IMG/VR virus record: IMGVR_UViG_3300042520_001558
Span: 42,487 to 106,486 of that record
Source of the DNA: a virus
Direction: 5' to 3' (one strand)
DNA length: 64,000 nt
This document shows, in pieces, positions 1 to 64,000 of the stretch (position 1 is its first letter; every line of letters begins with the position of its first letter). A program made the translations under genes and the position numbers. The notes beneath the pieces were generated by a model. It saw only the letters and a program-made list of their open reading frames with translations. It was not told the origin of the DNA and did not search any database.

Positions 1-869
1 TATGTCTGATTGGTCCATGCACCGGTAGTAAAACCAACAGTTCCTGTTGCGTTATTAGCATATGCAAACCAAGTATAAGTTGTTTCACCGTTGATACCTG
101 GAGTTCCTGGAACTCCATCTTCACCTTGGATTTTAGACCAAACGTATTGAGTTGGATTAGTGCTTTCAACTGCAGACGTTTTGTTGTTTGCAATACCAAT
201 GTAAGTATGTCCCGAAGAAGCACCTGTCGTAAAGTTCAGTGTTCCGTCTGCTGAATTCGCATAAGCAATCCATGTAAACATCGAATCGCCTTGAGGACCC
301 GCTGCCCCAGCAGAACCTGTAGTACCTTGAGCACCAGGAGGTCCTTGCATTTTTGACCAAGTGTAATCAGCAGGGTTAGTGCTTTCAGTTGGGGTTGTCT
401 TATTGACAGCTATTCCCAAATAGGTCTGATTAGTCCATGCACCATTTGTGAAATTCACAGTTCCTGTTGCATTATCCGCATAAGCAAACCAAGTGTATAG
501 TGTTTGACCTGCAGGACCAGGACCACCTGTTTGACCCATCGGACCAGCAGGCCCAGTAGGTCCTTGAGGTCCCTCAACAACTTCGTTGATACCACCATCA
601 ATACGGTCCCATGTAGAACCGTTGTATGATATAATGTCACCTAAGTTCCAGAAATCAATACCACCAATGTTGAATGTTCCTTGAACGGCAACTTTGTAGT
701 AATGTCCTTTAGTTCCAGTTCCATTAGCGAGTGTTGGAGTATTCGTTGCTGCGTTCCAAGTTCCCTGATAGTTCAATGCACCTGTCACTGAATCAGGAAT
801 CAATCCAACCGGAAGTTTCCCAGTATTATCAACTGCTATTGTGTTTGTAAGAGCTGTAAGTAATGCCAT
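1..869 (-). CDS. Collagen-like tail fibre or adhesin protein, 3' end outside the window
   Basis: The leftward frame is open from an ATG at 869 to the window edge, so about 289 residues are visible and the C-terminus is missing. The start MALLTALTNTIAVDNTGKLP is followed by a domain of about 90 residues. Then come Gly-X-Y collagen-like stretches (GPQGPTGPAGPMG and others) alternating with a roughly 50-residue module seen three times. The module pattern is TWFAYAxNATGT - TYxGIAxNKT - ESTNPxxYxWSKxQG. Modules of this kind occur in tail proteins of many phages, including Firmicutes phages (from memory). An AAGGGA ribosome site lies about 10 bases upstream. It is the last visible gene of a leftward late cluster, so a trimeric fibre or adhesin is likely. 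The receptor-binding end is not in the window. Confidence 0.85.
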   Translation of the reverse strand, partial: MALLTALTNTIAVDNTGKLPVGLIPDSVTGALNYQGTWNAATNTPTLANGTGTKGHYYKVAVQGTFNIGGIDFWNLGDIISYNGSTWDRIDGGINEVVEGPQGPTGPAGPMGQTGGPGPAGQTLYTWFAYADNATGTVNFTNGAWTNQTYLGIAVNKTTPTESTNPADYTWSKMQGPPGAQGTTGSAGAAGPQGDSMFTWIAYANSADGTLNFTTGASSGHTYIGIANNKTSAVESTNPTQYVWSKIQGEDGVPGTPGINGETTYTWFAYANNATGTVGFTTGAWTNQT

Positions 870-888
870 GTTGTTATAGTTCCCTTAT

Positions 889-1410
889 TTAGATTAGCCA
901 CCAACCACGAGTATCATCAATATAGATCAATGTCGTAGCAGAGTTCAAAACGTCAATAGTAACATCTTGTGCTAAACCTTGAATGTTCTTACCGTTACGA
1001 GCAATTGTGCCGGTAGTAGTTCCTGATGCATTGATAATTCGAACAGTCCAATTAGGAAGAGGATTTGACGGAAGTGTAAGAACGCAAGAAGCAGTCATGA
1101 CATATGTTTGTCCGTTTGTCAATTCGCCATTCGCTGCAATAAGAAGTGGTGCATTAGAAAATACTGCATATTTCAAATCAGCTTTATAACCAATAACTTC
1201 TATCTTATCATTCAATGCAGCTGGAGTAGAAAGAACAACTGACATACCCGTGTTTGCAGTATATTGAGACGGGTTTAGATGAACCCCATTCTTATACACA
1301 TCAAGTGCAGTTGGATTGTATTGACAAGTGAAAGTTGTTTGACCGGCTGTTGCAGTAAAGACATTATGTGTTCTATACACATCATGAGCTTGTTGTCCAA
1401 GGAGTGCCAT
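889..1410 (-). CDS. Small tail-fibre-associated structural protein
   Basis: This 173-residue protein begins MALLGQQAHDVYRTHNVF. It has an N-terminal beta-rich segment of the type TATAGQTTF - ALDVYKNGVHL - YTANTGMSVVL (residues 18-55), which recurs in many phage tail-fibre proteins. Its C-terminal half ends TTLIYIDDTRGWWLI, also a common fibre-tip ending. It shares the MALL start with the gene at 1-869. It lies 14 bases after the stop of its upstream neighbour, with an AAGGA site between, so the two are probably one transcript. The function is inferred from composition and position; there is no catalytic motif. Confidence 0.75.
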   Translation of the reverse strand: MALLGQQAHDVYRTHNVFTATAGQTTFTCQYNPTALDVYKNGVHLNPSQYTANTGMSVVLSTPAALNDKIEVIGYKADLKYAVFSNAPLLIAANGELTNGQTYVMTASCVLTLPSNPLPNWTVRIINASGTTTGTIARNGKNIQGLAQDVTIDVLNSATTLIYIDDTRGWWLI

Positions 1411-1425
1411 AAGTTATGTCCTTAT

Positions 1426-1761
1426 TTATGCAGGAAGTGCTTGTTCAGCTGTTGCCAAGAAGCTAATAACTGCGTCACATGTTGCAGCAGATGACTTGAT
1501 ACTAATGACATCAGTTTCACGTAAAGTAATCGGCTTGTCAAAAATCAATGATGTGCCTGCAGGAATTGTCAAGTTCTTGCCAACATAACGTGACCCGAAT
1601 CCACCTTTGTTCAATGTAACCTGAATATCAACTGTGATAGTATTGATTGCATCAGTATTAGCAATATACAATGAATGGATAACACATTCATAGTCAGCTG
1701 GACATGTATATAGCGGTGTTAGTGTAGTTCCAACAGCAATGGCTGCGTTTCTGAATGCCAT
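1426..1761 (-). CDS. Small predicted virion structural protein
   Basis: This 111-residue protein begins MAFRNAAIAVGTTLTPLYTC and is predominantly beta. It has the layout of small cyanophage-like virion proteins that wrap or cap fibres: PADYECVIHSLYIAN, then PAGTSLIFDKPITLRETD, then a short hydrophobic C-terminus. No enzyme motif is present. A leftward late promoter octamer lies 49 bases upstream of the start, so this gene probably opens its own late transcript that continues into the two fibre genes to its left. The exact function is unknown. Confidence 0.65.
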   Translation of the reverse strand: MAFRNAAIAVGTTLTPLYTCPADYECVIHSLYIANTDAINTITVDIQVTLNKGGFGSRYVGKNLTIPAGTSLIFDKPITLRETDVISIKSSAATCDAVISFLATAEQALPA

Positions 1762-1809
1762 AAGATAGGTACTCCGTACTTATTTGTTTGTTATTAAGAG
1801 ATGATAAAC

Positions 1810-1817
1810 TATTTATA
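1810..1817 (-). promoter_or_regulatory. T4-type late promoter octamer TATAAATA
   Basis: On the minus strand this reads TATAAATA in the context CTATAAATAG, the T4 late promoter consensus. It sits about 49 bases upstream of the 1761 start codon, the usual spacing in this window. It would drive the 1426-1761 gene and the fibre genes further left. Confidence 0.7.
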
Positions 1818-1829
1818 GTTTTAGACTAT

Positions 1830-2606
1830 TTACCAAATAATGCGAACCATACCATCATTACCTGGACCACCTGCATAGTTTCCACCATTATTGCCTGTAG
1901 TAGCACCACCTCCACCTCCAGCGCCAGGTCCAACACCTGCGGCACCGGAACCAGTTCCACCTACTCCACCGGTCGAATATCCAGGAACATATCCACCAGC
2001 GCCACCATTTTGAGCAGATGAAGAAGCTGTGACAAAACCGCCACTAGTACCATTCACGCTATTTGTGCCAGAAGTCCCTCTGCCAGGTCTCCACCAAGTC
2101 CCACCACTAGTTGTAGGTTTTCCGCCATTAGCTGCAACTACAGTAGTTGTATTAATAGTTGAACTACCAGGTGTAGAACCTCCTGATTGGTTAAACGCTG
2201 GCCAAGCAGAACCCCCAGCACCAACTACACATGATAATACTTGACCAGGCGAAACATTTAGTGTTCCCGTCATAAGTGCTCCGGCACCACCTCCACCTCC
2301 ACCTGAACAATACGGGTCTTTTTCAGAACCACCACCACCACCAGCTCCACCACCAATAACTACATAAGATATTATGTAAATCCCAGATGGAACGGTAAAA
2401 TTATACGTACCAGCAACTGATTGAGTCCAAGTTCCAGTTGAAAATGGTGGCTTTCCATAGAAATTACTTAGCGCGATGGTTCCCGAAGGAACCTCGGCTA
2501 AAGTACGAAGAGCACTTTCATTTAGACTAGATGTTGCATAAGTCCCTCTTCCAAGTTGAGTATTGATATTGCTAATTGATATTGTACCAGATGTTTGCAA
2601 AGCCAT
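1830..2606 (-). CDS. Glycine-rich tail-tip adhesin-like protein
   Basis: This 258-residue protein has two parts. The N-terminal 55 residues (MALQTSGTISISNINTQLGR to NFYGKP) match a short header found on many marine and T4-like phage structural proteins. The rest is a beta-rich domain dominated by glycine runs (IGGGAGGGGG near residue 90, then GGAGGGGGA near residue 235) ending DGMVRIIW. Polyglycine sandwiches of this kind are known from T-even gp38-type adhesins and glycine-rich phage tip proteins, so host recognition is the likely role. It lies between fibre genes on the same strand. The assignment rests on composition and layout. Confidence 0.7.
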   Translation of the reverse strand: MALQTSGTISISNINTQLGRGTYATSSLNESALRTLAEVPSGTIALSNFYGKPPFSTGTWTQSVAGTYNFTVPSGIYIISYVVIGGGAGGGGGSEKDPYCSGGGGGGAGALMTGTLNVSPGQVLSCVVGAGGSAWPAFNQSGGSTPGSSTINTTTVVAANGGKPTTSGGTWWRPGRGTSGTNSVNGTSGGFVTASSSAQNGGAGGYVPGYSTGGVGGTGSGAAGVGPGAGGGGGATTGNNGGNYAGGPGNDGMVRIIW

Positions 2607-2650
2607 ATCTAATTCCCTTTATATGTAAGTTTTACTTTATGTACGCTGTA

Positions 2651-3322
2651 TTAAGGTGCTGGTTGAATTGAGGCAGCGGCAGCGGCAGCATCAGCAGCAA
2701 CGGTTTCAGCTTCAGTAGCTGCAGTTTGAGCGCTATTTGAATCAGACAATGCTTGTGCTGATGCATTTGATGAAGTAACTTGACCTAATGCTATAGATGC
2801 TGCAGCTCGTGCAACATTAGCTGCATTTTGAGCGGCTTGAGCTGCGGCTAATGCAGCAACTGGGTCATTTGCTGATATAGCAGCATTTACGTCTGCTAAA
2901 GCTGCTTCTGCAGCCACTTTAGCAGCAAGTACATCAGCAAGTGACGATGCAACAATAGATTCAACTGCGGCTATAGCAGCCTGTCTTGCAGCTTCAAGAG
3001 CAGCTAAGTCAGTATCACGTTTGATTGCTAAATGCAAGTACAATGAACGAATAGCAGTATAGATTTCGCCATAAGTCATAGTGTTTGCAGTATTATCACC
3101 AGTGTCTGGGTCAATTAGAGTAACTACAGTATCTTTGTTTGCCGGAGTAAAAGTTCCAAAAACATTTCCTAAATCACGGTGAGCTGCACCATCAGGTAAT
3201 ACTACGACAAGTTCTTCATTGAACATGATTTCTGGATTTTGTCCATAAACATTCGAAATCGTAGCACTTTTAGCACGTTGATATGAAGTTGAATTGACAT
3301 TAGATTCGTTATAGTTAGGCAT
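2651..3322 (-). CDS. Alanine-rich coiled-coil structural protein
   Basis: This 223-residue protein has an N-terminal domain (residues 1-95, MPNYNESNVNSTSYQRAKSA onwards). It contains the phrase NEELVVVLPDGAAHRDLGN and a segment resembling small virion proteins. A long alanine-rich helical region follows, from about residue 100 to the end, with EAARQAAIAAVES, AAKVAAEAALADV and AAQAAQNAANVARAAAS, probably a coiled coil. It ends SIQPAP. It is adjacent to and co-oriented with fibre genes, which suggests a fibre shaft, spacer or attachment protein. No family was recognised with confidence. Confidence 0.65.
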   Translation of the reverse strand: MPNYNESNVNSTSYQRAKSATISNVYGQNPEIMFNEELVVVLPDGAAHRDLGNVFGTFTPANKDTVVTLIDPDTGDNTANTMTYGEIYTAIRSLYLHLAIKRDTDLAALEAARQAAIAAVESIVASSLADVLAAKVAAEAALADVNAAISANDPVAALAAAQAAQNAANVARAAASIALGQVTSSNASAQALSDSNSAQTAATEAETVAADAAAAAASIQPAP

Positions 3323-3334
3323 AAGTTTTTCCTT

Positions 3335-3979
3335 TTAGTTTGGATTAGTGTTTAGCGTTAGTGTATTTACGGTTTCTGGTGGCTTTTCTAATAGATTAGC
3401 CAATTGTCTTTCACCAGTCAATAAAAAGTTTTCTTCAAATCCACGAATGTTTTGAATATCCTGATGCATATTCATCAAGCTTTCACGAGCCCCATCTGCA
3501 CCAGCTAATTGACGTTGTAGTCGTTGTTCAAAATGAATACTTTCTTCGTTTTCAAACTCTTCACGTGAATACTTAGGAAGAGCTTTGAAGTGTTCATATA
3601 ATTGATTAAGTTCAACAACTGCATCATTGATAAGTTTGTTACTATAAGTTAAACCCTCCGTCTTCTGTTGAATTTCTAACTCAGCTCTTCTTCTATCAAA
3701 CTTATTCGTTTCTGGATTTGCAATCTTTTCTTGAAGTTCTTCAATATCAATGTCCATTCGAAGACGGGAATACTTTGCTTCACGTAAAGCTTCAAGTTTG
3801 GACATCATTCTTAAACCTATTGAACGATAAGCTCTTGCTGGAGTTATTGAACCTCCAATCACAAAATTTTCCGTTTGAAATTGTGAGTTTTCAAACGGAA
3901 TATTGTAAAAAGCTTCATTTAGCTCAGCAATAATATCATTGACATTTTCAGTATTGATCGTTGTTGTTATAGAGTTCAT
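3335..3979 (-). CDS. Helical late protein of unknown function
   Basis: The protein is 214 residues when started at MNSITTTINTENVND. A start at 4063 is possible in the same frame, but it would overlap the upstream gene by about 50 bases and lie upstream of the late promoter octamer at 4008-4015. The start at 3979 is therefore preferred. The protein is mostly helical and charged (residues 50-190). Recognisable phrases are ITPARAYRSIGLRMMSKLEA, LQEKIANPETNKFDRRRAEL and FEQRLQRQLAGADGARE. No catalytic motif or known fold was recognised. Its place among fibre genes suggests a virion or assembly role. Confidence 0.65.
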   Translation of the reverse strand: MNSITTTINTENVNDIIAELNEAFYNIPFENSQFQTENFVIGGSITPARAYRSIGLRMMSKLEALREAKYSRLRMDIDIEELQEKIANPETNKFDRRRAELEIQQKTEGLTYSNKLINDAVVELNQLYEHFKALPKYSREEFENEESIHFEQRLQRQLAGADGARESLMNMHQDIQNIRGFEENFLLTGERQLANLLEKPPETVNTLTLNTNPN

Positions 3980-4007
3980 ATTATGTTTATTAAGATTGTT
4001 AAAATTA

Positions 4008-4015
4008 TATTTATA
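4008..4015 (-). promoter_or_regulatory. T4-type late promoter octamer TATAAATA
   Basis: On the minus strand this reads TATAAATA, overlapping the stop region of the 4011-6806 gene and lying 29 bases upstream of the ATG at 3979. The short leader fits a late promoter for the 3335-3979 gene and settles which start codon is used. Confidence 0.65.
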
Positions 4016-6806
4016 TAGCAGAAAGTGCTGCCGCTCTTGATTTAGGCACAGATAAAACTGCATCTCTAACTAAACATGTATTTGTTGAATACAATAATTT
4101 ATCAATCATTTTATATGAAACGGTATTTCCGAAATTAGAGCCACCTGCAATGTATCCTGATATTTCAGTTCCAAATCCTCGTCCAGCTTGTCTTGCTTGA
4201 GACATAGCAGCAATAGAAGTTCCATTCCAAGTATCAGTTGAAAATGTAAATTCATAAATCGCAGTAGTTGTTGAAGCTGAAGTTGTTCCGCCATAATAAT
4301 ATCCCTTCGTTGAGGAATTTGTTGCCCCAGCATTAGCTCGTGAAGTTGGGACAATGTTTCCTAATGAAGTTATTGTAGTATCTGTGCCAAATAACATTTT
4401 ATCAGTTCTATTGAAATATGATGGAGTTGTATTCATTCCGCCATTCCAATATCCAGCACTTGACGAATTAAATGCTGCAACGGCATATCTTCCGGCTGAT
4501 AAAGTGGCAGCTGTAGCATAATAGGCTTCTGTTGCAAATGTCCAACCGTCACATTTTGTATATGATGTTGTAGAAGCAGCATTACGACCACCAGCCCAAT
4601 AACCTTTTGATGCACTATTAACACCATCAAGATTTGCTCTCGCACCATCTGCTAAAACTTGAGCCGTATCAGAATATGCTTTAGATGAATAAGAAAATTT
4701 GAAGATTTTGTTAGTAGTTGTGGTGCCGGCTACTAAGTCACCACCAGCAAAATAACCAGTAGTTACTGATGAAACTGCGCCTTGACATCTACTTGCTGGT
4801 GATATTGATGTTGATGATAAATAACATGCTTCAGATGAAAAATCATATACTTCAATACCACTTTGCATTACATTAGTATCATCCTTATATCCTCCAAACA
4901 AATACCCACTTAAGTTATAGTTATTGAATAATGTAGCAGCTCCTACGGATGCTAAATCAGTTGTGGTAAAAGATAATGATAATGAAGTTGCTGACATTGC
5001 GCTTGAACTAAAATTTATAGCTTCAGTGCTGCTAAATCTAGTAGTTCCATTATAGCCACCAGAAATGTACCCATTTGTTAGGGATGAACTTCCAGCAGCA
5101 TCATATCGAGCAGTAGCTAATACTGAGCCATAAGTTCCAGTTGTCAATGATGAAGTTGATGTAGATAAGTGTGTAAATCCATTAACAGTTGTCACTGCTG
5201 AAGATGTCCAACCACCACAATAGAATGCAATAGAATATGAAGTCGACCCAACAGCTGTAGCACTATACCGTGATGTAGCAAAAGTTGCAGTTGCAGTAGT
5301 TGAAGTTTCACTTCCTAAATGGGTTCCTGATATGATAGATGATGTAGACCCGCCAACAGTTGAACCACCCATCATCCAACCATATGTACTATTTGGCGCA
5401 GAAAAACCTGTCCCATAATAAAGCGGTGAAGGTATTGCATTACTAACTGCAACTCGAGATTCGGTATCAAACACAAAACCTTCAATTAACCCAGTTACTG
5501 AAACACCTTGCCAACCTCCACATGAATATCCACGTGCATAACTTTGAAATGTAGACATAGCATATCGTGCAGTTGATAATGTCATCGACGTTGTTTTTTG
5601 AACTTCGGTGCTATAATGAATACCATCAATTAGCGTCCGTGCAGTGCCATTAGTTCCTCCCAGAAAGTATCCAATTCTTGCTGATGAAATACCACGAAGC
5701 GCGGTTCGTGCAAGTGAAAGATTAGAACCTGCAAAACGAGTAGAACCTAATGTTGCATAATCAATACATTCTATAAGCGTTGAGTATACACCAGATGAAG
5801 TATTTCCACCAGCAACATATGAACGACCTGTCATATTATGGAATACTCGGGTCCAAACACCAGCACCCATTGATTGACCAATACTTAGTGTGCTTGAAAC
5901 ATTTGTGGTTGCATGTGATAAGAATCCAATCTTTTTGATAGAAGATAAGATACTTGCTGCAGTATTTTCTCCACCTAACAAATAACCTGCTTGTGTAGAA
6001 TTGACCCCTTGAGCATAAGTTGTTGCACTAGTAAAAACAGCAGAAACCGAAAAAGTTGTAGTTGATATGATATTGAAACCAGAAACATTCGTTTGACCAC
6101 CTGATGAAGCCGCAGTACTTGAACCACTGGCACAAAAACCAACTGTTGTATTGTCTAATCCTGCTGCAGCCGTTCTAGCACTTCCTAAAACTGCTGAAGG
6201 ATTTAGTGATGTTATCGTACTAAATGTCAATCCATCAATTTCAGTTGAGACTGAACCTGAAACTCCGCCAATACCAAATCCTGTATCTGTTCCAGAAACC
6301 CCTGCAGGATATCCTCGAGCAACAGCTGCTCTAGTAGCATATACCCCAGATGAATAGGTTGAATAGTTTACGCTAGTAGTTGATTGAGATTCGGTACCAA
6401 TTGAACCGCCATTTGTTCCATAATATCCACTCCATAAAAAACCTGATGTCGGTCCATTCAAAGAGCCTGCATTGGTAATAGCTGAACCAAGAACTGCAGT
6501 TATTGCTAACATTGATTCTGTAGTGAAATTGATACCATCGATATCATTTACTCTTGTACCGGTATCAGAGTTATACCCCCCGCAAATTAGTCCAACAGTA
6601 GGACTTGATAATCCAGTACATTGTCTTCTTATGTTTGTGATAAACAATGCAGGAGTAAAAGTCGTTTCTGTTGCGTAATCAATAGCAGTAAACACATTCG
6701 TACTTGCTGCTGCCGGAGTTTTACCACCTACTGAATAACCAACACCTTGAAGTAAGCTAGGGTCAACTGTCGTAATATCAATATTTACTTTATAGAAGAA
6801 AGCCAT
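4011..6806 (-). CDS. Kelch-like repeat tail fibre protein
   Basis: This 931-residue protein consists of about 17-18 consecutive repeats of roughly 50 residues. Each centres on a GYxxGG core (GYLLGGE, GYFLGG, GYSCGG, GWMMGG, GYISGG, GYLFGG, GYFAGG, GYWAGG, GYWNGG, GYYYGG, GYIAGG). The core is followed by a turn, then an I-D/E-x-F/Y-x-F/Y-S-T/S-T/S strand and a L-x-x-x-R-x-x-x-x-G segment. This is the layout of Kelch-type beta-propeller blades, and similar proteins occur in cyanophage tails. The N-terminus MAFFYKVNIDITTVDPSLLQ probably anchors it. The repeat count would allow more than one propeller. Its neighbours are a DUF4376-like gene and long fibres, so it is probably a carbohydrate-binding fibre. 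Confidence 0.75.
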   Translation of the reverse strand: MAFFYKVNIDITTVDPSLLQGVGYSVGGKTPAAASTNVFTAIDYATETTFTPALFITNIRRQCTGLSSPTVGLICGGYNSDTGTRVNDIDGINFTTESMLAITAVLGSAITNAGSLNGPTSGFLWSGYYGTNGGSIGTESQSTTSVNYSTYSSGVYATRAAVARGYPAGVSGTDTGFGIGGVSGSVSTEIDGLTFSTITSLNPSAVLGSARTAAAGLDNTTVGFCASGSSTAASSGGQTNVSGFNIISTTTFSVSAVFTSATTYAQGVNSTQAGYLLGGENTAASILSSIKKIGFLSHATTNVSSTLSIGQSMGAGVWTRVFHNMTGRSYVAGGNTSSGVYSTLIECIDYATLGSTRFAGSNLSLARTALRGISSARIGYFLGGTNGTARTLIDGIHYSTEVQKTTSMTLSTARYAMSTFQSYARGYSCGGWQGVSVTGLIEGFVFDTESRVAVSNAIPSPLYYGTGFSAPNSTYGWMMGGSTVGGSTSSIISGTHLGSETSTTATATFATSRYSATAVGSTSYSIAFYCGGWTSSAVTTVNGFTHLSTSTSSLTTGTYGSVLATARYDAAGSSSLTNGYISGGYNGTTRFSSTEAINFSSSAMSATSLSLSFTTTDLASVGAATLFNNYNLSGYLFGGYKDDTNVMQSGIEVYDFSSEACYLSSTSISPASRCQGAVSSVTTGYFAGGDLVAGTTTTNKIFKFSYSSKAYSDTAQVLADGARANLDGVNSASKGYWAGGRNAASTTSYTKCDGWTFATEAYYATAATLSAGRYAVAAFNSSSAGYWNGGMNTTPSYFNRTDKMLFGTDTTITSLGNIVPTSRANAGATNSSTKGYYYGGTTSASTTTAIYEFTFSTDTWNGTSIAAMSQARQAGRGFGTEISGYIAGGSNFGNTVSYKMIDKLLYSTNTCLVRDAVLSVPKSRAAALSAI

Positions 6807-6822
6807 GATTCATTCTCCTATA

Positions 6823-7485
6823 TTAAGCAACCCAAAGAGTATCAAAATCAATAGCTCGTAATTGTGCAAGAGTAGTTGAATTGTTGATAGCTTCCGCAAT
6901 AGATTTCTCTTTATTGAAACAAGATTGAACATGAGTAATCACAGCAGAAGCAAGAGCACTAATTGCAGATGCATCTAATGATACCCATGAACCATCACTT
7001 GCTTTCCAATTGATAGTAATTGACGGATTGATAAGTGATGCAGTATAAGCTCCATTCAAAGTTGCTTGGGATTCTCTGTCAGTTTTGATAGCGCTTCCAT
7101 TGACATCAATACTGGCTACTTCTTTGTCATAACGATAGTTTGCTAATTGATTGAGCATTTGAACTTTACCTTCAGTTAGAATACTTGCTACTTGTTGAGC
7201 AACAGTAGTAGTGACTCCATTTTCAGTGCTATCAGATAAAGTATCTTCGATAGGGGTGGTGACATAGGTTTGTTTCCATACTCCATTGTCAAGCGCTGGG
7301 GCTTGACGAACGGATTCTGTAAAACGTGGAGCATCATAAGGAAAAGCCGCTATTTCTAGCGGTTCAAATCCAATTGAGCTAAGGTGTGCAATATCAATGA
7401 TTTGTGGAAAACAAATGTGTTCAAAGCGACGTTTGATTTCTTCGTATGATACTGGTTGTAATGTTGCGACTTCTAAAAATTGCAT
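6823..7485 (-). CDS. DUF4376-like tail fibre accessory protein
   Basis: In this 220-residue protein the C-terminal half (about residues 115-220) looks like the DUF4376 domain common near phage tail-fibre genes. It contains LANYRYDKEVASIDVNG, a TDRESQATLNGAY segment, then WKASDGSWVSLDASAI and a final STTLAQLRAIDFDTLW. The N-terminal 110 residues are unrecognised. It lies between a Kelch-like fibre and a 1072-residue fibre, in the position where fibre assembly factors or fibre tips are often encoded. The role is inferred from family context. Confidence 0.7.
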   Translation of the reverse strand: MQFLEVATLQPVSYEEIKRRFEHICFPQIIDIAHLSSIGFEPLEIAAFPYDAPRFTESVRQAPALDNGVWKQTYVTTPIEDTLSDSTENGVTTTVAQQVASILTEGKVQMLNQLANYRYDKEVASIDVNGSAIKTDRESQATLNGAYTASLINPSITINWKASDGSWVSLDASAISALASAVITHVQSCFNKEKSIAEAINNSTTLAQLRAIDFDTLWVA

Positions 7486-7530
7486 AATGGTTTATCTCCG
7501 AGTGAATGTTAGTATATGATGTATTTAGTA

Positions 7531-10500
7531 TTAGCGACTATCTTTAGATACCATTACACCTCTCCAAGTAGTACCACCGTCTCTTGTATAGAATGTTAGA
7601 ATGTCAGTACCTGATGCAGTAAGAGTTGGAGCAGCACCACTTGACCATTTAGTACCAGATGGCCATGTAACTGTATAAGCACCACCATTAGTTAGTTCAA
7701 GTGTGAATGATGCCGCATTACCTGATGCTGGAGCACCAGAAAATGTATAAGTAGTTGCACCGTTCAATGTCATAGAAACCATTGAGCCATTTAGAACATT
7801 GATATTTTGAGCACCTGATACTGCTCCGTAGTTGTTAGCAACTTCAACATAGCTATGAGCCAGGAATGACTTATTGTTATAAGTTCTAACATAAGCAGAA
7901 TCAGACATGTAGATACCACCGCCATATGATTCATTATACCAGCCTTGAGCACCAGAACTTCTAAACCAACCACCAGTGTATATTTGTCCATTTGCTGTGA
8001 AATTGCCAGTAACTGTACCTCCGCCAATTGGCAAAGCATAAGACCCAACATTTACACTATCAACAATAACTTTCCATGCTCCCCATGAATTAGATGATAA
8101 TTCACGAAGATAAAAGTTATCATCCCAGTATCCTTTAGACATTTGCCATCCATATCTATCACCTGCATAATGACCCATTGCAGTCATCCATGTAATATGT
8201 GAAGCAACAGGAGCATTTGCTGGAGGACCATTATACAAGTAAAAACCACTTTTTTGCGTTGTGACATTATTCATATCTGAGATAGTATCAGTAGCTGCAG
8301 CGCCATTCGTTCCAGAACAAATATTAGCTAAGGAAATTCCGCCTACAGCGCTTGAATCATCAGCGACACGAGCACTATCTACACGAACACCATAAGTTTG
8401 AGAACCATTCCATCCCATCAATGTAGGGAAAGAAGCTGTCCAAGCTTGTGTAGAATTTGTGCTATTGACTGCAGTTCCATCTGGCGAAGTACCGGCAGAA
8501 GCATCAAAGATTGAATGACCATTACCATAGTTCTTCCATGCCAACTGTCCAACTACTGCAGAAATAGTACCATTTGTGCTCCAAGTAGAACGAGTAGTAG
8601 ATAAATTTACTGCGGTTCCTAAAATATTAAACCACATTGGCATTGATGATATACAATTAGACCCATCAAATCCAAAATACTTAGTACCAGTATTACCAAA
8701 GTAAATGTAACCTGTTGTTGGAGTAGCAGCTCGTGACGAAGTAATGTCGCTGCTTGATAAGGTTCCGCCAATCCAAACTGCTCCACCTTCATTAATACGC
8801 ATTCTTTCTAAATTATTTGTCATAAAGACTATTGGAGTATTTGTTCCTGTTCTTAGTTCAGATTGGGCTCCATTTGAAGTCAAGGCAATAGTAGAAGAAC
8901 CATTCGCTACCGTCAATCCAGTATAAGAACCATCAGTACTTGTTATTGCGATAGAAGAACCACTATTGTCAATATCTTGAACAGTTAAAAACCCACGAAT
9001 AGTTCCAGAACCATAAACATCAAGTTTTGAATATGCAGTAGAACCACCAATTGCAACATTACCAGCATTGTCAATACGCATTCTTTCTGTGCCAGCAACA
9101 TTGAATGTAAAATTAGGAGTGCTAGAACCACTTGCGTTTAAGGTTACTATCCCATTAGTTTCATCAAATATTTGTTCTAAATATGGATTTTTCGTTTGAC
9201 CTAAAATACCTGTACGTTGGAGAACATTAGAACCAGTAGCATTTTTTCTTACCTCTAATGAAACTGTAGGAGCTGATATTCCAATACCTACGTTGCCTTG
9301 AGAAAGTCTCATTCGTTGAACGCCTTCAGTAGCAAACGAAATGTCTCCATTATTTGTATGAATAGATAATCCATTTGTATTGATTGCTTCGAGAGCACAA
9401 CCATTGGCGTTGTTCATACCAGAGTTATAGGTCATGGTTCCGGCAGTTGTTTTTCCGTAATAAGTTATATTGACAGAAGACCATGAAGAAGCATAAAAAT
9501 CATGAGCACCTGCAAGAAGTGTTGCCGCATCAGTTGTGTGTTGTGATTGAGCACAAATATTACTATTGACTACAAAATTATGTAAAGATGGATTTGTAGC
9601 TCCATTGACACCGACATTGACACGTCCAGTATAACTAATACGCATTCTTTCTGTTGGAGCCGCAGCGTTAGATGTATGGAAAGTCAAATCAATTTGATTG
9701 CTACCATTATTGATTGCTCGAATTTGAGCATCACGTACTGACACCCCATTATTGCCAGGGTCCAAGCTAAGCGCGACTGCAGAATTTGCAGTCGCAGAAG
9801 TATTGACAAAACGAGCAACTCCAATAGCCGCTCCAGCTGATGTGCCAAAAGCTTGTAATGTTCCTTGTGACGCTGTAGCAGTTCCACCGATACCAACGTT
9901 ACCAGTAGTGTTTAACGTTGCAAGTGATAACAACCCACTTGATGGATTGTATGTAAGACCTGAGTCTGTCGCTAATGTAACACCCGTACCTTGTGAAGTT
10001 GCAAACGTTGGAAAGTAAGATGCATTGGTTTGATTATCAGATGCAGACACTGAACCACCTGCAACTGTTGTCCATGATGGTGCAGCAGAAGGACCACCTG
10101 ATGTTAGTACCTGACCGGCAGTACCATAGTTAGCTCCGCCAATACCCCATTGTCCAGAAGCACCTATACGAAAACGTTCTGTTGCGTTAGTATGGAAAGA
10201 TAATGGGAATGATTGATAGTTACCAAAATTTACGGTGGTTCCATTACTGCTTAATAAAACGTCCGTTTCAAAGGTTGCACCATCATACATTGACCATTTT
10301 TGAGCATATGAATTTATTGCTCTATCATTCGACATAGCAAGTTTTGCACCAAGGCCAGTAGGATTAACTCCAATACCAACATTACCAGCAGTATCAATAC
10401 GCAAACGTTCTGCGCCACTTGTTTGAAAAACAATAGGAAGAAATGAACCAGTACCAATTTTATCAGCCCAAATGTTTGCTTGTATTGATGTAATATTGAT

Positions 10501-10749
10501 ACCAGCTCTAGCACTATTAAACATATCTGAAGAACCATAAACTACAAACTGAGATGATGTAGCAGTTCCATTTGGAATAGCAGATATAGTAGTATTAGTA
10601 TTAGCAGTACTAGTTTGAAATGCAACGCGATTAGAATGTGTTGCATTATCAAAATCACCTTGAATACGAGCTCCTGTAGAATCAAATATCAGATTAGCTC
10701 CGACATTGACTCCGTTTTTTACTTTGAAATTTGAATTGTTGATTGCCAT
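7531..10749 (-). CDS. Long tail fibre protein
   Basis: This 1072-residue protein starts MAINNSNFKVKNGVNVG, the same header as its upstream neighbour (MAINNNRFLVKNG), so both may attach to the same partner. The body consists of repeated beta modules with TERFRIG, TERMRIS, VQRMRLS or TERMRID endings every 60-100 residues, a pattern of phage fibre shafts. Around residues 870-900 is a knob-like segment with YGWQMSKGYWDDNFYLREL. The C-terminal 110 residues (NGATTYTFSGAPASGN ... GGTTWRGVMVSKDSR) match a frequent fibre-tip domain. Unlike its neighbour it has no S74 chaperone. It shares modules and a 39-bp stretch of identical DNA with that neighbour. Confidence 0.85.
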   Translation of the reverse strand: MAINNSNFKVKNGVNVGANLIFDSTGARIQGDFDNATHSNRVAFQTSTANTNTTISAIPNGTATSSQFVVYGSSDMFNSARAGINITSIQANIWADKIGTGSFLPIVFQTSGAERLRIDTAGNVGIGVNPTGLGAKLAMSNDRAINSYAQKWSMYDGATFETDVLLSSNGTTVNFGNYQSFPLSFHTNATERFRIGASGQWGIGGANYGTAGQVLTSGGPSAAPSWTTVAGGSVSASDNQTNASYFPTFATSQGTGVTLATDSGLTYNPSSGLLSLATLNTTGNVGIGGTATASQGTLQAFGTSAGAAIGVARFVNTSATANSAVALSLDPGNNGVSVRDAQIRAINNGSNQIDLTFHTSNAAAPTERMRISYTGRVNVGVNGATNPSLHNFVVNSNICAQSQHTTDAATLLAGAHDFYASSWSSVNITYYGKTTAGTMTYNSGMNNANGCALEAINTNGLSIHTNNGDISFATEGVQRMRLSQGNVGIGISAPTVSLEVRKNATGSNVLQRTGILGQTKNPYLEQIFDETNGIVTLNASGSSTPNFTFNVAGTERMRIDNAGNVAIGGSTAYSKLDVYGSGTIRGFLTVQDIDNSGSSIAITSTDGSYTGLTVANGSSTIALTSNGAQSELRTGTNTPIVFMTNNLERMRINEGGAVWIGGTLSSSDITSSRAATPTTGYIYFGNTGTKYFGFDGSNCISSMPMWFNILGTAVNLSTTRSTWSTNGTISAVVGQLAWKNYGNGHSIFDASAGTSPDGTAVNSTNSTQAWTASFPTLMGWNGSQTYGVRVDSARVADDSSAVGGISLANICSGTNGAAATDTISDMNNVTTQKSGFYLYNGPPANAPVASHITWMTAMGHYAGDRYGWQMSKGYWDDNFYLRELSSNSWGAWKVIVDSVNVGSYALPIGGGTVTGNFTANGQIYTGGWFRSSGAQGWYNESYGGGIYMSDSAYVRTYNNKSFLAHSYVEVANNYGAVSGAQNINVLNGSMVSMTLNGATTYTFSGAPASGNAASFTLELTNGGAYTVTWPSGTKWSSGAAPTLTASGTDILTFYTRDGGTTWRGVMVSKDSR

Positions 10750-10763
10750 GTTTGTGTTGCTCC

Positions 10764-13601
10764 TTATTTAGATTCTAATACTTTGATACGAGCTTCAAGT
10801 TCTTTGATAGCTTCAAGTAATACTGGAATGAGTTTGTCATATGCTACAGTTCTATAACTTTCACCTTCAATTTCAGTTGAAGTCATTACTATTTCTGGCA
10901 TGACTGCTTGAACTTGGTCGGCTAAAATACCATAATCTTTCTTACCAGCTTTGCCTTTTGTATGCTCAATTCCTTCTTTCCATGTAAAGGTTCCACCATC
11001 AATTGCATTGACAATATCAAGAGGGTTTTGAATGACTTGGAAGTTCTCTTTTAGACGAGGGTCAGAATATGCAGTAACGTTGCCAGCTGCAGTAATATCG
11101 CCCATACAATAAAAGTTGCTAGTTCCGTAATCTACACGATTTGCCCAACCACCAACGCTATTTAGCATACCAATACCAGCACCGTCTGCATAGAAATATC
11201 CACGAGTTGTTCCGGCTGGTGCCATTTGAATTGAACCGGACATTGTACCGCCAGTCAAAGGCAATGCATAAGAGCTAAAGTTGCTTGAATGCAAGAACCT
11301 TACCCAAGAACCCCATGTGCCATTTTGAACATTACGTGAATAAAGCTCAGTAGCATTATCTTCCCAACCCCATGCATTTTGTCTTCCCCAATAACCACCA
11401 GCATTAGAATGACGCATGTTTTCGATAAACCACCAAGTACCTGTTGGGCCACCAACAGATGATTCAGTCCATGAACGACGTGCTGCAGTTGTTTCAGTAA
11501 AGTAAGTATTCCAGTTGCCAGTTGTTCCAAAATTCATTCCCTGATATGTAGCAACTGTAGAAGTTGCCGAGTTTCCTGAACAAGACGATGATGTACCTGA
11601 AGTAGTAGCGTAGCTGACACTAAAATTTGATGGATTATAGACGTAGATGTTAGAACCATCATTACTTCCCCATAACCATGAAGGTTGTCCTCCTTGACCT
11701 GACCAATTGAATGTCATTGCTGTTCCATTGCCACCACTTTGAGATAAAGTAGAAGCTTTAGTTGCAAGAGTCGCAGTTGCAGCATTTCCTGTACAAGAAG
11801 CTGAACTTCCTAAAATATTGAAATACATTGGCATTGATGTTACAAAGTTAGAACCATCAAAACCGCAATACTTAGTACCAGTATTACCAAAGTAAATGTA
11901 ACCTGTAGTTGCAGCAGCAGAACGATAAGCAGTAATGTCACCGGTTGTTAATGAACCAGCAGCAACAAGATTGTTACCGTTCAGTTCTACATAATTAGTT
12001 CCATTGCTAAAGATACGAATAATACCATTACTATCAAGTGCTTGAATACCGCATCTAAAAGTACCACCTGACGTACCTGAAAGTAACCAAGTAGCAGAAG
12101 CAGCGGTTCCCATCGTTGTATTGAATGCACCAGTTGTTTGGCCATTAGTTGTGCCCCAACCTGTAGAAAAACCTGATGCACGTACATTATGAGGCGTATA
12201 GATACCGTTTGTATCAATGAGAGCTCTTTCTGTTCCCCATGCACCAGTATAAGCTCCAGTTCTAAAGCTTATTCCACCTGCATCAGTTACCGCAATACCT
12301 GCATATGATGGAGTTCCACCATTATAGTTCTTGAATGTAAGAGCAGGGTCGTCAGTACCACCAGTCGTTTCCAGTTGAAGAACTGAACCGTATGTTGCAT
12401 TACCAGGATGCTTCATTTGAATACTTGTGCCATCACCAATACGAATACGTTCGACTGAAGAAGTAGCAATTGAAATAGGACCAGTATTAGTATGAATTGA
12501 AATACCGGCCGAATTGATAGCTTCAATAGCACAAGCATTTGCATTGTTCATACTTGGATTGTACGTCATAGTACCAGCGGTGGTTTTACCCATATATGAC
12601 ATATTGATACTTGACCAAGAACTATTGTAATAGTCATGAGCAACTGCTTGAATAGATGAACGAGCTGTTGTGCTTTGAGCTTGAGAAGAAATATAGCCTG
12701 TTGATACTAACAGAGCATTAGCATCAGGAGCAGTTGCAGCATTTACACCTACCGTTACTTGACCTGCAGCATTGATACTCATTCTTTCAACACCACCACC
12801 GGAAACACCATCAGCTTTAGTGCCAAAGCTGATAACCGCACCTTTGTTATTGGCAGTTGAACCAGTTGTACCGGAAGAGATGTATGCATTTCTGAGAGAA
12901 CTTGATGAAGTATTACCTACATCATACCATTCAATGTTACCGTTGTTTCCTGAACCTGCGACCGAGTTTGCAAGTTGTAATGAACCTTGGTCACCAGAAC
13001 CCATAATAGTCAAATAACGTCTATTGCTGGCTGGAGCTAATTGGGTAGAAGTTCCAATAAGAACATTACCGGTGAAGTAAGAACCCAAAGTTGAATGAAT
13101 AGAAAGTGAATTCCCCCATGTTACTGCTGCCCCTGGAACACCAATTACTGAAGTTCCTAGAAATAATGAACCGTCAACTGCATCTGTAGCAATTGAAATA
13201 ACTCCAGCCCCACCATTACTATCACTTACTCCTTTAGCATACAATGCACCAGTAGCACTTTGATAATGTCCAGAACGAATGTTGAAGTTTCCACCACCAT
13301 CATTCCATGAAATACGTTTATGAGCACCATCATCTAATAGAATTGCACCACCACCTCCACTTAGCCATAATGCTCCATCAGTAAGAGATTGAGTTGTTGT
13401 ATTTGTCGATTTTATCATCAACGCAGTAGTATTACCATTGGTGACTACGGTGTCCAATGTTTGACTACCACCCGCATTAGCAAGTACATATGCACGAGTC
13501 GCTGCATCTGACGCATTAACTGGGTCAGCTACATTAGTGATGGTTTTTGAGTTGTTATCAAGGCCATTTTTGACCAAGAAGCGATTGTTGTTGATTGCCA
13601 T
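10764..13601 (-). CDS. Tail fibre with C-terminal S74 intramolecular chaperone
   Basis: This 945-residue protein starts with the MAINNNRFLVKNG header. Its fibre body carries repeated VERMSIN, VERIRIG and related modules. The last 101 residues form a peptidase_S74 / intramolecular chaperone domain. The SDPRLKE cleavage signature is at residues 846-852, with predicted autocleavage between Ser846 and Asp847. YGILADQVQAVMPEIV and a helical tail TVAYDKLIPVLLEAIKELEA follow. In this family the chaperone trimerises the fibre and then cuts itself off. Residues around 300-370 and 560-590 are close relatives of parts of the 7531-10749 fibre, pointing to duplication or recombination. Confidence 0.92.
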   Translation of the reverse strand: MAINNNRFLVKNGLDNNSKTITNVADPVNASDAATRAYVLANAGGSQTLDTVVTNGNTTALMIKSTNTTTQSLTDGALWLSGGGGAILLDDGAHKRISWNDGGGNFNIRSGHYQSATGALYAKGVSDSNGGAGVISIATDAVDGSLFLGTSVIGVPGAAVTWGNSLSIHSTLGSYFTGNVLIGTSTQLAPASNRRYLTIMGSGDQGSLQLANSVAGSGNNGNIEWYDVGNTSSSSLRNAYISSGTTGSTANNKGAVISFGTKADGVSGGGVERMSINAAGQVTVGVNAATAPDANALLVSTGYISSQAQSTTARSSIQAVAHDYYNSSWSSINMSYMGKTTAGTMTYNPSMNNANACAIEAINSAGISIHTNTGPISIATSSVERIRIGDGTSIQMKHPGNATYGSVLQLETTGGTDDPALTFKNYNGGTPSYAGIAVTDAGGISFRTGAYTGAWGTERALIDTNGIYTPHNVRASGFSTGWGTTNGQTTGAFNTTMGTAASATWLLSGTSGGTFRCGIQALDSNGIIRIFSNGTNYVELNGNNLVAAGSLTTGDITAYRSAAATTGYIYFGNTGTKYCGFDGSNFVTSMPMYFNILGSSASCTGNAATATLATKASTLSQSGGNGTAMTFNWSGQGGQPSWLWGSNDGSNIYVYNPSNFSVSYATTSGTSSSCSGNSATSTVATYQGMNFGTTGNWNTYFTETTAARRSWTESSVGGPTGTWWFIENMRHSNAGGYWGRQNAWGWEDNATELYSRNVQNGTWGSWVRFLHSSNFSSYALPLTGGTMSGSIQMAPAGTTRGYFYADGAGIGMLNSVGGWANRVDYGTSNFYCMGDITAAGNVTAYSDPRLKENFQVIQNPLDIVNAIDGGTFTWKEGIEHTKGKAGKKDYGILADQVQAVMPEIVMTSTEIEGESYRTVAYDKLIPVLLEAIKELEARIKVLESK

Positions 13602-13639
13602 AATTCCCTATCCTTATGAACTATTTTAGAAATAGTATA

Positions 13640-13667
13640 ATGGAGAGAGCTCTATGGCTCTCTCCAT
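13640..13667 (-). terminator. Hairpin downstream of the 1691-residue fibre gene
   Basis: An 11-bp perfect stem (ATGGAGAGAGC / GCTCTCTCCAT) with a 6-base loop begins 10 bases after the stop codon of the fibre gene at 13678. In the leftward direction the following bases are only moderately T-rich, so it could be a terminator or an RNA-stabilising hairpin. Confidence 0.65.
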
Positions 13668-13677
13668 GATTTGCTTA

Positions 13678-16600
13678 TTAAGCTGCTATTGTTGTTGCCA
13701 CCACTTTGAATACTGTTACAGCATTAGCTACAGTTGCAGCAATCAAACGAATTTGACCGCCACTAATATCAACCGCAAAAGTTGCTAATGAAGAACCTGT
13801 AAACATTGTTCCATATTCATTGACCCAAGTATCAGTGCCGTTATGAATGACATGGATTTTAGTAGTATGATACGAAGTTCCAGAAGTTGCTTGTATCAAG
13901 TATTCAACAGTTCTATACGATGCTGAAGCTAGTTGCATAATCACTTGGTTTGCATCAGTCGTAGAAGTGGTAAGTGATGTTGAAGAAGTATTGCCGCATG
14001 CAGTACCAAACTGAGTAGCAGTGACTGTTCCACTTGCTGATACATTAGTTGTGCTAAAAGTACCAGTTCCACTAAAAGTATATGTATAATGTGTTGCTAC
14101 AGAATCTAACGTTCCCGCAGTTGAAGCTACAAATAACTGAGCACCTGATGCACCACTATTTCTTAGCACATAACCATAAGTATTAGTGCCAAGATGTTTC
14201 CAACCAGCATTCCAATACATCCCATTACTAATGTAAGAACCCTCAGTAGAACCAGATGAATACAAATAGCTTGGTATTACGTTAGCTGGTAATGAACCAC
14301 TTGTTACATTAGATGCATTTAGATTGGTAAGATTCGCACCAGATACCGCACCAAAAGAACCTGACCAAGTACCAGAAGTAATAGTACCAACAGATGTCAA
14401 GCTTGAAGAAACTATTGAAGAACCTAAAGTAGTCGCATTCAATACATCAACATTGTTGATTTTGAATGCTTTACCAGTTGCTAAGTTCCAGTTTTCAGAA
14501 GAAGTCCAGTTAGCATTAGCATTATCCCAAAGAATAGTTTTGTCAGTAGCACCTTTCAATGTAATACCACCACCATCAGCAGTGACGTTTGTTGGAGTTG
14601 TAACTGAGCCAAGTTCTATGTTCTTATCATCAACAGTAAGAGTTGTTGAATTGACAGTGGTTGTTGTACCATTGATAGTAAGATTTCCAGTAACGACTAA
14701 GTTAGTAGAAAAAGTTGCATTAGTTGCATCAAATGTTACATATGTAGTAGCAGCATTACCAAATGCATGAGTTCCTAAACTCGGGTCACGTTCCCACCAG
14801 GTTTTACTATCAGTTCCTGGAGTACCAAAAGAAACATCAATAGCAACACCTTGATGAAGTTTTACATTGTCCCATCCAGCACCAACACTTTTTCTAACTA
14901 AGTAGCTAATATCTTTTACTGTATTTCCGTCAGCTGATGCATTTTGAATAACGATTGCAACATTATTTCCGACAGAAGCACCGATGTTAGTAGTATTAGT
15001 AACATTGATAGTTCCAACTTTTCCGATATTGGCAGCTGTTCCTAATGTCAATCCGCCAGAATTGAATGTTGCAAATACAGTACCACCATCTTGACTTCGA
15101 ATATATGTTGTAGATGCATCAAGATAAGCAGCTCCACCCCATAACTCAAAATTAGAACCACCGTTATTCTCTGAACGAAGAACTAAGGCACCACCTACTG
15201 CAGTATTAGTAATGTTCAAAATACCTGTTTGATTGACAATAGCAGAATTAGTACCATCATGAACCATGTACAAGTCATTTCCTGTACCAACATAAATGGC
15301 ATTATTATCTTCGACTTTTACATGACCACCAAATATGGCTGAAGCAGATGATAATGATAATTCTGACGTTCCACCAATATAGAAGTTATAACTATTAGCT
15401 GTTCTGTCATATGCAATGTAATCTGTGCTATCAAACACAACTATCGGATTTGCGCCGGATGCGCCCATATAAAAGTTACTAGTAATAGAACTAGGATAGA
15501 ATGATGTAGAACCACTAGCTTCTACAGCCATACGTTTTGTAAGCGTAGTGCCTAATTGAGTTAAAAACTCAATGTTGCCATTGTCAGTAACTCCATCAAA
15601 AGTCGAACCAGCGACGAAGTGAATTCTAGCAACATCATCAGATCCTGAGCCGTTCCAACCCCAACCGGCGACACTGCCAAGAATATCACCTGATTGAACT
15701 ACAGCTGGAGCCGCAGAAGAACCGCGAGCTGATTGAAGTTCAATAGCTGGAAATCCACCAGCAAATCCGCTGTTATAATTTAGTATTGCGATACCTGGCC
15801 ATTGAGCGACAGTTGAACTAGTGTTTTGTACTATCAATCTTGTAGAAGCATCAGCAGCTGAAATTAAAGGAGCAGTACTAAAAGTTTTGAAACCAGTAAT
15901 AGTTTCAGTTCCTGCTAAATGAACAACGTTACTATCAGTTGCTAATGTTGCAGTATCTAAAGTCCAAGTATCAGCAGCAGTCTTTTTCAAATAACCTGAA
16001 GTACCAGCAAGTGCAGCAATAGCAGTTAAGTCTGCATCAAGAGCTTGCTTATTATTCAATTGAGTTTGAATAGCAGATGTTACACCTGATAAGTAATTGA
16101 CTTCAGCAGAAGTAGCAGTGATTGCATCAATCCAAGTATTTTGAGCAGATGTCAAATGAATGGTTTCATCAGTAGTATGTGATAACGGAGCCGCATCAGT
16201 AATACCATAACCTGCAAGTGTAGTTGCTCTGCCAGTAACATCAGCCCAAGCTAAGTAAGCATCGATTGTGCCTTTAGTACCAACTACTATGTCACCGACA
16301 GATGACGTAACTTCTGGAACAAATGTGAATTTACCGGTACTTTTATCATATCCAAAGAAACCTTCTTTCTCATTAGTGCCATTATGCCATTTAAATTTCC
16401 ATCCTCTATCGTATGCATTGTTAGCTTGGCCGCCTAAAGAAGCTATCAAAGGAATGTATTGACGAGTATAGAAGCTAGAACATGTAACAGTACCTTGACA
16501 GTTCATATTTGTTGAAGTACCTAAACTTCCAGTAATATCACATCCGGCGGCATTGAAATAAGCAATCGTTGTTCCACCTTGTGTTCTAATAGATGTTGCG

Positions 16601-18753
16601 GCAGAATCGATAAATAAACTGCCATTCAATAGTTCTATATTACTACCAGCTCCAGAATAGCAATTCAAGTAAATTGCTTGAGCTCCATTTACTGTCAAGT
16701 TACCAGTGCTATTAGTAATGGTGGCATGTGCACCGGAATGCGTCAATCCTAAATCGTTATCAGTACCTAAGTAGAAGTTACTTGCATCTGGAAGTTTGAT
16801 ACCTGCACTGAAGGTTTTCAAACCAGTAGCAGTTTCAGCTCCAGCCAAATGCATCGCTAAACTGTCAGTTGCATAAGTAGTAGTATCTAATGTCCATGTA
16901 TCAACAGCAGTTTTCTTCAAGAAACCTGAAGTTCCAGCCAGTGCAGCAATAGCAGTCAAATCTGCGTCAAGAGCTTGAGCATCGGTAATTCCATAACCTG
17001 CAAGTGTGGTAGGATTGCTACCAGCAGTGACACGTCCAAAGTCATCAGTAGTGACTGATTTGTATGTACCTGCAGTACCAACTTTGACAAGTGATAATTG
17101 AGCATTGGTCAATGTGCTTGAAGTAGTACCATCAACTGTAGTCATCAATCCGCCAGTCGCATATACATCAACACCGACTTCATCAGTTGGCAATTGAGCA
17201 ATACCTGCACCAAGATTGACATCAAGTGTGTTACCTGATTTGACTAAACCAACACCAGCAGTAATACCTGAAGCTCCATTGAACTGAGTAAATGCAATAG
17301 CATCTGTTTCTAAAGTTGATACATTATTGACTTGTGTCCAACCTGTATCAGCAAAAGTAGTACCACCTTCAACAAATACTGCAGCACTATTCACTTCGTT
17401 GATTGGAGTAGTTGCATCCATATCTGTTGAACGAGTCCAAGCACCAGCAGCCACGACATAGATACCGTTAGCAGAAGCAGTTGTTTGATTTTTCACAAGA
17501 ACTCGATTACCAGCAACAAGTGCAACACCATCAACTGTTTGAGCACCTGATAAAGTGATGTTTCCATTAGTTGCAGCTTTTACTGAATTCTTCCATGTCA
17601 AGCCCGCTAAGTTGCCATCAACATAGTTCTTATTCACTGCATCAGTACCAACTGAAGGAGCATCAGTCAATGTGATATGTTGTCCTGTTGGAATGACAAT
17701 ACTTCCTGTCATTGAACCACCAGCTTTAGGAAGAGCTGCAGAAGCGACATCATAAGCAGATTTCACAGCAGTAGAAGTAGCAGCTAATACTGAAGAAGTA
17801 GTTGAAGTACTATCTGAAAGTTGAGCAACACCAGCTTGAGATGTAGAAGCTGATTGAATTGCAACTGATTGAATACCAGTAACATGACCATTAGCATCAA
17901 ATGTCAAATCCTGAACATATGTCAATCCTGAGTTATTCGCAGATGTTGCACCTGATACTGATGGATGAGCAGTCAAGTAAGTGTTAGTATCTAATGCCCA
18001 TGTATTAGCACCAGTTTTTGTAAGAATACCTGAAGTACCCGCAAGTCCAGCAATTGATGATAAGTCTCCATCAAGCGGTTGTGCATCAGTAATACCATAA
18101 CCACCAAGTGTAGTTGGCTTGCCAGTTAGTGATGCAAATGTTGGTGTTGCAGCTGATATTGCTGAATTGACTTCTGCTTTAGTATAAGTTTCAGTTTTAG
18201 TATATGCATCAGTGATACCATAACCTGCAAGAGTATCTGGTTCTCCTTCAATTGCGTCCCAAGAAACGAGAGCTGGTTGAACCTCTACCCAAATAGCATC
18301 ATAGTCATCCCAATAATAAAAGCCTTTTGAAGCACCACCGATAGGTGTAGTAGCATAAAACATTTGAAAATTTTCTGGAGTACTTGGCCATTCGTCACCA
18401 ACCATCAATTTGCCAGGAGCTCCAGCAACTGCATTCAATCCAGATTGTGTTGCATATTGAGTAGTATCTAAACTCCAAGTATTTGCTGCAGTCTTTTTCA
18501 ATAAACCAGTATTACCAACTAATGAAGCGATTGCGACTAAATCTGGGTCCATTTCAGCGGAAGCAATCTTTATCCAAATGGTTGTTGGCGAAACTTGCGA
18601 ACAGTAGTGAAGTCCAACATCGCCAGATGTCAAGTAAAAAAGCTCACCAATGTCAGGTGGGTTTGCTGGGCCGGTAGGAAAAGAAGTCCCATGAGCGACT
18701 ACTGGGTTAGTAATCTGAGAGCCTTCAAGAAGTGTTAATCCATCTATCTTCAT
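13678..18753 (-). CDS. Very long modular tail fibre protein
   Basis: This 1691-residue protein begins MKIDGLTLLEGSQITNPVV. It carries at least five TTLAGYGITDA-type phrases and several LxxDLxxIAxLAGTSG - KTxxxTWxLDTxxY units typical of phage fibre shafts. Around residues 380-520 lies a module (VDGVALVAGNRVLVKNQTT, NGIYVVAAGAWTRSTD, FTQFNGASGITAGVGLVKSG) that is also present twice in the rightward fibre at 48631-53481. Later segments hold heparin-like strands (NFYLGTDNDLGLTHSG, AIYVGTGNDLYMVHDG). The C-terminus ends VTVFKVVATTIAA. It is the first gene of the leftward late cluster, with a late promoter octamer 62 bases upstream. Confidence 0.88.
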   Translation of the reverse strand: MKIDGLTLLEGSQITNPVVAHGTSFPTGPANPPDIGELFYLTSGDVGLHYCSQVSPTTIWIKIASAEMDPDLVAIASLVGNTGLLKKTAANTWSLDTTQYATQSGLNAVAGAPGKLMVGDEWPSTPENFQMFYATTPIGGASKGFYYWDDYDAIWVEVQPALVSWDAIEGEPDTLAGYGITDAYTKTETYTKAEVNSAISAATPTFASLTGKPTTLGGYGITDAQPLDGDLSSIAGLAGTSGILTKTGANTWALDTNTYLTAHPSVSGATSANNSGLTYVQDLTFDANGHVTGIQSVAIQSASTSQAGVAQLSDSTSTTSSVLAATSTAVKSAYDVASAALPKAGGSMTGSIVIPTGQHITLTDAPSVGTDAVNKNYVDGNLAGLTWKNSVKAATNGNITLSGAQTVDGVALVAGNRVLVKNQTTASANGIYVVAAGAWTRSTDMDATTPINEVNSAAVFVEGGTTFADTGWTQVNNVSTLETDAIAFTQFNGASGITAGVGLVKSGNTLDVNLGAGIAQLPTDEVGVDVYATGGLMTTVDGTTSSTLTNAQLSLVKVGTAGTYKSVTTDDFGRVTAGSNPTTLAGYGITDAQALDADLTAIAALAGTSGFLKKTAVDTWTLDTTTYATDSLAMHLAGAETATGLKTFSAGIKLPDASNFYLGTDNDLGLTHSGAHATITNSTGNLTVNGAQAIYLNCYSGAGSNIELLNGSLFIDSAATSIRTQGGTTIAYFNAAGCDITGSLGTSTNMNCQGTVTCSSFYTRQYIPLIASLGGQANNAYDRGWKFKWHNGTNEKEGFFGYDKSTGKFTFVPEVTSSVGDIVVGTKGTIDAYLAWADVTGRATTLAGYGITDAAPLSHTTDETIHLTSAQNTWIDAITATSAEVNYLSGVTSAIQTQLNNKQALDADLTAIAALAGTSGYLKKTAADTWTLDTATLATDSNVVHLAGTETITGFKTFSTAPLISAADASTRLIVQNTSSTVAQWPGIAILNYNSGFAGGFPAIELQSARGSSAAPAVVQSGDILGSVAGWGWNGSGSDDVARIHFVAGSTFDGVTDNGNIEFLTQLGTTLTKRMAVEASGSTSFYPSSITSNFYMGASGANPIVVFDSTDYIAYDRTANSYNFYIGGTSELSLSSASAIFGGHVKVEDNNAIYVGTGNDLYMVHDGTNSAIVNQTGILNITNTAVGGALVLRSENNGGSNFELWGGAAYLDASTTYIRSQDGGTVFATFNSGGLTLGTAANIGKVGTINVTNTTNIGASVGNNVAIVIQNASADGNTVKDISYLVRKSVGAGWDNVKLHQGVAIDVSFGTPGTDSKTWWERDPSLGTHAFGNAATTYVTFDATNATFSTNLVVTGNLTINGTTTTVNSTTLTVDDKNIELGSVTTPTNVTADGGGITLKGATDKTILWDNANANWTSSENWNLATGKAFKINNVDVLNATTLGSSIVSSSLTSVGTITSGTWSGSFGAVSGANLTNLNASNVTSGSLPANVIPSYLYSSGSTEGSYISNGMYWNAGWKHLGTNTYGYVLRNSGASGAQLFVASTAGTLDSVATHYTYTFSGTGTFSTTNVSASGTVTATQFGTACGNTSSTSLTTSTTDANQVIMQLASASYRTVEYLIQATSGTSYHTTKIHVIHNGTDTWVNEYGTMFTGSSLATFAVDISGGQIRLIAATVANAVTVFKVVATTIAA

Positions 18754-18814
18754 GTGATTGGTCCTTTATGTGTAATAGAGAATGAGAGTATTATTTGAAC
18801 TTGCGAACTACTGC

Positions 18815-18822
18815 TATTTATA
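18815..18822 (-). promoter_or_regulatory. T4-type late promoter octamer TATAAATA
   Basis: The minus strand reads TATAAATA 62 bases upstream of the 18753 start. It would drive the leftward fibre operon beginning with the 1691-residue fibre. Confidence 0.7.
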
Positions 18823-18854
18823 AGATAATATGATTTATGTATCGGTTTAGAAAC

Positions 18855-19002
18855 AATTGAACAATGTTTTTCTTATGTGGAAGAAACACTAAAATATGTC
18901 ATTTTTATGTCATTTATGTGGAAGAAAAAACTGACAGACTAAGGGTATTATATTATGTTTAGAATGTCCTCCTTGTAGATGATAGTCTTCTTTTATGTAG
19001 TT
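18855..19002 (+). repeat. 148-bp noncoding element, copy 1 (inverted relative to 58698-58845)
   Basis: The reverse complement of 58698-58845 aligns to this stretch without gaps. Positions 18855-18953 (99 bp) differ at only 3 sites by eye. Positions 18954-18973 (20 bp) are different in sequence but equal in length. Positions 18974-19002 (29 bp) are identical. Inside are two copies of TTATGTGGAAGAAA and repeated ATGTCATTT. No ORF with a ribosome site was found. The element fills most of the divergent region between the leftward fibre gene and the rightward hydroxymethylase gene. Possible roles are replication origin, regulatory region or small RNA; the sequence alone does not decide. Confidence 0.85.
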
Positions 19003-19030
19003 TCATGTTTATTTCTAGTCTTCTTTTTAT

Positions 19031-19122
19031 AACTTATTGATTTTATTACACTTTTATTTTATCATTGTCTTCGTAACTTATTGATTTTATTACAACTTTT
19101 TCAAACATATTGATTTTATTGC
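19031..19122 (+). repeat. Iteron-like AT-rich direct repeats (module B, copy 1)
   Basis: The 20-base sequence AACTTATTGATTTTATTACA occurs exactly at 19031-19050 and again at 19075-19094. A shortened third copy (TATTGATTTTATT) begins near 19109. The stretch 19036-19092 also matches the reverse complement of 58934-58987. Regularly spaced AT-rich direct repeats are a feature of replication initiator sites, but the function here is inference. Confidence 0.75.
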
Positions 19123-19140
19123 TTGTTAGCCATAACATTT

Positions 19141-19170
19141 TTGCACTTTTTCTCAAAAATGTGATATAAT
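19141..19170 (+). promoter_or_regulatory. Probable promoter of the dCMP hydroxymethylase gene
   Basis: TTGCAC at 19141-19146 and a perfect TATAAT at 19165-19170 are 18 bp apart. A strong TAAGGAGAAGG ribosome site follows, 8 bases before the ATG at 19213. Confidence 0.6.
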
Positions 19171-19212
19171 GAACATTATTCACGGTAAAAGTCTAAGGAG
19201 AAGGTATTCACA

Positions 19213-19896
19213 ATGATTTGCACAACATTAACAGTATTCAATATCAGAAACTTATTTGTTGAATTGTTTCAACGAGGACAATTTGTAATTGATAAATCAG
19301 GTGTCAAAACAGTTGAACTTATCAATGCAAGTTTTATTGCTGATGAAGATTCTATTTTTGGAACCCCATCTTCTGATTGGCATGAACGAGAACTTCAATG
19401 GTATTTGTCTCAATCAAGAAATGTAAATGATATTCCATCACCTATTCCAAAGATATGGGGAGAAATAGCAGATCATAGTGGTTTTATCAATAGTAATTAC
19501 GGATGGTGCATATTCTCATATGACAATGGAAATCAATTCAATGAATGTTTCAATGCATTGAATAAAAATCCTGATACTCGTCAGGCGATTATGATTTATA
19601 ATCGTCCATCAATGCATGAAGATTCAAAAGAATTTGGACGTAATGATTTTATGTGTTGTCAAAATGTGCAATATTTTATTCGAGATAATCAATTGATAGC
19701 TATCGCAAACTGGAGAAGTAGCGATGCGGTATTTGGATATAAAGGGGATTTGTTTTGGAACAGATATGTGTTGGATAAATTACATAGTCAATTGCTAATA
19801 AAATATCCAACACTTCAAAAAGGTCCAATCATTTGGAACGCGGCATCACTTCACGTTTATGAACGCCACTTCCGCTTGATTGAGAAACTTATCTAA
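19213..19896 (+). CDS. 42: dCMP hydroxymethylase (T4 gp42-like)
   Basis: This 227-residue thymidylate-synthase-family protein would convert dCMP to 5-hydroxymethyl-dCMP using methylene-tetrahydrofolate. It follows T4 gp42 closely: KSGVKTVELINASFIADE (residues 28-45), INSNYGW, DTRQAIMIYNRPSM, and NDFMCCQNVQYFIRD with the nucleophile Cys148 at the same number as in T4. An aspartate at residue 179 replaces the dUMP-selective asparagine of true thymidylate synthases, which marks cytosine specificity. HVYERHF lies near the C-terminus. It is about 20 residues shorter than T4 gp42. It converges with the leftward gene, overlapping its 3' end by 51 bases. A separate canonical thymidylate synthase is at 41956. 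Together they suggest that the phage DNA contains hydroxymethylcytosine. Confidence 0.93.
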   Translation: MICTTLTVFNIRNLFVELFQRGQFVIDKSGVKTVELINASFIADEDSIFGTPSSDWHERELQWYLSQSRNVNDIPSPIPKIWGEIADHSGFINSNYGWCIFSYDNGNQFNECFNALNKNPDTRQAIMIYNRPSMHEDSKEFGRNDFMCCQNVQYFIRDNQLIAIANWRSSDAVFGYKGDLFWNRYVLDKLHSQLLIKYPTLQKGPIIWNAASLHVYERHFRLIEKLI

Positions 19897-21744
19897 TTGT
19901 TCAAAGAATACAGTTGAATTGAATGAAGATTGAATCCCAGCAAGTTTGCATTGTTGTTCAATAAGAATAGCTCTGTCTAAATCTTCTAAAGAACGAATGT
20001 TATGTTCTTCGGCAAGAGGCTTATTCAAATCTTGTCCTTGCAAATCAAAAACATAATGTAATAATTTACCTATAAGTTCTTGATTATAAAGTTCTTTCCA
20101 ATAAGGTTTGCGATATCTTCCAGCATTTACATCTTGCGACAGTTTTGAAAGTATTTGATATTCTTCTTTAGTAATTTTGAATTTTTGAAGAATAGATTCT
20201 TCTGCAGCTGGTGGAGTATCTTCAGTTTTATCTTTTCCGTCCAACCCGTCACTGGGTTTTTCTTCTTTTTCATTCCTGTCATCACTTGTAGTTTTTTCTT
20301 CAGTTTCTTCTTCAGGCTTTAGCAATGGCTCTTCATCATCATCTTTCGGTTTTGAAGTATCTGTTTTTGGGTCATCTTTTTCATCTTTAGCAGGAGCCTG
20401 TTCATCAGGAGCTTTTAATACCTTACTTAGTAATTCGCTAATCTTACGACTATGTTTTTCACCAAATTGAATAATAAGATGATCTTCAATAAATTCTTTG
20501 AAAGCTGCTGGAGTTTTTGGACGTCCTTCTTCAGACCAAGCTTTATGTAAGGAATCAACTGTAATCTTACGACCTCCTAGTCCTAGTAATCCTTCACTTA
20601 GGATATCATCTTCTAAATCAGAAACATCTGTTTGTTCACGAAGTTGTTCATCAAGTTCCTCTTTAGTTAGTATTGAAAAATCCTTTCTACCATATGAACG
20701 TAATGCAATGTTACTTATCTGTTTGAGAGTTTTTTTCGTAAGACCTTTTAATATAACACTCAAATTGATTGTATCTTCTAATGATGCTGCTGAATAAACA
20801 CCATGGTTCCAAATAAAGATTTTGTTTTTGCCTTTATTTGCATGTTCAAGTGCTTCAATAAATTTGCAACCTTTGATCTTAAATTTGATATTATCAGAAG
20901 GTCTAGTAAAAATAGTAAAGGCGAGGGGAATAAATGTGGTAGATCGGCCGATTGTATACAATGGCCTAGGTTCAGAACCATCTTCCGCAAAAAAATCAGC
21001 TTTTTTGATAATAAGTTTGATAAGTTCTTTATTTTCATTGACTACATCAATTAATGGTTTATCTTTGTTAGCCTCAGTCCAAGCTTCTAATGCTTGATAA
21101 TTATCAACAGTTTTTTCATATACATTTTGTTTTATCTGTTGATGTTGAAGAAGAGAATTGACATAATCTCCAAAATCTTTAGCTTTGAACTTACCATTTC
21201 CACTATTGATGAAATCAGCCATTGCCTTAACAGTTGACATTAGAACTCGTCTTATAAAAACAAATTCTTCACCATTAGCTAACCATTTTGAAATAAATGG
21301 TTTTGTTTCAAGTGACTGTTCTTTATCAGCAATCGAATTGAAAGAGGAAGATATTGAACTAGTAAAAAATTGACGATGTTTATATTCATAGAGGCTATCG
21401 TCAGTAAAATATTCTCTAACTTGCTTCTTCAATGCATCATAACTTTCAGCAGATTTCTTATCATCACGGTCAGCTTTCGCTTTTTCATCTTCATCATGAG
21501 CTTTATCTTTTTCTTCCTGTTTCTTTTGATCTTCTTCAGCTTTTTCTTCAGCAGTTTTATCAATTCCGCCAAAAAATTTTTTGTTTAGTTTGAATAGTTC
21601 ATCATTTTGTCTAATACCCAATTCAACTTTTTTGAATAATTCAATTATCTGTTCATCAGTATATTTAGAACCGGAGGGATTAGCTTCATTCAAAACAAAG
21701 TTATTGATTCCTGCAAGTTTTGCAATAGTATTAGTAGAAAACAT
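19846..21744 (-). CDS. Large acidic late protein of unknown function
   Basis: The protein is 632 residues with the start at MFSTNTIAKLAGINNFVLNE. The frame extends 15 codons further upstream, but a late promoter octamer at 21791-21798 would start transcription near 21785, so the ATG at 21744 is preferred. Its N-terminus contains VLNEANPSG, which fits an (I/L)xE processing site. Residues 60-100 are a lysine/glutamate-rich helix. Residues 420-500 are a low-complexity acidic linker (KPKDDDEEPLLKPEEE). Flanking these are two unrecognised globular parts, one with PLAFTIFTRPSDNIKFKIKG and one near the C-terminus with YWKELYNQELIGKLLHYVF. It is probably a virion or prohead protein, but this is inference from promoter and leader only. 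Confidence 0.7.
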   Translation of the reverse strand: MFSTNTIAKLAGINNFVLNEANPSGSKYTDEQIIELFKKVELGIRQNDELFKLNKKFFGGIDKTAEEKAEEDQKKQEEKDKAHDEDEKAKADRDDKKSAESYDALKKQVREYFTDDSLYEYKHRQFFTSSISSSFNSIADKEQSLETKPFISKWLANGEEFVFIRRVLMSTVKAMADFINSGNGKFKAKDFGDYVNSLLQHQQIKQNVYEKTVDNYQALEAWTEANKDKPLIDVVNENKELIKLIIKKADFFAEDGSEPRPLYTIGRSTTFIPLAFTIFTRPSDNIKFKIKGCKFIEALEHANKGKNKIFIWNHGVYSAASLEDTINLSVILKGLTKKTLKQISNIALRSYGRKDFSILTKEELDEQLREQTDVSDLEDDILSEGLLGLGGRKITVDSLHKAWSEEGRPKTPAAFKEFIEDHLIIQFGEKHSRKISELLSKVLKAPDEQAPAKDEKDDPKTDTSKPKDDDEEPLLKPEEETEEKTTSDDRNEKEEKPSDGLDGKDKTEDTPPAAEESILQKFKITKEEYQILSKLSQDVNAGRYRKPYWKELYNQELIGKLLHYVFDLQGQDLNKPLAEEHNIRSLEDLDRAILIEQQCKLAGIQSSFNSTVFFEQLDKFLNQAEVAFINVK

Positions 21745-21790
21745 TATATGAGTAACCCGTGTACATGAGAAATATGTTATGATAAACAAC

Positions 21791-21798
21791 TATTTATA
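21791..21798 (-). promoter_or_regulatory. T4-type late promoter octamer TATAAATA
   Basis: The minus strand reads TATAAATA (context GTATAAATAG), 47 bases upstream of the ATG at 21744. It lies back to back with an early-type promoter for the helicase gene on the other strand. Confidence 0.7.
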
Positions 21799-21829
21799 CA
21801 GAATGTCTAACAGGAAGAGGTCTTAGCAC

Positions 21830-21858
21830 TGTACATTAGCCATCAAATGTGTTATAAT
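21830..21858 (+). promoter_or_regulatory. Early-type promoter of the helicase gene
   Basis: TGTACA at 21830-21835, a 17-bp spacer and TATAAT at 21853-21858 resemble the T4 early promoter class. The helicase start is 36 bases downstream. Confidence 0.6.
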
Positions 21859-21894
21859 GTTTAATGAACATCCAATAAAGAAGAGCCAACATCA

Positions 21895-23634
21895 ATGCTA
21901 AAATACGAACAAGCAATTCTTGACTCGTTCAAGAAGCTAGGCAAAACTCCACGAGGTCATCAGCTTGCTGACATTCATTACATTCTCGAAGCATACCTTG
22001 ACAGGGGCAAAACCAAAGTTATACTTTCAGCTCCAACGGGAAGTGGTAAGTCAATCATAGGTGCAGTTGTTGCTGATGTGCTACATGCTTTATCAACTGA
22101 CAAGAACCATCATGGCCATCATATTGATGATGTTGTTGAACGTGAAGGCTCATTTATTCTGGTTGGCACAAACATTCTTGCAACTCAGTATGCGGATACC
22201 TTTGAAAATGTAAGGGATTTTCTTCAAGTAAAAGGCGCAAACAACTACGAATGTCGAGCTCTTTCAACTTTCACTGACCCAGTCTTTGCAGATAGTTGCT
22301 GCGAATCTGACATGAAGAAGTCAAAGCAAGCTGACCTATTACAAATGGTTGATAAGTATTGTGGTAAATGTGAATATGCATATGTTCGTAAAGCAAAACA
22401 TAAAGTTCAACATCTTATTACGAATTACAGTTACTTCTTTATCGACCGGCTTTTTACTAAACAGCATGCTTATAGAACAATTACCGTTTGGGATGAAGCA
22501 CATACTCTAAACGATACTTTTGCTGAACATTGTGCAGTCTTTGTTTCTGATAAACGACTAACTCAAATCGCAGAAGAAATTACTGAAGTATTACAATTCA
22601 CCGAACTTGAAGTATTTAAGTTTCTAAAAGACTTTAAGAATTCTATTAAGAATGGACATATTACTGAAAACAATTACTTGGAGTATCTAGAGAAACTTCA
22701 TAAGTTCTATAAACGAGTAGAAGATGAAGGGAAACTTCAAGCAAAATCTCTAATGATTCAATCTAATCTAAAAGAATATGGAAAGATTAGTAAGATAGCT
22801 AAAAAGTATGGGGATATGGCATGTAAGATTGGTGATTTACTTTCATATATGTATGAACATATCTTTGAGCTGAATACTACAACAAAAGAACTTATCGTCA
22901 AACCAATCTTTGTTGGCGATATGTTTCAAACTTTAGTCAATTCAAAGTATCAGCTTTTTATGTCGGCTACGGTTTCTGGACCATTACTCATTGATACTTT
23001 AGCTCTTAATCCTGATGAAGTGGAGTTTATCAAACTCCCACCATACTTCCCGGTCGATAATAAGAAAATGATATTTCTTAGTGTCGATAAACTAAACTAT
23101 GTTTCAATGAAAGACCCTAAAGTTCAAACAAAACTTGTAAAGGCTTGTGTCAAATTAGTTGATAGACATATCAATGAAGGAGAAAATGGGATTATCCTAA
23201 CACCAAGTTTTGATGTTACTGAAATGATTTCTAAAAGTCTTACACATGTCAAATTGTTTCAACATGAACGTGGCACTAAACTTGCTCCTTTAGTTGAAAA
23301 GTTCAAAAAATGTAATGAGCCATCAGTTCTGATTTCACCAAGTATGTTTGAAGGTTTATCACTTGATGACGACTTGTCACGATTTCAGATTTACGTCAAA
23401 GCACCATATGCATCTTTAGGTGAAAAACGAGTCAAGTATATTGCAGACAATTACAAACAGCTGTATGAACTGCAAACCATACTTCGCATCATTCAGGGAG
23501 CAGGTCGTTCAGTTAGAAGTGAAGAAGATTATGCAACAACTTACATGTTAGACTCGATGTTGTCCTACTTATGGAAAAGTCGACTGAATGAATGGAAAGA
23601 TGAGTTCAGTGTATCATATCAAACACTAATGTAA
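21895..23634 (+). CDS. DinG/XPD-like superfamily 2 DNA helicase with Fe-S cluster cysteines
   Basis: This 579-residue protein has Walker A APTGSGKS at residues 46-53 and the DEAH box as VWDEAH at 198-203. A distal motif VI reads IIQGAGRSVR near residue 540. Between motifs I and II lie C120, C135/C136, C156 and C159 (the last pair as CGKC), followed by HLITNYSYFF. This is the layout of the 4Fe-4S domain and adjacent NY motif of DinG/Rad3/XPD helicases, which unwind 5' to 3'. The length is shorter than E. coli DinG (716 residues). It would act in phage replication, repair or recombination. It has its own early-type promoter. Confidence 0.88.
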   Translation: MLKYEQAILDSFKKLGKTPRGHQLADIHYILEAYLDRGKTKVILSAPTGSGKSIIGAVVADVLHALSTDKNHHGHHIDDVVEREGSFILVGTNILATQYADTFENVRDFLQVKGANNYECRALSTFTDPVFADSCCESDMKKSKQADLLQMVDKYCGKCEYAYVRKAKHKVQHLITNYSYFFIDRLFTKQHAYRTITVWDEAHTLNDTFAEHCAVFVSDKRLTQIAEEITEVLQFTELEVFKFLKDFKNSIKNGHITENNYLEYLEKLHKFYKRVEDEGKLQAKSLMIQSNLKEYGKISKIAKKYGDMACKIGDLLSYMYEHIFELNTTTKELIVKPIFVGDMFQTLVNSKYQLFMSATVSGPLLIDTLALNPDEVEFIKLPPYFPVDNKKMIFLSVDKLNYVSMKDPKVQTKLVKACVKLVDRHINEGENGIILTPSFDVTEMISKSLTHVKLFQHERGTKLAPLVEKFKKCNEPSVLISPSMFEGLSLDDDLSRFQIYVKAPYASLGEKRVKYIADNYKQLYELQTILRIIQGAGRSVRSEEDYATTYMLDSMLSYLWKSRLNEWKDEFSVSYQTLM

Positions 23635-23799
23635 CAATCGTGTAATAACTCATTTGATTGTTTCCTTTTATGAAACAGCTAATTATAGAAAATAGCTATG
23701 TAAATCAATAGGTTGAAAAAGTCTGTTTGATAAATACTTATGGAGGTTGTGTTACAATATAATCTCCATAATTGTTAAACTACTACAAGAGAAAACAAA

Positions 23800-23970
23800 A
23801 TGAACACACCATTGAAATACTTAGGAATTGCCTTAGGCGGCATATTCTTCTGGGCGGTGAGTGGTTTTGTACATGAAGGCCAACTCATCAACGCTTGCGA
23901 GAAAGGAAAAACGGTAACCACCACTCATCCTTCTTATAACCTACAAGGATGCAAGCTCGTCAAACGATAA
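23800..23970 (+). CDS. Small predicted membrane protein (56 residues)
   Basis: An ATG at 23800 opens a 56-codon frame. Residues 6-24 (KYLGIALGGIFFWAVSGFV) form one transmembrane segment. The tail of about 30 residues contains two cysteines (CEKGK and GCKLVKR) that could form a disulphide if it faces the periplasm. A purine-rich AAGAGAAAAC lies before the start. It stands alone between the helicase and the kinase-like gene, where there would otherwise be a 446-base gap. The surrounding bases (23635-23799 and 23971-24012) show only AT-rich sequence and a TAAATCAATAGGTT stretch resembling the module B repeats. No function is assigned. Confidence 0.65.
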   Translation: MNTPLKYLGIALGGIFFWAVSGFVHEGQLINACEKGKTVTTTHPSYNLQGCKLVKR

Positions 23971-24012
23971 CACGTTTTTAGTGTGATATCATATACCAAT
24001 AATAAGATGCTA

Positions 24013-24041
24013 TTTACTTGAGCTGACGTTTGTGTTATAAT
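24013..24041 (+). promoter_or_regulatory. T4-like early promoter
   Basis: TTTACT at 24013-24018, a 17-bp spacer and TATAAT at 24036-24041 match the T4 early consensus TTTACTT-type -35 box. It precedes the kinase-like gene at 24081. Confidence 0.7.
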
Positions 24042-24080
24042 TGTGCTATACATCAGTTCAAGTAAAAGGCACACCTCCAC

Positions 24081-24623
24081 ATGAAGCTAAAACTTCCATA
24101 CCAACATTATGTGATTGAAGGTATTGATGGACTCGGTAAGAGCACCCTCATCAATGCAATCAAAAATGCAGACGGTTTCTTTCACTACATTCATTACGAA
24201 AAACCGCAAGCACTTGATGTGTATGATAATGACTTATTCACATATCAATCAAATAGTTTCCAATATGGGTTTGAATTATTAGAACAACAGATAGTACCAT
24301 TCATCTTTGACCGCTTTCATCTTGGCGAACTTGTTTATGCACATCGTTATAGAGGTTATGATGGTGAATATGTCTTTAGCATGGAACGCGATTACAAAGT
24401 TGAAAAATGGAGTCATGTCAAACTCATCCTACTTGTGACTTCAAACTGGTCTCACATTGTGGATGATGGATTATCATTTGACTTTTCTGCTAAAGAACAA
24501 GAGCAAGAAGATTTCATTAGAGCAATACAACAATCCCAATTCCCACGTCGTCAAATCATTGATATCTGTCATAAAGATGGACGTCGTAAAACACCCCAAG
24601 AACTATTAGAGGAGATTTCCTAA
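24081..24623 (+). CDS. Thymidylate-kinase-like P-loop nucleoside monophosphate kinase
   Basis: This 180-residue protein has a P-loop VIEGIDGLGKST (residues 11-22) of the thymidylate kinase type. IFDRFHLGELVYAHRYRG (about residues 74-91) corresponds to the DRY/H-type motif that contacts nucleotide. A hydrophobic strand VKLILLVTS follows. The size is near that of thymidylate kinases (about 200). It probably phosphorylates a dNMP for the phage precursor pool, a job done by gp1 in T4. The exact substrate (dTMP or a modified dCMP) cannot be read from the sequence. It is followed after one base by the 500-residue gene, so the two are co-transcribed. Confidence 0.8.
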   Translation: MKLKLPYQHYVIEGIDGLGKSTLINAIKNADGFFHYIHYEKPQALDVYDNDLFTYQSNSFQYGFELLEQQIVPFIFDRFHLGELVYAHRYRGYDGEYVFSMERDYKVEKWSHVKLILLVTSNWSHIVDDGLSFDFSAKEQEQEDFIRAIQQSQFPRRQIIDICHKDGRRKTPQELLEEIS

Positions 24624-24624
24624 G

Positions 24625-26127
24625 ATGGCCGTCATCGAAACAAAAATACCAAAACAACTGTATGTCACTCTCAGACAAGAACGACGAGTAGAACCTGATG
24701 ATGCACCATTAGGCTTTGCTTCTCCATACGAACCTGGTACAAGTGGCTTCAAGAAAAGACAAAAAACCCAATTAGAATGGGCTTATCAAGTTTCACATCC
24801 TCATACAACATTTACCATTCATGACCTTCATAGAATAAATGTCTATCAAAATCAATTGTCGCTTATGTATTCACAGGATGATACGTCTGGTGAAGTCAAG
24901 ATGTTTGAATGGGTTGACGATGAAACATTACCACGATTAGAAGCTAAAGATAATGATGACTGGCTAAAACAATACTTACCAAATACCTATTGCGGCAAGT
25001 CTCGTCAAGAAGTTACTGACGACCATCCAATGGCACCTAAGATTCTTGACAATGTTCCGCTTTCTGGTTATCAATTGACTAAAGAAGTTCGTCGTACTGG
25101 TTGGAATGGTGGTAATGTTGTATGGCGAATTCTTGACCCGCGTGGATTCCAGCTTGAAATCAGTTCAGCTAATCTTGCTCGTATCATTGATTGCTCGACT
25201 ATTACTGAAGGTGTCATTATGGAACCTTGTATCTGGGGACGGTCAGGAGCTGCAAATGTATTGCTTCCAATGTCATCAGACATTTGTAAAGCTGCTTATG
25301 TGAATACTGAGCGAGCTGAAAAAAAGAAGATTCCATTGAAAGAAGTGTCAATCGGCGATCATGTTAGGATTCAAGAATCTTCAAAGAATGAAGATATTGT
25401 GTATGAGTATCTTGGTAAATTCACGATTATCACTGGCTCAACACGTAATGAATTTTACCCATATACCACATTCAGTGGCATACATGTAGCTCGTGACAAT
25501 TATGAACGGTATGTATTACGCAGGGTTGATTTTGTTGGAGGCAAAAATCAAATAGCTTATGAGTTCTATTCAACTCCAACTGTATATGAAATAGTTCAAA
25601 AGACTTTAGTTCCTAAAGATAAAGTTGAAGTATGTCAAAGACTAAATGACCTTGCATCAAGTAGATTCTTTGGGACTGATGAAACTCATTCGCATTTATC
25701 TTATGATTCTCGTATTGTTGGATTCTGTATTGGCAAACCATCAGATTTTTCTTTATCATTAGAAAAAGTAGATGATGATGTAGATGAATATGCTAGAAAT
25801 TGGACTATGTATGAAAGTCAATTTGAAAACTCAAAAGTCAAATCTTATTTCGTTCGTAAAGACAATCAATTATATATGATTGCTAATAATAGAAATAATA
25901 TTAGATTAGTTCCATGCAAAATAGATAAAGTTTCTATAAATTTTGAAACTAAAGTAGTAAAACATTCAAGTGGTTATTATGCTCGTAATATGGAAGTTCC
26001 AGTGACTTACGATTTAGATATATTGCCACCAAATGATAAAGAATGGTTTCAATTAGTTCTAAATCTAAATGGAAACAAAATACAACAATCCTTATATCAA
26101 TTCAACGACATTTCAATAAATGACTGA
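24625..26127 (+). CDS. 500-residue protein of unknown function
   Basis: The start codon follows the kinase-like stop by one base, and the 3' end overlaps the phosphoesterase gene by 8 bases, so it is part of a tight operon. The sequence looks globular and beta-rich in its middle third (KEVRRTGWNGGNVVWRILD, VSIGDHVRIQESSK, YEYLGKFTIITGST). The C-terminal third is more AT-rich and asparagine/lysine-rich. The segment around residues 240-270 has the look of a small beta-barrel. No catalytic residues or known domain were recognised. A structural role is not implied, since the neighbours are enzymes expressed early. Confidence 0.75.
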   Translation: MAVIETKIPKQLYVTLRQERRVEPDDAPLGFASPYEPGTSGFKKRQKTQLEWAYQVSHPHTTFTIHDLHRINVYQNQLSLMYSQDDTSGEVKMFEWVDDETLPRLEAKDNDDWLKQYLPNTYCGKSRQEVTDDHPMAPKILDNVPLSGYQLTKEVRRTGWNGGNVVWRILDPRGFQLEISSANLARIIDCSTITEGVIMEPCIWGRSGAANVLLPMSSDICKAAYVNTERAEKKKIPLKEVSIGDHVRIQESSKNEDIVYEYLGKFTIITGSTRNEFYPYTTFSGIHVARDNYERYVLRRVDFVGGKNQIAYEFYSTPTVYEIVQKTLVPKDKVEVCQRLNDLASSRFFGTDETHSHLSYDSRIVGFCIGKPSDFSLSLEKVDDDVDEYARNWTMYESQFENSKVKSYFVRKDNQLYMIANNRNNIRLVPCKIDKVSINFETKVVKHSSGYYARNMEVPVTYDLDILPPNDKEWFQLVLNLNGNKIQQSLYQFNDISIND

Positions 26128-26659
26128 TACTAATCCGCTATTCATTTCAGATACTCACTGGTTTCATCAGAACATAATCAAATATTGTAATAGACCATTT
26201 GAATCCGCTGATGAAATGAATGAAACTTTACTAACAAACTGGAATGCAAAAGTCAAACCTCAAGATACTGTTTATTTCTTAGGGGATTTTGCTTTTGCTC
26301 CACATGATAAGGTAAAAGCCGTTCTTGACCGGCTTAATGGAAATATTCATTTATGTCGAGGCAATCATGACAAACCTTTGAATAGCCTTCATCATTACTT
26401 TACTTCAGTCTTTGATTTGAAAACGATTATGATAAAGGATGAAACCTGTATCAATGGAGTTCAGCCAATTGTTCTTTGTCATTATCCATTATTGACTTGG
26501 GATAGACAAAGATATAATAGTTGGATGCTTCATGGTCATGTTCATTCCCCTATCAATACTAAATCATCTGTCAAAAGATATGATGTTGGAGTAGATGCTA
26601 ATAACTATACACCTATTTCTTATTTAGAATTGAAAGAATGGTTCAATACTGATAAATAG
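26120..26659 (+). CDS. Calcineurin-like metallophosphoesterase
   Basis: This 179-residue protein has the full metal-binding signature: SDTHWFH (D11, H13), FLGDFAF (D56), RGNHD (81-84), CHYP with H121, and LHGHVHS (138-143). This is the short phage/bacterial calcineurin-type phosphoesterase family, which uses two metal ions to hydrolyse phosphodiesters or phosphomonoesters. The substrate cannot be inferred; related phage enzymes have been linked to nucleic-acid ends and cyclic nucleotides. It overlaps the upstream gene by 8 bases. A late promoter octamer overlaps its own last codons, so it ends the early operon exactly where the late operon begins. Confidence 0.88.
   Translation: MTDTNPLFISDTHWFHQNIIKYCNRPFESADEMNETLLTNWNAKVKPQDTVYFLGDFAFAPHDKVKAVLDRLNGNIHLCRGNHDKPLNSLHHYFTSVFDLKTIMIKDETCINGVQPIVLCHYPLLTWDRQRYNSWMLHGHVHSPINTKSSVKRYDVGVDANNYTPISYLELKEWFNTDK
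26651..26658 (+). promoter_or_regulatory. Late promoter octamer GATAAATA
   Basis: GATAAATAG overlaps the stop codon of the phosphoesterase gene, 56 bases before the next ATG. It would drive the four-gene operon from 26707 to 30084 as late genes. Confidence 0.6.
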
Positions 26660-26706
26660 AAGTTATATAGACACTCTCTAATATCATACACAGGACATTC
26701 TTTATT

Positions 26707-27801
26707 ATGCTTACTTTTTCATCTTATCTTTTAGAAGATAAACTTCCTCGTGCTATTTTATGCGAAGGAGGAAATGTTCAGATTGGTGACCATGCGGCTC
26801 AACATATTAACTTAGAAGACCACGATAGAGATATCGTGTCAGATGTTATTATGAAGTCACTGGTTGAATTGAACCATTCCTTCAAAGAAGATACCGGGCT
26901 TTACATCTGGAAACCATCAGTTCTCAAAGACGGAAAGATTTTCTCAGGTTCAACTAAACACTTTTTCGATAGTCGTATTCCAACAGAAACTTTTGTCAAA
27001 CACAAAAAGTCCGTTGGCGATATTGATTTGATGGTTGATGAAAACTTGAAGAAACAAATCATCGCTTTCATCTCTGACCGCAAAGGCGAAAACTTTGGAA
27101 GTTTGGAGCTAATAGGTTCTCAACAATCCGGCGACCAAACAATCACTCTTTGGAAGTTGGAACCTATGGGTATCAATGTTCAGGTTGATTTGGAGTATGT
27201 AGAATTTCTAAAAGATGAGCCGACTGAATGGTCTGAGTTTTCACATTCGGCTTCTTTTGAAGATATGGAAATTGGTATCAAAGGAGCCTTCCATAAACTT
27301 CTAATGACGTCACTAATGGGACATACAAAAGCTGATGCCATTCTTCAAATGAAGACTAAGCAGAAAGATATCAAAGCTGGAACTCATGCTCTTTCAATCA
27401 AGGGATTACGTAAAAAGTTTGAAAAGATTGGCGAACTTGATGGAAAGAATGTTGTCAGAGAAACGGGTTCTAAAGAATGGAACCGCAACTTCTATGATAT
27501 CTTAAGAGAGATTTTCGGTAAAGAAGCAAGTGCCGATGAAGTCAAAATGTTTTGGTCTTATACTGGAATTCTAAAGCTTTTGAAAAAGAATATGGCTAAA
27601 GATGATTTGAAAAAAGTATTTGAAGAATTCATTGATAGATTATTTGGCGAAGGAGCACAAGGTTTATATCGTGGTGACCCAAATCGAGATTTAGATGAAA
27701 AGATGGTTGCGTTGAAATATGCTAAAGAGAAATTAAATCTAGATTTAGACGAACATGCATTGCATAGATTACAAAAAGAATTCTACGAAAAGTACAAGTA
27801 A
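26707..27801 (+). CDS. Nucleotidyltransferase-fold protein with capsid-targeting-like leader
   Basis: The 364-residue protein begins MLTFSSYLLE-DK. The first ten residues resemble the T4 internal-protein leader MKTYQEFIAE, which the prohead protease gp21 removes after (I/L)xE. Cleavage here would follow LLE10. The core has polymerase-beta-type nucleotidyltransferase residues: GS at 81-82, SVGDIDLMVD (D105, D107), and a third acidic position in INVQVDLEYVEF (D161 or E163). NTases of this type transfer nucleotides to RNA, proteins or small molecules. The substrate is unknown. It opens a late operon and is followed directly by GNAT and ligase genes. Packaging in the capsid is inference. Confidence 0.75.
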   Translation: MLTFSSYLLEDKLPRAILCEGGNVQIGDHAAQHINLEDHDRDIVSDVIMKSLVELNHSFKEDTGLYIWKPSVLKDGKIFSGSTKHFFDSRIPTETFVKHKKSVGDIDLMVDENLKKQIIAFISDRKGENFGSLELIGSQQSGDQTITLWKLEPMGINVQVDLEYVEFLKDEPTEWSEFSHSASFEDMEIGIKGAFHKLLMTSLMGHTKADAILQMKTKQKDIKAGTHALSIKGLRKKFEKIGELDGKNVVRETGSKEWNRNFYDILREIFGKEASADEVKMFWSYTGILKLLKKNMAKDDLKKVFEEFIDRLFGEGAQGLYRGDPNRDLDEKMVALKYAKEKLNLDLDEHALHRLQKEFYEKYK

Positions 27802-28479
27802 ATGATTACATTCAAAGAATACTTATTAGGGGAGATGACATTAGTCGACCCTGCGGTATCTGCCAAAATGTTATACGATTATTTAGATGATATAGAACCT
27901 TTGATTATTCATGGTGGTGGAGTAACTCATATTGGTGACATTGAAGAATATCAAGTATATCATACTAAGTATAACAATTATGAAGTATATGCTTTAAGAA
28001 AGGATGATGAAGTTGCTTGTGTATTCAAATGTATGTTTAGAACCTTTCCGATAATTGATAAAGTTCTTTATGTGTTTATCATGGTAACAAAACCCTCGTT
28101 TCAGGGTAAAGCTTTATCTGCAAAAATGATACACTTTTTCAATACTCGAGAAGTATGGCATGTGCTCATTGATGACTTATTATCTCCATCGAATAAGAAT
28201 AACCTAGAAAAGATTGCTAAAGATGAAAATTCTTCAGCATGCTGGTATAATGTAAAGACTGGTGAAATTGAGCCATTCAAAAATACTGAAGGAAAATACA
28301 CATTCAATTTTGCTCATCCTGAAACACATTGGCAAATTCTTTTTCAGAAAAGACATAAAGGCGATAATGAAGATATCTTTAAGACTGAAGAAGTTTATTC
28401 AAGATTTTGGAAAAGGGAACATATAGCAGAATGTCGTATGATTAATGGATATGAACATTTAGGACTAGGAACCGATTAA
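27802..28479 (+). CDS. GNAT-like acetyltransferase with capsid-targeting-like leader
   Basis: The 225-residue protein begins MITFKEYLLGE, again an aromatic-rich leader ending in a possible LGE cleavage site. Residues 90-112 (VFIMVTKPSFQGKALSAKMI) look like GNAT motif A, the acetyl-CoA pyrophosphate loop. The usual Q/RxxGxG/A is present as QGKA, which is imperfect. The remaining sequence is unrecognised. The start abuts the stop of the nucleotidyltransferase gene, so they are translationally coupled. A second GNAT-like gene lies two genes downstream. Acetylation of a host target, tRNA or virion component is possible; the target is unknown. Confidence 0.6.
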   Translation: MITFKEYLLGEMTLVDPAVSAKMLYDYLDDIEPLIIHGGGVTHIGDIEEYQVYHTKYNNYEVYALRKDDEVACVFKCMFRTFPIIDKVLYVFIMVTKPSFQGKALSAKMIHFFNTREVWHVLIDDLLSPSNKNNLEKIAKDENSSACWYNVKTGEIEPFKNTEGKYTFNFAHPETHWQILFQKRHKGDNEDIFKTEEVYSRFWKREHIAECRMINGYEHLGLGTD

Positions 28480-28481
28480 GA

Positions 28482-29426
28482 ATGATTACATTTAGACAAT
28501 TTTTAGCAGAAGAAAGCGAAAGCGAAATCGCTAAAACAAAGCGACAAGGCATTGTGCATTTTCAAGACATGAAGCCGGTTGAAGCATTACAGTTTCTTCG
28601 TAAAATCAAAGATGAGATGAAGGGTAAGTTGAAAGACATTCCCGTTACTCTCAAAGTTGATGGAGGTTCTTTACGATTTGGTAAAGATAAGAAAGGTGAA
28701 TACTTTCTGGAAACTGGTAATAGCGGTCCTATTCAGTCTAAGAAAGCTTTTTCAACTTTCAACCGTGATAAAGGTGTAACCTCTGAAGTCATCATTCAAC
28801 GTGCTATGCATTATGATGATATCTATGACCATATTGAAGATAGTAAGATATGGGAAACTTTACCAAATGATGCTAAAGTGTCATGCGAAATCCTATACAA
28901 TCCAATGGGTGAAGAAGTCGAAGATGACCACTTAAAGTTCGTATCAGTGAAGTACAATGCTCATAAACTTGGAAAGCTAATGACATTGGTTCCAATCACA
29001 GTCACTGTATCTTCTACTGGAGCAGCACATCCTGATAAAGACAAGATTATTGATGACCTGCTTAATCAGTCGGATAAAGACATCAAAATCATTTCGCCTA
29101 AACTGAAACCTCTTACTTTAGATGTTGAGGCTCACTTGAAACCACTTGAGTCCATTGGTGAAGATGCAGAGCAAATCCTGAAATCCCTGAAGCATGCTGA
29201 CAAACCATTGAAGCTAGAGTATCAAGTCATTCTGAATGCAATCAAAGCTCGTGTAGCCGATGCTATCATGCAACATCCAATCAAAGGTAGGGATGTCATA
29301 GGGGATGAAATAGAAGGGTACGTAGTAGAACTCTCCGGAAAGCTTTATAAAGTCACTACTCCAAAGTTCAAACAAGCTAAGAAAGATGAGAAAAAAAAGA
29401 CTACAGGAATCAGCTTTAGAATTTGA
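28482..29426 (+). CDS. ATP-dependent nucleic-acid ligase-like protein with capsid-targeting-like leader
   Basis: The 314-residue protein begins MITFRQFLAE-ESESE, with predicted processing after LAE10. The covalent nucleotidyltransferase motifs can be read. Motif I is LKVDGGSLRFG, with the candidate adenylated Lys58. A motif III-like FVSVKY lies near residue 165. Motif IV is EIEGYVVEL (277-284). A motif V-like stretch YKVTTPKFK (289-297) supplies lysines. It has no obvious C-terminal OB domain and ends in a lysine-rich tail. DNA or RNA ligase activity fits; which one is not clear. The downstream GNAT gene starts inside its last 41 bases. Confidence 0.7.
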   Translation: MITFRQFLAEESESEIAKTKRQGIVHFQDMKPVEALQFLRKIKDEMKGKLKDIPVTLKVDGGSLRFGKDKKGEYFLETGNSGPIQSKKAFSTFNRDKGVTSEVIIQRAMHYDDIYDHIEDSKIWETLPNDAKVSCEILYNPMGEEVEDDHLKFVSVKYNAHKLGKLMTLVPITVTVSSTGAAHPDKDKIIDDLLNQSDKDIKIISPKLKPLTLDVEAHLKPLESIGEDAEQILKSLKHADKPLKLEYQVILNAIKARVADAIMQHPIKGRDVIGDEIEGYVVELSGKLYKVTTPKFKQAKKDEKKKTTGISFRI

Positions 29427-30084
29427 AGTTACTGACTTATCTTATATTGATAAAGTACCAAATCATTCTCGTGATTTTAGGGCATTTAAGTTTCTAAATG
29501 AAGATTCAGCACAACCATTACCAGAACTAACCAAAAATGAACTTGCAAAAATTGATATGGATTCATGTAAGCTTTTTGGAACAATGAATCAAATTGATAT
29601 CTATCTAAGTGGTATATATGCAGGTCATCATACATTTGTTATTTTTGATGAAAAAACTAAAAACCCATTAGCATTCATAGTAGTGCAGACCCAACCAATA
29701 ATGTTGGCAGGCGAAGAACGAACACTAGAAGTTAGGTCTTGGACTCATCCAGCAGAACGAGGAAAAGGCTATGCTACTACCTTATATCAATTTCTTGTTA
29801 AAAAACTTGAGTTGAAGTTAGTATGCGATGATATGTTATCGGATGATGCAGTCAAAATGTATAAACAGTTCATAGCAAAACGAAAATTTGATAACATTAG
29901 TTTTTATAATGAAAAGACTAAACAGGTTCAAGACGATGAACCCTCAAATTTATGGACAATGCCAAATCAGTGGCGAATTTTTCTAGAATCATTTGATTCT
30001 ATTGGCGGTCCGAAACCATTGTTTGGCAAGCCTGGTCTTAGACATATTGGCGAATCATGTTATGATAACATTGGATTTGATTAA
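29386..30084 (+). CDS. GNAT-family acetyltransferase
   Basis: This 232-residue protein has GNAT motif A as EVRSWTHPAERGKGYATTLY (residues 115-134), with the canonical RGKG acetyl-CoA loop at 125-128 and the following helix. A preceding strand pair is PLAFIVVQTQPIML. The N-terminus MRKKRLQESALEFEV lacks the aromatic leader of its operon partners, although an LQE is present. Its start overlaps the ligase-like gene by 41 bases, through an eight-A run. The C-terminal 60 residues (DEPSNLWTMPNQWRIFLESF to IGFD) are unrecognised. It closes the late operon. The substrate is unknown. Confidence 0.75.
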   Translation: MRKKRLQESALEFEVTDLSYIDKVPNHSRDFRAFKFLNEDSAQPLPELTKNELAKIDMDSCKLFGTMNQIDIYLSGIYAGHHTFVIFDEKTKNPLAFIVVQTQPIMLAGEERTLEVRSWTHPAERGKGYATTLYQFLVKKLELKLVCDDMLSDDAVKMYKQFIAKRKFDNISFYNEKTKQVQDDEPSNLWTMPNQWRIFLESFDSIGGPKPLFGKPGLRHIGESCYDNIGFD

Positions 30085-30122
30085 AATTGTGAAGCCAGTA
30101 ACAGTTTTCAGCCATTGAACTA

Positions 30123-30151
30123 TTTACAAGACATCTTTTACAAGATACAAT
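30123..30151 (+). promoter_or_regulatory. T4-like early promoter
   Basis: TTTACA (30123-30128), 17 bp, TACAAT (30146-30151). A GTAACAGTTTT element starts 25 bases upstream of the -35 box. The HNH gene follows. Confidence 0.7.
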
Positions 30152-30188
30152 AGTTCCATATACAGAGATGAGTATAGGAACTGCTACG

Positions 30189-30887
30189 ATGAGCACTCAA
30201 AAACCAAAAACCGTATTAGCAATAAGTGATGTCTTTTCCCGTATTCCTACGAAAAAACCATCAAAATGCACAGTGACACTGGACTCAGGACAACGAGTTC
30301 CAGTCACACCTTCATTGGTACGTATCTTCAGTCTTCATGCAATTCATAATCATGCTCTTGAATGTAGCATTTGTGGTTGTATGGCTACACATCTACAACA
30401 AGATTTTCAACGCCAAGCCGATGGAACCAATTGTGAAATTTGGCAATTGAAAGCTTGGAACAAAGAAAGTGAAAGACAAGTCTATCTAAACGTTGATCAT
30501 ATTCTTCCACGTTCATTAGGTGGTACTTTAGAACCTTCAAATATGCGGATTGCATGTTCTCGTTGTAATGTAAAACGTGGAACTTCATTAGAAGGTATTG
30601 AACTTCCAGAACATATTCAAGTTCATAGCACGTTCTTCAATCTTCAAAAAACAATTGAATACTTGATAAAGAAGTATGCTACAAAAGTGAAAAAATTCAA
30701 TGTTAAAATTGTTCATTTCAAAAACTACATCAACAAATACCTGATTGCTCGTAGCCAAAGTTATCGTCGTACAACCGATAGAACCATCTTCAGAAAAGCT
30801 GTTAGCTGTGGTCTAACTCAAATCGGCTTTACCTTTGCAATTGATGAACTTGATGCAATCGTAGATGCCAGTGCAATCGCCCTATAA
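30189..30887 (+). CDS. HNH endonuclease
   Basis: The protein is 232 residues from MSTQKPKTVLAISD. An in-frame ATG 21 bases earlier exists. The chosen start has an AGGA site at proper spacing and the TACG-ATG context shared by other early genes here. The catalytic motif reads NVDHILPRSLGG (D103, H104) with N118 in LEPSNMRIAC. Zinc cysteines are ECSICGC (C59, C62) and CSRCN (C123, C126). This is a classical ββα-metal HNH nuclease with a zinc frame. The C-terminal 100 residues (basic, KKYATKVKKFNVKI) probably bind DNA. It may be a free-standing homing endonuclease. No intron or target site was identified. Confidence 0.88.
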   Translation: MSTQKPKTVLAISDVFSRIPTKKPSKCTVTLDSGQRVPVTPSLVRIFSLHAIHNHALECSICGCMATHLQQDFQRQADGTNCEIWQLKAWNKESERQVYLNVDHILPRSLGGTLEPSNMRIACSRCNVKRGTSLEGIELPEHIQVHSTFFNLQKTIEYLIKKYATKVKKFNVKIVHFKNYINKYLIARSQSYRRTTDRTIFRKAVSCGLTQIGFTFAIDELDAIVDASAIAL

Positions 30888-30909
30888 TACAAAGAGAGAA
30901 TAACCCCAT

Positions 30910-31500
30910 ATGAAAGAAATGAATGTCCAATTTTCAGAAAACTTTGCCCAATTGTACAAAGACGAAGTTCGCAATAATGAACAACGTCTTGAAGCTGATG
31001 GCTTAATTCGAACTATTCAAAACATTGGTTTATCTCGTACATACAGGCTTCGGCAGTTTCGTTCTCTAATGCGACAATATTGGATTTATCGAAACAAAGA
31101 TAACTTGAAGCCGTTTCAAATTGCTTCTCAATTACCATTTGTTGAATTCGAATCTGACCTGTTCATTGAGAATACCAAACAACATGTCAAGTATCTTGAA
31201 GACACCGGATTTACAAAGTTGGATATTGACCTATTGCAACATATGATACATGATATGCTTTATCCCTATTGTGCAGGTGTTTATTTCCATTCAGGACTGA
31301 ACCTTGTTGTTAGAACAATGGAACCAGCATTCCTAAAAGATGTACAAAATGCTAAGTACTTCTTAGCTCATTTGCCAAAATCAATTAGACAAAGTGATCA
31401 TAAAGACATCTTCCGTTCTTTCTTGTACTACCAACATGCAATGCGGTCTTTAGGAGGAAATGAACAAAGAGGTTCTTTAGCAGAACTGTTACCAAAGTAA
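30910..31500 (+). CDS. Early protein of unknown function (196 residues)
   Basis: It begins MKEMNVQFSENFAQLYKDEV; a second in-frame ATG three codons later is an alternative. The sequence is helical and moderately basic. Recognisable phrases are GLSRTYRLRQFRSLMRQYWI and HMIHDMLYPYCAGVYFHSGL. No motif was recognised. It sits 22 bases after the HNH gene on the same early transcript and ends at the next early promoter. No function is assigned. Confidence 0.7.
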   Translation: MKEMNVQFSENFAQLYKDEVRNNEQRLEADGLIRTIQNIGLSRTYRLRQFRSLMRQYWIYRNKDNLKPFQIASQLPFVEFESDLFIENTKQHVKYLEDTGFTKLDIDLLQHMIHDMLYPYCAGVYFHSGLNLVVRTMEPAFLKDVQNAKYFLAHLPKSIRQSDHKDIFRSFLYYQHAMRSLGGNEQRGSLAELLPK

Positions 31501-31512
31501 CAGTTTTAGCTA

Positions 31513-31541
31513 TTTACAAGTCTGTGGTTTGTTGATACAAT
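31513..31541 (+). promoter_or_regulatory. T4-like early promoter
   Basis: TTTACA (31513-31518), 17 bp, TACAAT (31536-31541). GTAACAGTTTT overlaps the preceding stop codon, as at the promoter at 30123. Transcription would enter the Ala/Lys-rich gene. Confidence 0.7.
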
Positions 31542-31575
31542 AGACCCATACTAAATCAATACGGAGTTTACTACG

Positions 31576-32169
31576 ATGACAACTAAATCAGCCACTGAAC
31601 AATACGCAGCAATCAAAGTCAATCATGTCAAATACTTGGACGAGTTGAAGATTGTTGATGCTAACTTGGTTCGCATTCGCCCATTGCTTGAAGCTGAAAA
31701 AGGTTTCAACAAGTTGAACGGCACAAAAATCAACTTTATCAAAGAAGAGTTCCGTGTTGCCAAAGATGAGCAACTTCGCTTGTATGGCATCTTGAAAAAA
31801 ATCAATGCAGACCTTCGTGCGTTACGTGCCGGTGTTGATGCAGAACGTCATACTGCTCCTAAAGGTACAGGAAGCAAAAAAGCTCCACGTGACCCAAGTG
31901 TAAAAGCTGCCGCAAAGGCTGCAAAGGAAGCTGCTAAAGAAGCAGATAAAGCTGCAAAGAAAGCTGCTAAAGAAGCAGAACGTGAAAGAACAAAAGCTGA
32001 ACGTGATGCAAGACGTGAAGCTCGTCGTGAAGAATTGGAATTTATGAATAAGCCTGCATGTGGATACAACTTTCCATTATTGACTGATGCCGAACGTGCT
32101 GGTACAAAAATCATGAACCAAGTTTTTGCTAAGGTTGCTAAATCAACAGTTGTTGGTCCTGGAGTATAA
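31576..32169 (+). CDS. Ala/Lys-rich coiled-coil, possibly nucleic-acid-binding protein
   Basis: This 197-residue protein has a helical N-terminal part (residues 1-90). A low-complexity basic-acidic helix (about 100-155) follows, built of KAAKEAAKEADKAAKKAAKE-type repeats and then an arginine-rich RERTKAERDARREARREE run. The last 40 residues (MNKPACGYNFPLLTDAER onwards) look globular. Such AK-rich stretches occur in histone-H1-like and other DNA-compaction proteins, so binding of DNA or RNA is possible but unproven. It is expressed early from its own promoter. Confidence 0.65.
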   Translation: MTTKSATEQYAAIKVNHVKYLDELKIVDANLVRIRPLLEAEKGFNKLNGTKINFIKEEFRVAKDEQLRLYGILKKINADLRALRAGVDAERHTAPKGTGSKKAPRDPSVKAAAKAAKEAAKEADKAAKKAAKEAERERTKAERDARREARREELEFMNKPACGYNFPLLTDAERAGTKIMNQVFAKVAKSTVVGPGV

Positions 32170-32173
32170 CTAC

Positions 32174-32974
32174 ATGTCAAAATACTACGTAAGATTTGTC
32201 CATTTCGCTCCGGATAATAAATCACAAAAAACTCCGGAAAATCCAAATCCTCAAGATAAGTCTTTGGTCTGGGCAATGTTGTATGATGAAGAAAGCCAAA
32301 GTGAATATGGTTCTCTCGCATGCGGATACATTCCAAATCGTTTGAACCTTGAAGAAATTGATAAGGAACAACATTATAGTGTCAATATGATTACTTCATA
32401 TTATATGGAGCATTTGAATGGTGGGCGAACTAACAATCGTCAATATGCCAGAATTGAAGATTATTGGAATGACCCATGTGTAAAAGATAAAGTTCAAGCT
32501 AAGTATCGTGAAGGTATGGAGTTCTGCTTTGCTTATATTGGCGACCCTGATCGTCTTGATGTTATCTATGAATTTACTATCAAAGCTACATTTGGACATC
32601 AATATAAACTGACTGGACATTTATATGATGATGCGACTCCTCCTGAAAGCTGGTATAATGAAGTTCATGCTAAACTGATTACCGAACTAAATGGCTTAGA
32701 AGTATTTGAGTCTGCTAGTGAAGCTATTCAGGGTCAATCTAAAGCAGATGACCTATTTGGCGAAAGATACTTCCCAGTTGCTAAAGCTCCGGTTTGGCAA
32801 TACAAACAGTTGATTGAAGCTTGTCATGCATTCAAAGGTTGCTCAAACCCATTATATGATGACAAGTTTGTGTATATTGGTATTAGAAGCAAACAGGATG
32901 AACTTTGTGAAATAAACGAAATCTATAGTATCGAAGGTGGTGCTATACTCAAAAATAGAGAATGGAATTGGTAA
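32174..32974 (+). CDS. Early protein of unknown function (266 residues)
   Basis: It starts MSKYYVRFVHFAPDNKS at 32174, four bases after the previous stop; upstream in-frame codons would overlap that gene. The protein is globular, acidic and aromatic-rich, with DKSLVWAMLYDEESQSEYGS, YREGMEFCFAYIGDPDRLDV and a C-terminal YSIEGGAILKNREWNW. No domain was recognised. It is followed 6 bases later by the nuclease-like gene, so the two are co-transcribed. Confidence 0.7.
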   Translation: MSKYYVRFVHFAPDNKSQKTPENPNPQDKSLVWAMLYDEESQSEYGSLACGYIPNRLNLEEIDKEQHYSVNMITSYYMEHLNGGRTNNRQYARIEDYWNDPCVKDKVQAKYREGMEFCFAYIGDPDRLDVIYEFTIKATFGHQYKLTGHLYDDATPPESWYNEVHAKLITELNGLEVFESASEAIQGQSKADDLFGERYFPVAKAPVWQYKQLIEACHAFKGCSNPLYDDKFVYIGIRSKQDELCEINEIYSIEGGAILKNREWNW

Positions 32975-32980
32975 GAACTT

Positions 32981-33538
32981 ATGATAACAACTTATAAAGA
33001 ACAACTCAAAAACCAACTTATATCAAAATTTGTGGAATTCAATAATGTAAAAATACCGCAGATTGAACAAGCGTTAGAAAAATCAATAAAAGAACATTTT
33101 CAATACGAAAAAAACAAAACTGTTGAGGTAGGTAAATTATATAGTCCATTTATTACTAATTTTATAATGAACAGCCTTCAACAAATCATACCTGGTTTTG
33201 AAGAATGTAAAACTGAAGGATATGATTTTTTGATAAACGATATTGCGGTTGAAAACAAAATTACTTTTTCTGATAAGTCTCAATGGACAGGAAACAAATA
33301 TTCGTCAAAAGTGAGTAATCATTTATTGACTAAATGTTGTCTTGACGATGAATTTAGAATTTTAAGTTTTATTACAATGCATGTCGATTTAGATAAAATG
33401 AATTCGAAATGGACTTCAGGAAATGATAGTTCAGGCTTCACAAAATTACAAATTCTTAAAGAAGACTTGGATGAAGTGTCTCTTATTTACGGAAACCCTC
33501 TCGTCACAAAAAGAGCAACCTACTTACAATTTATATGA
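32981..33538 (+). CDS. PD-(D/E)XK nuclease-like protein
   Basis: In this 185-residue protein, residues 80-93 read GYDFLINDIAVENK. An aspartate (D82) followed after eight residues by ExK (E91, K93) on hydrophobic strands is the core layout of PD-(D/E)XK nucleases. Helical flanks occupy residues 1-45 and 50-72. The next strand is FRILSFITMHVDL. The base composition is more AT-rich than its neighbours, which hints at acquisition. Two tandem paralogous small genes follow with overlapping stop/start codons. It may be a restriction-like or host-DNA-attacking nuclease. The motif match is by eye and needs a structure model. Confidence 0.55.
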   Translation: MITTYKEQLKNQLISKFVEFNNVKIPQIEQALEKSIKEHFQYEKNKTVEVGKLYSPFITNFIMNSLQQIIPGFEECKTEGYDFLINDIAVENKITFSDKSQWTGNKYSSKVSNHLLTKCCLDDEFRILSFITMHVDLDKMNSKWTSGNDSSGFTKLQILKEDLDEVSLIYGNPLVTKRATYLQFI

Positions 33539-33720
33539 TAACAACTGAACAACGATTACATGCTCTATTACACGGTCTTGGCCTGAGTACTGATAGTATC
33601 AATAAGGTCAAGCTCTATAATGCAGAGCAAATACGAGATGTCGGTAAAGCAATTTCTGATGGCCGACTGTTTGATGTATCTTTAGATAGACAACTCAATG
33701 TAAAGGTGAAACGATCATGA
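33535..33720 (+). CDS. Small protein, paralogue of the next gene
   Basis: This 61-residue protein begins MITTEQRLHALLHGLGLSTD. It overlaps the nuclease-like gene by 4 bases (ATGA) and the next gene by 4 bases. It aligns with the following 74-residue protein: RLHALLHGLGLSTDSINKV against QLRALLGGLGLTHESIERA, and then VSLDRQLNVKVK against VSLNEAFEIEMS. The pattern is a helix-loop-helix with a hydrophobic LLxGLGL core and a short beta tail. No family was recognised. The tight coupling suggests a joint function with its neighbours. Confidence 0.7.
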   Translation: MITTEQRLHALLHGLGLSTDSINKVKLYNAEQIRDVGKAISDGRLFDVSLDRQLNVKVKRS

Positions 33721-33941
33721 ACACAAAAGAAGCTCAATTACGTGCATTGCTTGGTGGCTTAGGCCTAACTCATGAAAGCATTGAACGTGCAGTCAATATG
33801 GACCCATCTGAACTTTGTGAAGTTGGTGCGACATTGACGCAAGGTTCAAATGTTGAAGTTAGTCTCAATGAAGCTTTTGAAATTGAAATGTCTTGGGACC
33901 CGTCATATAAACCGGAAGTAGCTTCACAACTTGAGTCTTAA
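33717..33941 (+). CDS. Small protein, paralogue of the previous gene
   Basis: This 74-residue protein begins MNTKEAQLRALLGGLGLTHE. It shares the LLxGLGL helix and the VSLN beta tail with the 61-residue protein just upstream, and carries an extra acidic C-terminal extension (SWDPSYKPEVASQLES). The start overlaps the previous stop by 4 bases. It is the last gene before an early promoter. It is probably a tandem duplication with divergence. Function unknown. Confidence 0.7.
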   Translation: MNTKEAQLRALLGGLGLTHESIERAVNMDPSELCEVGATLTQGSNVEVSLNEAFEIEMSWDPSYKPEVASQLES

Positions 33942-33953
33942 AATCGTAAATCT

Positions 33954-34007
33954 GATAACTGGTTATCACTTGCCACTATTTACAAGTTGCGGCAAGTGAT
34001 GTATAAT
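33954..34007 (+). promoter_or_regulatory. T4-like early promoter with upstream palindrome
   Basis: TTTACA (33979-33984), 17 bp, TATAAT (34002-34007). A palindrome GATAAC-TG-GTTATC lies at 33954-33967, starting 25 bases before the -35 box. The inverted pair CACTTGCC / GGCAAGTG flanks the -35 box. The palindrome recurs at the same distance at 61691, suggesting an operator or activator site. Confidence 0.75.
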
Positions 34008-34048
34008 GGACACATACAAACAAACTGATACGAGAGGAGTATTTTATA

Positions 34049-34216
34049 ATGATGACAATTTACCTGGCAATTTCAACTTTTTTCTTTTTCTTTTTGGCTT
34101 ATATTTGGTCTTCAAGAAATTTGCGAAATTCGTCTTTCAAATTTTCTCTTTTTGTGATGGCCCTGTTTAGCTCTTTTATGTTGCTAAACAATTTAGGCTA
34201 TATTGTCAAGTTGTAA
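34049..34216 (+). CDS. Small predicted membrane protein (55 residues)
   Basis: It starts MMTIYLAISTFFFFFLAYIW with a strong GAGAGGAG site 9-10 bases upstream; the second Met is an alternative start. Two hydrophobic segments (residues 4-20 and 32-54, FSLFVMALFSSFMLLNNLG) are joined by a short basic loop SSRNLRNSSFK. This predicts a two-pass inner-membrane protein with the loop in the cytoplasm. It is directly downstream of an early promoter, so it is probably an early host-modifying membrane protein like the many small early proteins of T4. The function is unknown. Confidence 0.7.
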   Translation: MMTIYLAISTFFFFFLAYIWSSRNLRNSSFKFSLFVMALFSSFMLLNNLGYIVKL

Positions 34217-34251
34217 ATAGATTCCATTATAACTCGTGAAAAACAAATCAT

Positions 34252-36156
34252 ATGACAAAACATATTGCACAAACTTATCAAGTTCTTGATGAGATTGACC
34301 ACGTAAGAAAAAGAACTGGCATGTATTGCGGTTCTACTTCTTTACAAACATCAAAAGAATGGGTTTATCAACCTGAAGATAAAAGGATGGTGCAACAAGA
34401 AATTACTTACATTCCTGCTTTTGTCAAAATCTTTTCTGAAATCCTTGACAACGCAATCGACGAAGCTAAGCGAGCACCTGAAGTTCTTGATACAATCAAG
34501 GTAGAACTTCGTGATGATGGCTACATTTCGGTTCATGATAATGGCCGAGGCATCCCCGTTGAAATACATCCTGAGACTGGAACATATGTCGCTGAAACCA
34601 TCTTCTCTAACCTGCGAGCTGGTTCAAACTTCAACGATGATGAAGACCAATCTCTAATTGGTACAAATGGTGTTGGTAGCACACTAACCAATATCTTGAG
34701 TTCAGAGTTCAAAATTGAAAGCTGCGATGGGAATAAGTTGTTTCGTATGGAGTTCTGGAATGGCTTACGTGAGAAATCAGAAGCCAAGGTTACATCAAGT
34801 AGCAAGAACCATACTAAGATTACATTCAAACCTGATTACGAATTCTTCAACCTAAAAGGCGGGTTGGACGAAGACCATAAGTTGAAGCTCATCAAAAAAG
34901 TTGTTGATGCTGCAGCTAATAATGTAGGTGTTAAGTTCTATGTCAATGGCGAACGTATAGTAATGAAGAGCTTTGCAGATTATATTGCTCTTTATGATGA
35001 ACAGTACGTCTTTGAATCCACTGAAGATTGGAAAGTTGGTATTTCTGCATCTGACGGATTTGACCAAATAAGCTTTATCAATTCAGTCGAAACTTATCAA
35101 GGTGGCACACATATCGATTATGTTATGTGGCAAATCGTTGATAGACTTCGCGAGTTCTTCAAAAAGAAACATAAAGTCGAAGTGAAACCTGGTGACCTTC
35201 GTGCTCATATGCGAGTCTATATCTCCGGCACTGTCAATCGTCCCAAGTTTAGCTCGCAGACTAAAGAGAACATGATTTCTCCTGTTAGCGAATGGAAAAC
35301 TACATGGCGAGTATCTGACAAGTTTGTCAAGCAATTGACTCAATCATCTATTATCCAATCAGTTCTTGACTGGGTTGAAGCGAAGGAAAAAGCAAACGAA
35401 CTTGCTGAACTTCGTAAGATGAATAAGGATGTCAATAAGTCTGACCCACGTAAGGTTCCAAAGTTCTCTGATGCAAACGAACGTAAAGACCGTCATCAAT
35501 GCGAACTCTATCTAGCTGAAGGGGACTCTGCTCGTACTTCAATCCAAGCTGCTCGCGGTAAGAACCCTTACATCGGCTCATTCTCACTTCGTGGGAAACC
35601 ACTTAACGTGATGGATGCTGACAATAAAGACATTGTTGGAAACGCGGAAATTAAGAACATTATGACTATCACCGGACTTGAAATCGGTAAGAAAGTCGAG
35701 TCACTTGAAGACTTGCGGTTTGGTAAGATTGTGACTATGACTGATGAAGACCTTGACGGCATGCATATCACTTCACTGCTCCATAACTTCTTCGCTCGCT
35801 TCTGGCCAGAGCTATTTGAACTTGGTGCTATCTATCGTCTAAGAACCCCTCTTTACATTGTCACTGTCACTGGTGCTAAGAAAGGTGATGAACCACTTGA
35901 GTTCTTCAGCGATGAAGACTACAAAGCATGGGCTCAACAAGGCATCAAGCACAAGTTTGAATACTTCAAAGGTTTAGGAACATTCGAGTCACATCAGTTC
36001 AAAAAGATTATCGATAACCGTGAAAAGTACTTAGTCAAAATCTCAGCTTTGCAGAACGAAGATGTTGAAGGATTGAACTTGGCTTTCTCAAATCGTGAAG
36101 CTGATAACAGAAAGGAATGGCTAATGAGTGCTAGTTATTTTCACTCATACGACTAA
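34252..36156 (+). CDS. 39: DNA topoisomerase II large subunit, gp39/gp60 fused
   Basis: The 634-residue protein carries the GHKL ATPase (EILDNAIDEA at 63-72, DNGRGIPVE at 96-104, GTNGVGST at 137-144). The transducer domain and the TOPRIM domain (LYLAEGDSARTSI and TMTDEDLDGMH, with the metal-binding EGDSA and DxDxDG elements) follow in one chain. T4 splits these between gp39 and gp60, the latter read through a 50-base hop; here the gene is continuous and no hop is needed. With the gp52-like protein 38 bases downstream it forms a type II topoisomerase for phage replication. Confidence 0.95.
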   Translation: MTKHIAQTYQVLDEIDHVRKRTGMYCGSTSLQTSKEWVYQPEDKRMVQQEITYIPAFVKIFSEILDNAIDEAKRAPEVLDTIKVELRDDGYISVHDNGRGIPVEIHPETGTYVAETIFSNLRAGSNFNDDEDQSLIGTNGVGSTLTNILSSEFKIESCDGNKLFRMEFWNGLREKSEAKVTSSSKNHTKITFKPDYEFFNLKGGLDEDHKLKLIKKVVDAAANNVGVKFYVNGERIVMKSFADYIALYDEQYVFESTEDWKVGISASDGFDQISFINSVETYQGGTHIDYVMWQIVDRLREFFKKKHKVEVKPGDLRAHMRVYISGTVNRPKFSSQTKENMISPVSEWKTTWRVSDKFVKQLTQSSIIQSVLDWVEAKEKANELAELRKMNKDVNKSDPRKVPKFSDANERKDRHQCELYLAEGDSARTSIQAARGKNPYIGSFSLRGKPLNVMDADNKDIVGNAEIKNIMTITGLEIGKKVESLEDLRFGKIVTMTDEDLDGMHITSLLHNFFARFWPELFELGAIYRLRTPLYIVTVTGAKKGDEPLEFFSDEDYKAWAQQGIKHKFEYFKGLGTFESHQFKKIIDNREKYLVKISALQNEDVEGLNLAFSNREADNRKEWLMSASYFHSYD

Positions 36157-36168
36157 TTGTGTTATAAT
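36140..36168 (+). promoter_or_regulatory. Possible early promoter of the gp52-like gene
   Basis: TTCACT at 36140-36145 and TATAAT at 36163-36168 are 17 bp apart, overlapping the end of the gp39-like gene. The -35 box is a weak match, so this may only be a secondary promoter. Confidence 0.4.
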
Positions 36169-36193
36169 AATACCATATTCATAAAGGAACACT

Positions 36194-37564
36194 ATGGCTA
36201 AAACCGCAACTATTATCAACTACACTTTAGGTCAGACCGATGAACTCACATGTAAAGAGTTTATAGATACTAAGCTAAAGTTGTTTTCCGCGCATTCTAA
36301 CGTGCGTGGTATTCCCTTCTTAGGAGATGGGTTCAAGCAATCTCATCGTAAAGCAATTTGGGGTATGCTATGTCGAGGTGAAGGTGCTGATAAAGATACG
36401 ATTGAACGACTTGCTGCAAGAGCTTGCTCTGATACGGACTATCATCACGGCGCGGCAAGTATGGAAGGAACTTTGGTCACATTGGCTCAAAAGTTCATCG
36501 GCTCTAACAACATGCCTTTAGTTGAAGGCTTTGGGCAATTCGGTAATCGACTATCGCGTAAGTCTGCTTCTGCTCGCTACATCAAAGCAAAGATTTCACC
36601 GAACTTTCGTAAGGTCTTTCGTAAAGAAGATGACCTCATCTTACAACATCATTACTCCAATGGCGATAAGATAGAGCCTCTCTACTTCATCCCGATACTT
36701 CCAGTGTGTTTGCTTAACGGTGCTGACGGTATAGGTACAGGACACTCTACATACATCCTTGGTTACAATCCTAATGACCTTAAGTCCGCAATTCAACAGG
36801 TCTTGAAAGGTAAAAAGCTGAAACCCGGCACGTTGAAACCTTGGTATGATGGTTACAAAGGTACAATTGAACGTGACCCTGTTACAAATCAAGTAGAGAT
36901 TAGAGGTGTCTATCAAGAGGAAGGTAACCTTACCATTCGTGTGACCGAGTTACCGGTCGGTGTTCAAGATGAACATTACGAGGCTCATCTACATAAGCTA
37001 ATGGACAAAGAAATCATCAAGAACTTTGTCAATCAGTCTGATGAAGAAGGTTTCGATTATCTTATTACTGCTCCTCGTTCTACTACTTCTAAAGACCCTG
37101 AAGAACTAATGAAGCTCCTTAAGTTGGTCTCTAAAGAAACTGAGAACTTGACATTATGGGATACGAATGGTGCTTTACGTCGATTTGATAATGTTGAACA
37201 AATCATTGAAGAATTCGTTGAATGGCGAATTGCTCGTTATGAAGATAGACGACAAGCTCTTATCAAACTAACTGAAGAAGACATCTTATGGTTAGATGAA
37301 CGTATTCGGTTCATCAATTTCTACTTAGTAAATACTGAAAAGTTCCGTAATACTGGTAAGAAAGACTTGCTTGAACTCTTGTCAATACAAGAAGACTTTA
37401 CTCGTCCTGAAGCATTATTGAACTTGAGCATTTGGTATCTAACTAAGGACAAGATTGAAGAGCTTGAAAAAGAGCTTGAAGCTAAGCTTGCATACTTAGA
37501 GCAATTACAAGGTGATACACCGGTTGCAATGTATGCTAAAGAAATCAGCGAACTGAAACTATAA
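36194..37564 (+). CDS. 52: DNA topoisomerase II medium subunit (gp52-like)
   Basis: This 456-residue protein corresponds to the breakage-reunion subunit (T4 gp52, about 440 residues). The catalytic Arg-Tyr pair lies in RKSASARYIKAKIS (R128, Y129). Upstream are RGIPFLGDGFKQSHRKAIWG (the winged-helix entry) and the HHGAASMEGTLV and EGFGQFGNR motifs typical of GyrA/ParC-type folds. The C-terminal third is a long helical coiled-coil (EEDILWLDERIRFI ... KEISELKL). It lacks the GyrA beta-pinwheel, as expected for phage enzymes. An AAAGGAAC ribosome site precedes the start. Confidence 0.95.
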   Translation: MAKTATIINYTLGQTDELTCKEFIDTKLKLFSAHSNVRGIPFLGDGFKQSHRKAIWGMLCRGEGADKDTIERLAARACSDTDYHHGAASMEGTLVTLAQKFIGSNNMPLVEGFGQFGNRLSRKSASARYIKAKISPNFRKVFRKEDDLILQHHYSNGDKIEPLYFIPILPVCLLNGADGIGTGHSTYILGYNPNDLKSAIQQVLKGKKLKPGTLKPWYDGYKGTIERDPVTNQVEIRGVYQEEGNLTIRVTELPVGVQDEHYEAHLHKLMDKEIIKNFVNQSDEEGFDYLITAPRSTTSKDPEELMKLLKLVSKETENLTLWDTNGALRRFDNVEQIIEEFVEWRIARYEDRRQALIKLTEEDILWLDERIRFINFYLVNTEKFRNTGKKDLLELLSIQEDFTRPEALLNLSIWYLTKDKIEELEKELEAKLAYLEQLQGDTPVAMYAKEISELKL

Positions 37565-37580
37565 GAGGAATAAACATATC

Positions 37581-38147
37581 ATGGCTACAATATCAGAACA
37601 TTCTACTGCACCGATTGGCATTTTATACCCAAAGCAATCACGACATTTTTATGTCAAGTTCAATGAGTTTTCTGGAAAATTAACACCACCAGAGCTTGAA
37701 CGATTATCGTCTCAAGTACTTTCAGTAAGTACTTTTGATGCATTTCCAAAATCTGGTGATGGTATTCGAATTGAAATGGAAGACGATAAAGGTGGATTAC
37801 TTGATGCGATTTTGGCAAAGATACATAAACAACGTATTGCATTAGATATTGAAGTTCTATTGTTGGATGATGGGAACAACATACTCAAAACTATTGATTA
37901 TGGTAAATGCTATGTTTATGCTGATATGTATAGTGGTTTGACATATGGTGGTGCTGAAGATTACACATCTACGGCTAATGTATCAAGTTCTCTTCCTGAA
38001 ATTGATGTTCGAATACTTGAAAAAAGTGAATGGATTCAATTAGCCTATAACTGGCTCAAATCAATTCAACTTTCAAATAGAGTTGGTTCGTTATCAAATC
38101 AATACCCAGCAACAGTTCGTCGTACTCTTTCGTTCAAAAAGATATGA
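37581..38147 (+). CDS. Protein of unknown function, possibly tail-tube-like fold
   Basis: This 188-residue protein begins MATISEHSTAPIGILYPKQS. Beta-rich phrases HFYVKFNEFSGKLT, IALDIEVLLLDDGNNILKT, then KCYVYADMYSGLTYGG and PEIDVRILEKSEW recall the layout of T4 gp19-type tail tube proteins, where a strand with a DDGNNI-like turn precedes a late W. The similarity is weak, and the neighbours are replication and chaperone genes, so this may be chance. It is coupled to the next gene by a 4-base overlap. Confidence 0.6.
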   Translation: MATISEHSTAPIGILYPKQSRHFYVKFNEFSGKLTPPELERLSSQVLSVSTFDAFPKSGDGIRIEMEDDKGGLLDAILAKIHKQRIALDIEVLLLDDGNNILKTIDYGKCYVYADMYSGLTYGGAEDYTSTANVSSSLPEIDVRILEKSEWIQLAYNWLKSIQLSNRVGSLSNQYPATVRRTLSFKKI

Positions 38148-38443
38148 GTGACAGCCAACAAGAACTTCTACCATTTGACCAATGGTTCAACGAGAATGAT
38201 GCATCTATCATAGATGCCGATGCGTATCAATGTGCTAAAGCTGCTTGGTATGCAGCTCTTCGTTGGGTAGCTGAAGAGCAACCTGTAACTGCATGGCAAT
38301 GTGAAACTGATGAACGAGTGATTACCGATAAGACTCGTAATAACCCGCTGTTCAAAGCAACTCGTGCAACCTTTAACGTTCCACTTTTTAGACATCCACA
38401 TCATGCAACTAAAACCAGACGAAATCTTTCTGAAGACTCTTGA
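38144..38443 (+). CDS. Small protein of unknown function
   Basis: This 99-residue protein begins MSDSQQELLPFDQWFNENDA with a helical segment CAKAAWYAALRWVAEEQPV. It resembles short phage proteins that start with a LPFDxWF motif, but no function is known. Its start overlaps the previous stop (ATGA), and its last 41 bases are overlapped by the next gene. The C-terminal 20 residues are basic. Confidence 0.65.
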   Translation: MSDSQQELLPFDQWFNENDASIIDADAYQCAKAAWYAALRWVAEEQPVTAWQCETDERVITDKTRNNPLFKATRATFNVPLFRHPHHATKTRRNLSEDS

Positions 38444-38636
38444 AAAAGACTGTCCTGCAGTTCTTGATGCTATCAATGCTCAAGGCGATTGGCATTTAGC
38501 CGATGCTCGAGAATTGTCAATGCAAATTCGAATGGCCCTTCATCAGTGCTATTTATTAGGTCGTTCTGATGAACGAGACCTTTGGACACAAGAACTTGCT
38601 GATAAGTGGAAGCGTGAATACGACGAACGTAATTAA
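38403..38636 (+). CDS. Small helical protein of unknown function
   Basis: This 77-residue protein starts MQLKPDEIFLKTLEKDCPAV at an ATG. An earlier GTG in frame has no ribosome site and would enlarge the overlap with the upstream gene. The helical segment ARELSMQIRMALHQCYLLGR followed by a charged tail suggests a small regulatory or adaptor protein. Its stop overlaps the start of the J-domain gene by one base. No family was recognised. Confidence 0.6.
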   Translation: MQLKPDEIFLKTLEKDCPAVLDAINAQGDWHLADARELSMQIRMALHQCYLLGRSDERDLWTQELADKWKREYDERN

Positions 38637-39118
38637 TGTCCTCTATAGAGCAGCACTTATCAAATCTTGAACTAACACTCAGCGAACTGAATGAAGCTTC
38701 GCTAAAGAAGTCTTATCGCCGTTTGGCAATGAAGTATCATCCTGATAGAACAAAAGGGGATGATACTTGGTTCAAACGTATCAAAGCTTCTTACGAATGG
38801 TTAGATGCAAATCTTGAGGTTGTATTGAACCCACCACCTAAAACAGAACCTTCCTCTGGTCAGGTGTATTGGTCTTCCTTTAGTGATAAGCCAAATCCAA
38901 TGAAGCAACAAAGGTCATCGGCTCAACAATCTTATGGCCCAAAAAAGCCATATGTCTATCCGCAGAATATTCCAAAGTGGAACGGGATGTCATCATTAGA
39001 CAGTGATTGGGAAGTTGCCCGATTTGAAAAGAAGAGCGATGATTTCATAGGTTCTGAATTTTCCGGTGATTATGTTAAGAAGAAGAAACCCACTCAAACA
39101 AAAGATAATGATAGATGA
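38636..39118 (+). CDS. J-domain protein (short, non-canonical)
   Basis: In this 160-residue protein, residues 10-62 form a J-domain: LKKSYRRLAMKYHPDRTKGD with the HPD tripeptide at 35-37, then FKRIKASYEWLDAN. The HPD loop is what stimulates DnaK ATPase. The rest lacks G/F, zinc and C-terminal substrate domains and is a disordered linker with a basic end (YVKKKKPTQ). It would recruit host DnaK to a phage partner. It overlaps by 4 bases the full-length DnaJ-type gene that follows, so the two are co-expressed. Confidence 0.85.
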   Translation: MSSIEQHLSNLELTLSELNEASLKKSYRRLAMKYHPDRTKGDDTWFKRIKASYEWLDANLEVVLNPPPKTEPSSGQVYWSSFSDKPNPMKQQRSSAQQSYGPKKPYVYPQNIPKWNGMSSLDSDWEVARFEKKSDDFIGSEFSGDYVKKKKPTQTKDNDR

Positions 39119-39933
39119 ATAGACAAGAAGCATTTCAACATTTAGGCATTCCACCAACTGCATCTGAAGCTGAAGTCAAGAAAGCTTATCGTAAGATGGC
39201 AGCAAAGCATCATCCTGACAAAGGTGGTAAAGAAGAAGACTTCAAACGTATCAAAGAAGCTTATGAATTGATTAGTGACCCTGCGAAGTTTTCAACTCGA
39301 AGTGGAGGAGGCGGGGGAACTCATTCAACCCATGGAACTTATACCCAGTCTGATTTAGAAGAGATGCTTCGTAAGGCTCGTGAACGAATGAGTGGAAGCA
39401 ATTCAAAAGTCTATCATGATTTCTTCAATTACGAACAGCCTAAACAACAATCATCGGCCTCTCAAATCAATGCAAAGATTAGCATCACTCTTGAAGAAGC
39501 TTTTGAGGGAGTTACAAAGCGAGTCAATATTCCCGGACTTGACCATCAAATCATTGCAAATGCTACACCTGGAACGAAAGATGGTGATATAATACATGTA
39601 GCTCTTGACAACATGGTTAGAGTACATCTAATGATTGTTGTCAAGCCTCATGAGGTCTTTGAACTTGATGGCATCAATCTAAAAGTGACAATGAACGGTC
39701 CAATGATTGACTTCTATACTGGAGCATCTTTGACTGTTCCAACGATTGAAGGTGGAAAGCTCAATGTCAAACTTCCACCAAACTCATTGGGCGAAACGAC
39801 TTTACGTATCAAGGGGAAAGGCTTTATTGATAAAGTGTCTAAACAAAGAGGGAATCTATACGTAATCATCAAACCTGATTTACCACCACTAACTGAAGAA
39901 CAAATCGACAAACTGAAGGAAATACTCATATGA
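39115..39933 (+). CDS. dnaJ: DnaJ/CbpA-type co-chaperone
   Basis: This 272-residue protein has a J-domain at residues 1-60 (AYRKMAAKHHPDKGGKEEDF with HPD at 33-35). A glycine-rich linker (SGGGGGTHSTHG) and two C-terminal peptide-binding domains follow: ISITLEEAFEGVTKRVNIPG, ATPGTKDGDIIHV, and SLTVPTIEGGKLNVKLPPN with LRIKGKGF. The zinc-finger CxxCxGxG region is absent, so it is a class II (CbpA-like) protein, shorter than E. coli CbpA (306). No DnaK gene is in the window, so it probably works with the host Hsp70 for virion assembly or replication. Gene order: short J protein, DnaJ, coiled-coil protein. Confidence 0.9.
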   Translation: MNRQEAFQHLGIPPTASEAEVKKAYRKMAAKHHPDKGGKEEDFKRIKEAYELISDPAKFSTRSGGGGGTHSTHGTYTQSDLEEMLRKARERMSGSNSKVYHDFFNYEQPKQQSSASQINAKISITLEEAFEGVTKRVNIPGLDHQIIANATPGTKDGDIIHVALDNMVRVHLMIVVKPHEVFELDGINLKVTMNGPMIDFYTGASLTVPTIEGGKLNVKLPPNSLGETTLRIKGKGFIDKVSKQRGNLYVIIKPDLPPLTEEQIDKLKEILI

Positions 39934-40391
39934 AACCAAATCCATTAGCACAAGATATCTTATCAGCTATTGAAGCTAACCTACCATCACTTGCTGCATC
40001 ACAACTCAAAGAAGTGCTCAACAAAGCATCTGAAGATGCTGAAAATAGAGCTTGGTTAGAAACTGAATTGAAGAAAGAGATTGCACAGGCCAAGTCTCTT
40101 CAACAAGAAGTTTATCAACTCAAAACTCAAGTTGAATATCTAGAAGCTAAAGCTGAACGAGTTGAAGAACTTGAAAAAGAACTACGTGAAAAGCTTCAAA
40201 CGATTGAAATTGACAAAATGACAATCAAACTTGATGCAGCAAATCAACGCTGCATGGTCGTAGAGCAATTAGTTGGTAAAGTCTTTGGACATCCATATGT
40301 TACGGTTGGTAAGACGTCTAATGGCCAGCATCCTGGTGGAGTCTATTTCAACAATACTGAAACTGTTTCTACTACTGAGACGAAAGTGTGA
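39930..40391 (+). CDS. Coiled-coil protein of unknown function
   Basis: In this 153-residue protein, residues 20-105 form a long heptad-patterned coiled coil (LKKEIAQAKSLQQEVYQLKT, VEYLEAKAERVEELEKELRE). A C-terminal glycine/histidine-rich part follows (VGKVFGHPYVTVGKTSNGQH). The start overlaps the DnaJ stop by 4 bases. It could be a client or partner of the chaperone pair, but there is no direct evidence. No family was recognised. Confidence 0.65.
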   Translation: MKPNPLAQDILSAIEANLPSLAASQLKEVLNKASEDAENRAWLETELKKEIAQAKSLQQEVYQLKTQVEYLEAKAERVEELEKELREKLQTIEIDKMTIKLDAANQRCMVVEQLVGKVFGHPYVTVGKTSNGQHPGGVYFNNTETVSTTETKV

Positions 40392-40475
40392 TATAATATC
40401 ACTTTATCTAATCTGATGACATACACATACGAGGACTAATCATATGAATCAACACTAAAATAGGAAATACTCAAT

Positions 40476-40883
40476 ATGAGCACAAATCATTACCAAGACA
40501 TTCTGGATTTTCACAACAAATTTGGAGTGCCTCTTGCTCCAACTCATACTCTTCTTGAAGGTGAAGCTTTAGAGTTTCGTCTAAACTTCTTACAAGAAGA
40601 ACTTGATGAATTACGTAAAGCACATGATGAAGGTAATCTTGATGATGCAGTTGACGCATTGATTGACCTTGAAGTTGTGCTGCTCGGAACTGCTCAATTT
40701 ATGGGTATTTCACCTGAAGCTTACGAAGAACATTGGGAAGAAGTTCATACTGCTAACATGGCAAAAGAACGTTGTACTGATGCTTCACAATCAAAACGTG
40801 GAACGTCTTTAGATATTCGCAAGCCTGCTGGGTGGGTGAAACCTTCTCATACGCCAATCATTGAAAAATACAAAGCTGAATAA
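40476..40883 (+). CDS. MazG-like nucleotide pyrophosphohydrolase
   Basis: This 135-residue all-helical protein has the MazG / all-alpha NTP-pyrophosphatase metal signature: FLQEELDELRKAH (E41, E42, E45) and DDAVDALIDLEVVLLG (D60, D64). A terminal pairing segment YEEHWEEVHTANMAKER follows. Members cleave dNTPs to dNMP plus pyrophosphate. In T4 the all-alpha enzyme gp56 removes dCTP and dUTP so that only hydroxymethyl-dCTP enters DNA. Given the dCMP hydroxymethylase at 19213, the same job is plausible here. The substrate is inferred. Confidence 0.8.
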   Translation: MSTNHYQDILDFHNKFGVPLAPTHTLLEGEALEFRLNFLQEELDELRKAHDEGNLDDAVDALIDLEVVLLGTAQFMGISPEAYEEHWEEVHTANMAKERCTDASQSKRGTSLDIRKPAGWVKPSHTPIIEKYKAE

Positions 40884-40898
40884 TGAGGTTATAAACCT

Positions 40899-41189
40899 AT
40901 GAATGCCATTCCTTATGCCGGTGATGAGCCTGATGTCTTTGAAGAACCAGATGCTCTTCAACCTACTTCCGGTTTTGAACCTTCAATTCCTTGGCCTGAT
41001 CCGACTCCAGAACAATTGAATGCATTATGGTTCAATCGTATTTGGGATGCTATCAAGACTTGGGATATCAATGTGCCGGGAGCTTATGAGGGCTATTGTG
41101 GTGCAACAGGTAATCATGTTGTGCATATTCTAAATGCAATTACAGCTGATCATCAAAAGTATTTCAATGAACACGAACAGTGGAAATAA
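40899..41189 (+). CDS. Conserved-looking phage protein of unknown function
   Basis: This 96-residue protein has an acidic, proline-rich N-terminus (residues 1-40, PDVFEEPDALQPTSGF). A compact helical C-terminus follows: LWFNRIWDAIKTWDINVPGA, then YEGYCGATGNHVVHILNAI. The GNHVVHILNA phrase is familiar from other large phages but has no known function. An AATGAGGTTAT ribosome-site-like stretch precedes the start. Its stop overlaps the next ATG by one base. Confidence 0.7.
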   Translation: MNAIPYAGDEPDVFEEPDALQPTSGFEPSIPWPDPTPEQLNALWFNRIWDAIKTWDINVPGAYEGYCGATGNHVVHILNAITADHQKYFNEHEQWK

Positions 41190-41956
41190 TGAAGACTAAA
41201 CACTTCCGCTTTGAAAAGATGAATGCTCGAGTTAGTCGATGGATAGAAGTAACGTTGAATTCTGGAACTCCAGATAGTGACTACAATACTTCGCCATACA
41301 TAACCTTTCGAGCATTTGATTATGTGTTTGAGATAAGCAGATTGCCAAGCTGGCTTTTACAACCATATGAAGAATGGGTGAATGTCTCATATCCTGGTTG
41401 CGAACCAGGAAGAGGCTATACTCAATGTGATGAACGTTCTTATGGGTTTTCAATCTTTGACGACCATTTCAATCTTCGTTATGGTCGTATGTCGGATTCA
41501 TCTGTTCTTGAACAACGTATAGGTTTTACCTTACCATGGCTTGATGAAGAGCTTGTTCGCATTACACTGCTCAATCCTGACTATACGACAATTCAAACTA
41601 ATCTAGTTGGCTGGTCATTTCCCCAACGTGAAGAGTTTGAAAAGCAAGTGCCTAAAATGATTTACACTTTCACTGATGCGGATGGTTCTGAAAATCGAGC
41701 AGTGTGTTATATGGAAGAACGTGAATGGCGAAAAGGTAGAAGTAAATTGTGGAAGTGGTTACGACTGTTCAATAAGCCAAATGTTCAAAGATATCTTGAT
41801 GTTGAATTTGACCGAGAAGCTGGCAAGGAACAAGGCTCTTACAAAGGTGGAGTATGTTCGTTATGCACCCCAATAGAAAGTCTAACAACTCCACTTGATA
41901 CATTCAAGAAGTGGGCGGAAAAAGAAAGAATCACTAACATACAACGAGTTCAATAA
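41189..41956 (+). CDS. Phage protein of unknown function (255 residues)
   Basis: It starts MKTKHFRFEKMNARVSRWIE at the ATG overlapping the previous stop; a GTG three codons upstream is less likely. The protein is beta-rich and aromatic. The C-terminal part (YKGGVCSLCTPIESLTTPLD, then FKKWAEKERI) resembles a motif seen at the end of several uncharacterised phage proteins. Its stop overlaps the thymidylate synthase start, so it belongs to the nucleotide-metabolism transcript. No function is assigned. Confidence 0.7.
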   Translation: MKTKHFRFEKMNARVSRWIEVTLNSGTPDSDYNTSPYITFRAFDYVFEISRLPSWLLQPYEEWVNVSYPGCEPGRGYTQCDERSYGFSIFDDHFNLRYGRMSDSSVLEQRIGFTLPWLDEELVRITLLNPDYTTIQTNLVGWSFPQREEFEKQVPKMIYTFTDADGSENRAVCYMEEREWRKGRSKLWKWLRLFNKPNVQRYLDVEFDREAGKEQGSYKGGVCSLCTPIESLTTPLDTFKKWAEKERITNIQRVQ

Positions 41957-42840
41957 TGACATACATACTAAAAGAATATGACGACGCACTTGCTTCCATT
42001 TACAATACTGGTTGGGAAATGCCAGTTGAAAGAACAGGTAAAGGATGTCGTGTCAAGTTAGGTATTACTACACGTTATGACATTAGCAAACAGTTTCCAG
42101 TATTGTCATATCGAAAGATGGCTTGGAAATCATTTGTCAAAGAAGTCCTGTGGTACATTTCAGGTAGCGATAACATTCACGACCTTGAAAAGATGGGTTG
42201 CAATGTTTGGACTCCTTGGATAAATGATGAATTTACTCAAAGAGCTGGATTGAAACAAGGTTCAATAGGTTTTGGTTATGGACCTAACCTGATTCATTAT
42301 GGTGCAGAGTTTAGCAGTATTCATCCACTTCGTGGCGGATTCAATCAATTGGACTACGTCATCAATACCCTCAAAACTAGCCCAGGCTCAAGACAGGCAA
42401 TGTTTGTGATGTGGCGACCTGACAGGTTCAATCAAGTCTTATTACCGGCTTGTCATTTTGCTTATCACTTTATGGTCTCTCCAAATGAAGCCGGCGAAAT
42501 GAAAGTTTTGAACTGCGAAATCTTTCAACGCTCTGCAGATTATCCTATTGGTGTTCCTGCCAACATCTTTATGGGTGCAGTCTTTACCTATTTGATTGCT
42601 CAACAATTGGATATGGTTCCAGGCGAGTTGATTCATTCTGCTTCTCATGCTCATATCTACCATAATGCTTTGAAAGAAACAGAAGAATATCTTTTTGATA
42701 GAGTTGAAAACTTGATTGCATTTGAGTCACCAGTCATGGTCATAAATAAACGTGATAGCATCTATGATTATACTATAGATGACTTCACTTTAGAAGGATA
42801 TGAATCCTATGACAAAATCAACTTCCCTATTGCAGTCTAA
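41956..42840 (+). CDS. thyA: Thymidylate synthase (ThyA type)
   Basis: This 294-residue protein makes dTMP from dUMP and methylene-tetrahydrofolate. The catalytic cysteine is in LLPACHFAYHF (C166). Other signatures are SRQAMFVMWRPD, CEIFQRSADYPIGVPANIF with the dUMP-binding Asn203 retained, HAHIYHNAL, and a C-terminal DKINFPIAV like the conserved PVAI/PIAV end. This asparagine contrasts with the aspartate in the gp42-like protein at 19213. The reading frame is uninterrupted, with no td-type intron. The segment HF after CHFAY departs from the usual QF/QFY. Confidence 0.95.
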   Translation: MTYILKEYDDALASIYNTGWEMPVERTGKGCRVKLGITTRYDISKQFPVLSYRKMAWKSFVKEVLWYISGSDNIHDLEKMGCNVWTPWINDEFTQRAGLKQGSIGFGYGPNLIHYGAEFSSIHPLRGGFNQLDYVINTLKTSPGSRQAMFVMWRPDRFNQVLLPACHFAYHFMVSPNEAGEMKVLNCEIFQRSADYPIGVPANIFMGAVFTYLIAQQLDMVPGELIHSASHAHIYHNALKETEEYLFDRVENLIAFESPVMVINKRDSIYDYTIDDFTLEGYESYDKINFPIAV

Positions 42841-42842
42841 TA

Positions 42843-43232
42843 ATGAATACTAGAATCAAAGCTCAAACTCCACTCACACATGCAATCATTAATTCAATGG
42901 TTCGTAAGATTGACTATTGGCTTAATCAGTTGAATGATAACAATGATGAACCATTTACTTTCTTTGAATCTGAAAACTTTATCTGGGATGTATCTGATAC
43001 TGATGTTGTTCCAGGTTTGACAATCAATCATCCTGATGGTATTGTCAAGATTTGGTGGTCCCACGATACTGATGAACAATCTGCTCAGTTCTATACGAAC
43101 ATTGATAAATCAGCTGAACAAGATTTGACATATTACATTTCACTTGAACAATTGGTTCTTAAAGACATTAAAGTTCTAGAAGAAACACTAATCAAACAAA
43201 TCCAATTGTCATTTGCTCAAGAAGCAGAATAA
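42843..43232 (+). CDS. Protein of unknown function (129 residues)
   Basis: It starts 3 bases after thyA and ends just before a strong terminator, so it is the last gene of the replicative block. The N-terminal helix is MNTRIKAQTPLTHAIINSMV. The middle is acidic with aromatic residues (FFESENFIWDVSDTDVV). The C-terminus is helical. No motif was recognised. Confidence 0.65.
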   Translation: MNTRIKAQTPLTHAIINSMVRKIDYWLNQLNDNNDEPFTFFESENFIWDVSDTDVVPGLTINHPDGIVKIWWSHDTDEQSAQFYTNIDKSAEQDLTYYISLEQLVLKDIKVLEETLIKQIQLSFAQEAE

Positions 43233-43247
43233 CCTCCCCCTCCTTAT

Positions 43248-43282
43248 AAATCTAGCAAGATAGGAAATGTCTTGCTAGATTT
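43248..43282 (+). terminator. Strong hairpin terminator after thyA block
   Basis: A 13-bp perfect stem (AAATCTAGCAAGA / TCTTGCTAGATTT) with a 9-base loop begins 16 bases after the last stop codon, with the T-run at the foot of the 3' arm. It separates the early/replicative transcript from the late promoter at 43307. Confidence 0.85.
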
Positions 43283-43306
43283 TACTCTATAAGTTTTTGA
43301 AAAAGT

Positions 43307-43314
43307 CATAAATA
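43307..43314 (+). promoter_or_regulatory. Late promoter octamer CATAAATA
   Basis: CATAAATAG lies 57 bases before the ATG at 43364 and 25 bases after the terminator, as expected for the start of a late operon. Confidence 0.65.
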
Positions 43315-43363
43315 GATTTTACATTATAAGTAATCTACACAAACATTTCAATATCAACTTTAT

Positions 43364-44827
43364 ATGAGTATATCGTTCAAATCATTCTTACTAGAAACTC
43401 AATTCGATACATCCGAGCTTATTGAAAAGACTGCTCGTTCAGGAGAATATGATTCTAAGTGGCGAACCTATATCCTAAAAAAGCTTATCAATAAACATGA
43501 ACCTCTTGAATTGAAAGATGGGACAAAGATTGTTATTGATACTGAAAATGCATTAGTCAAACATTTATTAGCTCTTATTCCAGATAAAAATGAAAAGCTT
43601 ATTGGAGATAAAGCCAATGAGCTAAAAGACTTTCTCAAGAAAGAAAAACCATTCGTTGATAAAAGTGGAACTGCATATAAGTTATCAGATATCAAAAAGT
43701 CTGAAGCATTTGGTGGTGGCACTAAAGGTTCAGGTGGTGGAGCAGCTGATACTGAAAAGAATGAAAGCTTACAATGCGTTGCTCTTGCATTACGTCAGAA
43801 TAAAAACAAAAAAATTGACATTGATGATTTCAATGAAGATGATATCAAAGAATCTGATAAGTATTTCGATATTTCATTTACTTATAGTAATCCTCAAGAA
43901 TTAGCAGATGAATTAGTTTCAAATGAAACGTGGTCTAAAGTGTATGTCAATACTGCAAATAAACTATTTTCTTATTTGAAACTAGATGAAACTCTAAACT
44001 TTTATAGAGGTAATTCATGGGTTAAATCTTTATATGATTTAGCTAAGAAACTTGATAAGAATGACAATTCTACTTTTTCTAACTTTAACAAATGGAATCC
44101 TGCAGATATATGGTTAGTAAAAGATTCTATCAAAGTTCCCCATGATATGACATCTTTATTAGAACTCAATCAATGGCTTATTGATAAGTTCAAAGACCGC
44201 ACAGTAATCGGAGTATCACTGAAAAAAACCGAAGATGCTTCCGTCAAAGAAATCAATCTTGATAATGCAATTGAAGATATTGCTAAGATTGATGGTATTA
44301 AGTTTATGATTGAATCTCGAAATGATATCTTTAGAGCTAAAGATGCTTATATAGTTTTTGATGAAGATAAACTTCAATTAAGAACTGACCAAAAAGATAA
44401 ACCTGTCAATATTCAAGGTGAAATAAAAGGAACTAAAGCGGCTCACGGAAAAATCGGATTTGGAAACATTCAAAAGATTCTAAAAAATCTAAATCTATCT
44501 CAATTAGAATCTGCTGCAGAACTAAAAAGTTTGATAGATAATTCAACTCTTGATAAAAAGAAACGTTATATCAAATTGATTCCAAAGATGACACAATATG
44601 TCAAGAGTATTTCAAATCATTATTCAATCGATTATATTGAAGAACAATTTTTAGCAAGTAAAAATACTGAAAGCGATGGTTGGGTTATTTCAAAACTTCA
44701 AGCAGTTCAGCTAATAAGTATATTGAAAAAAGAATCAGAACAAACTCAAATCGATTTTGTTCTAAATGCTATTACTATTGCAGCAAGCAAAAGTGATTTA
44801 TCTTCCGTTTATGCTAAAGTAAGTTAG
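43364..44827 (+). CDS. Late protein with capsid-targeting-like leader and nuclease-like motif
   Basis: The 487-residue protein begins MSISFKSFLLE-TQ, an aromatic-rich leader with predicted processing after LLE11. A glycine-rich linker (GGGTKGSGGGAAD, residues 117-129) divides it. Then comes a domain with KWNPADIWLVKDS (D248) followed, about 35 residues later, by TVIGVSLKKTED (SLKK at 285-288). An acidic residue on a strand followed by a strand ending in xLKK is how divergent PD-(D/E)XK nucleases look, with Ser in place of Glu. It could be packaged in the capsid, as inferred for the other leader-bearing genes. The nuclease idea is tentative. Confidence 0.65.
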   Translation: MSISFKSFLLETQFDTSELIEKTARSGEYDSKWRTYILKKLINKHEPLELKDGTKIVIDTENALVKHLLALIPDKNEKLIGDKANELKDFLKKEKPFVDKSGTAYKLSDIKKSEAFGGGTKGSGGGAADTEKNESLQCVALALRQNKNKKIDIDDFNEDDIKESDKYFDISFTYSNPQELADELVSNETWSKVYVNTANKLFSYLKLDETLNFYRGNSWVKSLYDLAKKLDKNDNSTFSNFNKWNPADIWLVKDSIKVPHDMTSLLELNQWLIDKFKDRTVIGVSLKKTEDASVKEINLDNAIEDIAKIDGIKFMIESRNDIFRAKDAYIVFDEDKLQLRTDQKDKPVNIQGEIKGTKAAHGKIGFGNIQKILKNLNLSQLESAAELKSLIDNSTLDKKKRYIKLIPKMTQYVKSISNHYSIDYIEEQFLASKNTESDGWVISKLQAVQLISILKKESEQTQIDFVLNAITIAASKSDLSSVYAKVS

Positions 44828-44840
44828 GGAAAACAATAAT

Positions 44841-45272
44841 ATGCCAAACTCAGTCGTTAAGTCTTTTGCCAAACGTGCAAATAAATCAGAATCTGAAGTA
44901 GAAAAACTTTGGAAAGAAACCGAAGAAGAAGTCAAAGATAAGTTCAAGTTCAAAACTTCTGCATATTGGGCTTATGTAAATAAAACAGTTCAACATAAGT
45001 TAGGTTTAGCAAAAGAATCGCTTTCATTTAGAGACTATTGTTCTATTATTTTGAATGAAGATAAAAAAGAACCCTTTAAAATTGGACAAGTTGTAAAACT
45101 CTGTAAAGCAATAAAAGATATTCCCGATGCAACCATTGGAGAAACTTTTTCTATTATCGATATAGATGAAAAGTCAGGAGATATCAAAATATCAAATGCC
45201 TTTGGACCAGAATATCAAGATACGTATTTCAAAAAAGATTATTTTACTACAATTGAGGCAAAAGATAAATAA
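44841..45272 (+). CDS. Late small virion-like protein (143 residues)
   Basis: The N-terminal 55 residues (VVKSFAKRANKSESEVEKLW, then SAYWAYVNKTVQHKLGL) look like a helical domain found in other T4-like phage proteins that ends with an AYV - LGL phrase. An internal stretch SLSFRDYCSIILNED resembles the leaders of nearby proteins. The C-terminal 70 residues form a small beta domain (FKIGQVVKLCKAIKDI, ETFSIIDIDEKSGDIKI). It is in the late operon after the leader-bearing gene. Function unknown. Confidence 0.7.
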   Translation: MPNSVVKSFAKRANKSESEVEKLWKETEEEVKDKFKFKTSAYWAYVNKTVQHKLGLAKESLSFRDYCSIILNEDKKEPFKIGQVVKLCKAIKDIPDATIGETFSIIDIDEKSGDIKISNAFGPEYQDTYFKKDYFTTIEAKDK

Positions 45273-45478
45273 TGAAAAAGGAAACACCTAGCGATTTCGC
45301 TGCAAAATCGATTCGTAAAGATTTTTCTGCGAAAAAGAAAGGAAACGGGAATAAAGATTCCGTTGTTTTTGAAGATAAGCGTCCTGGTTCAGAACCATAC
45401 AAAAAACCTAAGACGCATTTCAAACATTATCTTGAAGAACATTTAGATGATGAAGATGAATCTTTAGATTACTTATAA
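45272..45478 (+). CDS. Late small protein (68 residues)
   Basis: The start overlaps the previous stop by one base. The protein is lysine-rich in the first half (AAKSIRKDFSAKKKGNGNKD) and acidic at the end (EEHLDDEDESLDYL), with THFKHYLEE in between. The last phrase again resembles the FxxYLxE leader pattern, here internal. It may be a scaffold or internal-core component like small T4 prohead core proteins, but that is inference. Confidence 0.6.
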   Translation: MKKETPSDFAAKSIRKDFSAKKKGNGNKDSVVFEDKRPGSEPYKKPKTHFKHYLEEHLDDEDESLDYL

Positions 45479-45502
45479 ATCAATAAAGGGAGAAAGTTTG
45501 AT

Positions 45503-46033
45503 ATGTTAGTCGTTCCAATAAAGGGAGATATCATAACGACAGAAGATGGTGATGAATTTACCGTTGCAGGATTTACAAACTTTAGAGATAAAGGTCCGGC
45601 AGTTTATGTAAAGAGTAATCCTGATTCAGAATCTAAATCTACTTTACCTATTTACTTTTTTGATATCAAAAATCTAAACGGTATCAAAGTAGAGTTCAAC
45701 AATTCTTCTAAAGTATTGAATGCTCTTGGGATGTTGAAGAGAAAGCTTCATTTACCCCAAAAAGATGATTACATCATTATTGAAATTGACGATGATGACA
45801 AAGAAGAAGATACGGATACATCAACTAAAAAGGTAAAGGTAAAAGAACTTAAACTTCACAATAAAAACATTGGCTTATCGCGAGGATTAGTTATACTTGG
45901 AGATGATGCGGTCATCTATTCCCTTGAAAGTATAAATAGGATAAAGCGTTCTCATGGTGATAGCTTTTTTGACAAAAGTCAATTCCTAAAACTTTATAAA
46001 GACTATCTTGGATACAATGGCAAACATAAATAA
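45503..46033 (+). CDS. Late protein of unknown function (176 residues)
   Basis: It begins MLVVPIKGDIITTEDGDEFT after a GGGAG ribosome site. The N-terminal half is beta-rich (FTVAGFTNFRDKGPAVYVKS, PIYFFDIKNLNGIKVEF). An acidic loop (EIDDDDKEEDTDTSTKK) separates it from the C-terminal part (LHNKNIGLSRGLVILGDDAV). Its last 17 bases overlap the next gene. No motif was recognised. A TATAAATC octamer (45474-45481) just upstream is a poor late promoter match. Confidence 0.65.
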   Translation: MLVVPIKGDIITTEDGDEFTVAGFTNFRDKGPAVYVKSNPDSESKSTLPIYFFDIKNLNGIKVEFNNSSKVLNALGMLKRKLHLPQKDDYIIIEIDDDDKEEDTDTSTKKVKVKELKLHNKNIGLSRGLVILGDDAVIYSLESINRIKRSHGDSFFDKSQFLKLYKDYLGYNGKHK

Positions 46034-46250
46034 TAACGATTTTTTTGCTCAGCTAATTGAAAGTTCTTCTAAGACAAGATATCAAGAGTTTATCGCTGAA
46101 ATGGGAATTGAGAAAGTAAAAGTTCTAATACCAGTCAGCAAAGCAAAAGACTTCGAAAAAGAAGCTATTACTGAAGCTCCGTCTTTCATTAAAGAACTGA
46201 AAGCAATTGTTCAAAAGTATGATGGTATTCTAAGCGAAGAGGCAATCTAA
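46017..46250 (+). CDS. Small late protein with an internal T4 IP-like motif
   Basis: The protein is 77 residues from the ATG at 46017; an earlier in-frame TTG has no ribosome site. Near residue 22 is TRYQEFIAEMG, strikingly like the T4 internal-protein leader KTYQEFIAE. Further potential (I/L)xE sites are ITE and ILSE near the C-terminus. This suggests a prohead core or internal protein processed by the phage protease. The size is similar to T4 gp67/gp68-type core proteins, but the sequence is not obviously homologous. It overlaps the upstream gene by 17 bases. Confidence 0.6.
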   Translation: MANINNNDFFAQLIESSSKTRYQEFIAEMGIEKVKVLIPVSKAKDFEKEAITEAPSFIKELKAIVQKYDGILSEEAI

Positions 46251-46253
46251 ACT

Positions 46254-46913
46254 ATGACTCAATTATACACTAATAATGCCTTATCATTATTAGAAAATTC
46301 GCTTACGTCGTCAGGGCTAGAAATACATGTTATTCCTGGGGACGGGGTATTATACCCCCAACCGACCAATCCTGGTGACTTCTTTCTTGTTACTTTAGAA
46401 GACCCTCATAATGCAGGTCAAACTGAGATTGTCAAAATCATTCAGCGAATTGGTGACGCTCTTTACATTGACCCGATTTTTGGCAGAGGTTTTGATGATA
46501 CGACTGCTAGAGCTTGGGCTCCTGATGTTCTAGTCGATCATCGCATTACTGCTTATACTCTTCGCAAGATTGAACAAGTCAAAGGAGCAGTTACTAATCC
46601 TGACGACCCTAACATTGTTCAATCAAATCAATCGCTAATAAGTGATACGTATGAAGTCGTATTTCCAAACAATCTTTCATGTAAATGGATTGTCACTGTT
46701 CTTCATGAACCTACGGGTCGTATTTCAATTGCTGAAGTTCTTGCTGCATACCGACCTGCTCCACTTACTCCATCATATACTGTCTATGCAAAGACTGGAG
46801 ATAATCTCAAATATACGATGAGTGTAGTTTCAAGTGGTTCTGAAATGAGATTGGTTGTAAATAATACAGATACTGTCGATTTTCGCATAAATTGCATAAG
46901 ATTGAACTATTGA
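46254..46913 (+). CDS. Predicted fibre/virion structural protein (219 residues)
   Basis: The N-terminal 110 residues follow a common phage structural module: TQLYTNNALSLLENSLTSSG, VIPGDGVLYPQP, GDFFLVTLEDP, EIVKIIQRIGDALYID, GRGFDDTTARAW. This is known from marine and T4-like fibre proteins. The C-terminal 75 residues (CKWIVTVLHEPTG ... MRLVVNNTDTVDFRINCIRL) match the C-terminus of the next gene's product (KWIVKVTDAA ... LQLSVASTAAVNVTARRV). The two may therefore occupy related positions in the virion. The start is 3 bases after the previous stop. Confidence 0.75.
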   Translation: MTQLYTNNALSLLENSLTSSGLEIHVIPGDGVLYPQPTNPGDFFLVTLEDPHNAGQTEIVKIIQRIGDALYIDPIFGRGFDDTTARAWAPDVLVDHRITAYTLRKIEQVKGAVTNPDDPNIVQSNQSLISDTYEVVFPNNLSCKWIVTVLHEPTGRISIAEVLAAYRPAPLTPSYTVYAKTGDNLKYTMSVVSSGSEMRLVVNNTDTVDFRINCIRLNY

Positions 46914-46914
46914 G

Positions 46915-46922
46915 AATAAATA
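46915..46922 (+). promoter_or_regulatory. Possible late promoter octamer AATAAATA
   Basis: AATAAATAC lies 44 bases before the ATG at 46966, the spacing of other late promoters here, but the first base departs from T or C. Confidence 0.4.
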
Positions 46923-46965
46923 CAGAATAATTATCTAACTAAATCTATTACAAGGAGTAATAACA

Positions 46966-48507
46966 ATGAGTGAAAGTTTCTTTCAAATCTATCGCGGTCT
47001 AGAAATTGACGAGACCGTCCAATATCTTCAAGGTGCAGGCGCACCTGGTGCCGGTGATTCTGGTAATGCATTAGTTGGTTCAGTTTATACTGACAACTTG
47101 AATGGCGACATTTGGACCAAAATCACAGCTGGTGTTGGTGTTCAACATTGGTCAAAAATGGCTTCAGAAACTTGGGTCAATAACAACATCTCTGGCACTA
47201 TTTCATGGAGAGAGCCTGCAGTTGTAATTGATACAACTTCTACTACTTTACCTTCTGGTCCTGCTTCTGCAGTTGTTGATGGTGTAACACTTGTTGATGG
47301 CGATCGTGTTCTTTTCTCTGGATTATCTGGCGTTCCTAACGTCTATATCTATGATACTACAACCGAGTCATTTACCCAAGACAACAATTCATTGTCTCAA
47401 GGTGATACTATCTACATCGATAGTGGTACAAACGGCGGTACTCGTTGGACCTACAATGGTACAGCTTGGGTTCGTTTTGATAGTGCTTCACTTGACGAAC
47501 TTGCTTACATCCGTGCTTATGATGGCAAACCTGCAGCTGGTAACTTAGCTCCTGTTTATACTTCTACTACTATTGTAACACAAGGTTCTAACCTTACTGT
47601 TGCAATCAGTGCATTAGATGCTGAACTTGGTGCTGGTGTTTCAACTGGTAACTTCATTTCTGCATCAGACAGTTTGAACACAAATGTTCAATCTCTTGAT
47701 ACTGAATTAGGTGCTAATGTTACTAATGGTAACTACATCTTAGCTGCTAACAAAATGAATGGCAACATTCAAGCTCTTGATACAGCTTTTGGCGCTCCAA
47801 CCGGAACTGGTAACTGGATTTCTAATGCACAACATGTCAATGGCAACTTACTTGCTCTTGATACTGAAATCGGTGCTAACGTTTCTAATGGTAATCACAT
47901 TCTTGCGATCAATACCATCAATGAAAACATCCAAGAACTTGATACTAGCTTAGGTGCTACAGTTACTTCTGGAAACTACATCATCAACAGCAATAGCACA
48001 AACACTAATGTTCAAGCATTAGATACTGCTCTTGGTGTGAATGTAACTTCTGGTAACTTCATCTTATCAACCAACAAAATCAACAACAACATTCAAGCTC
48101 TTGATACCGAAATTGGTGCTCAAGTTACTTCAGGTACTTACATCCTGAATACTAACAGCATCAACCAAAACGTTCAAGCGATTGATGTAGCTCTTACTGA
48201 AATCAGCAAAGAAAGCACTGTTACTAACGTAACTACTTCAACTGCTGTTGATACTGTAGCTGCTACTGTTGCTAAATGGATTGTCAAAGTAACTGATGCT
48301 GCTAACTCTGCAAACGTTACTGCTTACGAAGTATTTGGTGCAAGCAATGGTCTTACTGCTGACTTTACCAAATTTGCTACATTGAAACTTGGTTCAACTA
48401 TTCCAGGTCTTTCAATTGCAGTTGCTCTTTCAGGTGCTAACTTACAACTTTCAGTTGCTTCTACTGCAGCTGTCAATGTAACTGCTCGTAGAGTGTCAAG
48501 CATCTAA
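46966..48507 (+). CDS. 27-residue-repeat virion protein, probably abundant
   Basis: This 513-residue protein has an N-terminal domain (residues 1-190) that includes IWTKITAGVGVQHWSKM and GDTIYIDSGTNGGTRW, resembling fibre attachment modules. From about 208 to 400 there are seven tandem 27-residue repeats of the form LDTEIGAxVTSGNYILxxNxINxNIQA, a probable beta-solenoid or extended shaft. The last 85 residues match the C-terminus of the upstream gene. A strong AAGGAG site and a strong terminator (48533-48569) bracket it, as for highly expressed virion genes. The exact virion position is unknown. Confidence 0.8.
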   Translation: MSESFFQIYRGLEIDETVQYLQGAGAPGAGDSGNALVGSVYTDNLNGDIWTKITAGVGVQHWSKMASETWVNNNISGTISWREPAVVIDTTSTTLPSGPASAVVDGVTLVDGDRVLFSGLSGVPNVYIYDTTTESFTQDNNSLSQGDTIYIDSGTNGGTRWTYNGTAWVRFDSASLDELAYIRAYDGKPAAGNLAPVYTSTTIVTQGSNLTVAISALDAELGAGVSTGNFISASDSLNTNVQSLDTELGANVTNGNYILAANKMNGNIQALDTAFGAPTGTGNWISNAQHVNGNLLALDTEIGANVSNGNHILAINTINENIQELDTSLGATVTSGNYIINSNSTNTNVQALDTALGVNVTSGNFILSTNKINNNIQALDTEIGAQVTSGTYILNTNSINQNVQAIDVALTEISKESTVTNVTTSTAVDTVAATVAKWIVKVTDAANSANVTAYEVFGASNGLTADFTKFATLKLGSTIPGLSIAVALSGANLQLSVASTAAVNVTARRVSSI

Positions 48508-48532
48508 TTTCTTAGTAGTAGTACAATAAACT

Positions 48533-48569
48533 AGAAGGAGGAGCATCAGAAATGGTGTATCCTCCTTCT
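48533..48569 (+). terminator. Hairpin terminator after the repeat protein gene
   Basis: A 10-bp stem AGAAGGAGGA / TCCTCCTTCT extends inwards through a second short stem to a GAAA tetraloop. It starts 25 bases after the stop codon. The T-run is short, but the stem is strong. Confidence 0.75.
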
Positions 48570-48587
48570 TAGTATTGGTGTTATGAC

Positions 48588-48595
48588 CATAAATA
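48588..48595 (+). promoter_or_regulatory. Late promoter octamer CATAAATA
   Basis: CATAAATAG follows the terminator by 18 bases and precedes the ATG at 48631 by 43 bases. Its position means the ATG at 48583, which lies upstream of the octamer, cannot be used from this promoter. Confidence 0.65.
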
Positions 48596-48630
48596 GCTTA
48601 TGGCATATCATACACAATCAACAGGCAAGC

Positions 48631-51600
48631 ATGACTATCATTGACAATTCATTCACTGTTTCTGACCTAAGCATAAATGACCAATTGCTTATTTTCGGTG
48701 GAGACCAAGACCCGTCAGTTACACAGGAAGAAGCACCAAAAGGTTCGTTGTTCTTACGTACTACAGGTCATATCTTTCTAAAGACTGGTCCTAATAACGC
48801 TGATTGGACAACACTTTCAATCATTGATAGACTATCAGCAATTAGTTCAGCCGATAGTACTCCAGGATATCTTCAAGATAAGATAGTTCCAGCATCTAAC
48901 TTGCAAGTAGCATTGCTAAATGCAAGTGGTAATGAACAACTTCAATTAGACTTAGCAAATACTGGTATCGCAGCAGGTTCTTATACTCGCTTAGTAATTG
49001 ATAGCAAAGGACGTGCTACTTCAGGAACTAATCCTACTACACTTGCTGGATATGGAATAGTTGATGCTCAACCACTGAATGCTAATCTAACATCAATTAG
49101 TGGAAGTTCAACCTTAGGCTTTCTAACAAGAACTGCTCCAGGAACTATTGTTACTCGTTCTCTTACTACTTCAACCTTAGACATTGTCAATCCATCAGGA
49201 ACTGCTGGTAATGCTTCAATTGATTTGGCTGCAATAGGTCTCCCAGTTTCGAATAGCTTTGTCAAAATCACAACTGACAACTTTGGCCGTGTATCAGCTA
49301 CGTCATCAGTTACTTCTTCTGACATCATAACCTCTTTAGGCTATACTCCAGTGAATAATGCTGGTGATAGCATGACTGGCTTATTGACACTTTCAGGTGA
49401 CCCAACAAATCCACTTCATGCTACGACTAAGCAATATGTTGATAATGCAATCACTGGTCTTGACTTCAAGACCTCAGTAAAAGCTGCGACGACTGCTAAC
49501 ATCACTTTATCAGGTGCTCAAACAATTGACGGAATTGCTCTTGTAGCTGGGGATAGAGTGCTTGTCAAAAATCAGACAACTACTTCGCAAAATGGCATCT
49601 ATGTCGTTGCAACTGGAGCTTGGTCTCGTGCAACTGATGCGGACAATTCTGGTAATGGTGCTGAAGTAACAACAGGAATGTATTGCTATGTTGATCAAGG
49701 TTCAACTCAAGCTTCTTCTGGTTGGACACTAACTACAACTGGAACTATCACTCTTGGAACAACAGGTCTTGTCTTTACTCAGTTCAATGGTTTAGGTCAA
49801 ATCACGGCAGGAAATGGTCTTTCTAAGACAGGCAATACTCTGAACGTTGGAACCGGTTCAAGCACTCGCATTGTTGTTGGAACTGATACTATCGACCTTG
49901 CAACGTCAGGTGTAACTGCCGGAACGTACAATACGATTACTGTTGATGCTTATGGACGTGCAACAGTTGGAGCAAATACTGCATATCTAACAGGTAATCA
50001 ATCAATCAGTTTGACAGGTGATGCAACAGGTTCAGGAACGACTTCAATCCCAGTGACACTTGCAAATGTGGTAACTGCAGGAACATCTCCAAAAGTGACT
50101 TACAATGCTAAGGGTTTAGTAACTGGTGGAACTTCGCTGATTGCATCTGACATTCCATCACTTGATTGGTCTAAGATTACGACTGGCAAACCAACAACTC
50201 TTGCTGGTTATGGTATCACGGATGCACAACCACTTAGCCCAAGACTAACAAGCTTAGCGACAAATGCAGTGTTTGGACTTATTGTCAATCTTCCAGGAAA
50301 CGTAGTAGATTCCCGCATACTTCATTCCAACACTCTTGACGTTGTATTTGCTGATGGCATTAGTGGAAACCCAACAGTTGATTTGCCTTTCTTTGGAACT
50401 GCAGGAACTTACAACAACGTAACAGTTGATGTGTATGGCCGTGTATCTTCTGGTTCTAATGTTGCATATCTTACTGGAAATCAAAGTATCACTATCACTG
50501 GTGATGGTAATGGTTCAGGAACTACTTCAATTCCATTCACTCTTAATACTGTCAATGGAAATGTTGGTTCTTTCGGAAGCTCAACAGCTGTTCCTCAATT
50601 GACAGTGAATGCTAAAGGTTTGGTGACTGCGGTTACTAATACTTCGATTGCTTTCCCAGTGACTTCAGTTGCAGGTATGACTGGAACAGTAACACTAACA
50701 TCATCTAATGTTGGACTTGGAAGTGTTCAAAATGCTCTTCAAGTTATCAATGCTGGTGGTGCTACATCTCTTGCATCTGGAACTTTAGTATCAAGACCGT
50801 CAGCAGGAACAGCAAATCGTTTCTATGTGACGACTGATACTGCTGGACTTTATCGTGACAATGGTTCATCTTGGGACCTAATACTTCCAGCTCTTTCAGG
50901 TGATGTCAATTCATCTGCAGGCAATACAACATTGACACTTGCGACGATTGGAACTCCAGTTTCGAATAGCTTTGTCAAAATCACAACCGATACTAAAGGT
51001 CGTGTATCTGCCACAAGCTCGGTGACTTCTTCTGACATTACGACAGCTTTAGGCTATACTCCAGTCAATAAAGCTGGTGATAGTATGACTGGTGCTATTA
51101 CTTTATCAGGTGACCCAACATTACCGCTTCATGCGGCAACTAAGCAGTATGTTGATAATGTAGTCACAGGACTTGATTTCAAGAACTCTGTACGAATAGC
51201 TTCAACTGGAAACCTAACTCTTTCAGGACTTCAAACGATTGATGGCATAGTCTCAGTTATTGGTGACCGCATCTTAGTGAAAGACCAAACGACAGCTTCT
51301 CAAAATGGCATCTATGTGATTGCTTCTGGTGCTTGGACACGTTCTACAGATGCAGATAGCAATGCAGAAGTGACATCAGGTCTTTACACATACGTTGAAC
51401 AAGGAACTAACAATGCTGGGTCTGGTTGGGTGCTATCTACATCTAATCCTATCACGGTTGGAACTACATCTCTTACATTTACTCAGTTCAATGGACTTGC
51501 TCAATTGATTGCAGGTAATGGCCTAACTAAGACTGGGAATACTCTTAACGTAAATGCAGCAGGTGGAAGTCCTATTCAAGTCAATGCCGATAATATTGAC

Positions 51601-53481
51601 CTCATAAACTCTGGTATTGTTGCTGGAACTTACAATAACATTACGGTTGATGCGAGAGGATTAGCTTGGGCTGGTTCTAATGTAGCTTATTTGACAAGCA
51701 ATCAAAACATCACTTTATCGGGTGATGTATCTGGTTCTGGAACGACTGCTATTACGGCAACTCTTGCAAACTCTGGTGTTGTGGCTGGTACTTACAATGG
51801 TATCACTGTCAATGCTAAGGGTATTGTGACTAATGCGGTCAATCAAAACTACTTGACTGCTAATCAAACGATTACGATTACAGGTGATGCAACTGGTTCA
51901 GGAACTACTTCCATTCCATTGACATTGAATGTCGTGCCAATTATCAAAGGTGGTACTGGTCAAACGACTGCTCTTGCCGGTTTCAATGCATTGTCTCCAC
52001 TCACAACTAAAGGTGATATACTTGCCCATACTGGTGCGAACAATGTTAGACAGCCTGTTGGAACTAATGGCTACTTCTTGATGTCTGACGATACCTCAGT
52101 GACAGGGCTATCTTATCAACCGGTGATTACGACTGATAGATTTACGAAGATTACTGCAAATGATACTACTTCAGACTATCTTGCATCTAAAGTAGTAGCC
52201 GGTTCTGGCATTTCGCTAACAGTCAATAACTCAGGAGCTAACGAAACTCTAACGATTGCAAGTACAATGACATCTGCTGACCAAGCAGTCTGTCAAGTTG
52301 CTAACACTGCCACAAGCTCGATTACCACTACTTTTGCAAACGTTACTTGGCAAACTCAACATATTGAGAATAACGCATCAGTTATCGTATGGGCATCAGG
52401 AGCTCCAGTCACAGTTGGACAAACTGGTCTTTATGAACTTGGTTATAGCATTCCAATAGTTTCAAGAAATGCTACACGTACTATCAGTGTTCAAATGTTG
52501 AAGAATGGAACCACTGTTCTAAATGGTTCTACCTCAGCATTTACTTTTGCATCAAATACAACAGGTTCTTTAGAGAATGTGTTTGCGGCTGACTTAGTAT
52601 CAGGTGACTTTATCACGGTTCAAGTAAGAACTTCAACTGGAACAGACACTCTTGCAATTGGAGCTTGTCTAACAGTGACCCGTCTTTCAGGTGCTACTGG
52701 CCCTGTTGGTCCGCAAGGTATTCAAGGTATTCAAGGTGAAGTTGGTCCTCAAGGTCCTCAAGGTGTTTCTGGCCCAATGGGTCCTGCGGGTTCAGGAAGT
52801 TCTATCAATCTTCAAGATGAAGGTGTGATTGTATCAGGTGGTCCATTTACTCAATTGAACTTTACTGGTCCATTGGTAAGTGCAACTAATGCTGGTTCAG
52901 GTGTTGGTCAAATCAACGTGAATGCTAATGTTGATGCTCTTTCTGATGTAACTATTACTTCACCACAACATGGTCAATTACTTGTCTATAATTCAGTGAC
53001 ATCTAATTGGGAAAATGCATTCTTGACGGTTCTTTCGCCAGTCGGAAAAACCTTTACGTTAGACTTTGGAAGTCAAGCTAATGCAGGTACTAACATTTGG
53101 CTTGGGTGCGACGACGTTATCGTTCCTTCAAATGCAACACCGCATATTATGCCATGGGATTGTCAATTAGTTGGACTTACTTTCTCTAATACTGTCGCAA
53201 ACTCAGGTTGTGATATTGAGCTTCGTAAAGTTGCATGGAATGCTGGAAATCAAACTTCAACATTACAACTTACTGTTCCACTTCGTAATGCAAGAGCAGC
53301 AAGAAAGACAACATTTACTTCACCTATCACTTTTGCCGCTGGCGACCATGTTGGTATCTACTTACGAAGTGTTGCAGGTCAAACTAATCCATCTGCGTGC
53401 TTTGCAGTATTACACTTTATGATTACTTCAGATACTCAAGAAGATGTAACTGAAACTTGGACTGGTAATATGAGTTCATAA
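48631..53481 (+). CDS. Very long modular tail fibre with collagen-like segment
   Basis: The protein is 1616 residues with the start at MTIIDNSFTVSDLSINDQ; an in-frame ATG 16 codons earlier lies before the late promoter. Two copies of a roughly 190-residue module (LGYTPVNxAGDSMTG, IDGIALVAGDRVLVKNQTT, NGIYVVATGAW, FTQFNGL) occur near residues 250-440 and 790-990. The same module is in the leftward 1691-residue fibre. Shaft units AYLTGNQSI-TGDxxGSGTTSIP recur several times. A jelly-roll-like domain (residues about 1225-1365) is followed by collagen repeats (GPVGPQGIQGIQGEVGPQGP) and a C-terminal domain of about 200 residues. It is probably a major receptor-binding fibre. Confidence 0.88.
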   Translation: MTIIDNSFTVSDLSINDQLLIFGGDQDPSVTQEEAPKGSLFLRTTGHIFLKTGPNNADWTTLSIIDRLSAISSADSTPGYLQDKIVPASNLQVALLNASGNEQLQLDLANTGIAAGSYTRLVIDSKGRATSGTNPTTLAGYGIVDAQPLNANLTSISGSSTLGFLTRTAPGTIVTRSLTTSTLDIVNPSGTAGNASIDLAAIGLPVSNSFVKITTDNFGRVSATSSVTSSDIITSLGYTPVNNAGDSMTGLLTLSGDPTNPLHATTKQYVDNAITGLDFKTSVKAATTANITLSGAQTIDGIALVAGDRVLVKNQTTTSQNGIYVVATGAWSRATDADNSGNGAEVTTGMYCYVDQGSTQASSGWTLTTTGTITLGTTGLVFTQFNGLGQITAGNGLSKTGNTLNVGTGSSTRIVVGTDTIDLATSGVTAGTYNTITVDAYGRATVGANTAYLTGNQSISLTGDATGSGTTSIPVTLANVVTAGTSPKVTYNAKGLVTGGTSLIASDIPSLDWSKITTGKPTTLAGYGITDAQPLSPRLTSLATNAVFGLIVNLPGNVVDSRILHSNTLDVVFADGISGNPTVDLPFFGTAGTYNNVTVDVYGRVSSGSNVAYLTGNQSITITGDGNGSGTTSIPFTLNTVNGNVGSFGSSTAVPQLTVNAKGLVTAVTNTSIAFPVTSVAGMTGTVTLTSSNVGLGSVQNALQVINAGGATSLASGTLVSRPSAGTANRFYVTTDTAGLYRDNGSSWDLILPALSGDVNSSAGNTTLTLATIGTPVSNSFVKITTDTKGRVSATSSVTSSDITTALGYTPVNKAGDSMTGAITLSGDPTLPLHAATKQYVDNVVTGLDFKNSVRIASTGNLTLSGLQTIDGIVSVIGDRILVKDQTTASQNGIYVIASGAWTRSTDADSNAEVTSGLYTYVEQGTNNAGSGWVLSTSNPITVGTTSLTFTQFNGLAQLIAGNGLTKTGNTLNVNAAGGSPIQVNADNIDLINSGIVAGTYNNITVDARGLAWAGSNVAYLTSNQNITLSGDVSGSGTTAITATLANSGVVAGTYNGITVNAKGIVTNAVNQNYLTANQTITITGDATGSGTTSIPLTLNVVPIIKGGTGQTTALAGFNALSPLTTKGDILAHTGANNVRQPVGTNGYFLMSDDTSVTGLSYQPVITTDRFTKITANDTTSDYLASKVVAGSGISLTVNNSGANETLTIASTMTSADQAVCQVANTATSSITTTFANVTWQTQHIENNASVIVWASGAPVTVGQTGLYELGYSIPIVSRNATRTISVQMLKNGTTVLNGSTSAFTFASNTTGSLENVFAADLVSGDFITVQVRTSTGTDTLAIGACLTVTRLSGATGPVGPQGIQGIQGEVGPQGPQGVSGPMGPAGSGSSINLQDEGVIVSGGPFTQLNFTGPLVSATNAGSGVGQINVNANVDALSDVTITSPQHGQLLVYNSVTSNWENAFLTVLSPVGKTFTLDFGSQANAGTNIWLGCDDVIVPSNATPHIMPWDCQLVGLTFSNTVANSGCDIELRKVAWNAGNQTSTLQLTVPLRNARAARKTTFTSPITFAAGDHVGIYLRSVAGQTNPSACFAVLHFMITSDTQEDVTETWTGNMSS

Positions 53482-53484
53482 ATA
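53477..53484 (+). promoter_or_regulatory. Late promoter octamer CATAAATA
   Basis: CATAAATAG overlaps the fibre stop codon and precedes the next ATG by 37 bases, giving the downstream virion genes their own late start. Confidence 0.65.
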
Positions 53485-53513
53485 GACTAAACCTTTAGGA
53501 AACAATTAAGAAC

Positions 53514-54452
53514 ATGGCAACACAAATTATCAAACTCAAAAACAATACACAACGTATCTTATCTTTTGCTGGTAAGGATTTACAAGTGGGTGAAGAACTT
53601 GATGTCACTCCATCAATACAATCGTATTACAAAGAAGATACTGAGCTCTTTGATATGATAGGCTGTTTTGATATTATTGTCAATGATGGTATCAAAGACC
53701 TTAATCCGACTGAAGGTTGGAAATGGATACTTGGCAATGGTGGATTTCCAATGTCAGAAGTTGGTAACAAAGTTTGGGTGCATTCATCAGCTAAACCCGT
53801 TATTGATGGCAAGATGTTTTACAGCCAATGGATAGGAGCTGGAGATGATGAGCAAAATGGATTACTTGGACAAGGTCCTATAGCCGCTATTCAAAACACT
53901 CCAGGTACTCCGCGTTCTCATGTAGATTTATTGTTTGATAGTAATTTCGGAGATACTTATGTTCATGAAGGATATGCAATGTGGCAAGATGCAAAAATTG
54001 GTGATTATGTCAATGCTTTGATTTGTGCAGAAGGTTGTCATTTACAACAAGTTCAAGATTTAGATTTAGTCATTGACGAAGACGGTTACATTACATATTC
54101 GACTGGAGGACCTGGAACTGGAACGCATGGGTTTGCATCAGCACCTTATTTGCTTCCGAGAACTTTTAGCAAAGATGGCGATTGGGATTATGATGAAACT
54201 AATGGGTTACGTCCTAATTTTACTAAGACAGGTGGGTATAAGATGTCTGTCAATGAATCGATAATCCACCGGTTCATTAATAGAATGCCAGTGCTTGGAA
54301 CCAATGGTCATCCAGTTCGTTTAGCATCCGAAGATACATTCAAACTTCCTCATGGATACTTCTTACGATTGGAATGCGTGAACGTTTCAGATAGCACATG
54401 GGCAGCCGCATTCTTTATTACTGTTTATCGCGAAAGAACTTATAAGCCATAA
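53514..54452 (+). CDS. Predicted virion protein (312 residues)
   Basis: It begins MATQIIKLKNNTQRILSFAG, with beta-strand phrases GKDLQVGEELDVTPS and FDMIGCFDIIVNDGI. The centre contains GTPRSHVDLLFDSNFGDTYV and EGYAMWQDAKIGDYVNALIC. The end reads LPHGYFLRLECVNVSDSTW then AAFFITVYRERT. The pattern of a receptor-like beta-sandwich ending in a membrane-distal strand suggests a structural or fibre-base protein. It follows the long fibre in the late operon. No family was recognised. Confidence 0.7.
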   Translation: MATQIIKLKNNTQRILSFAGKDLQVGEELDVTPSIQSYYKEDTELFDMIGCFDIIVNDGIKDLNPTEGWKWILGNGGFPMSEVGNKVWVHSSAKPVIDGKMFYSQWIGAGDDEQNGLLGQGPIAAIQNTPGTPRSHVDLLFDSNFGDTYVHEGYAMWQDAKIGDYVNALICAEGCHLQQVQDLDLVIDEDGYITYSTGGPGTGTHGFASAPYLLPRTFSKDGDWDYDETNGLRPNFTKTGGYKMSVNESIIHRFINRMPVLGTNGHPVRLASEDTFKLPHGYFLRLECVNVSDSTWAAAFFITVYRERTYKP

Positions 54453-54455
54453 TAA

Positions 54456-54824
54456 ATGTCTATCAATTCTTGTTCAATCAATGCTTTCACAATCAATGGC
54501 CTGGCTTGCAGGAGAAGATTTGGTAACCCAATTCCACCGCAACCTGTTACTGGCGGTGGGAATGTTCAGCATTATCGTTATCAAAACTGGTTTGGAAGAC
54601 CTGATGATGATGATGAAGAACAAGAAGATACTCTTCAGAACTTAGAAGGATTCAACATTTCCGTTTCGGTTACAATGAATGGACAAACTTTTAGCCAAAC
54701 TATTGAGAATAATCCAGCTAATAATGTTGTACCAATGATTGCATTGACTAATCTACAATTTGAACAAACAATACCTAATATCAAACTAAACAATCTAAAA
54801 CTAAGAAGGGAACGTAAAGAATGA
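54456..54824 (+). CDS. Small predicted virion protein with acidic loop
   Basis: This 122-residue protein has an N-terminal head, an acidic loop (DDDDEEQEDTLQNLEGF, about residues 48-64) and a C-terminal beta segment (FNISVSVTMNGQTFSQTIEN) with a basic end (LKLRRERKE). Its stop overlaps the next start by 4 bases (ATGA). The beta segment has the look of an immunoglobulin-like strand pair. Function unknown. Confidence 0.65.
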   Translation: MSINSCSINAFTINGLACRRRFGNPIPPQPVTGGGNVQHYRYQNWFGRPDDDDEEQEDTLQNLEGFNISVSVTMNGQTFSQTIENNPANNVVPMIALTNLQFEQTIPNIKLNNLKLRRERKE

Positions 54825-55543
54825 ATGTCGCCTCTAATAACATAGAACTTGGTGAAGATTTCAAAGTCTCATTTGGTCTAAGCATTGCTGGAACATCAGC
54901 AACTCCAAGTGAAGTGCGAGTATTCTTATCTTGCTGTGAATCCATTAGACTTTGCAGTATCGCTACATTGAATAGTGGTTCGAATGAATATGAAACTTCT
55001 ATTCCCATTTTGACAAGTCTGTTTAGTGGTAAGACTTCTGCAAAGCTATCAATTGAAGTTGTACTGAATGGTAAAGTGATTACTCCATATTCGCAAACGA
55101 TTGATTTGAATTCACCATCAGTTGAAGTGACGTCTGATACTCCTCCTTCTGATAATGCTATTAGAACTGATACATCAAACTTCATTACTCAAGATGAATT
55201 ACGTCAAGCTGCTCAACGTTATGTTGAACAACCTAAGCCGCCTAGTTCAATCTTTTCGTTTGAAGACCTTATTCAATTAGATAAAGAGGAAAAAGTTATT
55301 GAGGAAAAAGCTACACCTACTCCTAAAAAGCAAATCCAATTTACTAAGCCTGTTCGTCAAGAACGTAAAGCACCAGCACCATCAATTGACTTAGAGACTT
55401 TAGTGAATGTAGCCGAAGCTAAATTGAATGAAACTAAACCAAAAGTCAAACAAAGTGTTACAATAGACAAACCAATCAAAATAGTGAAGGAGCAAACTTC
55501 GTCACTGTTCAAACTTTCAAAAACTAAAATAGTAGAGAGATAA
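54821..55543 (+). CDS. Predicted virion protein with Ig-like N-terminal domain
   Basis: In this 240-residue protein, residues 1-95 (IELGEDFKVSFGLSIAG, RVFLSCCESIRLCSIATL, KLSIEVVLNGKVITPYSQTI) form a beta-sandwich resembling Ig-like decoration domains. The remainder is an extended, charged and proline-rich tail (TPTPKKQIQFTKPV, APAPSIDLETLVNVAEAKL). It may be a capsid decoration or linker protein; this is structural guesswork. It is late and coupled to its upstream neighbour. Confidence 0.65.
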   Translation: MNVASNNIELGEDFKVSFGLSIAGTSATPSEVRVFLSCCESIRLCSIATLNSGSNEYETSIPILTSLFSGKTSAKLSIEVVLNGKVITPYSQTIDLNSPSVEVTSDTPPSDNAIRTDTSNFITQDELRQAAQRYVEQPKPPSSIFSFEDLIQLDKEEKVIEEKATPTPKKQIQFTKPVRQERKAPAPSIDLETLVNVAEAKLNETKPKVKQSVTIDKPIKIVKEQTSSLFKLSKTKIVER

Positions 55544-55551
55544 TACCATAT

Positions 55552-55740
55552 ATGAGAAGTTATAGCGATAACGCAATATCTAAAGAACAATTTGAAGCAC
55601 TTGAAAATGTAGCTGCTACAACATTTTCTAACCAAGAATACGTCAAACGTAAAGCCAGAATAGCGGTTGTTCTTGCATATGCTTCAGTCATTCTGGCTTC
55701 AATCAGCTTAGGCATTTCAATTTACAGCGTATTCAACTAA
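55552..55740 (+). CDS. Small membrane protein (62 residues)
   Basis: Residues 38-61 (IAVVLAYASVILASISLGIS) form one transmembrane segment. A basic stretch VKRKAR lies just before it, so the N-terminus probably stays in the cytoplasm. The N-terminal 30 residues are hydrophilic. It may be a holin-like or virion-associated membrane protein, but there is no neighbouring lysis gene to support that. Confidence 0.65.
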   Translation: MRSYSDNAISKEQFEALENVAATTFSNQEYVKRKARIAVVLAYASVILASISLGISIYSVFN

Positions 55741-55741
55741 T

Positions 55742-55948
55742 ATGTCTAATCAATCATCACTCTTACAACGTTCATATTCTGAAGAAGATTTAGAAAAACT
55801 AAAACACCTTATGTCATTTAGAACTTATGAGTTCTCGAAAGAAGATGAACCTTTTTCACGTGACTATTCAAACAATAAAGGTCGATTGCAAAGACAAGAA
55901 GCTTATCAAGCCTTCAAGACAAAGTTGAATGAAATGTGTGACGAATAG
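55742..55948 (+). CDS. Small protein of unknown function (68 residues)
   Basis: It starts one base after the previous stop. It is hydrophilic and helical (RSYSEEDLEKLKHLMSFRTY, QEAYQAFKTKLNEMCDE). It shares the phrase SYS near the N-terminus with the previous gene (MRSYSDN). No motif was recognised. It ends the late operon before an early promoter. Confidence 0.6.
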   Translation: MSNQSSLLQRSYSEEDLEKLKHLMSFRTYEFSKEDEPFSRDYSNNKGRLQRQEAYQAFKTKLNEMCDE

Positions 55949-55956
55949 TCAAATCT

Positions 55957-56009
55957 GATACCCACTTCACAAAAATAACCGTTTACATCTGACATTGATG
56001 TTGTATAAT
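55957..56009 (+). promoter_or_regulatory. T4-like early promoter with upstream element
   Basis: TTTACA (55982-55987), 16 bp, TATAAT (56004-56009). A CTGATACCCACTTCACAAAAA element with its GATA 25 bases before the -35 box resembles the sequence upstream of the promoter at 62890. The small gene at 56039 follows. Confidence 0.7.
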
Positions 56010-56038
56010 AGACACATGTTCAAACAAATGTAGAGTGA

Positions 56039-56221
56039 ATGAAGATGAACGCACAACACCTATTGAACTTCCTACTTGCCGCTGCTAATGCAGGTGTCAA
56101 TCTTCGTGAATTTGAAGTTATGACTCGTTCAACTACTTATGATGGTTTAGGTCAAGGTGAAGACCTTGAAACCTATCCAGAACAAGTTGAACTTGATGAA
56201 GACTATTTGGTTTTTAGATAA
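56039..56221 (+). CDS. Small early protein (60 residues)
   Basis: It begins MKMNAQHLLNFLLAAANAGV. A second Met two codons later is an alternative start. A hydrophobic helix is followed by an acidic end (LETYPEQVELDEDYLVF). Its stop overlaps the next ATG by one base. It is the first gene of the early transcript that leads to the RNA ligase. Function unknown. Confidence 0.65.
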   Translation: MKMNAQHLLNFLLAAANAGVNLREFEVMTRSTTYDGLGQGEDLETYPEQVELDEDYLVFR

Positions 56222-56484
56222 TGGTAGCTTCAGGGTTTGGGTTTAGATTTGAAGGAACAGTAGTCACCAATGAAAAGACTGGTGATAGTGTTCAAGTAGG
56301 ACGAACCTTTTCCCGTTCAAACCATAAACAAAAAGAACTAGCAATCAAAATCCTTCGTGCTCGTCAATGGGCACGAGAAAACGGTTATGGACCATCTGAA
56401 GAAATCGTAGCAAACTATGAAAACCCAGATGATGAACCATTTCCACACCACCAACCCGATTATAGAGATAGGCCTTTGCCATGA
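56221..56484 (+). CDS. Small early protein (87 residues)
   Basis: It is basic in the middle (FSRSNHKQKELAIKILRARQ) and proline/histidine-rich at the end (EPFPHHQPDYRDRPLP). The start overlaps the previous stop, and the stop overlaps the RNA ligase start, so all three are translationally coupled. No motif was recognised. Confidence 0.65.
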   Translation: MVASGFGFRFEGTVVTNEKTGDSVQVGRTFSRSNHKQKELAIKILRARQWARENGYGPSEEIVANYENPDDEPFPHHQPDYRDRPLP

Positions 56485-57584
56485 CGATGATGCACTTTCC
56501 AATTATCACTCACATTGATGAACTACGAGAAAAAGTAGAACACTTACCTGAAATCCGCTTTGCATTACAAGAAAATGGCACTACTGTTGTTTGTGCTATG
56601 ATTTCTGACAGTGATACTTATTCTGGCGATGCTGGTCCTTGGGCTCGTGAATGCCGTGGTATCGTTTTTGATGCACGAGGCAAATTGATTGCTCGTCCAA
56701 TTCACAAGTTCTTCAATGTTGGCGAACGTCCTGACACTCATCATCAAGTATTGCCTTGGAATGCTACAGTTCGCAAAATGGACAAACGTGATGGTTCTGT
56801 CATCAATCCTGTTATCGTGAATGGCGCGATGAAGTTCAAATCCAAGAAGTCATTTACTTCTGAGCGAGCAGTCCAAGCTGAACAATTTGCATCACTAAAC
56901 GACAGAAGATTTAGCTGGGAAATGTTATCAAATGGCTTTACGCCAACATTTGAATTGACTTCTCCTTATGCTCGTATTGTCATGAAGTATCCTACTAGCA
57001 AATTGACTTTGTTACATGTTCGTGAAAATACTACTGGTCGATACTTAGACAAAATGAGCTTGATGACTTTAGCTGAAGAGTTTCAAATTGACTTAGTCAG
57101 TGAATACTCTCCAACAAATTGGACTTGGGCTGAAGACAAAGCTTATCTTGAATCTGTTGAAGGTATTGAAGGCTATGTGTATCAGTTTGAAAATGGAGAC
57201 ATGGTCAAAGCAAAGTCTAAATGGTATCTTGACCGTCATCATGCAATGACTGCACTAACTTATCGCAATGTAGCAGAGCTGGTTGTTGCTGAAGGTATTG
57301 ACGATTTGAAGTCTCACATTGTAGAAATGGGCGAACCTGATTTGCTTGAAAAGATTGAACATATCGAACATGAAATCACTCGTCAAGTTTCTGAAATGGC
57401 TGACTTTGTAGAAACGATTGTTCGAAATGAACGTCATCTTGAACGTAAAGAGTTTGCTATGAAGTTCAAAGAACTACCTGGCTTTGGATTACTTATGAAA
57501 GCTTATGAAGGCAAAGAACCTAACTACTTAGAGTTCTATGCCCGTCATCATTTGAAAAATGATTGGGAAGTGTTAACTCTTTAA
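56481..57584 (+). CDS. rnlA: RNA ligase 1 (T4 RnlA-like)
   Basis: This 367-residue protein is close to the 374 of T4 RnlA. Motif I is KMDKRDGSVI with the adenylated lysine K102 in KRDGS. Upstream WARECRGIVFDARG and HKFFNVGE match the conserved N-terminal segments. Motif IV is GIEGYVYQF and motif V is VKAKSKWYLDRH. The C-terminal 120 residues form a helical domain, as in RnlA. The T4 enzyme reseals tRNA cut by the host PrrC anticodon nuclease, a counter-defence step. It ends in a 4-base convergent overlap with the next, leftward gene. Confidence 0.93.
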   Translation: MTMMHFPIITHIDELREKVEHLPEIRFALQENGTTVVCAMISDSDTYSGDAGPWARECRGIVFDARGKLIARPIHKFFNVGERPDTHHQVLPWNATVRKMDKRDGSVINPVIVNGAMKFKSKKSFTSERAVQAEQFASLNDRRFSWEMLSNGFTPTFELTSPYARIVMKYPTSKLTLLHVRENTTGRYLDKMSLMTLAEEFQIDLVSEYSPTNWTWAEDKAYLESVEGIEGYVYQFENGDMVKAKSKWYLDRHHAMTALTYRNVAELVVAEGIDDLKSHIVEMGEPDLLEKIEHIEHEITRQVSEMADFVETIVRNERHLERKEFAMKFKELPGFGLLMKAYEGKEPNYLEFYARHHLKNDWEVLTL

Positions 57585-58342
57585 TTTTCTACTGATAAGC
57601 TGGCGTCATCTAGATTTTTGACATAGTTGTCTAACTTATCAAGAAATCCATTATTACGAATAGTTTTCCATGCAAGATTTTCAACACTAAACTCGCCCGA
57701 GTTTTTCTCAAGACCGCTCTGACGTAATCGTTTGATGCGGTCTTTTAGTATCTGCACACTATCACGGTCAGTTACTTTATCATCTATCAATGAAGTAATT
57801 TGGTCCATGATTTCACCCGCTTTAGACTTTACTGAAGTATCATCATATGTCGGTGGAACCGGATTACCAAACGATGGTTGCTTTATCCACTTTTTCTTTC
57901 TAACACTGTAAATGCCAGCAGCAACAAGTTTATCGCCTTCAGGTTGTGCGTATAGTTCTACTGGATAACCATGAATTTTGATATCATGATCTTTATTCCA
58001 CAAGTTCTTCTTAGCTTTGAAGCAATCTTCTATGAAACTTCCAGGACAATCTGGACATGCTTTCTTTTCATTGACTATCAAATGCAAATCAATGTCTGAA
58101 AGTTTTGAATAGTTGAAAGAACAATTCGAACCAGTGATAATGATATCTGATACTGAACTTGATGGGATTGACAAGAATTCGATAAACTCTTGAGCAATTC
58201 TTTCAAGTGCTTCTGCAACTCGTTCATTAAGTTTATTCTGTTCCCATAACTTTGGGTTCAATGTATCATGATATTCAAGATGTGTTTTAATTTTAGCATA
58301 ATCTTGCTTTTCATGAAGATATTGTTTGAAAGAAGTTCCCAC
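57581..58342 (-). CDS. Nucleotidyltransferase-fold protein with capsid-targeting-like leader
   Basis: The 253-residue protein begins MGTSFKQYLHE-KQ, an aromatic-rich leader with a possible LHE11 cleavage site. The core has the polymerase-beta-type signature IIITGSNCSFNYSKLSDIDL with GS at 71-72 and D83/D85. A third acidic position lies in KIHGYPVELYAQ near residue 129. It is a different branch from the NTase at 26707 but has the same leader and late-type expression. It is on the opposite strand, converging on the RNA ligase. Its substrate is unknown. The C-terminal helical part (LKDRIKRLRQSGLEKN) is basic. Confidence 0.75.
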   Translation of the reverse strand: MGTSFKQYLHEKQDYAKIKTHLEYHDTLNPKLWEQNKLNERVAEALERIAQEFIEFLSIPSSSVSDIIITGSNCSFNYSKLSDIDLHLIVNEKKACPDCPGSFIEDCFKAKKNLWNKDHDIKIHGYPVELYAQPEGDKLVAAGIYSVRKKKWIKQPSFGNPVPPTYDDTSVKSKAGEIMDQITSLIDDKVTDRDSVQILKDRIKRLRQSGLEKNSGEFSVENLAWKTIRNNGFLDKLDNYVKNLDDASLSVEN

Positions 58343-58386
58343 TTGTATTAGTTCTCCACATTGAACATTACTTATAATAGTAATGC

Positions 58387-58394
58387 TATTTATA
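58387..58394 (-). promoter_or_regulatory. T4-type late promoter octamer TATAAATA
   Basis: The minus strand reads TATAAATA (context GTATAAATAG) 45 bases upstream of the ATG at 58342, so the leader-bearing NTase is a late gene. Confidence 0.7.
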
Positions 58395-58405
58395 CTATAA
58401 CTAAT

Positions 58406-58660
58406 TTAGAAATATGAAATCTCATTTGGAACTAATTTAGATTGAATCAATTCATCAAGTTTCTCGATAGCCTCAACAAACTGTTTTGCTCCAATGTTCC
58501 CCTTACTATGAAGGAATTCCCATCTATCATATAAGATGTTCTTTTGTGCAATCAAGTCATCTATTGATAACTCAGGCCACTGTTCGCGAGGAATGATTGA
58601 CTTCTTCTCTTGTGTAATGTCAAGTACATCAGGAGGTTGTTGATTTAATAAAGTGTTCAT
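58406..58660 (-). CDS. Small late protein (84 residues)
   Basis: It begins MNTLLNQQPPDVLDITQEKK. A helical C-terminal region follows, with DLIAQKNILYDRWEFLHSKG and AIEKLDELIQSK. It precedes the NTase gene on the same strand and has its own late octamer at 58690. It may be an assembly or chaperone protein for the cargo gene, but this is speculation. No family was recognised. Confidence 0.65.
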   Translation of the reverse strand: MNTLLNQQPPDVLDITQEKKSIIPREQWPELSIDDLIAQKNILYDRWEFLHSKGNIGAKQFVEAIEKLDELIQSKLVPNEISYF

Positions 58661-58689
58661 ATGATTATGTAAAGTGTGTAATAATAAAA

Positions 58690-58697
58690 TATTTATG
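58690..58697 (-). promoter_or_regulatory. Late promoter octamer CATAAATA
   Basis: The minus strand reads CATAAATA, 30 bases upstream of the ATG at 58660, directly abutting the start of the 148-bp repeat. Confidence 0.55.
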
Positions 58698-58845
58698 AAC
58701 TACATAAAAGAAGACTATCATCTACATGGGAGAGAAATCTGCATATATATAATACCCTTAGTCTGTCAGTTTTTTCTTCCACATAAATGTCATAAAAATG
58801 ACATATTTTAGTATTTCCTCCACATAAGAAAAACATTGTTCAATT
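58698..58845 (-). repeat. 148-bp noncoding element, copy 2 (inverted relative to 18855-19002)
   Basis: It is the reverse complement counterpart of 18855-19002 with the same total length: a conserved 29-bp part (58698-58726), a 20-bp variable spacer of equal length (58727-58746) and a conserved 99-bp part (58747-58845) with 3 differences. Here ATGTCAT-AAAA-ATGACAT (58787-58804) is a perfect dyad, whereas copy 1 has direct repeats instead. It occupies the divergent region between a leftward late gene and a rightward early gene. Confidence 0.85.
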
Positions 58846-58933
58846 AATTTTATAAGTTTTTGAAGAAATCATCATTTTTCTTCAAAAATTGCCGAGTGAT
58901 TAGTCATGGAAAATGATGCATTTGAAAAACAGT

Positions 58934-58987
58934 ATATAAATCAATAAGTTACGAAGATAATGATAAATAAAAACAGTAATAAAATCA
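58934..58987 (-). repeat. Module B, copy 2 (AT-rich repeat)
   Basis: The reverse complement shares TTCGTAACTTATTGATTT and TTGATTTTATTAC blocks with 19036-19092. In its own orientation module B precedes module A here, while at 19 kb it follows A, so the two modules have been rearranged. The remaining bases of the 444-base gap (58846-58933 and 58988-59045) are AT-rich; 59001-59021 holds the inverted repeat AGACAAAC / GTTTGTCT, a possible operator or hairpin. Confidence 0.7.
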
Positions 58988-59045
58988 ACTACTTAGAAAA
59001 AGACAAACTTCTGGTTTGTCTAAATATCTACATGTCAAAACACCA

Positions 59046-59074
59046 TTTACATTGCTACATACATAGAGTATAAT
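59046..59074 (+). promoter_or_regulatory. T4-like early promoter
   Basis: TTTACA (59046-59051), 17 bp, TATAAT (59069-59074). The Sm-like gene starts 31 bases downstream after an AGAGGA site. Confidence 0.7.
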
Positions 59075-59104
59075 TACTTCAATCAATTTACATAGAGGAT
59101 TTTT

Positions 59105-59413
59105 ATGAGTCAAAAAACAGTCTTAGTTCTAAAGTTAGCGAATGGTGATGAAGTTGTTGGCCAACATATCAATGGTCCGCAAGATGTTATAACACTTAGA
59201 CGTCCGTTACGATTGGCACTTGTTCGTGACCCATCAACTGGGCAACCTGGTAAAGCACTGATGGAATGGATAATGTTAGCTCCTGAAACTGAAGAAGTGA
59301 GTGTGTATGTGAACCAATTGCTTGTTGCACCAATACGAGCTTCTAAAGAACTTGCTGATACTTGGTTGGAACAAACATCAGGTTTCATATTGACAACCCA
59401 ATTGAATGGATAA
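59105..59413 (+). CDS. Sm-like fold protein
   Basis: This 102-residue protein has a layout like that of phage LSm-like proteins. A KLANGDEVVGQHINGPQDVI strand-turn-strand resembles the Sm1 motif. Then come TLRRPLRLAL, a central loop, and VSVYVNQLLVAPI, an Sm2-like strand, followed by a helix ADTWLEQTSG. Similar proteins occur in cyanophages. If correct it could bind U-rich RNA. A ring-shaped Hfq-like role is inference. It is the first gene of an early operon with an HNH protein. Confidence 0.6.
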   Translation: MSQKTVLVLKLANGDEVVGQHINGPQDVITLRRPLRLALVRDPSTGQPGKALMEWIMLAPETEEVSVYVNQLLVAPIRASKELADTWLEQTSGFILTTQLNG

Positions 59414-59415
59414 TC

Positions 59416-59727
59416 ATGTCAAGCCATGACGATGAAGTTTGTTCAATTTGCGGAAGACTTCTTGGGGATGTGATGGTAGATGAACATCATCTAATTCCCA
59501 AGACTTTCAAAGGTAAAGAAACAATAACACTTCATAAAGTGTGTCATCGAATGATACATGCTACTTTTTCTGAAAGAGAACTTCAAAAGTACTATCATAC
59601 AATTGAACGACTTCTTTCAGATGAAAAGATGCAGCGATTTGTTGAATGGGTAAAGAAAAAGCCGTTAGACTTCTACATAAGTATCGATGATACTGTTGAA
59701 CGTAAATCAAAAAGACGAGGAAAATAA
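59416..59727 (+). CDS. Small HNH-type zinc nuclease-like protein
   Basis: The protein is 103 residues, starting MSSHDDEVCSICGRLLGD at the ATG just after the previous stop; upstream in-frame codons overlap the Sm-like gene. Motif: CSICG (C9, C12), VDEHHLIPKTFKGKET (H24, H25), and LHKVCHRMIHATF (H40, C43, H44, H48). This matches short HNH proteins of the HHLIPK - CHRxIHA type. Whether it cuts DNA or acts as a small nicking or homing enzyme cannot be seen. The C-terminus is basic (KSKRRGK). Confidence 0.8.
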   Translation: MSSHDDEVCSICGRLLGDVMVDEHHLIPKTFKGKETITLHKVCHRMIHATFSERELQKYYHTIERLLSDEKMQRFVEWVKKKPLDFYISIDDTVERKSKRRGK

Positions 59728-59728
59728 A

Positions 59729-60523
59729 ATGGGTGCAATAAAAGGTAAAATCTATAGACCAGCATTAATTGCGGTTCCAAATATTTTGACTAGACTCAAT
59801 GATGATTATCGAGAGCATTGGCCATATAAGATAATTCAAATTGGTCAGGCAAATGTTTATAGTACTCGCCGCGACATATTCTTGAGTAAGAATATGGATA
59901 TGATAGGTTTTTCATTTGCGAATGATTCGCATATTTTTGTATATGATAAAAAATCATCTGATGGTAGAGTTGAAATTACAGTAAACAGCCTAAAATATGT
60001 TATCTTTCCTAAGCAATTAGAAAAAGATACTACGTCGGAAACTAAAAGAATCCTTGACCAAGGAATGTCGAGATTTATTCATACTACTTATTTGGATTTA
60101 GAACAAATCCAAGCACAGACTTCTGTTGAACTGAAGGCAGGTAAATTGTCATTTTCATTAGAAGTCGGTAAAGAATATCAAACTGCTAATAACGGTCGTG
60201 TCAAACTAATTGCTTTTGAAGATAAAAGCGATTTTGCTACAGAACCAATGTTTATTGGCCTGATAAAACGAAATGATGGAGAACCCACAAATGTTGCGTA
60301 TAGATGTGATATCAATGGAAAAACTTTATCTCATGGCGGTAATAGTCATTATGATATTGTTGAACCAAAACGAAGATATAGAGTCTATACTTATGCATGG
60401 TTAGGATTAGAATCTAAAAAAGTCTATACTTCAAGTGTGATTGATTCAGATGTAATTCCACGTTTTCTTGAAGATAACCCAAGAGTAAAGTATGAAGTTT
60501 CAATTGGGACATTCGAGCTCTAA
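59729..60523 (+). CDS. Early protein of unknown function, paralogue of 63506 gene
   Basis: The protein is 264 residues, starting MGAIKGKIYRPALIAVPNIL after a GAGG site; an earlier in-frame ATG overlaps the HNH gene. A repeated beta domain is visible: residues 150-190 (GKEYQTANNGRVKLIAFEDK, then MFIGLIKRNDG) resemble the 63506 product (DEEYKLRNGMRMKIVACISD, then VFVGVYKIDR). Phage proteins with EYxxxNGxxxKI modules are known but uncharacterised. Function unknown. Confidence 0.7.
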   Translation: MGAIKGKIYRPALIAVPNILTRLNDDYREHWPYKIIQIGQANVYSTRRDIFLSKNMDMIGFSFANDSHIFVYDKKSSDGRVEITVNSLKYVIFPKQLEKDTTSETKRILDQGMSRFIHTTYLDLEQIQAQTSVELKAGKLSFSLEVGKEYQTANNGRVKLIAFEDKSDFATEPMFIGLIKRNDGEPTNVAYRCDINGKTLSHGGNSHYDIVEPKRRYRVYTYAWLGLESKKVYTSSVIDSDVIPRFLEDNPRVKYEVSIGTFEL

Positions 60524-60527
60524 TCAT

Positions 60528-60785
60528 ATGTCATCTTTTGACGAAATCTTTCAAAATGCTTCTGAAGATAGAGCAGCATATGCAGTGTTTGCGGTTCAAC
60601 GATTAGTTCTATTGAACCACTATCTTGCTCAATATGCAAATATTGGCGTCAAATTTTACTGTGATATGACTAACGATGAAGAATGTCAATTCTTTATGAA
60701 TGTTCTGATATATATGCACCAAGAAAAAGTGATGGACTTATCTGACATTCTCCCCTTTATTGACCCAGAAATTTTCTATAAATAG
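60528..60785 (+). CDS. Small early protein (85 residues)
   Basis: The start MSSFDEIFQNASEDRAAYAV is at the ATG 4 bases after the previous stop. The protein is helical and aromatic (FAVQRLVLLNHYLAQYANIG, MNVLIYMHQEKVMDLSDILP). No motif was recognised. A late promoter octamer overlaps its last codons. Confidence 0.65.
   Translation: MSSFDEIFQNASEDRAAYAVFAVQRLVLLNHYLAQYANIGVKFYCDMTNDEECQFFMNVLIYMHQEKVMDLSDILPFIDPEIFYK
60777..60784 (+). promoter_or_regulatory. T4-type late promoter octamer TATAAATA
   Basis: TATAAATAG overlaps the previous stop codon and precedes hsp20 by 126 bases, leaving an unusually long leader that contains a hairpin. Confidence 0.65.
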
Positions 60786-60832
60786 ATTTGATAGAACATT
60801 GAACAAGGGTTCTTTATTCTGTCAATCACTTA

Positions 60833-60856
60833 GCTTCTGACTATTGTAGTAGAAGC
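60833..60856 (+). terminator. Hairpin in the hsp20 leader
   Basis: GCTTCT / AGAAGC (6 bp) continues, after a bulged G, as ACT / AGT with loop ATTGT and is followed by GAATTTTTAG. It could terminate the upstream early operon, or act as a leader element for hsp20. Confidence 0.55.
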
Positions 60857-60902
60857 GAATTTTTAGAAATATCTCAAACGCTTATTATAAGGAGAGAGAA
60901 TT

Positions 60903-61361
60903 ATGAGTAACATCAATGCGCCTATTCGTGGCATCCCTACAAACTTTTCAAAACAGTTGTCACAATACCTTGTTGGATTTGATGACATCTTTGATACATT
61001 TGAAAAGGTTTTGAACAAATCTATCAACACCACTCCAAACTTCCCACCACGCAACATCATTCGATTAGATGAAAATCATTTCCGTATTGAATACGCAGTT
61101 GCTGGTTTTGCACGAGAAGATTTGACAGTTAGTGTTGAACGTGAATCGTTGCTTGTCGTAGAAGGCAAGAAAGTCAATAAAACTGAACTTGACCCTGCTT
61201 ACTACTTGCATCGTGGAATTGGCTTACGTGATTTTCGTAATGAAATCACTATCCCAGAAGGCTCAGAACTGGCAGTCCAACTTATCAATGGATTACTAAT
61301 CGTTGATGTGTCTAAACCTGTCAAACTTGAACCAGAACCAAAGCTTATTGCAATAGGCTAA
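60903..61361 (+). CDS. hsp20: Small heat-shock protein (Hsp20 family)
   Basis: This 152-residue protein has an N-terminal arm of 50 residues and then the alpha-crystallin domain (residues 50-145): NIIRLDENHFRIEYAVAGFA, REDLTVSVERESLLVVEGKK, YLHRGIGLRDFRNEITIPEG and NGLLIVDVSKP. The arginine-centred RGIGLRDF and the GLLxxxV strand are diagnostic. The C-terminal KLIAIG supplies the I-x-I/V tail that links dimers. Phage Hsp20 occurs in T4-like and cyanophages and binds unfolded proteins without ATP. A strong TAAGGAGAGAG site precedes the start. It is followed by a terminator. Confidence 0.94.
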   Translation: MSNINAPIRGIPTNFSKQLSQYLVGFDDIFDTFEKVLNKSINTTPNFPPRNIIRLDENHFRIEYAVAGFAREDLTVSVERESLLVVEGKKVNKTELDPAYYLHRGIGLRDFRNEITIPEGSELAVQLINGLLIVDVSKPVKLEPEPKLIAIG

Positions 61362-61374
61362 TCGTGTCATAGAG

Positions 61375-61398
61375 ATGGAGGGGAGAAATCCCCTCCAT
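61375..61398 (+). terminator. Terminator after hsp20
   Basis: Perfect 9-bp stem ATGGAGGGG / CCCCTCCAT with loop AGAAAT begins 13 bases after the hsp20 stop codon. The following bases are mixed pyrimidines rather than a pure T-run. Confidence 0.75.
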
Positions 61399-61428
61399 TC
61401 ACTCACTTCTTCATGAAATACTCTCTAT

Positions 61429-61641
61429 ATGTCATACAACGTTATTGATGTCGTCAAAGACGAGCTAAAAGGCACTGCAGATAAACTAACCAAACAAGAA
61501 CAAAAACTTCGCCTTGATGTTTGTAATGAATGCGAACATAAGACAAAGCTTACTCGACAATGTGGCCTATGCGGGTGTTTTCTTGACCTCAAAACGAAAT
61601 ACCGTTCTTCTGAATGCGATGCCGGGAAGTGGTCCATATAG
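61429..61641 (+). CDS. Small zinc-ribbon-like protein
   Basis: In this 70-residue protein the cysteines are arranged as CNEC (C32, C35), CGLCGC (C45, C48, C50) and a final C63. They lie in LRLDVCNECEH - TRQCGLCGCFLDLKTKYRSS - ECDAGKW. This pattern, with a KTK-x-x-S-x-x-C end and KW, is a small zinc-binding protein type common in phages. The N-terminal 25 residues are helical. Its role is unknown; nucleic-acid or protein binding is possible. Confidence 0.8.
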   Translation: MSYNVIDVVKDELKGTADKLTKQEQKLRLDVCNECEHKTKLTRQCGLCGCFLDLKTKYRSSECDAGKWSI

Positions 61642-61690
61642 AGACCATAAAGCATCCTTATGTAAGCGGTATGGACCAAAGTTCAATTCT

Positions 61691-61744
61691 GATAACCAGT
61701 TATCACTTCTAACCATTTACATTGCTTCTAAGTCTAGATACAAT
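61691..61744 (+). promoter_or_regulatory. T4-like early promoter with upstream palindrome
   Basis: TTTACA (61716-61721), 17 bp, TACAAT (61739-61744). The palindrome GATAAC-CA-GTTATC (61691-61704) starts 25 bases before the -35 box and is followed by CACTT, exactly as at 33954. It drives a membrane protein and the glycosylase. Confidence 0.75.
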
Positions 61745-61777
61745 AGACCCATATTCTGATGAAAGAGGAGAAATACG

Positions 61778-61939
61778 ATGAATGCAGTTATGTTTATGAT
61801 TAGCGCACAAATAGCTATAACTATGGTTGATAAATTTTTTCCACATATGCTCATATGGGCAATTTGGATAATTGTAATTCTTGCATTGGTCCCGCTTGTA
61901 CGTTTAGCTCTTGCTACAATAATATGCAAACATTTCTAA
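61778..61939 (+). CDS. Small predicted membrane protein (53 residues)
   Basis: It starts MNAVMFMISAQIAITMVDKF after GAGGAG and the TACG-ATG context shared with other early genes. Residues 24-48 (MLIWAIWIIVILALVPLV) are a transmembrane segment, and the first 16 residues may form another. Its last 16 bases overlap the glycosylase gene. Like the other small membrane proteins after early promoters here, it may act on the host envelope. Function unknown. Confidence 0.7.
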   Translation: MNAVMFMISAQIAITMVDKFFPHMLIWAIWIIVILALVPLVRLALATIICKHF

Positions 61940-62448
61940 GTGAAACAACTTTTAGCGGTTCTGCTGAAGTTCTTGACAAACGTCGGCTCAATAGTCAGTT
62001 CAAAGAAGCTCGTCAAATCATGGACGTTCTTTTTGCTAAACCTCGTGAAGATGGTAAAAAGATTGCATGGCAAAATCATCCTGCTGTGTTGATGTGGAAA
62101 GGACATGAATACTACTTATGGTTGTACATCAAACGAATGAGAGAAGAATGTATCTATCGTGGCATCAAAGTCGAAAAGAACACTGACGCTGTCAATAAGC
62201 ATATCCATCTAATTGACTCGCCGGATATGTGTCAAGACCCTCCTTTGTGGTGGTCTGATGAAACATTACGAAATCGAGTGATTATGACTCATCGTGCTCG
62301 ACTGTTTGTAAAAGACCCGGTTCATTATGCAAAATATGAACAATGGGTAGAACCCGCTAAAGAACTTGTATGCTGTGTTGGAAAGTGCAATTACTTTTGG
62401 CCAAGTCATCACGAACGAAATCTTTCTATGGGGAAAGCAAATGTATAA
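61924..62448 (+). CDS. DenV-superfamily (MSMEG_6728-like) pyrimidine dimer glycosylase-like protein
   Basis: The protein is 174 residues from MQTFLSETTFSGSAEVLDKR; longer forms overlap the membrane gene. The pattern MQTFL - SAEVLDKRRLNSQFKEARQI - WQNHPAVLMWKGHEYYLWLY is that of the MSMEG_6728-type family, related to the T4 endonuclease V (pyrimidine dimer DNA glycosylase) fold. T4 DenV uses its N-terminal Thr2; here the first residue after Met is Gln, so catalysis may differ. It may repair UV damage or process modified bases. It overlaps the next gene by 8 bases. Confidence 0.8.
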   Translation: MQTFLSETTFSGSAEVLDKRRLNSQFKEARQIMDVLFAKPREDGKKIAWQNHPAVLMWKGHEYYLWLYIKRMREECIYRGIKVEKNTDAVNKHIHLIDSPDMCQDPPLWWSDETLRNRVIMTHRARLFVKDPVHYAKYEQWVEPAKELVCCVGKCNYFWPSHHERNLSMGKANV

Positions 62449-62857
62449 AGACAACGATGGTAAAGAAGTATTCGAAAAAGGTGATAAAGTCATTGGCTCA
62501 ACATGGGATATGTTTGTTGAACAACCTGATGTTAAAGGTATCTTTTCGCACTATGACCCAGACGATAACAAGCCTCATTTATATTCAAAGAATGACATTG
62601 AGATTTCAGTGTATGGACAAACAAGAAAGTTTGACCAAGTTCGAGCTGATAAGACAATGTTCGTGAATGCAAAACAAATCAAACGCTTGATTGAACAAAT
62701 TGAAGCTAATGGTGTTGATTTGGAAACTGTGAATATTCAATTGGCGATACGAATTCCAGGTCATCGAATTGAAATGATTGATGGTGCTCAAGTCTTTGCT
62801 CAATACGCATCGTATGGAGTTCGTGACGAAGGTGTTGTTCTCAAATTAGAAAACTGA
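62441..62857 (+). CDS. Protein of unknown function (138 residues)
   Basis: The start MYKDNDGKEVFEKGDKVIGS has a GGGGAAAG site and overlaps the previous stop by 8 bases; longer starts overlap more. Phrases include TWDMFVEQPDVKGIFSHYDP and LETVNIQLAIRIPGHRIEMI. It looks globular and acidic, with a beta-rich C-terminal half. No motif was recognised. It is co-transcribed with the glycosylase. Confidence 0.65.
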   Translation: MYKDNDGKEVFEKGDKVIGSTWDMFVEQPDVKGIFSHYDPDDNKPHLYSKNDIEISVYGQTRKFDQVRADKTMFVNAKQIKRLIEQIEANGVDLETVNIQLAIRIPGHRIEMIDGAQVFAQYASYGVRDEGVVLKLEN

Positions 62858-62889
62858 TAAGTACTTCACAAAAATTGACATAGTGGCTA

Positions 62890-62917
62890 TTTACATCTAA
62901 AGTAGAGAGTTTATAAT
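62890..62917 (+). promoter_or_regulatory. T4-like early promoter with upstream element
   Basis: TTTACA (62890-62895), 16 bp, TATAAT (62912-62917). The CTGATAAGTACTTCACAAAAA element resembles the one at 55957 but lies 10 bp, about one helical turn, further upstream. A TTGACA at 62875 may be an alternative -35 box. Confidence 0.65.
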
Positions 62918-62966
62918 AGACACATATTCAAACAAACCACACAATGATGAGAGAGAGGAACCTACG

Positions 62967-63380
62967 ATGACTAACCAAATCAAAGAATTCGACAAACAAA
63001 ACCTGAAAACCTTACGTAGTGATATTGAAGCTGCATTGGCTGAAGTTGCCAAAAAACATGGTATCACTTTAGGTGTTGGCAACATCTCATTTAGAGCTGA
63101 TTCATTTTCAGCTAAAATCACTGCTGCAACTGTTGCTGAAGGTGATGATAGCGATGGTGTTATGTCTGGTAAACAAATGAAATGGGCTCAAGACTTCAAA
63201 TCACATGCTTCGTTATTCGGTATGAAACATACTGACTTAGGTAAAACCGTGACGATTGGTGCTTTTACATATGTGATCGTTGGTGCTCGCCCAAGAGCAA
63301 AACAAAATATAGTATTGCAAAATCCAAATGGCGGCTTCAATGTTCAAGAAGCTTCAGTTGTTGCAAAATTTCTGAAATAA
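62967..63380 (+). CDS. Phage early protein of unknown function (137 residues)
   Basis: It has an N-terminal helix (FDKQNLKTLRSDIEAALAEV, then AKKHGITLGVGNISF). The C-terminal half has GMKHTDLGKTVTIGAFTYVI and RAKQNIVLQNPNG. Proteins with a DLGK / VGARPRAK pattern are common in phages, without known function. It starts in the TACG-ATG context after GAGGAA, directly under an early promoter. Confidence 0.7.
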   Translation: MTNQIKEFDKQNLKTLRSDIEAALAEVAKKHGITLGVGNISFRADSFSAKITAATVAEGDDSDGVMSGKQMKWAQDFKSHASLFGMKHTDLGKTVTIGAFTYVIVGARPRAKQNIVLQNPNGGFNVQEASVVAKFLK

Positions 63381-63392
63381 GGAGATAGTATT

Positions 63393-63494
63393 ATGGCACC
63401 TACAGAAGTCATTATTAGAGTTATTGAATTGGGTGTAATGCTATGCGTCTTTATGGCATTGGTTTTGGTAATAGCTGAAAACGCTACGAAGTAG
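63393..63494 (+). CDS. Very small membrane protein (33 residues)
   Basis: A 33-codon frame starts MAPTEVIIRVIELGVMLCVF after an AAGGAGATAG site. Residues 6-27 form one hydrophobic segment ending in AENATK. It sits between two genes with little free space, which together with the strong ribosome site supports a real gene. Function unknown. Confidence 0.6.
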   Translation: MAPTEVIIRVIELGVMLCVFMALVLVIAENATK

Positions 63495-63505
63495 GAGAAG
63501 TTCAA

Positions 63506-64000
63506 ATGAGCAAAGTTATTACAATATATCAAAAGCCTTTAGACAAACCAGTTAGACGTTATCTTCTTGGCAATGGAATATTTACTAAATGTATCACATC
63601 TATCAAAATTGAAGACGATCATGACAATAAACATTATTCTATAGACAATCTCAATCGAACTTTGTTTATTGACCAAGATGATAAAAGTTTTTGGTATAAA
63701 AATCGTAATGACAACGGTGCATCCAAGTATGCAATAACTAAACCTAAATATGGACGTCCATATCAAACTCTAAATCTCGGTGGTGCAACACCTATTCGGA
63801 TATATGAAGACGACATCATTATGTTTGAAAACGTTATTCCTTCGCCATTAGGACCTACAATCAAAGGAATTCTATTGAAAGTCGACGAAGAATACAAGTT
63901 GCGAAATGGTATGAGGATGAAGATTGTTGCATGCATATCTGATAAAGATTATACTGATGATGAAGTTTTTGTTGGAGTGTATAAGATTGACAGATTGAAT
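63506..64000 (+). CDS. Protein of unknown function, paralogue of the 59729 gene, 3' end outside the window
   Basis: An ATG at 63506 opens a frame that runs to the window edge (165 codons visible). The N-terminal part (MSKVITIYQKPLDKPVRRYL) and the middle (FWYKNRNDNGASKYAITKPK) are not recognised. The last visible part (DEEYKLRNGMRMKIVACISD, then VFVGVYKIDRLN) resembles residues 150-190 of the 59729 product. A GGAGAAG site precedes the start. Function unknown; the two proteins probably derive from duplication of an EYxxxNGxxxKI module. Confidence 0.7.
   Translation, partial: MSKVITIYQKPLDKPVRRYLLGNGIFTKCITSIKIEDDHDNKHYSIDNLNRTLFIDQDDKSFWYKNRNDNGASKYAITKPKYGRPYQTLNLGGATPIRIYEDDIIMFENVIPSPLGPTIKGILLKVDEEYKLRNGMRMKIVACISDKDYTDDEVFVGVYKIDRLN

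What the first reader, a model, noticed from the sequence alone, without database searches (positions are those of the whole stretch)
26707..30084. Late operon of enzymes with T4 internal-protein-like capsid-targeting leaders
Three consecutive products begin MLTFSSYLLE, MITFKEYLLGE and MITFRQFLAE. T4 internal proteins begin MKTYQEFIAE and are packaged, then cut by gp21 after (I/L)xE. The three proteins are otherwise unrelated (a nucleotidyltransferase, a GNAT-like protein and an ATP-dependent-ligase-like protein), so the shared first ten residues look like a transferable address tag. The operon has a GATAAATA late octamer, as virion cargo would need. A capsid-delivered set of nucleic-acid- and protein-modifying enzymes acting at the moment of infection would be a little-described counter-defence or takeover module. 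T4 packages ADP-ribosyltransferase Alt and the IPs, but a ligase/NTase/GNAT set is new to me.
Basis: partly seen in the sequence, partly recalled or inferred. Interest (0 to 1): 0.85.

Follow-up and report, generated by a model that had tools for sequence, protein, structure and literature searches.

The report
Phage enzymes tagged for capsid delivery
Several unrelated enzymes of a T4-related phage carry the same short, removable address tag that phage T4 uses to load proteins into its head, so the phage probably packs an RNA-repair-like enzyme kit into its virion and delivers it with its DNA at the start of infection.

Summary
Three consecutive window genes, plus a fourth at 43364, start with a T4 internal-protein-like leader. 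In this phage and its relative G001 the strict pattern occurs 8 times against 0.12 expected.

The leader behaves as a removable capsid-targeting sequence:
- In 50 of 50 distinct tagged nucleotidyltransferase (NTase) homologs it ends in (L/I/V)xE directly before the conserved GGN core; five untagged homologs start at M-GGN.
- Where NTase and ligase are fused, the linker has (L/I/V)xE in 34 of 34; the next linker has it in 0 of 22.
- Relatives encode the T4-type prohead protease that cuts after L/I-x-E.
- T4-like late octamers precede the tagged operon and gene.
- In cyanophage S-CREM2 (published virion mass spectrometry) all five genes with the T4 signature are virion proteins.

The NTase is Pol-beta-like and its partner RNA-ligase-like; the pair recurs in 70 of 80 contigs. 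I propose a capsid-delivered RNA-end-repair kit. Packaging and processing are well supported; the repair function is inferred. No mass spectrometry exists for this phage.

The targeting principle is known from T4; the enzymatic cargo, polyprotein alternative and link to cyanophage virion proteomes appear new.

The parts
26651..26658 (+). Late-promoter-like octamer GATAAATA, 56 nt upstream of the first tagged gene
   Evidence: octamers of this type are positionally enriched upstream of genes in this genome and in G001, including gp23, gp22 and sheath genes of G001
26707..27801 (+). Pol-beta-superfamily nucleotidyltransferase, 364 aa, with leader
   Evidence: phrog_19290 E 1.4e-29; invariant GS, DxD, D; AlphaFold2 pLDDT 93; Foldseek TUT1, Pol beta, Pol mu, AsfvPolX with low TM-scores
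26707..26766 (+). Leader of the NTase, residues 1-20, MLTFSSYLLEDKLPRAILCE, ending before GGN; candidate cut sites LLE(10) and LCE(20)
   Evidence: 50 of 50 distinct tagged homologs have E directly before GGN with L/I/V at P3; five homologs begin M-GGN
27802..28479 (+). GNAT-like protein, 225 aa, with leader MITFKEYLLGE (27802-27834)
   Evidence: Tag; counterpart in G001 at the same position is Pfam Acetyltransf_1 E 1.7e-6 with leader MTSFKEYLQE; no Pfam GNAT match for the window protein itself
28482..29426 (+). RNA-ligase-like protein, 314 aa, with leader MITFRQFLAE (28482-28511)
   Evidence: Invariant K58, D60, R65, E136, E278, G279, K290; AlphaFold2 pLDDT 93; Foldseek Naegleria RNA ligase E 9.5e-5, T4 Rnl2
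29386..30084 (+). GNAT, 232 aa, last gene of the operon, no canonical leader
   Evidence: Pfam Acetyltransf_1 E 6.5e-6; overlaps the ligase gene by 41 nt
43307..43314 (+). Late-promoter-like octamer CATAAATA upstream of the fourth tagged gene
   Evidence: upstream sequence printed there
43364..44827 (+). Fourth tagged protein, 487 aa, leader MSISFKSFLLE (43364-43396), phrog_1462
   Evidence: phrog_1462 E 1.9e-50; S-SCSM1 homolog ORF90 is annotated as virion protein; L036 homolog carries leader MLSFKTYLMES

Best explanation
The leaders are capsid-targeting sequences of the T4 internal-protein type. Late in infection the phage makes several unrelated enzymes, each with about 10-20 extra N-terminal residues that bind the prohead core. 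The prohead protease (gp21 type) then cuts after (L/I)xE and frees the mature enzyme inside the head, from where it is presumably injected with the DNA. The core cargo is a Pol-beta NTase plus an RNA-ligase-like enzyme; many relatives add an HxGH nucleotidylyltransferase, and this phage adds a GNAT-like protein and a phrog_1462 protein. The NTase and ligase most likely mend RNA ends, for example tRNAs cut by host defence nucleases, from the first moment of infection. Shown by sequence: the tag, the processing-site pattern, the late-promoter class, the enzyme folds and motifs. Shown by others' mass spectrometry, connected here: virion presence of tagged enzymes in two cyanophages. Inferred: packaging, cutting and injection of these particular proteins, and the RNA-repair role (about 0.4). 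The confidence given is for packaging and processing.
For: Tag 8 observed vs 0.12 expected and matches T4 IPIII positions 4/7/8/10. Junction (L/I/V)xE|GGN in 50/50 distinct tagged NTases, M|GGN in 5 untagged. Fused NTase-ligase linkers have the site in 34/34 (background 0.18), ligase-HxGH linkers in 0/22. S77 prohead protease in G001 and in all five isolate genomes checked. Late octamers upstream. Leader type follows the genome, 63/69 pairs vs 43.9 shuffled, P 5e-5. All five S-CREM2 genes with the T4 signature at their annotated start are in its virion list. S-SCSM1 ORF91, tagged, is a virion protein. Fold and motif results for NTase and ligase.
Against: No virion data for this phage or for any EGGN NTase. 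Five leaderless homologs show that packaging is not obligatory. S-SCSM1 ORF30 has the signature but is not in its virion list. The window's own record is a fragment without a detectable gp21 or gp23. The cyanophage authors note that enzymes could be carried over in CsCl preparations. Counts over homologs are not independent, and I had seen some S-CREM2 virion N-termini before fixing the final pattern.
Confidence: 0.82

Rival explanations
1. The leader takes the proteins into the prohead core, where they act in head assembly or DNA packaging, or are simply trapped, and are not delivered to the next host as effectors.
For: T4 scaffold and core proteins are also cut by gp21. No injection data exist.
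Against: The cargo consists of catalytically complete enzymes with conserved active sites and no resemblance to scaffold proteins; T4 IPs with the same kind of leader are injected inhibitors; families come and go between relatives.
Confidence: 0.12
2. The cargo is packaged, but the enzymes do not repair RNA: they modify proteins or act on small molecules such as NAD or nucleotide signals (NTase, GNAT and HxGH enzymes as in polyvalent proteins).
For: GNATs, Pol-beta NTases and ParB domains are protein- or DNA-directed effectors in polyvalent proteins; the HxGH enzyme resembles NMNAT; the NTase matches no Pfam family and has low TM-scores to solved enzymes.
Against: The tight NTase-ligase partnership, 70 of 80 contigs and 53 fused, parallels RlaP with RNA ligases; the ligase model is closest to RNA ligases.
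Confidence: 0.4
3. The shared N-terminus is an ordinary conserved N-terminal helix or a translation-related feature and is never removed; (L/I)xE is coincidental.
For: Short motifs are easy to over-read, and four tagged G001 proteins are paralogs of each other.
Against: The proteins are otherwise unrelated; the leader ends exactly at a protease consensus, and the same consensus occurs inside fused proteins where no start codon is involved but not in the neighbouring linker; the signature coincides with virion presence in S-CREM2; the leader is disordered in the model.
Confidence: 0.04

Closest known systems
T4 internal proteins IPI-III with capsid-targeting sequence, gp21 processing (PMC9026906, PMC12373910)
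   Same: About ten-residue N-terminal leader with aromatics at 4 and 7, hydrophobic 8 and E 10; cut site L/I-x-E; otherwise unrelated proteins share only the leader; clustered accessory genes
   Different: T4 IPs are small non-enzymatic inhibitors of GmrSD restriction enzymes; here the cargo is a conserved set of enzymes, and in relatives several of them form a polyprotein with protease sites between domains
Polyvalent proteins, including P1 DdrB/DarB-type injected proteins (PMC5512222, PMC9024508)
   Same: Overlapping effector classes (GNAT, Pol-beta NTase, ParB); several effector domains in one virion-associated polypeptide in the fused relatives
   Different: In the window the domains are separate tagged proteins; fused relatives carry T4-type prohead-protease sites at the NTase-ligase border; no P1-type head signal
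RNA repair by RlaP (RNA-ligase-associated Pol-beta NTase) with RNA ligases in jumbo phages (PMC7824862)
   Same: Pol-beta NTase paired with an ATP-dependent RNA ligase
   Different: No detectable sequence membership in Pfam families; in the text I read it is proposed as expressed in the cell and not linked to capsid leaders
NMNAT-like/cytidylyltransferase, SAM hydrolase and kinase in cyanophage virions (PMC9602691, PMC10665884)
   Same: Enzymes detected in purified virions; they carry the same kind of leader
   Different: Authors did not describe a leader or a packaging mechanism; cargo set differs

Membership tests
T4-type capsid-targeting sequence / internal proteins | N-terminal leader with targeting residues 4 and 7 (aromatic) | tested here: met
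   All three operon leaders have F4 and Y/F7; the 43364 leader is shifted by one
T4-type capsid-targeting sequence / internal proteins | Processing site (L/I)xE at the end of the leader | tested here: met
   Window leaders end LLE/LCE, LGE, LAE, LLE; 50/50 (L/I/V)xE in tagged NTase homologs
T4-type capsid-targeting sequence / internal proteins | Phage encodes a gp21-type S77 prohead protease | tested here: inconclusive
   Found in the nearest relative G001 and in all five isolate genomes checked; not in the window's own incomplete 106-kb record
T4-type capsid-targeting sequence / internal proteins | Transferable: otherwise unrelated proteins share it | tested here: met
   NTase, GNAT-like, ligase-like and phrog_1462 proteins here; SAM hydrolase, kinase and HxGH enzyme in S-CREM2
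T4-type capsid-targeting sequence / internal proteins | Late expression | tested here: met
   By promoter position only, not by transcripts
T4-type capsid-targeting sequence / internal proteins | Protein present and cut in mature virions, then injected | not testable with these tools
   Only by analogy: tagged proteins in S-CREM2 and S-SCSM1 virions; no neo-N-terminus or injection data
Polyvalent proteins | Two or more effector domains in one large polypeptide | tested here: not met
   Window genes are separate; met in 53 relatives that fuse NTase and ligase
RNA ligase (covalent nucleotidyltransferase) superfamily | Motif I KxDG, motif IV E-G, motif V K, ligase fold | tested here: met
   Invariant K58, D60, R65, E136, E278, G279, K290; RNA ligase folds at probability 1.00
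Pol-beta NTase superfamily | GS motif, DxD and third carboxylate, Pol-beta fold | tested here: met
   Invariant G81 S82 D105 D107 D161; Foldseek prob 0.9-0.97 but E about 0.02 and low TM-scores
RlaP family | Match to a curated Pfam family of this name | tested here: not met
   No Pfam match up to E 0.1 for the window NTase; works-like claim is separate

The most novel reading that the evidence does not exclude
T4-related phages of many lineages carry a virion-packaged RNA-repair kit (Pol-beta NTase, RNA ligase, often an HxGH nucleotidylyltransferase), made either as separately addressed proteins or as a polyprotein that the capsid-maturation protease cuts into working enzymes, so that the phage enters ready to undo tRNA cleavage by host defences before any phage gene is expressed.
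Probability: 0.35. Interest if true: 0.88.

Novelty: new variant of a known kind. Interest (0 to 1): 0.78.

Why it matters
The T4 leader principle has been described mainly for small restriction inhibitors of T-even phages. Here it appears on conserved enzyme families in dozens of environmental T4-related phages, and it offers a reason why a SAM hydrolase, a kinase and a cytidylyltransferase turned up in cyanophage virions. It gives a sequence rule that picks virion cargo out of a genome and can be tested at once against existing proteomes. It also suggests that the head-maturation protease doubles as a polyprotein processor for injected effectors. If the RNA-repair reading holds, tRNA repair would act from the very start of infection.

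Tried and rejected
Nucleotide search of phages with the operon found nothing. A single-sequence scan for the ligase in viral contigs found nothing, but homologs were found beside the NTase hits. Sequence search of solved structures with both profiles gave nothing useful. PADLOC and NCBIfam gave no family for the tagged proteins. Overall octamer counts are not enriched; only their position is informative. I tested whether all linkers in the fused proteins are rich in (L/I/V)xE and rejected it: the ligase-HxGH linker has none in 22. A first anchor pattern for fused linkers missed most sequences and was replaced. Two PHROG calls failed from wrong coordinates. LIMEstone1 ORF101 (ParB-like, annotated as confirmed structural) was considered as support, but its N-terminus lacks a clear leader, so it supports only a virion location of the ParB-like family. 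The virion table of Campylobacter phage IBB_35, which could list the NTase itself, is in a supplement that I could not read.
Full report
The finding. The window is bases 42487-106486 of a 106,486-base virus record. At 26707-29426 three consecutive genes start MLTFSSYLLE, MITFKEYLLGE and MITFRQFLAE. A fourth tagged gene lies at 43364-44827, MSISFKSFLLE. In this record plus its nearest relative, the 164-kb contig G001 (IMGVR_UViG_3300035181_002522), the strict tag occurs in 8 ORFs of at least 100 aa against 0.12 expected from shuffled N-termini. G001 has the same three tagged genes in the same order (MISFKQFLLLE-GGN, MTSFKEYLQE, MTTFKEYLVE) and four further tagged paralogs elsewhere.

Match to T4. 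T4 IPII and IPIII, read from NC_000866, begin MKTYQEFIAE. According to a review of T4 head assembly (PMC9026906), targeting rests mainly on residues 4 and 7 and processing on residues 8 and 10, and gp21 cuts after L/I-x-E. The NTase and ligase leaders have F4, Y or F7, L8 and E10; ORF2 has F4, Y7, L8 and E11; the 43364 leader has the same pattern shifted by one residue.

Test 1, the cut site at the NTase core. I collected 80 viral contigs that encode the NTase plus isolate phages. Among 55 distinct N-termini, 50 have a leader and all 50 have E directly before the conserved GGN. Two residues before that E stands L in 30, I in 17 and V in 3, while the residue between varies freely. The remaining five begin M-GGN (Vibrio phage Va1, Xanthomonas phage X1, Stenotrophomonas phage Mendera, and contigs L093/L095 and L096). 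The leader sequences vary; the junction does not. The AlphaFold2 model of the window NTase is confident (pLDDT 93, pTM 0.88) except for the leader (residues 1-13 below 50) and is ordered from about residue 21, where GGN begins.

Test 2, fused proteins. Seventy of the 80 NTase contigs also hold a homolog of the window's ligase-like protein, and in 53 the two are one reading frame. In 34 of 34 distinct fused linkers an (L/I/V)xE lies just before the ligase domain, followed in 26 cases by A; the background is 0.18 per 24-residue stretch (P 6e-26; homologous sequences are not independent, so this P value overstates). As an internal control, the linker between the ligase and the next domain, an HxGH nucleotidylyltransferase, has no such site in 22 of 22. 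Where the ligase has its own gene, it usually has its own leader with such an end. A separately tagged protein and a fused protein with a protease site therefore look interchangeable.

Test 3, the protease. The T4-type prohead protease (PF03420) is present in G001 (E 4.5e-21), in all five isolate genomes checked and in five of 14 IMG/VR contigs, most of them likely fragments. G001 also has gp23. The window's own record is a fragment in which neither was found.

Test 4, late class. NATAAATA octamers are not enriched overall, but they are strongly enriched 30-62 nt upstream of genes (P about 1e-5 to 1e-10 for most versions). They precede the window operon (GATAAATA at 26651), the gene at 43364 (CATAAATA), the G001 operon, and the gp23, gp22 and sheath-like genes of G001.

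Test 5, leader type follows the genome. Two leader types occur: MxxFxxFLxE and M(K/R)(I/L)xELxxE. In contigs with two or more tagged genes, 63 of 69 pairs are of the same type against 43.9 when shuffled (P 5e-5). This fits recognition by a genome-specific partner such as the prohead core; the partner was not identified, and shared ancestry of the genomes could contribute.

Test 6, published virion proteomes. In S-CREM2 (OR473000) I scanned the genome for the T4 positions: residue 4 F/Y/L, 7 F/Y/W, 8 hydrophobic, 10 E. Five annotated genes match at their start: ORF6 SAM hydrolase MKDFDSFLEE, ORF13 MKDLHSFLTE, ORF14 kinase VKRFDAFLTE, ORF136 MQTFSMFFSE and ORF154 cytidylyltransferase MKNFSSFLTE. 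All five are in the mass-spectrometry list of 52 (P 7.6e-4 with base rate 52/219, or 7.5e-5 among proteins without a structural annotation). A sixth match starts inside an annotated gene. The positions come from T4, but I had already seen the virion N-termini when I fixed the final pattern, so this is not a blind test; the earlier, stricter pattern gave two matches, both virion proteins. In S-SCSM1 two genes match: ORF91 (NMNAT-like) is a virion protein and ORF30 is not listed. The authors of both papers left open whether these enzymes are truly packaged, and the term 'capsid targeting sequence' does not occur in either paper.

What the cargo is. The NTase has invariant GS, DxD and D residues; its best solved fold relatives are Pol-beta-type enzymes such as TUT1, Pol beta, Pol mu and AsfvPolX, with low TM-scores. 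The ligase-like protein has motif I KxDG and invariant motif IV and V residues, and its model matches RNA ligases best (Naegleria RNA ligase E 9.5e-5, probability 1.00; T4 Rnl2 also found). Neither matches a Pfam family. An HxGH enzyme is found in 59 of the 80 contigs and in G001 (leader MDYLFE), but not in the sequenced part of the window's genome. The G001 counterpart of ORF2 is a GNAT. The phrog_1462 protein at 43364 has an S-SCSM1 homolog, ORF90, annotated as a virion protein.

Mechanism. Late expression, binding of the leader to the prohead core, cleavage after (L/I)xE, retention in the head and injection is the T4 internal-protein route. Pairing of a Pol-beta NTase with an RNA ligase is the arrangement proposed for RNA repair by RlaP in jumbo phages (PMC7824862). 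I therefore propose an RNA end-repair kit that works before phage gene expression. The alternative, that these enzymes act on small molecules such as NAD or on proteins, is about as likely.

Novelty. That unrelated proteins share only a capsid leader is known for T4 Ip1-3, and T-even ip genes have been found by that signal (PMC12373910). That enzymes occur in cyanophage virions is known. What I did not find described is the leader on this conserved enzyme set, the polyprotein alternative with prohead-protease sites between domains, and the leader as a common denominator of virion enzymes in cyanophages. The literature search covered open-licence full texts only.

Limits. No experiment on this phage exists. 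Five leaderless homologs show that packaging is not obligatory. The fragmentary record cannot show its own protease. Counts over homologs are not independent events.

Noticed in passing
L018 (G001:140001-160000), G001 coordinates 143262-155830: At least five paralogous proteins share a C-terminal motif like CQTELMKNGLKEYAKL; four carry the SFK(Q/E)(F/Y)L.E leader and one MKLEDLLEA, so leader types are swapped within a paralogous family.
   Followed up: partly
L006:12455-12871 (Xanthomonas phage X1): ParB-like protein with leader MIDFDTWLYED; homologs in 434 phage records, one annotated as confirmed structural protein (LIMEstone1 ORF101), and matches inside DarB-like antirestriction proteins of Burkholderia phages.
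   Followed up: partly
window 26120-26659: Metallophosphoesterase directly upstream of the operon; homologs lie next to the ligase gene in L054/L055 and beside the NTase in L093/L095, so it may be a functional partner (RNA end clean-up).
   Followed up: partly
window 19213-19896 and 41956-42840: Two separate genes both match the same thymidylate synthase family (phrog_160).
   Followed up: no
window 30168-30887: HNH endonuclease gene follows the operon; G001 has a similarly starting ORF at the equivalent place (28844-29482, minus strand).
   Followed up: no
L129:7704-10313 (S-CREM2 ORF12, minus strand): The virion-detected Cas9-like nuclease has a leader-like stretch LRFASFMAEAA starting at residue 17 (CTG codon), suggesting a mis-annotated start or an internal targeting signal.
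   Followed up: no
L128:4013-4726 (S-CREM2 ORF156): A virion protein of unknown function that looks like a Pol-beta NTase by eye (GGNANYNYTPYSDIDLHLVV), next to the tagged cytidylyltransferase.
   Followed up: no
window 43364-44827 and its homologs: phrog_1462 proteins look PD-(D/E)XK-nuclease-like by eye (NPADIW...GVSLKK); not tested.
   Followed up: no
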